Assembly (NCBI GenBank): GCA_947471505.1
Contig: CANIWM010000064.1
Coordinates: 1-35,927, forward strand
From: Chthoniobacteraceae bacterium
Lineage (GTDB): Bacteria > Verrucomicrobiota > Verrucomicrobiia > Chthoniobacterales > Chthoniobacteraceae
Length of the DNA stretch: 35,927 bases
Direction: 5' to 3'
The notes under the pieces were generated by a model. It searched no databases. It was given only the letters and a program-made list of their open reading frames with translations, and was not told the DNA's origin. How positions within the stretch are numbered: position 1 is the stretch's first letter; each line of letters opens with the position of its first letter. Made by a program: the position numbers and the translations under genes. Below are positions 1 through 35,927 of this stretch, piece by piece.

Positions 1-142
1 AAACGGCAGTTGACCCCGTTTTTGAGGCCGAAAAATAGGGTATTTTACTCTGGAAATTGCCAACTGCGGAGCAGTTGAAAATCACTCACCCGTCCAAGGC
101 TCATTTTTCTCTGAAAATCCGTTCAACTGCCGTTTTTAGGTT
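1..142. repeat. MITE-like palindromic repeat element, left tip cut by window edge
   Basis: The element has inverted ends: AACGGCAGTTGA at 2-13 and its reverse complement TCAACTGCCGTT at 123-134. The right end continues as TTTAGGTT to about 142. An internal palindrome, CAACTGC-GGA-GCAGTTG, sits at about 60-76. There is no coding capacity. The same terminal sequence recurs at the far right of the window (35782-35801). It joins the DUF4337 gene in mid-codon series, so it looks inserted there. Whether it is mobilised by a transposase in trans is inferred from the structure only. Confidence 0.6.
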
Positions 143-278
143 TAATGATGGCGTCCGTCTTCGCGTTGTCGCCCTTGTTGCCGACGACAGCGAGGACGAC
201 GGCGAGGACTGCGATCGTCACGGCGACTCGCTTTTCAAAGGGATCTTTCGCTTCCGGGATTTCAGGTGCTTCGGCCAT
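123..278 (-). pseudogene. DUF4337 protein fragment, truncated by repeat element
   Basis: Translation from the ATG at 276-278 gives MAEAPEIPEAKDPFEKR, a hydrophobic segment (VAVTIAVLAVVLAVVG), then NKGDNAKTDAIIK. This is the typical start of DUF4337 family proteins, small membrane-associated proteins of unknown role that are usually about 170-190 residues. After residue 46 the frame runs into the palindromic element and ends after five foreign residues (PKNGS). Only the N-terminal membrane segment is left. The frame is open further upstream to an ATG at 425, but that extension does not resemble the family, so 278 is the better start. The gene is almost certainly inactive. The rest of it would lie left of the window if the element simply inserted. 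Confidence 0.65.
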
Positions 279-538
279 GCCAGATAAATGACTCGAAACC
301 TGCGATCGAGAAAGAAAAAACCATGCACGCACGACGGTTGCGAAGATCTCGATGAGGACAGCAGCCTTCACCCACAGCGGACGCACGGCGTGGAGAGCGA
401 GGCGGGGAAAGTCAATCGAAGCCAATAGCCAACGGGCGACGCAAATTCCGCCCAGTCAAAGTTGGGTAAACCATCCAATCCGTAACGCAGTGGTGTTCGT
501 TCCATCTTAATGAAAAATCACAAACTCCCCACTCAATC

Positions 539-2413
539 ATGAAGAAGCCACTCGCCGTCCTCACCGCTGCCGCCTTACTCGCCCTGCCTTCGGTTTCTAT
601 CGCGGCTCCGTATCGCTACGACCACGTCGTCATCGTGATCGAGGAAAATACCGACTACGCGCAGGTGCTCGGCAATCGGGTGGACGCGCCGTTTATCAAC
701 GAACTCGCGGATGGCGGTGTGAATTTCACGGAGTTCTACGCGATCACGCATCCGAGCCAGCCAAACTACATCCAGCTTTTCTCCGGCGACAATCATGGCG
801 TGGTGGATAACAATCGCCCGCCCGGCAATCCTTGGACGACGCCAAATCTCGGCGCGGCACTCTTCGCAGCCGGCAGGACCTTCCGCGGGTACAGCGAAGA
901 CCTACCGTTCATCGGCGACAGTGAGACGAGCGGTACGAACACCTCCGGCGGCCTCACGCTCTACCGGCGAAAGCACAACCCGTGGGCAAACTGGCAGGTG
1001 CCCGAAGGCACCGACCCGATTCCCGCGAACCAACTCTCGTTTGACACAAACGCACGGTTTCTCGACTTCCCGGTGGACTTCTCCCAACTGCCCGATGTCG
1101 CCATCGTCGTGCCGAATCAGCAGAACGACATGCACGACGGCACCGTGCGCATGGGCGACGACTGGCTGAGGGCAAATCTCGGCGCGTATGCGCAATGGGC
1201 GAAGGCGCACAACAGCCTACTCATTGTGACCTTTGATGAAGACAACCTCTCCGGCCCGAACAAGATTCCCACAGTGTTCTACGGCGCGGGGCTCACACCG
1301 GGCACGGTGAATGCCACGCGCTGGACTCTCCACAATTTACTCCGCACGCTGGAAGACATGCACGGCACCGCACACGCAGGGCGCGCGGCGCAATTGCGGC
1401 CAATCACCGGCATTTTCCCAAACGACCCGCCGGTTCTCTCCACGCGATTTCGGCAAGGGCTGAATGGATACGCGGACTGCACCGATACGATGGTGCGACT
1501 CTCCGCGCCGACCACCAATAGCTCCGCCGCAGCGCTGCTCTCGGCAGACACGGATGCGCTGTTTGCGCGGACCGATCAAATCCTTGTGCGCTTCGAAAAT
1601 CTCTTCGGCTCAGCCCCAGGCCAAGTCCCCGCAAACGCCACCATCATCAGCGCAAAACTCAGCATGTGGACCGGCCCCGGCGCAAACGACGACAGCAACG
1701 ACCTCGCCTCCGCCCACCGAATGCTCATCCCGTGGAGCGCCGCGGATACTTGGGATTCGCTCATCGGCGGCGTCTCGGCAGACGACGTGGAAGCCGTCGC
1801 CGCAAACACATTTACCCACATGCCCGAGCTGGAAAATGCGCCCGTCATCCTCGATGTCACCGCCGATGTAGCCGCATTCCTCGCGGGCTCGACCAATCAC
1901 GGCTGGCTGCTCGATTGCACCGGCCCGGACGGCTGGAACACCATCTCCGCAGAAGGCGCGACGACCACGCAGCGCCCCACTTTGCAAATCGCATACACCC
2001 TCCCCGTCGCGCCCGGCTACGCAGCGTGGCAGCTCGGGAAATTCTCCGCCACCGCAGGAGCCGCAGGCACTCTCCCGATGGACGACCCCGACGCCGACGG
2101 CGCGCCAAACCTCGTCGAATACGCCCTCAACTCCAACCCTGCCTTCCATTCAAAAGCCGAGCAACTCATCGTCAGCGGCAGCACCACCGTGCAATTCACA
2201 CGCAACCTCGATGCCACCGACCTCACGCTAGAAATCGAAGCGACCTCCGACCTCGCCAGCATCCCCTTCGCCCCAGTCGCGACGTGGGCGCAAGCCGCTG
2301 GCTGGTCCAGCATCCCCGGCACGTCCGTGACGGAAACTGGCGGTGCCGTAGAACTCACTGCCCCCTCCGCAAGCACCCGCTTCTTCCGAGCGCGAGCGAC
2401 GGTATTGCCGTAA
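539..2413 (+). CDS. Secreted phosphoesterase (acid phosphatase-like) with verrucomicrobial C-terminal module
   Basis: This 624-residue protein has a signal peptide (about 1-23, cut near SIAA). Residues 25 to about 290 look like the phosphoesterase family of PF04185 (acid phosphatases and phospholipase C relatives). The support is HVVIVIEEN (EEN at 35-37), the THPSQPNY stretch near 70-77, an HDG motif, and FDEDN at 232-236, which are the family's likely metal and substrate positions. Residues about 300-490 form a beta-rich domain resembling DNRLRE-type domains. From about 495 comes a module with an Asp-rich calcium-type loop (DDPDADG at 515-521, then NLVEYAL) that ends in FFRARATVLP. It probably hydrolyses phosphomonoesters or diesters outside the cytoplasm; the exact substrate is unknown. 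There is no clear ribosome binding site before the ATG. It is followed 161 bp downstream by another secreted protein with the same C-terminal module. Confidence 0.8.
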   Translation: MKKPLAVLTAAALLALPSVSIAAPYRYDHVVIVIEENTDYAQVLGNRVDAPFINELADGGVNFTEFYAITHPSQPNYIQLFSGDNHGVVDNNRPPGNPWTTPNLGAALFAAGRTFRGYSEDLPFIGDSETSGTNTSGGLTLYRRKHNPWANWQVPEGTDPIPANQLSFDTNARFLDFPVDFSQLPDVAIVVPNQQNDMHDGTVRMGDDWLRANLGAYAQWAKAHNSLLIVTFDEDNLSGPNKIPTVFYGAGLTPGTVNATRWTLHNLLRTLEDMHGTAHAGRAAQLRPITGIFPNDPPVLSTRFRQGLNGYADCTDTMVRLSAPTTNSSAAALLSADTDALFARTDQILVRFENLFGSAPGQVPANATIISAKLSMWTGPGANDDSNDLASAHRMLIPWSAADTWDSLIGGVSADDVEAVAANTFTHMPELENAPVILDVTADVAAFLAGSTNHGWLLDCTGPDGWNTISAEGATTTQRPTLQIAYTLPVAPGYAAWQLGKFSATAGAAGTLPMDDPDADGAPNLVEYALNSNPAFHSKAEQLIVSGSTTVQFTRNLDATDLTLEIEATSDLASIPFAPVATWAQAAGWSSIPGTSVTETGGAVELTAPSASTRFFRARATVLP

Positions 2414-2574
2414 AGAAAGGCAGCCTTTGCAAGTGATCCCAAATCGCTGTCCATAAACGACCCGTAACTCTTTTTTCCACTCATTACTGCCATGCTTTCG
2501 TAACATATATGCTTTGGAGCATGATCGGGTGCGCGCACCTCATCCGAAAGACGCTCCGCTTTTACCACCTTCAC

Positions 2575-5500
2575 ATGAAACTTACTCGCACTCTATCTGC
2601 CGTGCTTTTGCTCGGCGTCGCTCAAGCTCACGCTCAAGTCCTCATCAATGAGGTCATGGCGACGAATACTCGCGCCTATCCGGATATTACGGATTTTGAG
2701 GATTACCCGGATTGGATCGAGCTGAAGAATACGACAGCGGCTCCCGTGAGTTTGGATGGGTATTTTTTGAGCGATAGTTCGTCGAACCCTTTTAAATGGC
2801 AGGTGCCAAATGGGGCGACAATTCCGGCGAATGGTTTCCTTCTTTTTATGGCGGATGGGCATAACGCTGCGCCGGGTGAGACGCATCCGCGTGGGTATTG
2901 GCCTTGGAAGGATTTCGTGACTGAGAAATATCATACGAATTTCTCGCTCGGCGGGACGGGCGAGACGCTGTCGCTCACTCGCGCGACGGGGCTGACGACG
3001 GTGTCGCTGATCAACGCTTCGCTGCCCGCTCCGGTGGCTCCGGCGACGGTGGCTTCGTGGAAGTATCTCGTGACTGGCGCGGACCAGAGCACGCAGTGGC
3101 GGGCTCGGAATTTCGATGATTCGGCGTGGCCCTCAGGCGTGGCGGAACTCGGCTACGGCGATACGCAGACGACGTTGCTGGGCTATGGGCCGGATGCGAA
3201 CAATAAGTACATCACGACGTATTTCCGGCATCACTTCACGGTGGCAAATCCGGCGCTTTATTACGGGCTGACGATTCGTGCGGTGCTGGATGATGGCGCG
3301 GTGATTTACTTGAACGGCGAGGAGGTGGCGCGGCGCAATTTACCTTTGACGGATGTCAATTATCAGACGCTCGCTTTGGACAATCTGACGGCTGCTACGG
3401 AGCAGACTTTCTGGGTGTTTCAGATTCCCGCGTCGGCGTTGGTTGCGGGGGATAATGTGATCGCGGTGGAGCTTCACCAGTTCGCTGCGAACAATGCGGA
3501 CATCAGCTTCGACCTCGGGTTGACGGCTTCTTCTTATGGCACGGCGACGTTGGTCGATACGGTCGGGTACTCGCAGCAGGTGCCAGATGTTTCTTTTGGC
3601 CGCGATAGCGTGACGCCGACGATTACGCGGCAGTTTGCAGTGCCGACTCCGGGAGCGGAAAACACGACGCCTATCGTGAACAATTTGCGCGTGGACGGCA
3701 CGGTGGCGACGGTGTCTCCGGCGAGCGGAGTTTACGCGACGAATCAGACGGTGACGATGTCTGCGCCGAGCGGCGTGATGCACTACACGCTAGATGGCAG
3801 CAACCCGAAGATCACGTCGCCGACTTACTCCGCGCCGATCAGCATCACGGCTACGACGGTCGTGCGGGCGCAAGTTTTCGAGACGGGAAAAGCGCCGGGT
3901 CCGATTGTCACGCGCACGTATTTCCGTGGCGAGACGCAGACGAATCTGCCGTATATTTCCGTTGTCGCGGACCCGGAGACGCTGTTTGGAAATACGATCG
4001 GCATTTACAAAAACGAGCATGAGACGGTAAGCGGCAGTTACGGGCTGAAGGACGTTTATAAAGGCAAAGACGCTCCCGGAAATATCGAATACTTTGCGCC
4101 GGGCGGATCACTCGCGTTTGCGGCGGGATGCGGCATTCGCATTGGCGGCGAAAACAATTGGGTCCATCCCCAGAAGGCTCTGAACATCGCCATCCGTGGA
4201 AAGTACGGGAACGACGATGTGGCTTACGATGTTTTCCCCGGCTCGGGAATCGCGTTGCACACGGGCTTCGCGCTGCGCGACGGCGGCGATAACTGGAACC
4301 TCGATATGCTCCGTGACTGCCTTTATCCGAAGCTCACGCACGGCTACATGAATGTGGACACGGCGGATTACAGCCCGAGCGTCGTGTTCATCAATGGCGC
4401 GTATTACGGCCTGCATGACATCCGCCAGCGTTGGGACGACATGTGGTTCGCGCAGACGTATCACCTGTCCTCGGACAAAATTGATCATCTGCTTTACGGC
4501 CACATCACCAGCGCTGCGATCACGCTCGGTGTGGACAAAGGAACGAACACGGACTGGCTCGCGTTCATGTCGTTCATCAACACGGCGGACCTCACGGTGC
4601 AGGCAAATTGGGACTACGTGGAATCGAGAATCGACGTGGATAGTTTCATGGATTTCATCATCGCCGAGTCCTACGGCAACAACACGAGTTGGGCGCACAA
4701 CCGCGAGTTTTGGAAACCGAAAACGCCCGGCGGAAAATGGCGCTGGTTCCTCACGGATATGGACCGCACTTTCTCCACCAGCACGCTCACGGGCATCCTC
4801 TCGCAGCTTCTCTCCAGCGAAGATGTGCTCGTTCGGCTAAAGCTGAACATCCCTTTTAAACAGCGCCTCGCGCAACGCTACGCCGCGCACGTTGCGGGCA
4901 CATTTAAGCCATCGCGCGTGCAGTCCGTCATCGCGGCGATGGATGTGGAAGTCGCGGCTTCCGTGCCGCGCCACGTCACGCGATGGGCACCAAACGGAAC
5001 GACCGTCGCCACGCGCGACGCCAACATCCAAAACATCAAAGATTACGCCACGAAACGTGCCGCGAATTTCTTCGGCGAAGTGACCACGCAACTCGGCGTG
5101 GGCACCGCAGTAAATCTCACGCTCACCGCCAACGCTGCGCAGGGTCGCGTGCTTGTGCAAGGCGTTCCGGTGGAGCCGGGGACTTTCAAAATGTTCCCCA
5201 ATATCGCATTCACGCTAAAAGCCGAGCCAGCGCCCGGATACGCGTTTAGCAGTTGGACAGGCGCGACCGGTGGCGCAAGTACCAGCGCGACAATCACCGG
5301 CGCTGCGAGCATCACCGCGACTTTCGTCCCCGCTGCGGAAACCGCGGTCGGCGGCACACTCGCGAGCAACACGACTTTCACGCTCGCTGGCTCGCCTTAC
5401 GTTGTGAGCGATGACCTCATTATCCCTGCGGGAATCACGCTCACCGTGGACGCAGGCGTGACCATCCAAATTACCACACGCCATCACATCCGCGTGCTCG

Positions 5501-7806
5501 GAGTGCTTAATGTCAACGGCACCGCCGCGCAAAAAGTGAACATCGTCGGGCGCAACGGCGAGCGCTGGGGCGGCATCAGCTTTGAGTTCCCGAGCGGCGC
5601 GTCGAACCTCACGCACCTCAATGTGCGCCACGGCACAAACGGTGCAAACCCCGCGCTCTACATCAACACCGTCATGGGCCGCAACGCCACCATCACCGCC
5701 GACTTCCTCGACATCGACGAGTGCGACTCCACCTTTTACAACTACAACGGCACCGCCACGCTGCGCGATTGCCGCTTCCACATCCCGTACACCGGCGACG
5801 GCCTCCACATCAAAAAGGGAACCGCGCTCGTGCAACGCTGCGTCTTCCCCGGCAACAACGCGCCGGATACCGACGCCATCGACTTCGACGGCGTAATCAA
5901 CGGCACCATCGAAGACTGCAAAATCTACCGATTCCAAGGCAGCAACAGCGACGGCATCGATCTCGGCGAAGCGTGCTCAAACATCCTCATCCAGCGGAAC
6001 CTCATCTATTTTAACTCCGACAAAGGCTTCTCTATCGGCCAAGGCTCCAGCGTCACACTACGAAAGAACATGGTCGTCGGCTGCACGCTCGGCGTCGGTG
6101 TGAAAGACCTCGGCTCCACCGTACTCGTGGACCAAAACTCGTTCATTAACTGCGGAACAAGCGTCGCCGTGTATGAGAAAAACTTCGGCGACGGCGGTGG
6201 CAACGCGACCATCACCAACACCATCCTTTCCAAATCCGTCACCGCGCCCGTGACCTTCGACGCATACTCCACGCTGACGACAAATTACTGCCTCAGCGAC
6301 ACACAAGCGCTCACCGGCACCGGCAATCTTTTGCTCGATCCACAGTTCGTCGATCCCGTCATTTACAACTACCAACTCCGCTCCACCTCGCCCGCGATCA
6401 ACACCGGCGACCCCGCCCACGCGCTCGACCCGGACAGCACACGCGTCGATATCGGTGCGCAGTATATTTACAGCTCAGCGGACTACCCGTTCACCATTGG
6501 CGAAACGGTCGTAATCAATGAAGTCCTTGCAAACTCCGGCGCAGCAACCGACTGGATCGAACTGCACAACCGCACCGGCGCATCTGTAAATGTAGGTGGC
6601 TGGTTCCTCAGCGACAGCGGCGCGGACCTACAAAAATACCGCATCCCCATCGGCACCATCATCCCCGCAGGCGGCTACGTCACCTTCTATGAAAACACGA
6701 ACTTCGGTGCAGCGAGCATCGACGTAAATAAAATCACCGCATTCGCCCTCAGCGATGTCGGGGAAACCATCTACGTCAGCTCTGCCGTGGGCGACCAACT
6801 CACCGATTACCAAAGCAAAGAAGACATCGGGCCAAGCACCGAAGGCGAGACACTCGGCGCATATTATAAACCGAGCACCGACTCGTATAATTTCGTCGCG
6901 ATGAAAACCGCCACGCCCAACGCGACAAACAGTGGCCCGAGAGTCGGCCCCATCGTCATCTCGGAAATCATGTACAATCCAAACGGATCCGGTGATGCCG
7001 AGTATCTCGAACTGCTCAACGTCAGCGCCGCGCCCGTCACACTCTACGACGCCGTGAAAGCAAAAGCCTGGCGCATCAGCGACGGCATCGACTTCGAATT
7101 CCCGTCCGTCACGCCACTCACTATGGCCCCCGGCGAGCGCGTCGTCATCACCAAGAACCTCACGCTTTTCAACAGCAGCTTTGGCGCGCTCGTGCCCGGC
7201 GGCACCAAAGTCTTCGAGTGGGGCTTGGGCGGCCTTTCAAATGGCGGCGAAAGCCTCCAGCTCGACCGCCCCGGCGCAGTCGATGCGTTCAACGTCATCC
7301 AATACGTCCGCCAAGATCGCGTGAACTTTGAAGACACCGCACCATGGCCGCTCACACCCGACGGTCACGGCCCATCGCTCACGAAAATCTCGGAGCGCGA
7401 CTACGGCAACGACTACATCAACTGGATGGCCGCAGGCGCATCACCCGGCGGATTCGCCCCTGGCAACCGCTTCACCACATGGTCCACTGCCTACGGCGTC
7501 TCCGGCAGCAACGGCGACGAGGACGGCGACGGAATCAGCAACCTCCTCGAATACGCGCTCGGCCTAGATCCGAACGCTCCATCGCTCACCGCATGGCCCG
7601 CACTCGGCCTAGGCTCAGTAACCTATAGCGTGAACACGCTTTTCCCCGACATCGACTACATCCTCGAATGCTCCGCCGATTTGCAAACATGGACGCAAGT
7701 GGACTCCTACCCGATGACTTTGGTCGGAAGCCAGCAGACACGCGCCTACCCAATTCCGACCGGCGCGACGTGCATGTTCTACCGCCTCCGAGTGACGCAG
7801 AAATAG
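2575..7806 (+). CDS. Giant secreted CotH / lamin-tail / beta-helix surface protein
   Basis: The chosen start (MKLTRTLSAVLLLGVAQAHA) gives a clean signal peptide; an upstream in-frame ATG at 2509 would bury it. The product is 1743 residues. In order: lamin-tail domain (about 22-125, VLINEVMATN), a beta-sandwich stretch, a chitobiase C-terminal-like domain (about 378-447, MHYTLDGSNP), a CotH kinase-like domain (about 480-740, with RIGGENNW, GGDNWNLDMLRD and WFLTDMDRTF), an InlB-type B-repeat-like domain (about 842-920), a right-handed parallel beta-helix (about 925-1298), two more lamin-tail domains (about 1310-1382 and 1460-1535), and a C-terminal module with DEDGDGISNLLEYALGLDP ending FYRLRVTQK. 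CotH proteins are atypical protein kinases in spore coats and elsewhere. Kinase activity here is possible but unproven. It probably acts on the cell surface or is released. The third-codon-position preference shifts strongly from mixed G/T to C along the gene. Confidence 0.85.
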   Translation: MKLTRTLSAVLLLGVAQAHAQVLINEVMATNTRAYPDITDFEDYPDWIELKNTTAAPVSLDGYFLSDSSSNPFKWQVPNGATIPANGFLLFMADGHNAAPGETHPRGYWPWKDFVTEKYHTNFSLGGTGETLSLTRATGLTTVSLINASLPAPVAPATVASWKYLVTGADQSTQWRARNFDDSAWPSGVAELGYGDTQTTLLGYGPDANNKYITTYFRHHFTVANPALYYGLTIRAVLDDGAVIYLNGEEVARRNLPLTDVNYQTLALDNLTAATEQTFWVFQIPASALVAGDNVIAVELHQFAANNADISFDLGLTASSYGTATLVDTVGYSQQVPDVSFGRDSVTPTITRQFAVPTPGAENTTPIVNNLRVDGTVATVSPASGVYATNQTVTMSAPSGVMHYTLDGSNPKITSPTYSAPISITATTVVRAQVFETGKAPGPIVTRTYFRGETQTNLPYISVVADPETLFGNTIGIYKNEHETVSGSYGLKDVYKGKDAPGNIEYFAPGGSLAFAAGCGIRIGGENNWVHPQKALNIAIRGKYGNDDVAYDVFPGSGIALHTGFALRDGGDNWNLDMLRDCLYPKLTHGYMNVDTADYSPSVVFINGAYYGLHDIRQRWDDMWFAQTYHLSSDKIDHLLYGHITSAAITLGVDKGTNTDWLAFMSFINTADLTVQANWDYVESRIDVDSFMDFIIAESYGNNTSWAHNREFWKPKTPGGKWRWFLTDMDRTFSTSTLTGILSQLLSSEDVLVRLKLNIPFKQRLAQRYAAHVAGTFKPSRVQSVIAAMDVEVAASVPRHVTRWAPNGTTVATRDANIQNIKDYATKRAANFFGEVTTQLGVGTAVNLTLTANAAQGRVLVQGVPVEPGTFKMFPNIAFTLKAEPAPGYAFSSWTGATGGASTSATITGAASITATFVPAAETAVGGTLASNTTFTLAGSPYVVSDDLIIPAGITLTVDAGVTIQITTRHHIRVLGVLNVNGTAAQKVNIVGRNGERWGGISFEFPSGASNLTHLNVRHGTNGANPALYINTVMGRNATITADFLDIDECDSTFYNYNGTATLRDCRFHIPYTGDGLHIKKGTALVQRCVFPGNNAPDTDAIDFDGVINGTIEDCKIYRFQGSNSDGIDLGEACSNILIQRNLIYFNSDKGFSIGQGSSVTLRKNMVVGCTLGVGVKDLGSTVLVDQNSFINCGTSVAVYEKNFGDGGGNATITNTILSKSVTAPVTFDAYSTLTTNYCLSDTQALTGTGNLLLDPQFVDPVIYNYQLRSTSPAINTGDPAHALDPDSTRVDIGAQYIYSSADYPFTIGETVVINEVLANSGAATDWIELHNRTGASVNVGGWFLSDSGADLQKYRIPIGTIIPAGGYVTFYENTNFGAASIDVNKITAFALSDVGETIYVSSAVGDQLTDYQSKEDIGPSTEGETLGAYYKPSTDSYNFVAMKTATPNATNSGPRVGPIVISEIMYNPNGSGDAEYLELLNVSAAPVTLYDAVKAKAWRISDGIDFEFPSVTPLTMAPGERVVITKNLTLFNSSFGALVPGGTKVFEWGLGGLSNGGESLQLDRPGAVDAFNVIQYVRQDRVNFEDTAPWPLTPDGHGPSLTKISERDYGNDYINWMAAGASPGGFAPGNRFTTWSTAYGVSGSNGDEDGDGISNLLEYALGLDPNAPSLTAWPALGLGSVTYSVNTLFPDIDYILECSADLQTWTQVDSYPMTLVGSQQTRAYPIPTGATCMFYRLRVTQK

Positions 7807-7948
7807 ACACTCGAGGAGTCGCACTTTCGTGCGGAACAAAAAGGACGGAGGCTCACGACGGGCGCGAGAAGGTTGAGTGCACGCGAGAACTCATCCCGTC
7901 GCGGGCCATCCGCGATGCGGCTGACCCATGCGCAAATTCCTAACGACA

Positions 7949-9850
7949 CTACGGCAACCCGACTCGCAAGCGGACGAAAAGCGGCGGAGGCCCAGCGAAA
8001 TCGCGCCAGTAGTTCCCGACGCCATCCGTCTGCTCTGCCTCGACGGCCACCGCCCAAGGGCTCGTGAGCGCACTCGTCTTCTCCACGCTATACGTGAGCC
8101 CGCTGCCCTCCTTCCGATACTGAAAACGCACCGCCGCACCTGCGGGCGAGAAGGTCGGCAATCGCGTCGCGTCCGGCACCAGCGGATTTCCGCCGAGCGC
8201 GAACTCCAGTAGGTTCACCACTCCGTCGCCATCGGTGTCATCGTCCGCATTCGCCCCAACTCCGCCGTCGGGCAGCGCGAAATACTGGTCGCGCCATGCC
8301 TGCCACGGAGAAAGGAACTCGTCCGCCCCGATATCCACACGCGCCGAAGCCACACGGCTCTGGCCTCCGAAATCCCGTTCTCCCGACTGGGCAACGAACG
8401 TCGGTTCCCCCGCGTTTACAGCGAGCGACCCCGACAGCAGACCGAAGTTCACCGCCGGGGATGCCGCCGTAAATGTCGGCCCGGCGAGACCTGGGCTCGC
8501 GGCAAAAAACGAGTTCGTATCCTGCGCCGATGCCGTTTTCCACGCGGTGAATGTGGCCTTTGCGCTGTTGTTCCAAATGAACTCCACCGCATTCAATGCC
8601 GCGCCGCTGTAGAGATTCCAGTCGATCGCATTCGCGGAAAAAGAACCCGTCGTATTGTCCTTCAGCACGAACTGCGCGGTCGAAGCGTTGCACACCATGA
8701 TGTTCTGCCGAATCGTCGTTGAGGTGACGAAATTCTGGATGCTCACCTGCCCGCCGCCGGTGCCTGTCGTGTCGTTTTCATACAGCGTGTTGTTCGTGAT
8801 CGTGCAGCCCGTCGCCCCGCCATTTTGCAGATTGTCCGAGCCGCCCAAGACGATTCCGCCGACGTGGCAGTGGTGGAGGACGTTGTTGCGCACGGCCACG
8901 TTGCTCGTGACCTTTCCGAGATGCTCGCTGCCGAGCGACACGGCGAAGTTGCTCGAATAGACGTGGTTTCTTTCCATGACGATGTCCCGCCCGCCGTCCA
9001 CATACAGCCCCGGTGCCGAGCGCGTCGCATTGCCGCCGCCGGCACCGAAGTTCCCTCCGTACGCGGGATTAAATTTCGAGTCGATGTTCCAGACCGTATT
9101 GCCCGAGCAGACACCATTACGGGCCTGATCGAGCGCCACGGTTGGCGCCGTGCCTTCGAATCCGATGAAGTCGATCCCGATATTGTTGCAATCGTGAACG
9201 AGATTGTTCGTCACGGAAAAGCCTGTGACGTTTCCATTCAGCACCACCGATTCACTCGCGCCCGTTCGCAGCACCGAGACTTCACAGCCATCGAGCACGA
9301 AGTTCGCAATCGGCAGCGTCGCATCCCCATAGACGAGGATCCCAAACCCGTTTGCGTTGAAGTTGTTCAGCGTCGCGTTGCTCTGCCAGATGTCGTGGAC
9401 TTTGCAGCCCAGCAGCTTCACGCCGGAACCGTCCCCGTTCACCAAAATGCCGATCGGCGTCTTCGTGTCAGCGGTCGTCTTGTAGTTCCGAACCTCCAAA
9501 TTCTGTACCGTCACATAATCGCAATTCGTGATCGTCAAAACTGCGCTGGTCCCGCTCGGTGGCGTCACGCCGTTTTGATCGATTGCAGCCATCACGTCGC
9601 CCGGTCGCGTCCGAAAAACGATCGGCAGTCCGGCGCTCGCCCGCTTTCCCGAGATCGTCACCCGCTCGGCATATGTACCGGCGAGGATGCTGACGTTATC
9701 GCCCGGCACTACGGTATTCGCAGCTTTCTGGATGGTCCGCCATGGCGCGCCCGAGGAGCCTCCATTGGAGTCCAGCCCGGTCGTGCTCACAAAATACTCC
9801 GCCCCAAAAACCGGAAGAGCGAAGGCGAAAAGCAGAGAAAGAATACGCAT
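7949..9850 (-). CDS. Secreted right-handed beta-helix protein (pectate-lyase-like fold)
   Basis: Starting at the ATG ending at 9850 (MRILSLLFAFALPVFGA) gives an immediate signal peptide; the alternative start at 9871 adds seven charged residues and is less likely. The mature protein begins EYFVSTTGLDSNGG followed by PWRTIQKAA, the usual opening of DUF1565 / parallel beta-helix proteins. It continues with asparagine-rich coils (for example TNNLVHDCNNIGID and VRNNVLHHCHVGG) over most of about 30-480. The C-terminal 130 residues carry DDDTDGDGVVNLLEFALGGNP and end FVRLRVGLP, the same module as the two preceding secreted proteins. The fold is shared by polysaccharide lyases, glycosidases and phage tail spikes. 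No catalytic residues could be assigned, so a sugar-binding or sugar-cleaving role is an inference. The gene converges on the CotH gene with a 142-bp gap. Confidence 0.8.
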   Translation of the reverse strand: MRILSLLFAFALPVFGAEYFVSTTGLDSNGGSSGAPWRTIQKAANTVVPGDNVSILAGTYAERVTISGKRASAGLPIVFRTRPGDVMAAIDQNGVTPPSGTSAVLTITNCDYVTVQNLEVRNYKTTADTKTPIGILVNGDGSGVKLLGCKVHDIWQSNATLNNFNANGFGILVYGDATLPIANFVLDGCEVSVLRTGASESVVLNGNVTGFSVTNNLVHDCNNIGIDFIGFEGTAPTVALDQARNGVCSGNTVWNIDSKFNPAYGGNFGAGGGNATRSAPGLYVDGGRDIVMERNHVYSSNFAVSLGSEHLGKVTSNVAVRNNVLHHCHVGGIVLGGSDNLQNGGATGCTITNNTLYENDTTGTGGGQVSIQNFVTSTTIRQNIMVCNASTAQFVLKDNTTGSFSANAIDWNLYSGAALNAVEFIWNNSAKATFTAWKTASAQDTNSFFAASPGLAGPTFTAASPAVNFGLLSGSLAVNAGEPTFVAQSGERDFGGQSRVASARVDIGADEFLSPWQAWRDQYFALPDGGVGANADDDTDGDGVVNLLEFALGGNPLVPDATRLPTFSPAGAAVRFQYRKEGSGLTYSVEKTSALTSPWAVAVEAEQTDGVGNYWRDFAGPPPLFVRLRVGLP

Positions 9851-9982
9851 CCGCCCGCGACCGTAGCGCAATTCCTACGCCGGTCCACCGTGACTTCCGC
9901 AGCCTTGCTCTGCGCGGGGTGTGCAGCCGAGAGACTCGCATTTAGTTTCAGAAAGTGTGTAACCTCGCCTGCGCCGCTCCGC

Positions 9983-9989
9983 AGGAAGG
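9983..9989 (+). promoter_or_regulatory. Shine-Dalgarno site that fixes the kinase start
   Basis: AGGAAGG lies 7 bp upstream of the ATG at 9997. It favours this start ([10 protein letters not shown]) over the in-frame ATG at 9955, whose extra 14 residues do not look like protein of this type. It is the only strong Shine-Dalgarno match found in front of a gene in this window. Confidence 0.7.
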
Positions 9990-9996
9990 GTGCGTT

Positions 9997-12900
9997 ATGC
10001 AAAATAATCTCTGTCCTCAATGCCAGTCACCGATCCCCGCAGATGCGCCCGGCGGCATCTGCCCCGGTTGCGCGCTGCTTGGCGTCTCGCTGCCGACGAG
10101 CCCTACGCAAGTCGCCGGGGCCAGCGTGCCGATGCTCGATGAAGTCGCCGCGGCCTTCCCCGAGCTCGAAGTGCTGGAGCTCTACGGCCAGGGCGGCATG
10201 GGCGCGGTTTTCAAAGCACGCCAGCCGAAGCTCGACCGCTTTGTCGCGCTGAAAATCCTCACGCCCGCGCTCGCCACGCAGCCGGGATTTGCGGAGCGCT
10301 TCACTCGCGAGGCCCGTGCGCTCGCAAAGCTCTCGCACCCGAACATCGTCGGCGTCCACGACTTCGGCGAAAGCGGCGGTTTCTTCTACCTGCTCATGGA
10401 GTTCGTCGATGGCGTGAATCTCCGCCAGGCGATGCGCGCCGGCGTCACGCCCGAGCAGGCGCTGCTGCTCGTGCCGAAGGTTTGCGAAGCGCTGCAATTC
10501 GCCCACGACCACGGCGTGCTCCATCGCGACATCAAGCCCGAGAACATCCTCCTCGACACCCACGGCGTGCCAAAGCTCGCCGACTTCGGCATCGCGAAAT
10601 TTGGCGACGATAAATCCACCGGCCTCACCATGAGCGGTATGCAGCTCGGCACCGCAGCCTACATGGCCCCCGAGCAAATCGAGCAGCCCGCCACCGTCGA
10701 TCATCGTGCCGACATCTACAGCCTCGGCGTCGTCCTCTACGAAATGCTCACCGGCGAACTCCCGCTCGGACGCTTCGCCGCGCCGTCGGAAAAAATGCAC
10801 TGCTCCAGCGGTGTCGATGACGTCGTCCTCCGTGCGCTGGAAAAGCAACGCGAACGCCGCCAGCAAAGCGCCACCGAGATGAAGACGCAGGTGGAAGGCG
10901 CGGCCACACGCAACGCCGCGCCCCCGCCCCCGCCCGCCCCCGCCCGCAGATCCGCCTGCTACCTTTGCACGCCCGAGCACCTCCGTTCTGCCGCCTGCAA
11001 CTTCTACATCTACACCGCCAAAGGCCACGTTGCGCTCGATGCCCACACGCTTACCTTCGTCGGCGACGGCGAAAGCGTGACCATCCCGCTGCGCTCCATC
11101 CGCGAGCTCGGAATCGGGCACTACCCTGCGCTTGCGAAGCCCGTGCGCCTCGATTTCCTCTCCATTGTTTGGGAAGAAAACGGCGCACTTCGCACCCGGC
11201 TCTTCACCCCAAATCACTCGGCCTTCGCCGCCGCGTGGACCACCAACAGCGTCGTCGCCGAATGGGCCGAAGCCGTCCGCACCGGAGCCCGCAGCGCGCA
11301 AGGGCGAGACATCCCTTTCACCCCCGCATGCGCCCTCGGAACCCGTGTTCCTTCCTGGAGCTACCTCGCGTTCGCGATGTTCATCCCGGTGTTAATCGCC
11401 GCCGCCTTCCTCATCGCCTTCATCGGCGGGAAGTCCGAAAGCCCCGGTCACTTTCTCCTTGGCGTCCTCGGCATTGCCATCGGAGCCGCCATCGTCTGGG
11501 TATTCATCAAAGCGCTGCGCCGTGATCTCAATATCCCGCCGCTCCCCACACCGCCGCCACCCTCGCGCGACGCCCCGTTTTCCAGAGCCGCCGCCGTCGG
11601 TGCGAGCGTCTGCATCAGCAGCATTCCGTTTGGGCTTATCCTGTTTCTTTTCGTCAAAGCGGTCATCGACCCCTCGTTGGATAGCAGAGGCCAGCTCAAC
11701 GGCCCCGTTGCCGGAAACATCGTCATCTTCGGCTTCATCCCCGCATTGATCGGCGTCGCGCTTGGGTGGAAAGCGGTCGGCGATTTCCGCTATCACCGCG
11801 GCCATCTGCGCGGCGGCGGCACGGCTGTCTTTGCAGCGCTCGGCCTCCCCGTCTTCGCGCTCATCCTCACTGCGCTCACCAACTTCGAGGACATTGACCG
11901 CGCCATAAATCCCCTCCGCATCGGCTCATCGGGAATCCTCGTGGCCAGCCTCGTCGTCCTCGCCACGATCGCCGCGAGCATCTGGGCCGTGCGGGCGCTT
12001 TGGAGATTTGTCCACAGCGGCCCGCCCGGAGTGCCGGTCCCACAGCGACCTGTTCATCATGTGCAACCATCATCGATTCCCGCTGTGACCGGCGTTCCTT
12101 TTGAATACCGCTCCCCGCGTCAGTGGCTCGGCATGCCGCTTGTCCACATCGTCCGCGGACGCGATCCGCTCACGGGGAAAATCCCCGTCGCCCGCGGAGT
12201 CATCGCCATCGGTGCGAGGGCGCATGGCATCGTTGCGGTTGGCGTGCTTGCGAGTGGCGGGCTGGCGATTGGCAGCATGGCGGTTGGCGTATTTTCTGTC
12301 GGCGCGTTGGCCGTGGGAATCCTCGCCTGCGGTGCCTTCAGCGCAGGAGTCCTTGCTCTCGGTAGCATGGCAATCGGCTTTGTCTCCGCACTCGGCGGAC
12401 TCGCGATTGGCGACATCGCAAAGGGCTCACTCGCCATCGGGCGCTTCTACACGGAAGGGGTCACCCGTATCCAACTCGACAGCCTTTGGCGCATCGGAAA
12501 CGGACTGCTCCTCGTTGCCATCGGCGCATGGAGCGCGATGGTTCCCGGCTTCCGCGTGATCCGCCGAACCACGGATGCCAGCCGCCCGTGGTCGCCCGCG
12601 AGTTTCCGCGCCGTCATCGGCACGCTCATTCTCCTCGCGCTGATTATGGTGACTTTCTTCGTCCCAAATCTCCCGACCTTTCAGGCAGCGCGCCCTGTGC
12701 CGCCGAGCTTCACCGTCGCATTTCCCGGCGACATCATCCGCCCCGGTTCGCAGGGGATGGTCGTCGGCACCACCATGCCTTACGGTTACATGGTTGATTT
12801 TACCTTCTTCGTCCGCGACGCCGAAGGCACTGTCGAGATCCCCGAACTCGGCTGCACTTTCGCCGCTCGCAACCCTCCCGCTGCAAACAATGGGAATGCC

Positions 12901-13740
12901 CAACCCCGCATCCCCATTGAGGCAAAATGGGCACTGAAACCCGCCGACGCATCCAGCCCTTTTCCGTATCTTCGCTTCGAGGGCAAAGGCACCATGCCCG
13001 CAAATAGCGGATGGTGGCGCAACGGCTCCGGCACCTACAACTTTGCCGAGCGATACCGCAAATTCCGCTGGGAACCACACCCCGAGCGACCGAAGCAAAC
13101 ACCGTTCATCAATTTTGGCATCGTCCCATTCATTCGGGGCACCGGTATGACCGGCACAGAACCAGTCGGTGCGGAAATGTTCCTCCGTGTCGAAGCCCGC
13201 CCGCTCGGCGACGACGAGCCCGTGTCGGAATACACCGTCTTCGACAACATGCCTCGTGAACAGCGCCTCAACCGCCTGCGCGCCTACTTCGGATACGCCG
13301 AGCGGCACCCCGAATACATCAAACGCAAAGCCGAACTCGACTCCGCCGAAGCCCGTCTGAAAGCCGCCGGAGACAATTCCCCGGAAGCTGCCTCGCTGAA
13401 GCGCGAAGTCCGAAAAGCCCAAAACCGCGCGTGGTTTCTCCGCGAAGAACTCGCCGTCCCGCAGACCGGGGAGAACCTCGCCGAAACGACTCCCGCACTC
13501 ATCGCCGTGAAAATCAAAATCGCCGACCTCCTCGCCAAACTCCGCGACTATCACGACGAAATAGAGCGACAACCCGCGAATGGAAACGGCCCCCGGACGA
13601 TCATCGTGCCCGAAGAAATCGAAGCGGTGCGCAAAGAACTCGAAGCCGCGAGAGCGGAGCGCAGCGAACTGCTCAAAAACGCGAAGGACATCCAGTGGCG
13701 GCGCGTGGAGCAAGTGGAACCCAGAATCGAAAAACCATGA
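9997..13740 (+). CDS. Membrane Ser/Thr protein kinase with zinc ribbon, DUF4190-like segment and pentapeptide-type repeat
   Basis: The product is 1247 residues. A zinc ribbon (CPQC...CPGC, about 6-25) precedes a complete Hanks-type kinase: glycine loop GQGGMG at 64-69, Lys86 in [14 protein letters not shown] with Asp178, DFG at 196-198 and MAPEQ from 223. After a proline-rich linker comes a PH-like beta domain (about 317-425), then six hydrophobic segments (about 456-670), one next to a DUF4190-like stretch ([19 protein letters not shown]). Residues 734-813 are 16 consecutive five-residue units of pattern G-x-x-A/S-x. One or two further membrane segments follow (about 850-892), then a soluble region with a charged, probably coiled-coil tail (about 1090-1247). 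It phosphorylates Ser/Thr on unknown targets. The sigma factor 530 bp downstream on the same strand is a plausible partner, because kinase/ECF sigma pairs are common in Planctomycetes and Verrucomicrobia. Confidence 0.88.
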
Positions 13741-13771
13741 TCGCCTCATCCGACGAGATGCGGTGGAGGGT

Positions 13772-13938
13772 TTTGCCCGCAGATTGCGCAGATTGCGCAG
13801 ATGGGTTTTTGATGCGCGGGCGCTTTGCTCGATGCGGGAGAGCTCTGCGATTGATCGAAAATTGGAATCGCCGTTTGCCGAGAACGTCTCCGCTTTCAGA
13901 GAGCGAAATCTGCGTAATCTGCGAAATCTGCGGACAAA
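13772..13938. repeat. Inverted repeat element built on CGCAGATT units
   Basis: The left arm (13772-13802) and right arm (13908-13938) are 31-bp inverted copies with three mismatches. Each arm contains three phased copies of a CGCAGAT(T) unit spaced 9 bp apart. About 105 bp lie between the arms. It begins 32 bp after the kinase stop codon. Similar 'CGCAGATT' palindromes are common intergenic repeats in many bacteria, which is general knowledge rather than a search result. As RNA it would form a long hairpin and could end or stabilise the kinase transcript. Confidence 0.7.
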
Positions 13939-13995
13939 CCCGCGATGCCACCTCGGGACTCGGGGATGGAGTTTCCCGTTTAGCGGACCCCTCCC

Positions 13996-14079
13996 GTGAA
14001 CTCCCCAATGGTCCGGCGAATGTCCGCCGTCGCGACTGGCAACTGCCCGGAGGCTCGGCGGACGTCCGGCGTGTCAATT
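13996..14079 (+). repeat. Short degenerate tandem repeat, two 42-bp units
   Basis: The units are 13996-14037 and 14038-14079, with about 27 of 42 positions identical. Shared cores are AACT.CCC and CGTCCG.CGT-like stretches. The region is intergenic between kinase and sigma factor. The 42-bp period is twice 21 bp, the period of the two large arrays elsewhere in the window, but the unit sequences do not clearly match. Confidence 0.35.
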
Positions 14080-14103
14080 GGCGATCGGGAAGTGCGGCGC
14101 TGG

Positions 14104-14132
14104 GTGTATTTATACACGTCCCCAACTTGGGG
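14104..14132. promoter_or_regulatory. Two adjacent short palindromes upstream of the sigma factor gene
   Basis: GTGTAT-TT-ATACAC (14104-14117) is followed two bases later by CCCCAA-C-TTGGGG (14120-14132). They lie about 140-170 bp upstream of the sigma factor start, so they could be operator sites for a dimeric regulator or small hairpins. No promoter boxes could be assigned with confidence. The call rests on symmetry only. Confidence 0.3.
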
Positions 14133-14184
14133 ATGGTCATTCTTGGCCACAAACCTAGCGATTTTTTAGACGTGAGAACCTCTA

Positions 14185-14253
14185 ATGGACTCCATGGACG
14201 CGATGGACAGGATAGACCGCGTCCATCCCGTCCAGAAAGTCCATACCGTCCAT
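14185..14253. repeat. 9-bp-phased palindrome (ATGGAC / GTCCAT) in the sigma factor leader
   Basis: ATGGAC-type hexamers start at 14185, 14194, 14203 and 14212 (the last is ATAGAC). GTCCAT-type hexamers start at 14221, 14230 (GTCCAG), 14239 and 14248. All eight keep the same 9-bp phase, so the whole 69 bp is one interrupted palindrome centred near 14219. It ends 19 bp before the sigma factor ATG. In RNA it would form a hairpin right in front of the start codon. It may be a dispersed repeat, a translational control structure, or both. Confidence 0.65.
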
Positions 14254-14272
14254 CGGGAACCATCCACTTTAT

Positions 14273-14965
14273 ATGAGCGACTTCGCCGCCACCCGCTGGA
14301 CTCTCGTCGCGCAAGCCCGCGGCAACGACCCTGCATCCAAGGCCGCGCTCTCGGAACTCTGCGACGCCTATTACAAACCCGTCGTCGCATTCCTCGCCTG
14401 CGAAGGCCGCACCCAGGACGCCGCCCGCGAGCTCGCGCACGAGTTTTTCGCCACCATCCTCGCCGGCAAATCCCTCGGCGGGGCCGAGCGCGGCAGGGGG
14501 CGATTCAGAAGTTACGTCCTCGGCGCGGTAAAGCACTTCCTCGCCGACCACCGCGAACGCGCGAACGCCGAAAAGCGCGGCGGCGGAGCGGAAAATGTCC
14601 CGCTGGATACCGCGACGAGCGCCGGCCTTTCACTCCCCTCGCAATCGGACGACGACCGCCGCTTCGACCGCCAGTGGGCCTTCACCATCATCGCCCGCGC
14701 CCTCGATACCATCAGCAGCGAACTGCGCGAGGCAGGAAAAGCCGCGCACTTTCTCGTGCTCAAACCGTGGCTGACCGGTGCCGGCCAGTCCCAGGCCGAA
14801 GCCGCCGTGCAACTCGGCATGAGCGAGAGCGCCGTCAAAGTCGCCATCCACCGCCTGCGCCAGCGTTTCCGCGAAGCCGTGAAAGCGGAAATCGCCCACA
14901 CCGTCCCCGCCGAGAGCGACGTGGACGATGAGCTGCGCCACCTCGTCGCCGTGCTCGCAGGGTGA
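14273..14965 (+). CDS. RNA polymerase sigma factor, ECF-like sigma-70 family
   Basis: This 230-residue protein starts MSDFAATRWTLVAQARGND. Residues about 25-115 correspond to region 2 (ALSELCDAYYKPVVAFLAC, then ELAHEFFATILAG and GRFRSYVLGAVKHFLAD). Residues about 160-205 correspond to region 4, with the helix-turn-helix SQAEAAVQLGMSESAVKVAI followed by HRLRQRF. The two are joined by a long linker, as in the large ECF groups of Planctomycetes and Verrucomicrobia that occur with Ser/Thr kinases. No anti-sigma gene is adjacent; the kinase gene upstream is the likely regulator. It would direct RNA polymerase to an unknown gene set. No Shine-Dalgarno is seen; a large palindrome lies directly in front of the start. 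Confidence 0.85.
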   Translation: MSDFAATRWTLVAQARGNDPASKAALSELCDAYYKPVVAFLACEGRTQDAARELAHEFFATILAGKSLGGAERGRGRFRSYVLGAVKHFLADHRERANAEKRGGGAENVPLDTATSAGLSLPSQSDDDRRFDRQWAFTIIARALDTISSELREAGKAAHFLVLKPWLTGAGQSQAEAAVQLGMSESAVKVAIHRLRQRFREAVKAEIAHTVPAESDVDDELRHLVAVLAG

Positions 14966-15009
14966 GCCGCGTCGAGGTGTGATTAAAAGTGGAACAACTG
15001 CGAGTGTAA

Positions 15010-15159
15010 CGAGCCAAGGAGCGGCGGCATTCCTGCCGCCGTCCCCACAGCGCGAAGCGCCTGATCCGAAGAGTGCGGCTCTCGGAATCTGCACGGTTTT
15101 CTGATTGGGCGCTTCGCGCATTTAGGACGGCGGCAGGAATGCCGCCGCTCCTTGGCTCG
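15010..15159. repeat. REPIN-like paired-hairpin element 1
   Basis: The left arm 15010-15044 and right arm 15125-15159 are perfect 35-bp inverted copies. Each arm is itself a hairpin (GCGGCA-TTCC-TGCCGC). Inside lies a second perfect inverted pair, GCGCGAAGCGCC at 15050-15061 and its complement at 15108-15119. The element is intergenic between the sigma factor and the rhamnosidase gene and has no coding capacity. The two-arm layout with an inner GCGAAGCGC pair is shared with the element at 34668-34793. Confidence 0.8.
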
Positions 15160-15206
15160 CTTCGCTCGCATGAGGCCGCTATCGCGTCTTTCGCGCATTC
15201 CACTTT

Positions 15207-15379
15207 TAACCTAAAACCGAATAACGTGCGGACTGCGGGGTATTCTCCAGCGAGTTTCGGCTCATAGAGCCGACACGACATCGCTCTCCCGCAGCGTGAC
15301 CGTCCTTATCCTCGCAGTCTTTCTCTTTTCGCCCTTTCCTCCGCCTTTCCCCGGTTTCATTCACGTTTTTAGGTTTAAT
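15207..15379. repeat. Possible remnant of the left-edge repeat family
   Basis: TAACCTAAAA at 15207-15216 and GTTTTTAGGTTTAAT at 15365-15379 face each other as an inverted pair. The latter is identical over 15 bp to 132-146 at the left-edge element. The 148 bp between is unlike that element and includes a pyrimidine-rich tract at about 15318-15350. It could be a diverged or partial element, or two solo ends. The rest of the 514-bp gap (14966-15479) holds repeat element 1 (15010-15159) and nothing else recognised. Confidence 0.4.
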
Positions 15380-15479
15380 CACCCCCGCCGCGTCGCTCGC
15401 TGCACTTATTTGATCCACAATCATCGGCGGATACGGCAACTACCTCGGCGGCGCGACTACGCCTCACTCAATCTTATCT

Positions 15480-17198
15480 ATGAAAACACTCACCATTCTC
15501 CTCTCGCTGTTCAGCGTCGCCGCCCTCGCACAGGTGCCGGACAAGGCTGAGCCTTCGCCGATCCGCTCGTGGTTTATCGCGCCCACCCGCGTGGTGTGGC
15601 AGAGCGAAGGCGGCGTCAAACATGCGGCGAATCTCTTGCAAGCTCACCCCGGCCAGGCGCTCCTCGCTGATCCCGTCCCGCCGTGTGTGCTTACACCGAC
15701 CGAAGGCAAGCCCGCTGGCGTCCTGCTCGATTTCGGAACCGAACTGCACGGCTCGATCGAAATCTTCACGCCGATGACGCCGGGTAAAGAGCCGCGCTCT
15801 GTACGCGTGCGCTTTGGCGAGTCGGTGAGCGAGGCGATGGCTGAACTCGGCGAGCGTGAAGCGCAGAATGATCACGCCGTCCGCGACCAAACGGTGGTGC
15901 TCCCGTGGCTCGGCAAGAAGACCGTCGGTGCGAGCGGCTTTCGCTTTGTGCGCATCGACGCCACGGATCCGAAAACGCCGGTTTCGCTCAGCCAAGTGCG
16001 CGCCGTTCTGCAAATGCGCGACGTGCCACGCGTCGGCTCCTTCCGTTGCAGCGACGAACGCCTAAACAAGATATGGGAGACCGGCGCTTACACCGTGCAG
16101 CTCAACATGCAGGAGTATCTGTGGGACGGCATCAAGCGCGACCGCCTCGTGTGGATCGGCGACATGCACCCGGAAGTCAGCACCATCAATGCGGTATTCG
16201 GCTTCAACGAAGTCGTGCCCAAGTCGCTCGACCTCACGCGCGACGTGACGCCCGTGAACACGTGGATGAATGGCATCTCCAGCTATTCGATGTGGTGGGT
16301 GCTCATTCACGAGGAAATGTGGATGCACCACGGCGACCGCAAGTATCTCGAAGCTCAGCAGAGCTACCTCACTCCATTGCTGAAAAAGCTCGCGGGCCTC
16401 ATCGGGCCTGACGGCAAAGAGCGCATCGACGGGATGCGCTTCCTCGACTGGCCCAGTTCGCCAAACAAGCAGGGCGTCACCGCTGGCTTGCAAGGCTTAC
16501 TCGTGATGACACTCGATAGCGGCGCACGCATGATGGGCGCGCTCGGGGACAAAGAGACCGCCACACTTTGCACCGATGCCGCCGCACGCGGGCGCAAGGT
16601 CGTGCCCGACGTGAACGCCTCAAAATCGGGCGCCGCGCTGCTCGCACTCGCTGGAATGATGGACGCAAAGAAAACTTCCGACGACGTGCTCAAAGTCGGC
16701 GGCCCAAAAGGCGTCTCCACGTTCTACGGTTTCTACGTCCTGCAAGCGCTCGCGAAGTCCGGCGACACCGACACCGCGCTCGACTTCATCCGCACCTACT
16801 GGGGCGCGATGCTCGACTTCGGAGCGACAACGTTTTGGGAAGACTTCAATCTCGAGTGGACAAAGAACGCAGGGCGCATCGACGAGCTCGTGCCACCGGG
16901 AAAGAAGGACCTGCACGGCGACTTCGGAGACTATTGCTACCTCGGCTTCCGCCACAGCCTCTGCCATGGCTGGGCGAGCGGACCGACCGCGTGGCTCAGC
17001 CAGAACGTCTTGGGCGTGCGCCCGCTAGAGCCCGGCTGCAAGCGAGTCCGCATCACCCCGCAACTCGGGCAGCTCACATGGGCCGAAGGTACGTATCCCA
17101 CACCGCTCGGTCCGATCAAAATCCGCCACGAAAAGCTACCGAACGGAACCGTTAAATCGGATATTCAAGCTCCCGACGGAGTCGTCGTTGAACGCTGA
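15480..17198 (+). CDS. Secreted alpha-L-rhamnosidase-like glycoside hydrolase (GH78 type)
   Basis: This 572-residue protein has a signal peptide (MKTLTILLSLFSVAALAQ). Residues about 75-185 resemble the beta domain that precedes GH78 catalytic domains (LLDFGTELHGSIEI, then FRFVRIDA). Residues about 190-500 are the (alpha/alpha)6 barrel, with the hallmark DGIKRDRLVWIGD at 216-228 and TTFWEDF near 450. The family's usual acid in a RDER-type motif is Arg here (RDR), as in a branch of GH78-like proteins, so Asp216, Asp221 or Asp228 are the candidate acids. At 572 residues it is shorter than most GH78 enzymes because extra N-terminal sugar-binding domains are missing. It would release terminal L-rhamnose from polysaccharides or glycosides; the substrate is an inference. 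The fused rhamnulose-phosphate aldolase at 20991 fits use of the released sugar. Confidence 0.8.
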   Translation: MKTLTILLSLFSVAALAQVPDKAEPSPIRSWFIAPTRVVWQSEGGVKHAANLLQAHPGQALLADPVPPCVLTPTEGKPAGVLLDFGTELHGSIEIFTPMTPGKEPRSVRVRFGESVSEAMAELGEREAQNDHAVRDQTVVLPWLGKKTVGASGFRFVRIDATDPKTPVSLSQVRAVLQMRDVPRVGSFRCSDERLNKIWETGAYTVQLNMQEYLWDGIKRDRLVWIGDMHPEVSTINAVFGFNEVVPKSLDLTRDVTPVNTWMNGISSYSMWWVLIHEEMWMHHGDRKYLEAQQSYLTPLLKKLAGLIGPDGKERIDGMRFLDWPSSPNKQGVTAGLQGLLVMTLDSGARMMGALGDKETATLCTDAAARGRKVVPDVNASKSGAALLALAGMMDAKKTSDDVLKVGGPKGVSTFYGFYVLQALAKSGDTDTALDFIRTYWGAMLDFGATTFWEDFNLEWTKNAGRIDELVPPGKKDLHGDFGDYCYLGFRHSLCHGWASGPTAWLSQNVLGVRPLEPGCKRVRITPQLGQLTWAEGTYPTPLGPIKIRHEKLPNGTVKSDIQAPDGVVVER

Positions 17199-17309
17199 CC
17201 CATTTCCGATCCTCAATTCGAAGCTCTCTGCCATCGGCAAGTTGGAGCAATGCGAGCGGAACGGATCAACTACTCGCGGAGATCACCGGCGCGACAAAGC
17301 GTAGAAAAA

Positions 17310-17969
17310 TTAGCGAAACTCGCCGAAGTGCACATCCTCCGGCACCGATGGCGAGTCGAGGAGTTGGATGGTCGTGGCGGGGCCGAGGTTGTTTGGGGCG
17401 GTCCATGAGCGGAGCGTCCAGACGACTTTCTTCTCCGGCGTGATTTCCAGCGCCTGTGCTGGCGCAGTGGCGATGTCGATCGCGCCTTCCCACGGGTTCA
17501 CCCAATTGTTCAGCAGCGTGTTACCGTTCGGCAGACGCGTGGCGATTTGGAAGTTCTTGATCCCCTGCTCCGCCAAGTCGCTCTTGGCGCATTCCCACAC
17601 GGTTTCGCCTTTTGCGTTCACCTCGCGGATGAGCTTGCTGCCGGTGATCAGCGTATTGCCGTCGGCGAGACGCGAGGCTGCCCACGGGCCGGAGAATCTT
17701 GTCGTCCAAAGTTCCGCACCGTGGTCGTCGTATTCCGAGACTTTGCCGCCGTCCATGTGTGCGACGAGCAACGTCCCTGCCGCAGTGAGGCGCGCATGGC
17801 GGAAGTGCCCGTGGACGCTTTTCGGATTGCCGACTTCGAGCGGGAATTCGCGCTCCGTTTTACCGGTCGCGATATTGAGCACCACGCACTTCGGCTCGGG
17901 TCCGTTTTGGAGATAAACGATGCGTTCCTTCCCAATCGGCTGCGCAGTGTGGATCTCAGTTCCCGCGGC
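17310..17969 (-). pseudogene. Beta-propeller (PQQ-like) protein, 5' half missing
   Basis: The open frame runs from 17969 to the stop at 17310 and encodes propeller blades: EIHTAQPIGKERIVYLQNG, LTAAGTLLVAHMDGGKVSEY, ASRLADGNTLITGS, TRLPNGNTLLNNW and ITPEKKVVWTLRSW. The 'NGNTLI' and 'G.ELW' patterns are typical of secreted propeller proteins that are normally about 330-400 residues with a signal peptide. Here there is no ATG until inside the domain; the best start would be a GTG near 17885. The first blades and the signal peptide are absent. The frame is continuous with that of the unknown gene upstream, whose stop codon (17970-17972) marks the junction. It is probably a remnant left after the upstream cassette replaced the 5' half. 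Confidence 0.65.
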
Positions 17970-18704
17970 CTACGAACTACTACTCGACGATTCGCTGCTT
18001 GATGATGGGTCGCCGCTGCTTCCGCCGCCACCGCCGCCACCGCCGCCACCTGCGGCTTCATTTAGGGCGCGGGATTCGCGGTAGAGGAGGTAGAGGGCGG
18101 GGTTGGATTCGCGGAATTGGCGCATGAGTTTGTCCATCACGAGGTCGATGCGGAGGTTGCAGGCGTCGAATTGTTGGTCGATGAGGAGGACGAAGGCGCT
18201 TTCTTGTTGGGCGCGTTCGTCGGGGAGGTTGATGAGGGCGTGGTAGGTGGTGAGGCGCTGATTGTAGAGGGTGGCTTTTGCGGGGGTCAGCCCGTAGGGG
18301 AGGAGGGCGGCGGGCATTCCGGGCTCGGCGATTTTGCCGCTTAGGAATGCGCCGTGGGTGCGCAGGGCTTCGTCGGACATGAGGGTGAATGCGCTGATTT
18401 GGTGGTCCACGAGATTGAGCAAGTCGGCGTTGTTTGTGATGGCGGCGTAGGCGGTGACGATGCCGTCCACGTCGGAGATGATGCTCTCGAATTGGGCGCG
18501 GGCGAGGCGCTTTGCGGCTCCTCCTCCGGCCGCTGCGGTGGCGCGCTGGATGTCGAGGGCCTCGATCATGGCGATGCCGCCGTCGTGGGCGATGAAGGCG
18601 TCGTTGAGCGCGGCGATGGTGGCGATGAGGGCGGCGTTTGGGCCGGTGCGGACGTCTCGCACGGAGCGAAACATGTCGAGTCGTGTGGCTTCTTCCTTGT
18701 CCAT
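17970..18704 (-). CDS. Unknown helical protein A, with Gly/Ser-rich tail, downstream of a 21-bp array
   Basis: This 244-residue protein starts MDKEEATRLDMFRSVRDV. No signal peptide or membrane segment is visible. Residues 1 to about 215 are predicted by eye to be almost all helical, with hydrophobic spacing suited to a helical bundle. A characteristic late helix reads IDLVMDKLMRQFRESNPAL followed by YLLYRES. The last 28 residues are ten glycines, then a serine/glutamate tail. Similar 'D.LM..F....P.FY..Y' proteins of unknown function occur in Verrucomicrobia and Bacteroidetes; this is from memory of the family style, not from a search. The gene is preceded by an 11-unit 21-bp array at 18816-19046 and followed without a gap by a truncated propeller gene. 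Protein B at 33866 sits behind a similar array. No function is assigned. Confidence 0.7.
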   Translation of the reverse strand: MDKEEATRLDMFRSVRDVRTGPNAALIATIAALNDAFIAHDGGIAMIEALDIQRATAAAGGGAAKRLARAQFESIISDVDGIVTAYAAITNNADLLNLVDHQISAFTLMSDEALRTHGAFLSGKIAEPGMPAALLPYGLTPAKATLYNQRLTTYHALINLPDERAQQESAFVLLIDQQFDACNLRIDLVMDKLMRQFRESNPALYLLYRESRALNEAAGGGGGGGGGGSSGDPSSSSESSSSSS

Positions 18705-18815
18705 GGTCGTTAGTGGTTAATGTGGAACAGGGCACTGTGGAACGTGGAACATCCCGCAGGCCGATGGTTTTGGTTTTTTGGTGTTGTTTTCATAAAGTGT
18801 TGAGCGCGAGGGTTT

Positions 18816-19046
18816 CAAACGAAATGGGATTGGCTGCAAACGATCTGGGACGGGTTGCAAACGAAATGGGATTGGCTCCAAACGATTTGGGATTGGTTCC
18901 AAACGATTCGGTATTGGCTACAAACGATCTGGGATTACCTCCAAACGATTTGGGATGGGTCGCAAACGATCCGGGATTGGCTGCAAGCGATCTGAGACTG
19001 GCTCCAAGCGATCCGGGATGAGCTGCAAGCGATCTGGGAATAGCTC
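18816..19046. repeat. Tandem array, 11 units of 21 bp, upstream of protein A gene
   Basis: Eleven consecutive 21-bp units begin at 18816, 18837, 18858, 18879, 18900, 18921, 18942, 18963, 18984, 19005 and 19026, with no spacers. The conserved part is CAA(A/G)CGAT.TGGGATTGG. Units 1 and 3 differ at one base, while later units (9-11) carry CAAGCGAT. Because 21 is a multiple of three, several frames stay open and give seven-residue repeats on both strands, but none has a convincing start. The array lies 112 bp upstream of the protein A start. A 21-bp period is two turns of B-DNA, so a protein could bind every unit on one face. That role is an inference. Confidence 0.85.
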
Positions 19047-19469
19047 TTTTTGAAAGGTGAGGTTTGCCGACGAAGGGGCCTTGCTCGGAGAGCGGAAAGT
19101 TTTCGTCCAAATGGTGGGCGGGGTTGTTTCACGGCGGGCTGGTATAAGCGACCTGGGCGGGAGGTAAAGCAAAAATTGCCCGGCGGTTTTGGTTGGTTCG
19201 TTTCCTTTCACGTCGATACATGCGCAAAAACCGGGCGAAAACTATCCCTCCGCATGAAAATAGTTGGAGAAATCTTTGAGCCGACGGAACGGGGTGTCCG
19301 CATTTTGTGTCACTGCGTTTTGTGGACTGGCGACGGGGTCGGTGGTGCGGCTCGTCGTCGTCCTTGGTTTTTTCTCGCGAAATATTGCGCCGCACGGAAC
19401 GATCCACTTACCGTGCGGGAATCTCTTTTTGCCCGAGCGGCGCGTATATCCATTTCAAATCCGACTTTC
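19047..19469. other. 423-bp gap before mqo; one hairpin, otherwise nothing recognised
   Basis: No convincing gene is present on either strand. The frame of mqo is open back to 19050, but the upstream part has no family resemblance. The only clear structure is an 8-bp perfect inverted repeat, CCGCACGG at 19390-19397 and CCGTGCGG at 19411-19418, with a 13-nt loop. It lies about 50 bp upstream of the mqo start. It could be an operator or a leader hairpin. The promoter of mqo should lie in this gap. Confidence 0.4.
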
Positions 19470-20969
19470 ATGACATCCAATCAACACATCGAAAATCCTG
19501 ACGTTATCCTGATCGGCAGCGGCGTCATGTCCGCGAATCTCGCCACTTTGCTCAAGCGGCTCGACCCGAAGCTGACCATCCAAATGTATGAAGTGACCGA
19601 TGGGCTTTCGCAGGAGAGCTCCGACGGCTGGAACAATGCGGGCACGGGGCACGCGGGGATTTGCGAGCTGAGCTACACGCCGAAGCGCGAGGCGGACGGC
19701 TCGGTGAACGTGAACAAGGTCATCGAGATTTTTGAGCAATTCGAGCACTCGAAGCAGTACTGGAGCTACGCGGTGGCGAGCGGGATGGCAGAGCGCCCGA
19801 AGGAGTTCATCAATCCCGTGCAGCACATCAGCTTTGTGCATGGCGATGAGCAGGTGGACTTTTTGAAGGCGCGGCACGCGGGCATGGCGGCGCACCATTT
19901 CTTCCGCGAAATGGAATACACGACGGACCGCGCGAAGATCGCAAGCTGGGCTCCGTTGCTGCTCGAAGGCCGCGGCGAGGTGCCGATCGCGGCGACGAAG
20001 ATGGACGCGGGGACGGATGTGAACTTTGGCGAGATCTCGCGCAAACTTCTCGGCTGGCTGGCAAAGCAGGATGGCTGCGGGATTGCTTCCGGGCATCGCG
20101 TGGTGGGGCTGAAGCGGAAGGGCGCGGGCTGGGAAGTCAGCGCGAAGAATGTGGCGACGGGCGAGGTACGGGTGAACGTCACGAAGTTCGTTTTCGTGGG
20201 CGCGGGCGGCGGGAGTCTGCCGCTTTTGCAAAAGTCCGGCATCCCCGAGGCGAAGGGGCTCGGCGGTTTCCCAATCGGCGGGCAGTGGCTCATTTGCGAC
20301 AACCCGGAGATCGTCGCGAAGCATCAGGCGAAGGTTTATGGCCAGGCGCTGGACGCCGCGCCGACGATGGCGGTGCCGCATCTCGATACGCGGATTCTCG
20401 ATGGAAAGAAGACGCTTCTCTTTGGACCGTTCGCGGCGTGGACGACGAAGTTTTTACACAAAAAGGGGAGCGTGACGGACCTGCCGTTTTCCGTGCGTCC
20501 GGACAACATCGCGACGCTCATCAAGATCGGCATCCACAACCTCGACCTCGTCCGCTACCTCGTGCAGCAAGGCACGCAGAGCATGAACGCGCGCATGAAA
20601 GTGCTGCATGTTTTTTACCCAGCGGCGCAGGCGAAGGATTGGAAGCTCATCGACGCCGGCATTCGCGTGCAGGCAATTAAGAAGACCGACGGCGAGGCTG
20701 GAATCGTCCACTACGGCACCGAGGTCATCACCGACGCAAACCGCACAATCTCCGCGCTGCTCGGCGCATCGCCGGGAGCGTCCGTCTCGGTGAACATCGT
20801 GCTCGAAGTCATCAAGAAATGCTTCCCGCAACTGCTCGCGAGCCCCGAGGGCCACGCGCGGATGAAGGAGATGATCCCGACCTACGACGTGAACATCAAG
20901 CTACCGGAAAACGCCGAACTCTTCCGCGAAGTGAGCAAGAAAGCCGACGAGATTTTGCAGCTCCACTGA
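19470..20969 (+). CDS. mqo: Malate:quinone oxidoreductase
   Basis: This 499-residue FAD-dependent enzyme oxidises L-malate to oxaloacetate and passes electrons to membrane quinones, in place of or beside NAD-dependent malate dehydrogenase. The dinucleotide-binding motif is VILIGSGVMSANLATLL (Gly16-Ser-Gly-Val-Met). Family landmarks include QESSDGWNNAGTGHAGICEL near 50-70, VNKVIEIFEQFEHSKQYW, FVGAGGGSLPLLQKSGIPE and LFGPFAAW. The length is the usual 490-500. The start MTSNQHIENPD is chosen because the family begins only a few residues before the FAD motif. It is a peripheral membrane protein. It is followed after 21 bp by the aldolase/dehydrogenase gene, so the two are probably co-transcribed. 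There is no Shine-Dalgarno. Confidence 0.95.
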   Translation: MTSNQHIENPDVILIGSGVMSANLATLLKRLDPKLTIQMYEVTDGLSQESSDGWNNAGTGHAGICELSYTPKREADGSVNVNKVIEIFEQFEHSKQYWSYAVASGMAERPKEFINPVQHISFVHGDEQVDFLKARHAGMAAHHFFREMEYTTDRAKIASWAPLLLEGRGEVPIAATKMDAGTDVNFGEISRKLLGWLAKQDGCGIASGHRVVGLKRKGAGWEVSAKNVATGEVRVNVTKFVFVGAGGGSLPLLQKSGIPEAKGLGGFPIGGQWLICDNPEIVAKHQAKVYGQALDAAPTMAVPHLDTRILDGKKTLLFGPFAAWTTKFLHKKGSVTDLPFSVRPDNIATLIKIGIHNLDLVRYLVQQGTQSMNARMKVLHVFYPAAQAKDWKLIDAGIRVQAIKKTDGEAGIVHYGTEVITDANRTISALLGASPGASVSVNIVLEVIKKCFPQLLASPEGHARMKEMIPTYDVNIKLPENAELFREVSKKADEILQLH

Positions 20970-20990
20970 CATCTTTTACAAAATCCAATC

Positions 20991-23183
20991 ATGAAAGCCT
21001 TCCAACACGTCAACAATCTCTGGAACGAAGCTGAAGTCTCGAAACTTAAGGGCGTGGACCGCCTCGTTTACCGGTCGAACAAACTAGGCAGCGACCAGCG
21101 CATCACCAACACCGGCGGCGGCAACACTTCCTCCAAGATCACCGAGAAAGACCCGCTCACCGGGGAATCCGTGGAAGTGCTCTGGGTCAAAGGATCGGGA
21201 GGCGACTTGCGCACCAGCGCCCGCGAAAACTTCTCCTCGCTCTACCAGACCAAGTTGATCGGCCTGCAAAAATCCTATGCAGCGCGCAAGGACAAGGGCA
21301 TCAAGTCGCAGGCGGAAGACGACATGGTGGGCGCTTACAATCACACGACGTTCAATCTCAATCCGCGCGCCAGCTCCATCGACACGCCGCTGCACAGTTT
21401 CATTCCCGCAAAGTTCGTGGACCACATGCACCCGAACGCGGTCATCTCGATCGCGGCCAGCAAGCAATGCAAGAAATTGACCCGCGAGATCTTCGGCGGT
21501 GCAATGGACTACGTGAAGTGGATGCGGCCAGGCTTTGAGCTTGGCCTCGCGATGCAGGACATCGTGAAGAAAAACCCCAAGGCCACGGGCATCATGATGG
21601 GGCAGCACGGCTTCATCTCGTGGGCGAACGACGACAAGGATTGCTACCTGCGCACGCTGGAGTTCATCGAGCAAGCGTCGCAGTTCATCGAGGCGAAATA
21701 CCAGGCCAAAGGAGGCGATGCGAAAGCCTTTGGCGGACAGAAATACCAAACTCTCCCCGAGGAAGCGCGCCGCCAGACGTTGGCCGCGATATTGCCGTGG
21801 CTGCGCGGACAGGTTTCGCAGCAGAAGCGGTTCATCGCCACGGTCCAGGATGACGAAAAGATTTTGCGCTTCGTGAATTCCAAAGACGCGCCGCGTCTCG
21901 CCGAGCTGGGCACGAGTTGTCCCGACCATTTTCTGCGCACGAAGATCAAGCCGCTGTATGTCGCGTGGAATCCGCAGAAGGAAGATGCCGCAGCTTTGAA
22001 GAAGAAGCTCGCCGACGGCCTCGGGCAGTATCGCAGGGACTACCTTGCGTATTACGAGAAGTGCAAACACGCCGATTCGCCCGCCGTCCGCGACGCAAAC
22101 CCGACCGTGGTTTTGATTCCCGGCTTGGGCATGATTGCATGGGGCAAGGACAAATCCGAATCGCGCGTCACTGCAGAGTTTTACAACTGCGCCGTGGAAG
22201 TCATGCGGGGCGCGGAGGCGATTGACCAATATATCGCGTTGCCGCAACAGGAGGCGTTCGACATCGAATACTGGCTGCTCGAAGAAGCGAAGTTGAAGCG
22301 AATGCCGGCGGAAAAAGAACTGGCCCGACAGGTCGTGATCGTCATCGGAGCAGGCTCGGGCATCGGCAAGGAAACCGCGCACCGACTGGTGAAAGAAGGC
22401 GCGCACGTCGTGTGCGTGGATTTGAATGCGGCGTCGGCACAAGCGACAGCCAAGGAGATCGCCGACAAATACGGCTCGGGTATCGGCGTCGCCGGAACGG
22501 GGATTTCCAACTGCGGTCTGTCCGTCGGTCTGGCGGCGAACATTACCGATCGCGCAAGCATTCGCGCCATGCTGGACCAAGTCGCGCTCGCTTACGGCGG
22601 GTTCGATTCCATCTGTGTGACCGCTGGCATCTTTGTGCCGAGCGACACCTCAGGCCGCATCCCAGATGAGAAATGGGCGCTCACATTCAATATCAATGTC
22701 ACTGGCAGTTATCTCGTCGCCGACGAAGCGGCGAAGACGTGGAAGCAACAGGGATTGCGCGGAAATCTGGTGATGACGACAAGCGCGAATGCCGCCGTGG
22801 CGAAGAAAGGTTCGCTCGCCTACGACACATCCAAGGCGGCGGCGAATCATCTCGTGCGGGAACTGGCGATTGAACTCGCGCCGTTGGTTCGAGTGAATGC
22901 TGTCGCACCAGCCACCGTGGTCCAAGGCTCAGCGATGTTCCCCCGTGACCGCGTGATTGGCTCGCTCGCGAAATACGAAATCCCTTACACCGAGAAAGAG
23001 CCGACGGAATCACTCGTGTCGAAGCTCGCGCAGTTTTACGCCGACCGCACCTTGACCAAGTCGCCAATCACCCCGGCGGATCAGGCGGAAGCGTATTTCC
23101 TGCTCATCTCCCAGCGCTTAAGCAAGACGGTCGGCCAGGTGATCACGGTGGACGGTGGTCTGCATGAGGCGTTTCTGCGCTAA
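20991..23183 (+). CDS. rhaEW: Bifunctional rhamnulose-1-phosphate aldolase / lactaldehyde-type short-chain dehydrogenase
   Basis: This 730-residue fusion has an N-terminal class II aldolase domain (about 1-430) with phosphate-binding GGNTSSK near 43-49 and metal-binding histidines His145 and His147 (DHMHPNA) and His206 (QHGF). It is joined to a short-chain dehydrogenase (about 445-730) with the NAD motif GAGSGIG from 453 and the catalytic Tyr611/Lys615 (YDTSK). The same fusion exists in Bacillus subtilis YuxG (RhaEW) and other bacteria. The aldolase cleaves L-rhamnulose-1-phosphate to dihydroxyacetone phosphate and L-lactaldehyde, and the dehydrogenase oxidises the aldehyde. The gene lies 21 bp after mqo; no rhamnose isomerase or kinase gene is in the window. 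A GH78 rhamnosidase is 4 kb upstream. Specificity for fuculose phosphate cannot be excluded. Confidence 0.88.
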   Translation: MKAFQHVNNLWNEAEVSKLKGVDRLVYRSNKLGSDQRITNTGGGNTSSKITEKDPLTGESVEVLWVKGSGGDLRTSARENFSSLYQTKLIGLQKSYAARKDKGIKSQAEDDMVGAYNHTTFNLNPRASSIDTPLHSFIPAKFVDHMHPNAVISIAASKQCKKLTREIFGGAMDYVKWMRPGFELGLAMQDIVKKNPKATGIMMGQHGFISWANDDKDCYLRTLEFIEQASQFIEAKYQAKGGDAKAFGGQKYQTLPEEARRQTLAAILPWLRGQVSQQKRFIATVQDDEKILRFVNSKDAPRLAELGTSCPDHFLRTKIKPLYVAWNPQKEDAAALKKKLADGLGQYRRDYLAYYEKCKHADSPAVRDANPTVVLIPGLGMIAWGKDKSESRVTAEFYNCAVEVMRGAEAIDQYIALPQQEAFDIEYWLLEEAKLKRMPAEKELARQVVIVIGAGSGIGKETAHRLVKEGAHVVCVDLNAASAQATAKEIADKYGSGIGVAGTGISNCGLSVGLAANITDRASIRAMLDQVALAYGGFDSICVTAGIFVPSDTSGRIPDEKWALTFNINVTGSYLVADEAAKTWKQQGLRGNLVMTTSANAAVAKKGSLAYDTSKAAANHLVRELAIELAPLVRVNAVAPATVVQGSAMFPRDRVIGSLAKYEIPYTEKEPTESLVSKLAQFYADRTLTKSPITPADQAEAYFLLISQRLSKTVGQVITVDGGLHEAFLR

Positions 23184-23285
23184 CAGCACCGTTCTCGTTT
23201 TCGGGGCTATGGGCAGCGGCAATCCGTCAGTATTTGGTGAATGTTGTGCTTGCCGTTCCCGCGACGAGGTCTAAAGCCAACAGGC

Positions 23286-24149
23286 ATGGAAACTTCTCCG
23301 AAAGATCGTGCGTCGCTCGCGTTGCCGGGCGCGGTTTTGTTTGTGCCGTTTATCGTCATATTTTGGCTGATGTATTGCGCGGTGGGCGGGGCTGAGTTTC
23401 GCCCAAGTTTGATCTTCTTGGCCGTGTTCGTGTTCATCATGTCCATGCGAGCGTGCGCGATCATTTCGCCGAATGAGTCGCTCGTTTTGACGTTCCTCGG
23501 GAACTATGTGGGCACGGTGACGCGCAATGGTTTCTCGCTGATCAATCCGCTCGCAAGTCGCCAGCGGGTGACACTTCGGATGCGCAATTTTCAGAGCCCA
23601 CAAATGAAGGTTAATGATGCGCACGGCAATCCGGTGGAGATTGCCGCCGTAGTGGTGTGGCAGGTTGAGCGGCCTGCGGACGCGGTTTTTGAAGTCGATA
23701 ACTACGAGGCGTTCATGCCCATCCAGTGCGAGACGGCGCTCCGCCAGGTGGCGACGCACTATCCTTATGAGCCGCACACCGCTGACGAAGTGGCGCTCCG
23801 TAGTCACCCGGTGGAGGTGTCGAAAAACTTGTGCGAGGAGATTCAAAAGCGCGTCTCCATAGCGGGCATTCGGGTCACTGAGGCAAGCCTATCGCACCTC
23901 GCGTACAGCCCTGAGATCGCACAGGCGATGCTGCGACGCCAGCAAGCGCAGGCGATCATTTCCGCGAGGCAAATGATCGTCGAGGGCGCAGTAGGGATGG
24001 TGGAGATGGCCCTCACCAAGCTGGAAAAAGATGGTGTCGTGAAACTGGATGAGCATGGCCGTGCGACGATGGTGAACAATCTGATGCTGGCGCTCGTCTC
24101 CGAGCATCACGTCCAGCCAGTCATGTCGGCGGGCCAGCCAAAAGCATGA
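23286..24149 (+). CDS. SPFH / band 7 membrane protein
   Basis: This 287-residue protein starts [15 protein letters not shown]. Two hydrophobic segments (about 13-35 and 42-58) are followed by an SPFH domain (about 60-230). The domain contains [20 protein letters not shown], then [28 protein letters not shown], a stretch on the coupling of [16 protein letters not shown], and [19 protein letters not shown]. Family members (stomatin, prohibitin, HflK/C) scaffold membrane microdomains and often control proteases. This one lacks a long coiled coil. The upstream ATG at 23241 is rejected because it adds residues outside the family pattern. The stop overlaps the start of the peroxiredoxin gene (ATGA), which argues for translational coupling and a shared role, possibly in envelope stress. 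Confidence 0.85.
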
Positions 24150-24622
24150 CGGCTCTCGAACCCGGTATGAAGGCTCCCGCGTTTCGCGCGCTCGCCGTGG
24201 GCGGGACGTATGGTGACGCGGGAAAGCAGGTCTCGCTCGGAGAATTCGCGGGACAAAATGTGGTGCTCTATTTTTACCCGAAAGACGACACGCCCGGTTG
24301 CACGATGCAGGCGTGTGGGCTGCGCGATGCGTGGAGCGAAGTGTCGGAAAAATGCGTGCTCTTCGGCGTGAGCATCGATCCCGCGAAGAGCCACGGGAAG
24401 TTCATCGCGAAGCATTCGCTGCCGTTTCCGCTGCTGGTGGATGAGGGACACGCGATGGTAGAGGCTTTCGGGGTATGGGTGGAGAAGAGCCTTTACGGGA
24501 GAAAATACATGGGCACGGAGCGGACGACTTTTATCATCGGACCGAATGGGATACTCCGCGCGGTGCTGCGCAAAGTGAAGCCCGGCGACCATGCGGCGGC
24601 GGTTCTGGAAGCTCTGAAATAG
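24146..24622 (+). CDS. bcp: Thioredoxin-dependent peroxiredoxin, PrxQ/Bcp type
   Basis: This 158-residue protein reduces hydrogen peroxide and organic peroxides using thioredoxin. The active-site stretch is YPKDDTPGCTMQACGLRD, with peroxidatic Cys52 and resolving Cys57 five residues later, the arrangement typical of atypical 2-Cys PrxQ. LYGRKYMGTERTTFIIGPNG near the C terminus is also typical. It has no signal peptide, so it is cytoplasmic. Its ATG overlaps the stop of the SPFH gene by 4 bp. It converges on ftsY with only 2 bp between stop codons. Confidence 0.93.
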   Translation: MTALEPGMKAPAFRALAVGGTYGDAGKQVSLGEFAGQNVVLYFYPKDDTPGCTMQACGLRDAWSEVSEKCVLFGVSIDPAKSHGKFIAKHSLPFPLLVDEGHAMVEAFGVWVEKSLYGRKYMGTERTTFIIGPNGILRAVLRKVKPGDHAAAVLEALK

Positions 24623-24624
24623 AG

Positions 24625-25476
24625 CTACTCGACCATCCGCTCCACGAACTCGCGGCTGTCGAAAAAGGCGAAATCCTCCGCCTTCTCGCCTGTGCCGACG
24701 AAGCGTGTGGGGAGTTTTAGCTCGTCTTGGATGGCGACGATGACGCCACCCTTCCCGCTGCCGTCGAGCTTCGTGCAGACGATGCCTGTCAGCTCGGCTG
24801 ATGCTTTGAACTCTCGCGCTTGCGCCAGCGCGTTTGCGCCGGTGGTGGCATCTACGACGAGCAGACTCTCGTGCGGCGCAGAGGGATCGGCGCGTTGGAG
24901 CACACGCTTCACCTTGCCGAGTTCGTTCATCAAATTGTGCTTCGTGTGCAAGCGGCCTGCGGTATCGCAGAGGATAAACTCGATGTTCTGCTTCTCCGCT
25001 TTTTGGTAAGCGTCGTAGCAAAGCGCGGCGGGGTCGCCGTTGTATTGGCCCTTCACTATTTCCACGCCGATGCGGTCCGCCCAGATGCCCAGTTGCTCGA
25101 TGGCCGCTGCACGGAACGTGTCCGCGGCGACGAGGAGGACGCTGTGCCCGCGCTTTTTCAAAAGAGCTGCCATCTTCGCCGTGGAGGTCGTTTTTCCTGT
25201 GCCGTTGACGCCGACGACGAGGATGACTTTCGGCTTGTTTGCAAATGGGCGGAGCATCCACTGCTCGGTCGGAAGAATTTTAATGATCTCTTCGCGGGCA
25301 ACCTTCACCACCGTCTCAGCGGTCAGCTTCTCCCCACCGTCCTGCAAGGTTTTGAGGATGCGGGTCGTCATCGGCAAGCCGAGGTCTGCGCGGATGAGGC
25401 TCTCCTCCAACTCGTCCCAATCCACCGGTTTGCCCGTGAATTTCTGCCAGATGTTTTTGAGAAAACCGAACGCCAT
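24625..25476 (-). CDS. ftsY: Signal recognition particle receptor FtsY
   Basis: This 283-residue SRP GTPase docks ribosome-SRP complexes at the membrane for co-translational insertion. It has a short N domain (1 to about 75, WDELEESLIRADLGLP) and a G domain with GVNGTGKTT at 89-97, DTFRAAAIEQL, DTAGR, TKLDGSGKGG and GTGEKAEDF. The long acidic A domain of E. coli FtsY is missing, as in many bacteria. It is the last gene of the minus-strand operon ribH-nusB-ftsY and begins 3 bp after the nusB stop. Confidence 0.95.
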   Translation of the reverse strand: MAFGFLKNIWQKFTGKPVDWDELEESLIRADLGLPMTTRILKTLQDGGEKLTAETVVKVAREEIIKILPTEQWMLRPFANKPKVILVVGVNGTGKTTSTAKMAALLKKRGHSVLLVAADTFRAAAIEQLGIWADRIGVEIVKGQYNGDPAALCYDAYQKAEKQNIEFILCDTAGRLHTKHNLMNELGKVKRVLQRADPSAPHESLLVVDATTGANALAQAREFKASAELTGIVCTKLDGSGKGGVIVAIQDELKLPTRFVGTGEKAEDFAFFDSREFVERMVE

Positions 25477-25479
25477 AAC

Positions 25480-25944
25480 TTACGGTTTCGCGGCGGGTTT
25501 CGGCCCTTTCGTGTAGGGCGTCACGGCGTCGCGCAGCGGGCGGGTGAGCTCGCGCTTCACCTGATCCAGCACGCCGTTCACGAACTTGCCGGAGTCTTCG
25601 CCACCGAACTTTTTCGCGAGATCGATTGCTTCATTGATCGCCACGATGGGCGGCGTCTCCAAGCGATGAAACATCTCATAAATCGCCAACCGCAGGATGT
25701 TGCGGTCCACAGTGTTCAGACGGCCAACCTCAAAGTTGCGAAGGTGACGCTTCAGAATTACGTCCACTTCCTCCCGTTTGGTGAGGAAGCCTGCGATGAG
25801 ACTTTCAGTAAAGTCTTTCACTGCCGCAGTGGCCTCGCGAACAAGCCAGAAATCGGCTCGCAGATCCGCAGCCGGGTTGCCGTGGATGTCGAGTTGGTAG
25901 AGATATTGCACCGCTGCTTCGCGGCCATCGCGTCGTTTACTCAT
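25480..25944 (-). CDS. nusB: Transcription antitermination factor NusB
   Basis: This 154-residue, all-helical protein binds boxA RNA with NusE/S10 and promotes antitermination of rRNA transcription. Family landmarks are the start KRRDGREAAVQYLYQLDI, LNTVDRNILRLAIYEMFH and PPIVAINEAIDLAKKFGGED followed by KFVNGVLDQV. A basic proline-rich tail (TKGPKPAAKP) is extra. Its ATG overlaps the ribH stop by one base (TAATG). The ribH-nusB pairing is a common gene order in bacteria. Confidence 0.95.
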   Translation of the reverse strand: MSKRRDGREAAVQYLYQLDIHGNPAADLRADFWLVREATAAVKDFTESLIAGFLTKREEVDVILKRHLRNFEVGRLNTVDRNILRLAIYEMFHRLETPPIVAINEAIDLAKKFGGEDSGKFVNGVLDQVKRELTRPLRDAVTPYTKGPKPAAKP

Positions 25945-26435
25945 TAAAATGGGATGTCGTTAGACGGCAGGCTGTCCATCGTCTGCACCATGCGGACAGC
26001 GGCGCGGGCGGCTTCTGTGCCGCGATTGATCTTCGTGCCGAGGCAGCGTTCCTTCGCTTGCTCCGCCGTTTTTACCACGAGAACTTCATGGAGGACGGGC
26101 GTGTCGTAGTTCAGCGAAATATCGAGAAGCGAGTTCGTCACCGCCGTTGCGATGAGCCCCGCGTGCATCGTCTCACCATCCCAGAGGAGGCCAAAAGCGA
26201 GCACGGCATCCACATCCGCTGCCGAGTCTATGTAAGCCTTCACGCCAAGAGGGATTTCATACGAGCCGGGCACGTAAACGAGATCGACCTGTGCCTTGGG
26301 TGCGAGCGCCTTGAGCTCCTTGCGAGCTGCCTCCACGAGGCCCTCGACGTATTCAGAATTATAAAGGCTCGCGACGATTCCGAAGCGGCGTTGGCCGGTC
26401 AGTTTCGCAGGTCTGCTTGGCTGTATTTTTGACAT
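25944..26435 (-). CDS. ribH: 6,7-dimethyl-8-ribityllumazine synthase
   Basis: This 163-residue enzyme catalyses the penultimate step of riboflavin synthesis by condensing the ribitylamino-pyrimidinedione with dihydroxybutanone phosphate. Landmarks are FGIVASLYNSEYVEGLVEAA, VPGSYEIPLGVKAYI, the GETMHAG segment with the likely catalytic His, and RGTEAARAAVRMV near the C terminus. The start MSKIQPSRPAKL at 26435 matches the family; the frame is open to 26735, but the extension is unrelated. It is the first gene of the operon with nusB and ftsY. The 124-bp region to the divergent esterase gene must hold both promoters. No FMN riboswitch is recognisable there. Confidence 0.92.
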   Translation of the reverse strand: MSKIQPSRPAKLTGQRRFGIVASLYNSEYVEGLVEAARKELKALAPKAQVDLVYVPGSYEIPLGVKAYIDSAADVDAVLAFGLLWDGETMHAGLIATAVTNSLLDISLNYDTPVLHEVLVVKTAEQAKERCLGTKINRGTEAARAAVRMVQTMDSLPSNDIPF

Positions 26436-26559
26436 GAGAGGCGCGGAGAGTAGCGGCGACACGCGTTTGCGCAAGAGCCCTGCTAGATTTTCGAGTGGAG
26501 CGCTTCGATTCATCAGCCTCGCAATACTTCGTAGCCGCACTGTAAAAGCACTCCTCTTT

Positions 26560-29500
26560 ATGAAATACTCTTTGCTCTCCATGACGATCCTCGTCTCGGC
26601 CGCTGCATCCGCATTCGGACAATACCCTGGCTGGAAAAACACTGGTTCGCTCTTCCTCAACACGACGCCCGATGGCGCGAATCTTCCGGCGACTGCGAGT
26701 GAAGCGGAGTTCCCTGTTCTCGTGCGATTGCACAAGGATTTCTTCGACTTCGCCGCAGCGAAACCGAATGGAGACGACGTTCGATTTTCCGCCGGAGGAA
26801 AGGCGCTGCCGTATCAAGTCGAGCAATGGGACGCAGCCGCTGGAACTGCGAGCATCTGGGTGCGCGTGCCGACGATCAAAGGCAACGCACGACAGGAACT
26901 CAAAGTGCATTGGGGCAAGGCGGACGCGGCGAGCGAGTCGAAAGGCCCGGCTGTGTTCAATGACTCGAACGGCTATCTGAGCGTCTTCCACATGGGCGAC
27001 GGCGTGGCGGATGAGGTGGGCTCCGTGCAGACGAAGGATGTCGGCACCACAGCGACGGCGGGCATGGTTGGACCAGCGCGTCATCTCGGAGGGAAGCAGG
27101 GAGTTTTTTGCGGCGAGAAAATTGAGAACTATCCGGTCGGCGCAAGCCCACACAGCACCGAGGCGTGGCTCCGCGCGGAAAAGTCGAATGGTCGTGCGCT
27201 CGCTTGGGGCAATGAGCACGGGCAGGGCAAAGTGGTGATGCACTTTCAAAGCCCGCCGCATGTGAAAATGGAGTGCTACTTCTCCGGTGCAGACGTCGCA
27301 AGTGTCGGACGACTCCCGATGAACGAGTGGGTTCACATTTTCCACACATACGAGAAGGGCGAGTCGCGAATCTACGTGAACGGCGAACTCAGCAACACCT
27401 CCAAGACGCCAAACGCTCCGCTGGCCCTTAAGACTCCGGCGCGGCTCTACATCGGCGGCTGGTACAACAACTACGATTTCGTCGGCGACCTTGATGAAGT
27501 GCGGATCTCGAAAGTGACGCGCTCCGCCGATTGGGTGAAGCTGCAACACGAAAACCAGAAGGCTCAGCAAACGCTCGTCGGGCCGATAGTGCAGCCGGGC
27601 AATACGTTTGCCGTTACGCCCGCATCGGCGACGCTCGCAGAGGGAACTCAAGCGACTTTTACCGCGCAGGCGGGCGGCGCGCAAAAGGTGGTTTGGATCG
27701 TTAAAAGCGGCGGCGTGGAGAGCATCGCGGCGGTGGACCGATTTGCGTTCACGTTCGACGCCGGGCGCGTGACTGCAGACAAGTCAGTCACGCTGCAATG
27801 TCGCGCGATTTATCCCGACGGCATGAAAACCAAGGACATCGCAATCACGGTGAAAGAGGACATCGCCGAGCCTGTGTTCACGCTCGCTGCGCCGAAGACT
27901 TGGAACGGACGCAGCGCCATCGAGCTTGTCCCAAGCGTCAGCAATCTCGCAGCGATGAATGCAAAACGCGCGGGCGATTTGAAGACGACGTGGACGATTT
28001 CCGGCGGCGCGGTGATCAGGGAAGTCGTGCCGGGCTCGACTGCGTTGACAGTTTCTTCAACGGCGAAAATTGAAACCGCCCCAGACAAGCTCGTGCTGAA
28101 ACGCTCGCAGTTCAGCGGCAAGCTCACCGTCACCGCGACCATCAGCAACGGCGGCGCGCGGGTTTCGCAGTCCGTGGAACTCGCCGTCACCGAGCCAGCG
28201 AGCGACCCGTGGTTGCCTCGCATTCCCGCGAAAGATGAGAAGCCCGAGGAAGGTCAATTTTACGCTCGCGACGACAAGAACGAAGGCACGCTCCACTACA
28301 ACGGCACGCTCGACTCGCCGGCAGACTCCGTATTTTTGCGCCTCTACGCCGACGACAAACTCGTGAGCACGGCGACCGCGAAACCCGCCGCCGACAAGTC
28401 CTACGCGCTCTCGGCGAAGCTCAAGCCGGGGCTCATCAAATACAAAGTCGAGTTCGGCACCGGCAAAGACACCGTGCTGAACACCGTCGGCAATCTCGTC
28501 TGCGGCGACGCCTACATTATCGACGGCCAGTCCAACGCGCTCGCGACCGACACCGGCGAAAAATCTCCGCCGGAAACAAACGAGTGGATTCGCAGCTACG
28601 CGCGCCCCTCGCAGAACTTGAAGGAGAACATCGGCAACGGCTGGGTGCTGCCCGTTTGGAAAGCGCAGAAGGGCGAGAAGGCCGAGCTTGGCTGGTGGGG
28701 CATGGAGCTCGCGAAGCGCCTGCTCGAAAGCCAGAAGATGCCCATCTTCATGATCAACGCCGCAGTCGGAGGCACACGCATCGACGTCCACCAGCGCGAC
28801 GCCGCAAACCCCACCGACCTCACGAGCATTTACGGCCGCATGCTCTGGCGCGTGCAGCAGGCAAAGCTCACGCACGGCATCCGCAGCATCCTGTGGCACC
28901 AGGGCGAAAACGACCAGGGCTCCGACGGCCCCACGGGCGGCTACGGCTGGGAGACGTATCACCCGCTCTTCATCGACATGGCCGCTGGGTGGAAGACCGA
29001 CTTCCCCAACGTGCAGCACTACTACGTTTTCCAAATCTGGCCGAACTCATGCAGCATGGGCGGACGCCTCGGCTCCGGCGATATGCTCCGCGAGAAACAG
29101 CGCACGCTGCCGACGCTCTTTTCCAAAATGAGCATCCTCTCCACGCTCGGCGTGCGACCTCCCGGCGGCTGCCATTTCCCGCTCGTCGGATGGGCGGAGT
29201 TCGCACGCATGGTCCAGCCGCTCATCGAGCGCGACAACTACGGCAAAAAGCCATCCGGCCCGATCTCCGCGCCAAATCTGCGCTCCGCAATCTACGCCGG
29301 AAAAGACACAATCACGCTGACGTTCGACCAGCCCGTAGCGTGGGACGACAAGCTCGCCAGCCAGTTCTACCTCGACGGCGAGAAAGGTAAAATCGCCAGC
29401 GGCAGCGTCGCCGGAGACGTGCTCACGCTCAAATTGAAAGAGCCATCCACCGCGACGAAGATCACCTACTTGAAAGAAATTGAGTGGAACCAAGATACGC

Positions 29501-29568
29501 TCCTCACCGGCACGAACGGCCTCGCCGCGCTGACGTTCTGCAACGTGCCCATCGTGCCCAAGCAATAG
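26560..29568 (+). CDS. Secreted multidomain carbohydrate acetylesterase (DUF2341 + LamG + SGNH)
   Basis: The 1002-residue protein has a signal peptide (MKYSLLSMTILVSAAASAFG). It is followed by a DUF2341-like domain (about 35-135, FPVLVRLHKDFFDF), a LamG/concanavalin-like domain (about 140-340, YIGGWYNNYDFVGDLDEVRI), Ig-like beta domains (about 345-630) and a sialate-O-acetylesterase-type SGNH hydrolase (about 640-900). The catalytic residues are visible: Ser658 in DGQSN, a glycine in AAVGGTRID, WHQGEND at 779-785, and His872 in GGCHFPLVGWAEF. It should remove acetyl groups from sugars outside the cytoplasm. Acetylated pectin or hemicellulose is a guess based on the GH78 enzyme nearby. The frame is open upstream to 26434, but the signal peptide fixes the start. 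It is divergent from ribH. Confidence 0.87.
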   Translation: MKYSLLSMTILVSAAASAFGQYPGWKNTGSLFLNTTPDGANLPATASEAEFPVLVRLHKDFFDFAAAKPNGDDVRFSAGGKALPYQVEQWDAAAGTASIWVRVPTIKGNARQELKVHWGKADAASESKGPAVFNDSNGYLSVFHMGDGVADEVGSVQTKDVGTTATAGMVGPARHLGGKQGVFCGEKIENYPVGASPHSTEAWLRAEKSNGRALAWGNEHGQGKVVMHFQSPPHVKMECYFSGADVASVGRLPMNEWVHIFHTYEKGESRIYVNGELSNTSKTPNAPLALKTPARLYIGGWYNNYDFVGDLDEVRISKVTRSADWVKLQHENQKAQQTLVGPIVQPGNTFAVTPASATLAEGTQATFTAQAGGAQKVVWIVKSGGVESIAAVDRFAFTFDAGRVTADKSVTLQCRAIYPDGMKTKDIAITVKEDIAEPVFTLAAPKTWNGRSAIELVPSVSNLAAMNAKRAGDLKTTWTISGGAVIREVVPGSTALTVSSTAKIETAPDKLVLKRSQFSGKLTVTATISNGGARVSQSVELAVTEPASDPWLPRIPAKDEKPEEGQFYARDDKNEGTLHYNGTLDSPADSVFLRLYADDKLVSTATAKPAADKSYALSAKLKPGLIKYKVEFGTGKDTVLNTVGNLVCGDAYIIDGQSNALATDTGEKSPPETNEWIRSYARPSQNLKENIGNGWVLPVWKAQKGEKAELGWWGMELAKRLLESQKMPIFMINAAVGGTRIDVHQRDAANPTDLTSIYGRMLWRVQQAKLTHGIRSILWHQGENDQGSDGPTGGYGWETYHPLFIDMAAGWKTDFPNVQHYYVFQIWPNSCSMGGRLGSGDMLREKQRTLPTLFSKMSILSTLGVRPPGGCHFPLVGWAEFARMVQPLIERDNYGKKPSGPISAPNLRSAIYAGKDTITLTFDQPVAWDDKLASQFYLDGEKGKIASGSVAGDVLTLKLKEPSTATKITYLKEIEWNQDTLLTGTNGLAALTFCNVPIVPKQ

Positions 29569-29638
29569 GATTCACCGGGGCCACGTTTCGAGAATGCGAT
29601 TGAGTTTCCTCGCCCCGCCGGGCATCCAATCACGCAGT

Positions 29639-30007
29639 ATGAAATATCTCTTCGCACTCGCCGCACTCATCGCATTTTCTATGTCCACAATCGCCGCAGA
29701 CGGTCCCGTCTATCATGTCGTCCACTTCAAGTTCAAAGCCGATGCCAAAAAGGAGGAGGTCCAAAAAGTCGTCACCGCCTTCGCTGGGCTGAAAGAGAAG
29801 ATTCCATTCGTCCTCACGATGCTGCACGGCACGAACTCCAGCCCCGAAGGGCTCTCAAAGGGGTTCACCCACTGCTGGATCGTCACGTTCAAAAACACCA
29901 CCGACCGCGACGCCTACCTCGTCCACCCCGCCCACACCGCATTCGTCGAAGTGCTCAAGCCGCATCTCGAAGAGCCGATGGTCGTGGATTTTATCGAGGC
30001 GAAGTAA
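29639..30007 (+). CDS. Secreted Dabb (stress-responsive A/B barrel) domain protein
   Basis: This 122-residue protein has a signal peptide (MKYLFALAALIAFSMSTIAA) followed by one Dabb domain (about 23-120): VYHVVHFKFKADAKKEEVQK, a helix, FTHCWIVTFKNTTDRDAYLV, HPAHTAFVEVLKPHLE and VVDFIEAK. Dabb proteins are small ferredoxin-like dimers with mostly unknown roles; a few are plant or bacterial enzymes. Export of a solitary Dabb domain is common in Verrucomicrobia and Planctomycetes (general knowledge). The gene lies 70 bp after the esterase and its stop codon abuts the helicase start. Confidence 0.85.
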   Translation: MKYLFALAALIAFSMSTIAADGPVYHVVHFKFKADAKKEEVQKVVTAFAGLKEKIPFVLTMLHGTNSSPEGLSKGFTHCWIVTFKNTTDRDAYLVHPAHTAFVEVLKPHLEEPMVVDFIEAK

Positions 30008-33000
30008 TTGCTCACCATCCGCTATCCCGAAGACCTCCCGGTTTCTCTTCGTCGGGCGGAGATCATCGCGGCGATTCGCGAGCACCAGGTGCTCATTATC
30101 GCGGGGGAGACGGGCTCGGGGAAGACGACTCAGATTCCTAAGATGCTGCTGGAGGCGGGGACGGCAGAGCGCGGGAAAATCGGCTGCACTCAGCCGCGTC
30201 GCGTCGCGGCGATGAGCGTGTCGAAGCACGTCGCGGAGGAGCTGCAAGTCACTTGGGGGCGCGAGGTCGGGTGCAAGATGCGCTTCAACGACGACACGGG
30301 GCGCGACACGAAAATCAAGTTCATGACGGACGGCATCCTGCTGGCGGAAATCCAGTCGGACCCGATGCTGCGTGGCTACACGGCGCTCATGCTCGATGAG
30401 GCGCACGAGCGTTCGCTGAACATTGATTTCTTGCTCGGATACTTGCGCGGCCTTTTGAAAAAGCGGCCCGAACTGAAGCTCGTCATCGCCTCCGCCACGC
30501 TGGATACGACGGCGTTTTCCGAGGCGTTCGGCGGTGCGCCGATCATCGAGGTTTCCGGGCGCATGTTCCCCGTGGAGGTGCGCTACGAGCCTGCGGTGGC
30601 GGACGGAGAAGACATTCACTACGTGGATGCGGCAGTGCAGGCGGTGGAGAATGCGCTCATCGAATCCGACTTCGGCGACGTGCTCGTATTCATGCCCACG
30701 GAGCGCGACATCAAGGAGACGCGGGAGATTCTCGAAGGCTCGCTCGGTGCGGGCTACGAGGTCATCGGGCTCTTCGGGCGGATGCCCGCTGGCGAGCAGC
30801 AGCGCATCTTTTCGCCGGGGGCGAAACGGCGCGTCATCGTGGCGACGAACATCGCCGAAACTTCGCTCACGCTGCCGCGCATCCGCTTCGTGATTGATGC
30901 CGGGCTCTCGCGCATCAGCCGCTACAATCCACGCACGCGCACCAAGCGCCTGCCCGTCGAGCCCGTCTCGCAGAGCAGCGCGAACCAACGCTGCGGACGC
31001 GCCGGGCGCATCCAGGCTGGGACGTGCATCCGGCTCTACTCGCAGGAGGAATACGACGCGCGCCCGCCGTTCACACAGCCGGAAATCCAGCGTGCGAATC
31101 TCGCGGAAGTCATCCTGCGCATGAAGGCGTTCCGGCTCGGCGACATCGAGACTTTCCCGTTCATCAATCCGCCGCACGCCGCCGCGATTTCGGCGGGCTA
31201 CACGCTGCTGCACGAGCTGGGAGCGATTGACGACACGAACACGCTCACGCCGCTCGGGCAAGAGCTGGCGCGGCTCCCCGTGGACCCCACGCTCGGGCGG
31301 ATGCTCCTGCAAGCCCGCGTCGAAGGCGTGCTGCCGGAGCTGCTCATCATCGCCGCTGGGCTCAGCGTGCCCGACCCGCGCGAGCGGCCCGAGGAGCAAA
31401 AAGAAGCCGCCGCTGCCGCCCATCGCGCCTTCGCCGATGTGGACTCCGACTTCCTCACGCTGCTCCACATTTGGAACGAAGCGCCCGACCCGGAAGGACG
31501 CGGCGGCGGCAATGCGATGCGGCGGTTTTGCAAAGCGAACTTCCTCTCCATCTCCCGGATGCGCGAGTGGCGCGACATCCACTGGCAGCTCGCCGACGTC
31601 ATCGAGGACCGCAACCCGAAAGAGCCCACCGACTACTACGCCGCCATCCACCGCTGCGTGCTCGCCGGGCTGCTCGGCCAAGTCGCGCAGCGCACCGAGA
31701 AGAACACCTACAAAGCGGGCGGCAACCGCGTCGTCACGCTCTTCCCCGGCTCGAACCTCTACGAACGCTTCGAGAAAAAGCGCCGCACCCCCGAGGAGAA
31801 AAAGCTCCCTCAACCGCCGTGGATCGTCGCCGGTGAGATCGTCGAAACCTCACAGCTTTTCGCGCGCACTGTCGCGGGCATCCACCCCGAGTGGGTGCTG
31901 GAAGTTGGCCCGCATCTTTGCAGCCACCGCTACTCCGACCCGCACTGGAGCGCGAAAGCGCAGCGCGTCCTCTGCATCGAGCGCGTGCTCATTCACGGGC
32001 TGGAAATCATGCGCAACCTCATTGATTACGGGCGCATCGATATGGAGGAAGCGACGGAGCTTTTCATCCGAGGCGCGCTCGTCGGCGAGGAAGCGCACAT
32101 CCCGCTCCGCTTCTTCGCGGAGAACGCCAAGCTCTGCGAGAAACTCGCCAACGCGCTCACCCGCGTCCGCAGCCGCCGGGCGCATGATTTGGAGGAGTCG
32201 CTCTTCCTTTTCTACGCCGACCGCATCAAGGGCGTCTCGTCCGTCCACGACCTGAACAAGCTCGTCCGCGAGCGCATCGTCCGCGAGCCCGACTTCCTCA
32301 TCGCCACCGAAAACGACCTCGTCGGCGACCACGACACCACGTTCGACAAGACGCTCTTCCCCGACAAAGTCGCGCTCGGGAACACCGTGCTGCCCGTCGT
32401 CTATGCCTTCAGCCCCGGCGAGGAAAACGACGGCGTCACCGTGCGAGTCCCGCTGCCCGCCGCCGCGCAGCTTACCAGCGGGCAGATTCAGTGGATGGTC
32501 CCCGGCCTCCGCGAAGAACAGATCGCCGTGCTCCTCCGCGCATTGCCGAAGAGCGTGCGCAAACCGCTTATGCCGCTGGAGCCGAAGATCGCCGAAGTCG
32601 CTGGCGCATTCACGCCGGGGCGCGGCGAGTTCCTCGTCGAGCTGGCCGCATTTCTCAGCCGGAAATATCGCGTCGCCGTGCAAGCGAGCGACTGGCCGCC
32701 GAACAGCCTGCCCGCTCATCTCCAGCCCCGCGTCGAGGTCATTGACCACAAAGACAAAACGCTCGCATCGGGCCGCGAACTCGCCGCCGTGCAATCCGCC
32801 GTGGATGGGCACGACTTGCACACGAAGTCGTGGAACGCCGCCGTCGCCAAGTGGGAGAAAAGCGGGATCATTGGTTGGTCGTTCGGCGACGAACGGGACG
32901 TTGCTGCGACGCCCTCGTCGCAGGTGGTGCCCGCGACGCCCCGTCGCGAATTGCCGGATCAGCGGCGAGGCGCCGCTGGCACCACCTGCGACGGGGCGTC

Positions 33001-33844
33001 GCAGCTACGCGGCGACCTCCCCGAGAGCATCGTCGTCGAGCAAATCGCCGACGTGCCGCTGCTCGCATTCCCTGGCATCGAAGCCGCCGAAAAGTCCGTG
33101 AACGTCCGCCTTTTCCGCAAACGCGAAGACGCCGCCGCTGCCTCCGTGCGCGGCGTGCGCAGGCTCGCCGAACTCGTCTTGGCCACCGACCTCGCGCGCT
33201 TGAAGAAAGACCTCGCCGGGTTTGCCAAGCACATCCCGACCTCGCCGAAACAGGCCGTCAATTTCCAAGCCGCACTCTCCGCCATGAGCGCGAAGCTCGC
33301 GCCCACGGTCGCGTTCGTCACCGCCGAAGTCTTGCAAACATCAGCCTTCGCGAACCTCCTCGCCTACACGCTCACGCAGCCCGCGCACCCGCTCACCGCC
33401 GCGCGCTTCACCGCGCTCGTCGAGACCGCACGCCGCGATCTGCCGCGCCTCACCTACCAGCTCGGCGAGTGGACGCGCCAACTTCTCGCACTTCGCCAAG
33501 CCGTGCTCGCCAGCGCGAAACGCTACTCCGGCATGGAGCAAGACGTGCAGCGCATCCTCCCGCCCGACTTCCTCGCGCGCACCCCATACCCGCAAGTCGC
33601 GCATCTCCAGCGTTACTTAAAGGCCGTGCAAATCCGAGCCGAGCGCGCCGCCCTCAGCCCCGCGAAGGACGCCGAAAAAGCAAAGCAGATTGCCCCATTC
33701 GCCGACTGGGAAAAGCGCGTGCCCGCCGCAAACCGCGACGCCTTCCGCTGGATGCTCGAAGAGTTCCGCGTCTCCCTCTTCGCTCAGGAACTCGGCACCG
33801 CCCAGCCCGCATCCGCACAGCGGCTGCGCGAGCTTGGCGGGTAG
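30008..33844 (+). CDS. hrpA: ATP-dependent RNA helicase HrpA (DEAH/RHA), with an in-frame repeat insertion
   Basis: The 1278-residue protein contains GETGSGKTT (Walker A, Lys39), CTQPRRVAAMSV, DEAH at 130-133, SATLD, the C-terminal helicase motifs TNIAETSLTLP and QRCGRAGR, an HA2/OB region, and the long HrpA-specific DUF3418 C-terminal part. HrpA helicases unwind RNA and rescue stalled or collided ribosomes. The start is TTG at 30008, directly after the stop of the Dabb gene in the same frame; no ATG lies before the Walker A motif. Residues 962-1003 are foreign. A 126-bp palindromic element splits the family motif FGDLPE, reading GWSFGD, then 42 residues rich in Arg/Ala/Pro, then LPESI. The frame is kept, so the protein may still work. 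Third-position G gives way to C along the gene. Confidence 0.92.
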   Translation: MLTIRYPEDLPVSLRRAEIIAAIREHQVLIIAGETGSGKTTQIPKMLLEAGTAERGKIGCTQPRRVAAMSVSKHVAEELQVTWGREVGCKMRFNDDTGRDTKIKFMTDGILLAEIQSDPMLRGYTALMLDEAHERSLNIDFLLGYLRGLLKKRPELKLVIASATLDTTAFSEAFGGAPIIEVSGRMFPVEVRYEPAVADGEDIHYVDAAVQAVENALIESDFGDVLVFMPTERDIKETREILEGSLGAGYEVIGLFGRMPAGEQQRIFSPGAKRRVIVATNIAETSLTLPRIRFVIDAGLSRISRYNPRTRTKRLPVEPVSQSSANQRCGRAGRIQAGTCIRLYSQEEYDARPPFTQPEIQRANLAEVILRMKAFRLGDIETFPFINPPHAAAISAGYTLLHELGAIDDTNTLTPLGQELARLPVDPTLGRMLLQARVEGVLPELLIIAAGLSVPDPRERPEEQKEAAAAAHRAFADVDSDFLTLLHIWNEAPDPEGRGGGNAMRRFCKANFLSISRMREWRDIHWQLADVIEDRNPKEPTDYYAAIHRCVLAGLLGQVAQRTEKNTYKAGGNRVVTLFPGSNLYERFEKKRRTPEEKKLPQPPWIVAGEIVETSQLFARTVAGIHPEWVLEVGPHLCSHRYSDPHWSAKAQRVLCIERVLIHGLEIMRNLIDYGRIDMEEATELFIRGALVGEEAHIPLRFFAENAKLCEKLANALTRVRSRRAHDLEESLFLFYADRIKGVSSVHDLNKLVRERIVREPDFLIATENDLVGDHDTTFDKTLFPDKVALGNTVLPVVYAFSPGEENDGVTVRVPLPAAAQLTSGQIQWMVPGLREEQIAVLLRALPKSVRKPLMPLEPKIAEVAGAFTPGRGEFLVELAAFLSRKYRVAVQASDWPPNSLPAHLQPRVEVIDHKDKTLASGRELAAVQSAVDGHDLHTKSWNAAVAKWEKSGIIGWSFGDERDVAATPSSQVVPATPRRELPDQRRGAAGTTCDGASQLRGDLPESIVVEQIADVPLLAFPGIEAAEKSVNVRLFRKREDAAAASVRGVRRLAELVLATDLARLKKDLAGFAKHIPTSPKQAVNFQAALSAMSAKLAPTVAFVTAEVLQTSAFANLLAYTLTQPAHPLTAARFTALVETARRDLPRLTYQLGEWTRQLLALRQAVLASAKRYSGMEQDVQRILPPDFLARTPYPQVAHLQRYLKAVQIRAERAALSPAKDAEKAKQIAPFADWEKRVPAANRDAFRWMLEEFRVSLFAQELGTAQPASAQRLRELGG
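32891..33016. repeat. REPIN-like paired-hairpin element 2, inserted inside hrpA
   Basis: The arms are at 32903-32931 and 32978-33005, inverted copies differing by one base in the hairpin tip. Each arm folds on itself (GCGACG-CCCT-CGTCGC on the left, GCGACG-GGG-CGTCGC on the right). Two smaller hairpins lie between (CGCGACG-CCC-CGTCGCG and AGCGGCG-AG-GCGCCGCT). CGGCGAC is present at 32884-32890 and again at 33010-33016, a 7-bp direct repeat consistent with target duplication. The distance is exactly 126 bp, or 42 codons. Confidence 0.8.
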
Positions 33845-33865
33845 TCGCGGCGCATCACCCCTCCC

Positions 33866-34597
33866 CTACCACCGCAATCCCTTCACCGCCGCGTATTGCT
33901 CCGACGACTGACCGTATTGGCCCTTCACCGCGTTCTTCACGGCCTGGAACTTATCCGCGAGGCCCGTATCCTCATCGGTAAATAGCGCGAACCGCTTCCG
34001 CTGCGCCGTATCCAGCGTCGAATCCGCAGTCGCCACCGCCTCATTGTTCGTCACCAACTGCCCCCCGAGCGTATTCAGCGCATCCACCGAGAGCGCCTGG
34101 TCCTGCGGGCTGTATCCATTCAGCTTTCCCACCGCACCCGCCAGCGCTTTGAAATTCGCTGCGATTTCCGCATAGCTCCCGTCCCCGCGATCCCGTTTCT
34201 TTAATACGGGCGGCGCCGGCTGGCCGGGCTCCGGCGCGGGCGGCGGCGGCGTCTTGGTTTGCGGTTTGATTCCACGGACCTTATCCGCCAGCTCTTTGAT
34301 GCGCGGGAAGTTCGCCTTCCACGCCGAGTTGCTCTTCACGCTCGCCACGATTTGCGTCGTCAGCTTCTGCGCCGCCTTCGCCTGCATCATCCGCGAATTT
34401 ACCGTCGTGTCGAAATCCGTCAGCGCATTATCCACGTCGTCATTGGCCTGCCCGACCGAATCGACAAATGCTCCGAAGTTCGCGATGCTGAGCGACGCGT
34501 CCATCGGCGAAAATGCCGGGGTCATGGCGGTGATGTTTGTGACAAGCACGTCGGCGCGTTGCTGGCGTTCGGCGTAAGAGCGATTGGAGTCAGGCAT
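33866..34597 (-). CDS. Unknown helical protein B, with proline-rich hinge, downstream of a 21-bp array
   Basis: This 243-residue protein starts MPDSNRSYAERQQRADVLV. No signal peptide or membrane segment is visible. It has an N-terminal helical part (about 1-108), a proline-rich linker (about 109-133, KTPPPPAPEPGQPAPP) and a C-terminal helical part (about 135-243) ending VKGQYGQSSEQYAAVKGLRW. The ending, 'K..YG..S..Y...KG.', resembles short unknown helical proteins of Verrucomicrobia, Acidobacteria and Bacteroidetes. That is recalled family style, not a search result. There is no obvious sequence identity with protein A at 17970. Both have about 240 residues, are helical, lie on the minus strand and are preceded by eleven 21-bp units. 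It converges on hrpA with a 21-bp gap. No function is assigned. Confidence 0.7.
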   Translation of the reverse strand: MPDSNRSYAERQQRADVLVTNITAMTPAFSPMDASLSIANFGAFVDSVGQANDDVDNALTDFDTTVNSRMMQAKAAQKLTTQIVASVKSNSAWKANFPRIKELADKVRGIKPQTKTPPPPAPEPGQPAPPVLKKRDRGDGSYAEIAANFKALAGAVGKLNGYSPQDQALSVDALNTLGGQLVTNNEAVATADSTLDTAQRKRFALFTDEDTGLADKFQAVKNAVKGQYGQSSEQYAAVKGLRW

Positions 34598-34667
34598 AGG
34601 TTGTGTGTGGTTGTGTGTTGTGTGTGGAAAATCGGGCGGTGCTTGGTAAAAAATCGGCGCAGCCAGA

Positions 34668-34793
34668 GTCGTAGTTCACGCGGCCCTCCGCGTGAAACCT
34701 CTCACGCGAAGCGCACTTTCCCTGGTTCTCACGCTCATTGGATCTGCGCTTCGCGGTTAGGGGATTCACGCGGGGGGCCGCGTGAGCTACGAC
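34668..34793. repeat. REPIN-like paired-hairpin element 3
   Basis: Arms at 34668-34696 and 34765-34793 are inverted copies of 29 bp with two mismatches. Each arm is a hairpin (CACGCGG-CCCT-CCGCGTG type). An inner inverted pair, CGCGAAGCGCA at 34705-34715 and its complement at 34744-34754, matches the inner pair of element 1. The element lies between the protein B gene and its 21-bp array. The outer end reads GTCGTAGYTC; the GTAG start is shared with element 4, and with element 2 at its right end. Confidence 0.8.
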
Positions 34794-34808
34794 GCAAGCG
34801 TGGGTGTC

Positions 34809-35039
34809 GCAATTGCCAAAAGGGTGGACGCAATCGCCAAAAGGGTGGACGCAATCGCTCAATGGGTAGCCACTATTGCAAAAAGGGCGGACGTTATTGC
34901 CCGATGGGGAGACGCAAGCGCGGAAAGGGTGGACGCAATAGCTTGAACGTTGAACCCGATTGCTCAATGGGAAAACGCAATCGCCGTTCCGAACGACGCA
35001 TTTGCGATTTCCGACGACACAATCGCCATTCCAAACAAC
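34809..35039. repeat. Tandem array, 11 units of 21 bp, upstream of protein B gene
   Basis: Units begin at 34809, 34830, 34851, 34872, 34893, 34914, 34935, 34956, 34977, 34998 and 35019, with no spacers. The most conserved part is GCAATCGCC.AAAGGGTGG, and the second unit is almost identical to the first. Later units (9-11) drift to GCAATCGCCGTTCCGAACGA-like sequence. Partial units flank the array on both sides. It shares with the array at 18816 the period, the number of clear units (11), the total of 231 bp, and a loose core TGG..GCAA.CG. It lies about 210 bp upstream of the protein B start, with repeat element 3 in between. Confidence 0.8.
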
Positions 35040-35053
35040 GCGATCGCTCGACT

Positions 35054-35150
35054 GTAGCTCGACATTCCAATGTCGAGGTTGGGCGGGAAGATAGTGGGCG
35101 CGGTTTCTCTCTTGGGTGTGGCCTGTCTCGACATTGGAATGTCGAGCTAC
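35054..35150. repeat. REPIN-like paired-hairpin element 4
   Basis: Arms 35054-35077 and 35127-35150 are perfect 24-bp inverted copies. Each arm is a hairpin (CTCGACATT-CC-AATGTCGAG). About 49 bp lie between them. The outer end GTAGCTC matches that of element 3. It directly follows the second 21-bp array. The next 107 bp (35151-35257) hold nothing recognised. Confidence 0.8.
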
Positions 35151-35257
35151 GAGAGCAAGTTTGCGTTTGTGGACGAGGCATCCGCTGCTTCTTCCATCCG
35201 TTTTTCCCACAGAAGCATTGACTAGACATAAAAATGAATCGCTTGCGCTCATTTGTC

Positions 35258-35690
35258 TTATTGGATTTCCAGTATTATGCACGTTCCGGCTCGGAGCGCA
35301 ATCACAATTTGCGATTTATTTTTCGGGTTCACCGCAAGTCCGTAAATGAAGCTGCCGACGGAGTAAGTCGCAAGCAGTGCGCTGCTCGCGATGTCCCAGA
35401 TGCGGATGACGCCATCCACTGAGCCACTGAGGATGCGCGTTCCATCCGGCGTGATGGCCACTGCCCAGACGGGGCTGCCGACTGGGAGGACCATGGCCTC
35501 GGTAAAAGCATCCGCCGACAGGCGACCCCAAGGAGGGGGAGCGTCCCGCTCCCCTGAGCGCCGAAGGCGCTCCACAGATGCCAACGCACGGGGGCGGGAC
35601 GCCCCCTCTACGAGGGGGGCTTCGCCCCAGATGCGCACAAAGCCATCCCGCGACCCGCTGACGATGCGGGTGCCACCCGACGCCCCCCGA
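35258..35690 (-). pseudogene. WD40-repeat protein fragment interrupted by a repeat element
   Basis: The frame ending at 35258 encodes WD40 blades: GGTRIVSGSRDGFVRIWG (about 35617-35670), then after a 45-residue unrelated stretch VWAVAITPDGTRILSGSVDG with VIRIWDIASS, and a last strand pair ending TCIILEIQ. The unrelated stretch corresponds to the palindromic element at 35533-35608 and its flanks, which keeps the frame open. Upstream of about 35690 the blade pattern is lost: the frame becomes Cys/Gly-rich and runs into a repeat end at 35781. No proper start is present. It is a remnant of a larger WD40 protein or, less likely, the C-terminal end of one with a damaged N-terminal part. Confidence 0.55.
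35533..35608. repeat. REPIN-like paired-hairpin element 5, inside the WD40 fragment
   Basis: The left arm (35533-35554) folds as GGGGAGCG-TCC-CGCTCCCC. The right arm (35591-35608) folds as a GGGGCG-GGA-CGCCCC hairpin. The right stem lacks one A:T pair that the left stem has, removed from both sides at once. This compensated change suggests each arm is kept as its own hairpin. Between them is a further hairpin, GAGCGCC-GAA-GGCGCTC (35556-35572). It separates two WD40 blades. Confidence 0.65.
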
Positions 35691-35780
35691 AAGCAAAAAA
35701 ACTCCCCACACCCGTTACCGGATGCACAAGAGCTGTTGGCCGAGGAGTTTCCATTTCGTCCCGAGCTACTTGGTTTCCTT

Positions 35781-35927
35781 TAACCTAAAAACGGCAGTTG
35801 AGGGTTGAGGGCGAGGGGGAGCGGCGCGGGTTGGATTTCACGGTGGCGGCAGGTCGATGATGCTGCGCGCGGTGGTTGCGCGGTCGCTGTTTTAGAAAAT
35901 CAGCGCGTTTTGTTTGGGTGGGGAGGG
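35781..35927. repeat. Second copy of the left-edge repeat end, running to the window edge
   Basis: AACCTAAAAACGGCAGTTGA at 35782-35801 is the exact reverse complement of positions 123-142. The sequence after it (35802-35927) does not resemble the left-edge element. On the minus strand it contains only a short open stretch ending RSIIDLPPP, perhaps the tail of a broken gene. So this is either a solo end, a different element with the same terminus, or one that continues beyond the window. Confidence 0.55.

Follow-up and report, generated by a model that had tools for sequence, protein, structure and literature searches.

Locus-Specific 21-bp Tandem Arrays Upstream of Orphan Genes in Verrucomicrobiota: Candidate Phased DNA-Binding Platforms

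Introduction

Plasmid iterons and partition centromeres consist of tandem direct repeats that span an integral number of helical turns. Direct repeats at promoters are also the substrate of BldC, a MerR-like protein that forms head-to-tail cooperative multimers on them and takes a 9-bp site per subunit, with the consensus AATTXXXX(C), according to the part of that report available to us (PMC5859096). TIGR loci, as presented in the available part of their description (PMC12045711), combine 8–12-nt edge and loop repeats and ~9-nt spacers with Nop-domain proteins.

Here we analyze 21-bp tandem arrays found upstream of orphan genes in Verrucomicrobiota. With iterons and centromeres they share the tandem direct repeats and the integral number of turns; unlike these, they lie on several chromosome-scale contigs per genome, and none of the best 25 of 124 neighbor Pfam families is of the replication-initiator or partition type. 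A repeat array is likewise common to them and CRISPR, but the 21-bp arrays have no spacers. We know of no system that combines a fixed repeat period with a repeat sequence rewritten at each locus, beside otherwise undescribed genes, and among the literature matches listed, which covered few subscription papers, no title or abstract opening described such arrays. As far as the available part of PMC5859096 goes, BldC operators are similar in being directional direct repeats of variable number, but they have 9-bp sites and one consensus, whereas our arrays step by 21 bp, comprise 6–21 units and have a locus-specific unit; by analogy, BldC may be the closest mechanism in print. TIGR loci, in the part of PMC12045711 available, also place a repeat array beside a small protein gene, with repeats that are kept within a locus and vary across loci; in contrast to them, our arrays are tandem units that lack unique spacers; Pfam showed no Nop-domain match at E 0.1 among 33 members of the protein family A introduced below.

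Results and Discussion

Two Arrays in One Window

The window, that is, the whole 35,927-nt stretch of DNA from a Chthoniobacteraceae bacterium that was analyzed, is contig 64 of a 6.07-Mb, 153-contig assembly. It carries the following features:

33866..34597, minus strand: gene B, 243 aa, Pro-rich linker, no described family matched
34808..35047, minus strand: array 2, 21-bp units different from those of array 1, upstream of gene B
17970..18704, minus strand: gene A, 244 aa, Gly/Ser-rich tail, no described family matched
18705..18815, minus strand: leader from array 1 to the start codon of gene A, by eye, five copies
18816..19046, minus strand: array 1, 11 abutting spacer-free 21-bp units, upstream of gene A
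19043..19151, minus strand: 5′ flank of array 1, from comparison with two copies in another genome of the same genus

Array 1, which a sequence-only reading of the window had pointed out, is real. Tandem Repeats Finder reports it at 18816-19039 (period 21, 10.7 copies, 76% matches, 0% indels, score 224), the end at 19046 and the count of 11 units being set by eye, and the start codon of gene A follows 111 bp further on. The second occurrence that it described, with a different unit and a different protein, also holds: array 2 sits 210 bp upstream of gene B and is split by Tandem Repeats Finder into 34808-34939 and 34975-35047. The best lag-21 identity over 84 bp is 0.80 for array 1 and 0.73 for array 2, neither contains a gap in a wrap-around alignment, and the register analysis described below keeps 12 and 13 units, respectively. 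Their sense consensus, in any rotation, is ATCCCAGATCGTTTGGAGCCA for array 1 and ATTGCGTCCTCCCTTTTGGCG for array 2. The AlphaFold2 models of proteins A and B are all-helical, with low confidence (mean pLDDT 55.1 and 52.1).

Parts of the leader are alike by eye across five copies, with a CACTTTA.G.AAAAC-like stretch directly 3′ of the array and TGTTCCACGTTCCAC closer to the gene. On the far side, the 109 bp of flank share 94% identity with the corresponding stretch beside two copies in the other genome (G006:C145:2823-2931 and G006:C159:11342-11436, the latter with 95 bp of flank), whereas gene A itself is 82 and 83% identical; as the flank is more alike than the gene, it seems to move with gene A. 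We found no sigma-70-like promoter in 18650-19250, and Rfam returned 0 matches at gathering scores in the window. CRISPR had been dismissed by the sequence-only reading, and rightly so: the units abut without unique spacers, and ten large open frames of the window, scanned for cas genes, match no PADLOC model at E 1e-5.

Association of the Arrays With Three Gene Families

The same reading proposed a recurring cassette, in which homologs of protein A would be preceded by arrays more often than expected by chance. We gathered 40 A loci with flanks in addition to the window locus and left out two (L073 and L088) because they have <200 bp upstream, which leaves 39. We scored a locus as array-bearing if some 84-bp stretch in the 600 bp before the start codon reaches a lag-21 identity of 0.54; by this rule 26 of the 39 loci carry an array, compared with 12 of 1320 windows of 600 bp from the same genome; these control windows were unmatched to gene starts and came from an 800-kb sample, the first 40–120 kb of ten large contigs, which is a non-random draw. 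Homologs of A thus do not generally lack arrays, as the count is 25 of 38 even without the window locus. Of 714 windows taken from those parts of the A loci that lie >1.5 kb away from the gene start, nine reach 0.54, and several of these nine are further arrays of the same kind. Fisher p values are 3e-36 against the 1320 windows, 5e-31 against the 714 and 8e-35 without the window locus, all of them too small because some of the A loci are orthologs, which inflates significance.

The 13 A loci below the cut are of several kinds. L089 is borderline (0.52 at lag 21, 0.76 at lag 42), and L091, L100, and L106 are interrupted or partial copies. In L077, L081, L102, and L103 an array lies 208–2365 bp downstream of the A gene instead, while L074, L079, L099, and L107 have no array near the A gene (L079 has one 5.8 kb away). 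In L080, from a Prosthecobacter MAG, a transposase gene (IS5-like by eye; 10989-11966, oriented to the A gene) parts the A gene from a 21-bp array at 10347-10738.

Two further families show the same arrangement. Among the 20 C loci having 600 bp upstream, 15 carry an array, or 14 of 19 if the founding locus of the family is excluded; the remaining two C matches have 0 and 177 bp upstream. Apart from the window's own, three of the four other B loci with 600 bp upstream have an array, the fourth being a partial match; three B loci with just 155–311 bp upstream show none, and one has no upstream sequence. The proposed cassette of an array and a helical protein of ~240 residues, helicity being that of low-confidence models, is therefore seen across genomes and extends to family C.

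The array–gene link is strong but not exclusive, because similar arrays precede genes beyond A, B, and C (by eye, in L106 and L079) and some sit between divergent genes. What is supported is the enrichment before the three families; an exclusive link finds no support, given these cases and the 13 A loci below the cut. The gene behind the L079 array is membrane-protein-like by eye. In L106, an array of ~19 units of 21 bp (1297-1702, oriented) ends 173 bp before a 1653-aa open frame, by eye a helicase with a nuclease domain. In L135 (7574-8896), the array before the C gene stands between that gene and a divergent ATPase-like gene and therefore could serve either.

A looser scan of the 800-kb sample also returned L132, L133, and L144, shorter stretches of 129–167 bp, of which that in L133 falls outside any open frame of 100 aa. 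The longest entry in the looser-scan list is ~1 kb of 21-bp periodicity upstream of a B homolog (L208:5939-6937). The source genome also has 42-bp-period arrays at several places (L127:2037-2420, L141:19513-19860, L120:16889-17173, and L116:17022-17449). Some of them have palindromic units, and the L127 unit resembles the reverse complement of the L141 unit; these arrays seem to be a different, dispersed repeat type.

Distribution and Identity of the Proteins

Family A proteins are built from a divergent body of ~220 residues and a mostly Pro-rich or Gly/Ser-rich tail. The source genome encodes a second copy with 68% identity on a different contig, closely preceded by a 21-bp array of its own, as well as further, distant copies elsewhere. 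Close relatives come from a Prosthecobacter debontii MAG and a Verrucomicrobiaceae MAG, both of the genus to which the source genome belongs. With a profile from 17 members, the family is present in 22 of 213 genomes of the order; among genomes drawn from the phylum it is present in 5 of 387, source genome included. A narrow four-sequence query found no A relatives in viral contigs. Family B gave nine matches in seven genomes. Family C is defined by a 320-aa protein (L135:9492-10454), and the array ~150 bp upstream of its gene is the longest degenerate 21-bp array in the 800-kb sample, 42-bp repeat families left aside. Family C gave 22 matches, a few at the end of the list being weak or partial, in 10 of the 213 genomes of the order, plus three weak or partial matches outside the order; one of the latter, L222, has a strong 42/21-bp repeat within 1.5 kb, on whichever side.

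When 33 A members were compared with PADLOC, NCBIfam, and Pfam, we obtained scattered weak matches to one or two members each, PHROGs gave three matches to one member each (best E 2.4e-4), and PDB sequences gave two partial matches (E 1.5e-4 and 0.24). None of these members matches a Pfam Nop domain at E 0.1, and one weakly matches Nop14, an unrelated-looking family (E 0.012). The AlphaFold2 models are weak (pLDDT 55 and 52), and the fold search gave no PDB match at E 0.001. For B and C, Pfam yielded nothing convincing, with three single-member matches at E between 0.003 and 0.008, and we recognized no DNA-binding domain in A, B, or C proteins. The families scanned match no described family. 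By hhalign, the probability is 18% for A and B, 7% for A and C, and 77% for B and C; on these profiles A is not clearly related to B, nor to C, and an N-terminal region may be common to B and C. In L099:5982-8654 the N-terminal part of an A-family protein runs into an 891-aa open frame, possibly a fusion.

Array Anatomy and Turnover

We placed 47 arrays in register (27 A, 4 B, and 16 C; 544 units), using a slightly looser cut and 800 bp upstream. They have 6–21 units, with medians of 11 (A), 12 (B), and 11 (C), and their ends lie at median distances of 127, 197, and 125 bp, respectively, from the start codon (range 0–667 bp; 26 to 330 bp in 43 of the 47). Among lags 4–65, mean identity exceeds expectation at 21, 42, and 63 bp only, and equally at all three, with no rise at 10 or 11 bp. 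Wrap-around alignment of the 47 arrays gave 8778 matches, 3220 mismatches, and 86 gap events, and 24 of the arrays are gapless. Three arrays (L072, L104, and L105) are nearly uniform. The unit consensus varies from locus to locus while the 21-bp phase is kept.

Across the 27 A arrays, unit similarity tracks protein similarity (Mantel r 0.37, reached in 0 of 5000 permutations). Proteins that are 93% identical have units alike at 18 of 21 positions, at 85% the figure is 16 of 21, at 65–78% it is 10–14 of 21, and below 60% unit similarity is close to the shuffled level of 9.4. Array and gene are therefore co-inherited, and the arrays turn over faster than the proteins.

Co-inheritance favors the adjacent protein as the binder. 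In its full form this explanation holds that each protein, be it A, B, or C, oligomerizes on the array before its gene, which would act like a centromere or an autoregulatory platform and co-evolve with the protein. Besides the parallel rise of unit and protein similarity, it can draw on the neighborhood of A, where no partner recurs widely (one cluster, at 4 of 41 loci). However, the same architecture precedes A genes and those of B and C, to which A is not clearly related (the B–C pair scoring higher, as given above), units are just 10–14/21 alike between proteins that are still 65–78% identical, no DNA-binding domain was recognized in these proteins, and similar arrays stand before unrelated genes in L106 and L079. 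On balance we find it unlikely. A shared host factor is slightly preferred as the putative binder over the adjacent gene product because three families share one architecture.

A Weak Directional Core in the Units

The 47 consensus units were rotated against each other on the sense strand of the gene. Their shared core reaches 7.45 bits, compared with 5.88 in dinucleotide-preserving shuffles (sd 0.27, maximum of 80 shuffles 6.45). For family A alone the values are 9.96 and 6.85 bits (sd 0.47), and for family C alone, where the core is weaker, 11.04 and 8.92 bits (sd 0.67, maximum of 60 shuffles 10.37). The pattern is roughly TCGnnnSAA(C/T)G, so a weak directional core (TCGnnnSAA-like) recurs across arrays. 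Its orientation bias is modest: with strands flipped at random, 2 of 80 trials come up to the observed value, and an alignment free to use either strand places the core in one direction relative to the gene in 38 of the 47 arrays.

Variation within arrays is lowest at the core columns, also after correction for base (0 of 5000 random rotations). Tested singly, 18 of 28 arrays show column heterogeneity significant at 0.05, and for the two window arrays p is 9e-4 and 2e-5. The variation profile has harmonics above the null at 21 bp (z 10.7) and at 10.5 bp (z 3.8), although the latter is no independent proof of helical contacts because one broad core per unit gives it. A recurrent directional core at constant helical phase, as would mark a BldC-type operator, is thus present in the arrays.

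Coding and RNA Tests

Since 21 bp equal seven codons, the arrays could encode the seven-residue repeats of a short upstream protein, an option that the sequence-only reading had raised. A stop-free sense frame exists in 39 of the 47 arrays, the sense strand holds fewer stops than its dinucleotide-matched permutations (207 vs 283, z −4.2), and in L071 an open frame seems, by eye, to overlap the end of the preceding gene and the start of gene A. Nevertheless, synonymous and non-synonymous changes separate the units in the proportions expected under no selection: omega is 0.98 (most open frame) and 1.02 (other frames) on the sense strand, and 0.99 and 1.02 on the antisense strand. It is 2.26 in the stop-free frame of the array of gene A in the window, and the 3-bp harmonic of the variation profile is below the permuted null (z −3.1). 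Stops occur in all six motif-frames, in 19–32 of the 47 arrays per frame, and 8 arrays have all three sense frames closed. Stops are depleted on the antisense strand as well (276 vs 329, z −2.4). As a class, protein-coding arrays are therefore disfavored by omega, period-3 signal, and closed frames, while stop depletion points the other way; we regard heptad coding as very improbable.

A transcribed array might also act as RNA, either as a guide-RNA precursor as in TIGR systems or as a sponge. The orientation of the core relative to the gene, kept in 38 of 47 arrays with either strand allowed, would suit a transcript, and TIGR loci too pair a locus-specific array with a small protein gene, in the part of their description available (PMC12045711). 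Against this, dual repeats with unique ~9-nt spacers, by which TIGR-Tas arrays are recognized, are absent: identity is equal at lags 21, 42, and 63, which leaves no unique block, and L072, L104, and L105 are nearly uniform throughout. Folding energies equal those of column-permuted arrays on both strands (mean z −0.06 and 0.15), which leaves no RNA-fold signal, Rfam found nothing in the window, and the 33 A members gave no Nop-domain match in Pfam, one of them weakly matching Nop14 (E 0.012). An RNA role strikes us as decidedly unlikely.

A Candidate Binding Platform

Of the options offered by the sequence-only reading, a binding platform is favored because the arrays combine a constant 21-bp phase and a directional core with no codon signature. 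The association with A, B, and C, the conservation of the shared core within units, and the joint inheritance of array and gene are observed alongside. We give about an even chance to the array being a tandem binding platform, directional and non-coding, that immediately precedes an orphan gene standing on its own, and such a platform would probably control the adjoining gene. Each 21-bp unit would carry one short core of ~6–9 bp, TCGnnnSAA-like on the sense strand of the gene. The exact 21-bp step corresponds to two turns and would align the cores along a single helix face, where an oligomerizing DNA-binding protein could coat the 6–21 sites, and the coated array would set the expression of the gene. 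Two-turn spacing, substitutions outside the core, few indels, and a core direction tied to the gene would, by analogy with BldC, suit a cooperative head-to-tail oligomer, as does the position of the arrays, usually within ~330 bp of the start codon. What speaks against a platform is that the cores diverge too much to be easily reconciled with one binder of fixed specificity, and also that no DNA-binding domain was recognized, the orientation bias is modest, the core is weaker in family C alone, stops are depleted, 13 of 39 A loci are below the cut, and no sigma-70-like promoter was found.

In a broader form, to which we give somewhat less than an even chance, these loci would make up a new class: a stand-alone orphan gene for a helical protein with its own phased 21-bp platform, a private address for each copy. 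This form includes a shared oligomerizing DNA-binding machine that fixes the period and the faint core, turnover of the units by concerted evolution, and at least three Verrucomicrobiota protein families using the platform. The constant spacing with a gene-specific spelling points to a putative type of DNA-bound control site that has not been described before. Should the arrays prove to be regulatory platforms, a sizeable class of phased operators, open to direct testing, would be added to a phylum that has received little study, and three orphan protein families would gain their first functional leads. The arrays are also a natural series for how a DNA-binding oligomer tolerates sequence change and keeps its helical register.

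Genomic Surroundings and Mobility

The genes around gene A are ordinary, with a malate:quinone oxidoreductase gene (mqo) at 19473-20966 and a rhamnosidase-like gene at 15480-17195. Neighbors differ among A loci, and only one cluster besides A reaches 4 of 41 loci, which speaks against a conserved operon partner. As to a link with defense islands, PADLOC models matched number 224 for 131 A-locus neighbor proteins and 15 for 119 control proteins from a single genome; these figures count models rather than proteins, so no enrichment follows from them.

Differing neighbors, together with a patchy spread (22 of 213 genomes), several copies per genome, interrupted and partial copies, and the copy split from its array by a transposase gene, would fit a neutral minisatellite carried along by a gene that is mobile or evolves fast. 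Such a repeat is not expected to keep the same 21-bp period at every array-bearing locus despite different units, nor to show few gaps against many substitutions and a conserved core within its units, and we consider this explanation improbable. In two relatives the mqo gene to the right of gene A is kept without an adjoining gene A, and comparison with them as empty sites left the left flank unmatched, giving no clean insertion site. An open frame (17310-17969) immediately follows the stop codon of gene A and looks, by eye, like the middle and end of a beta-propeller-like protein; its N-terminal part is missing, as though the gene A cassette had taken its place.
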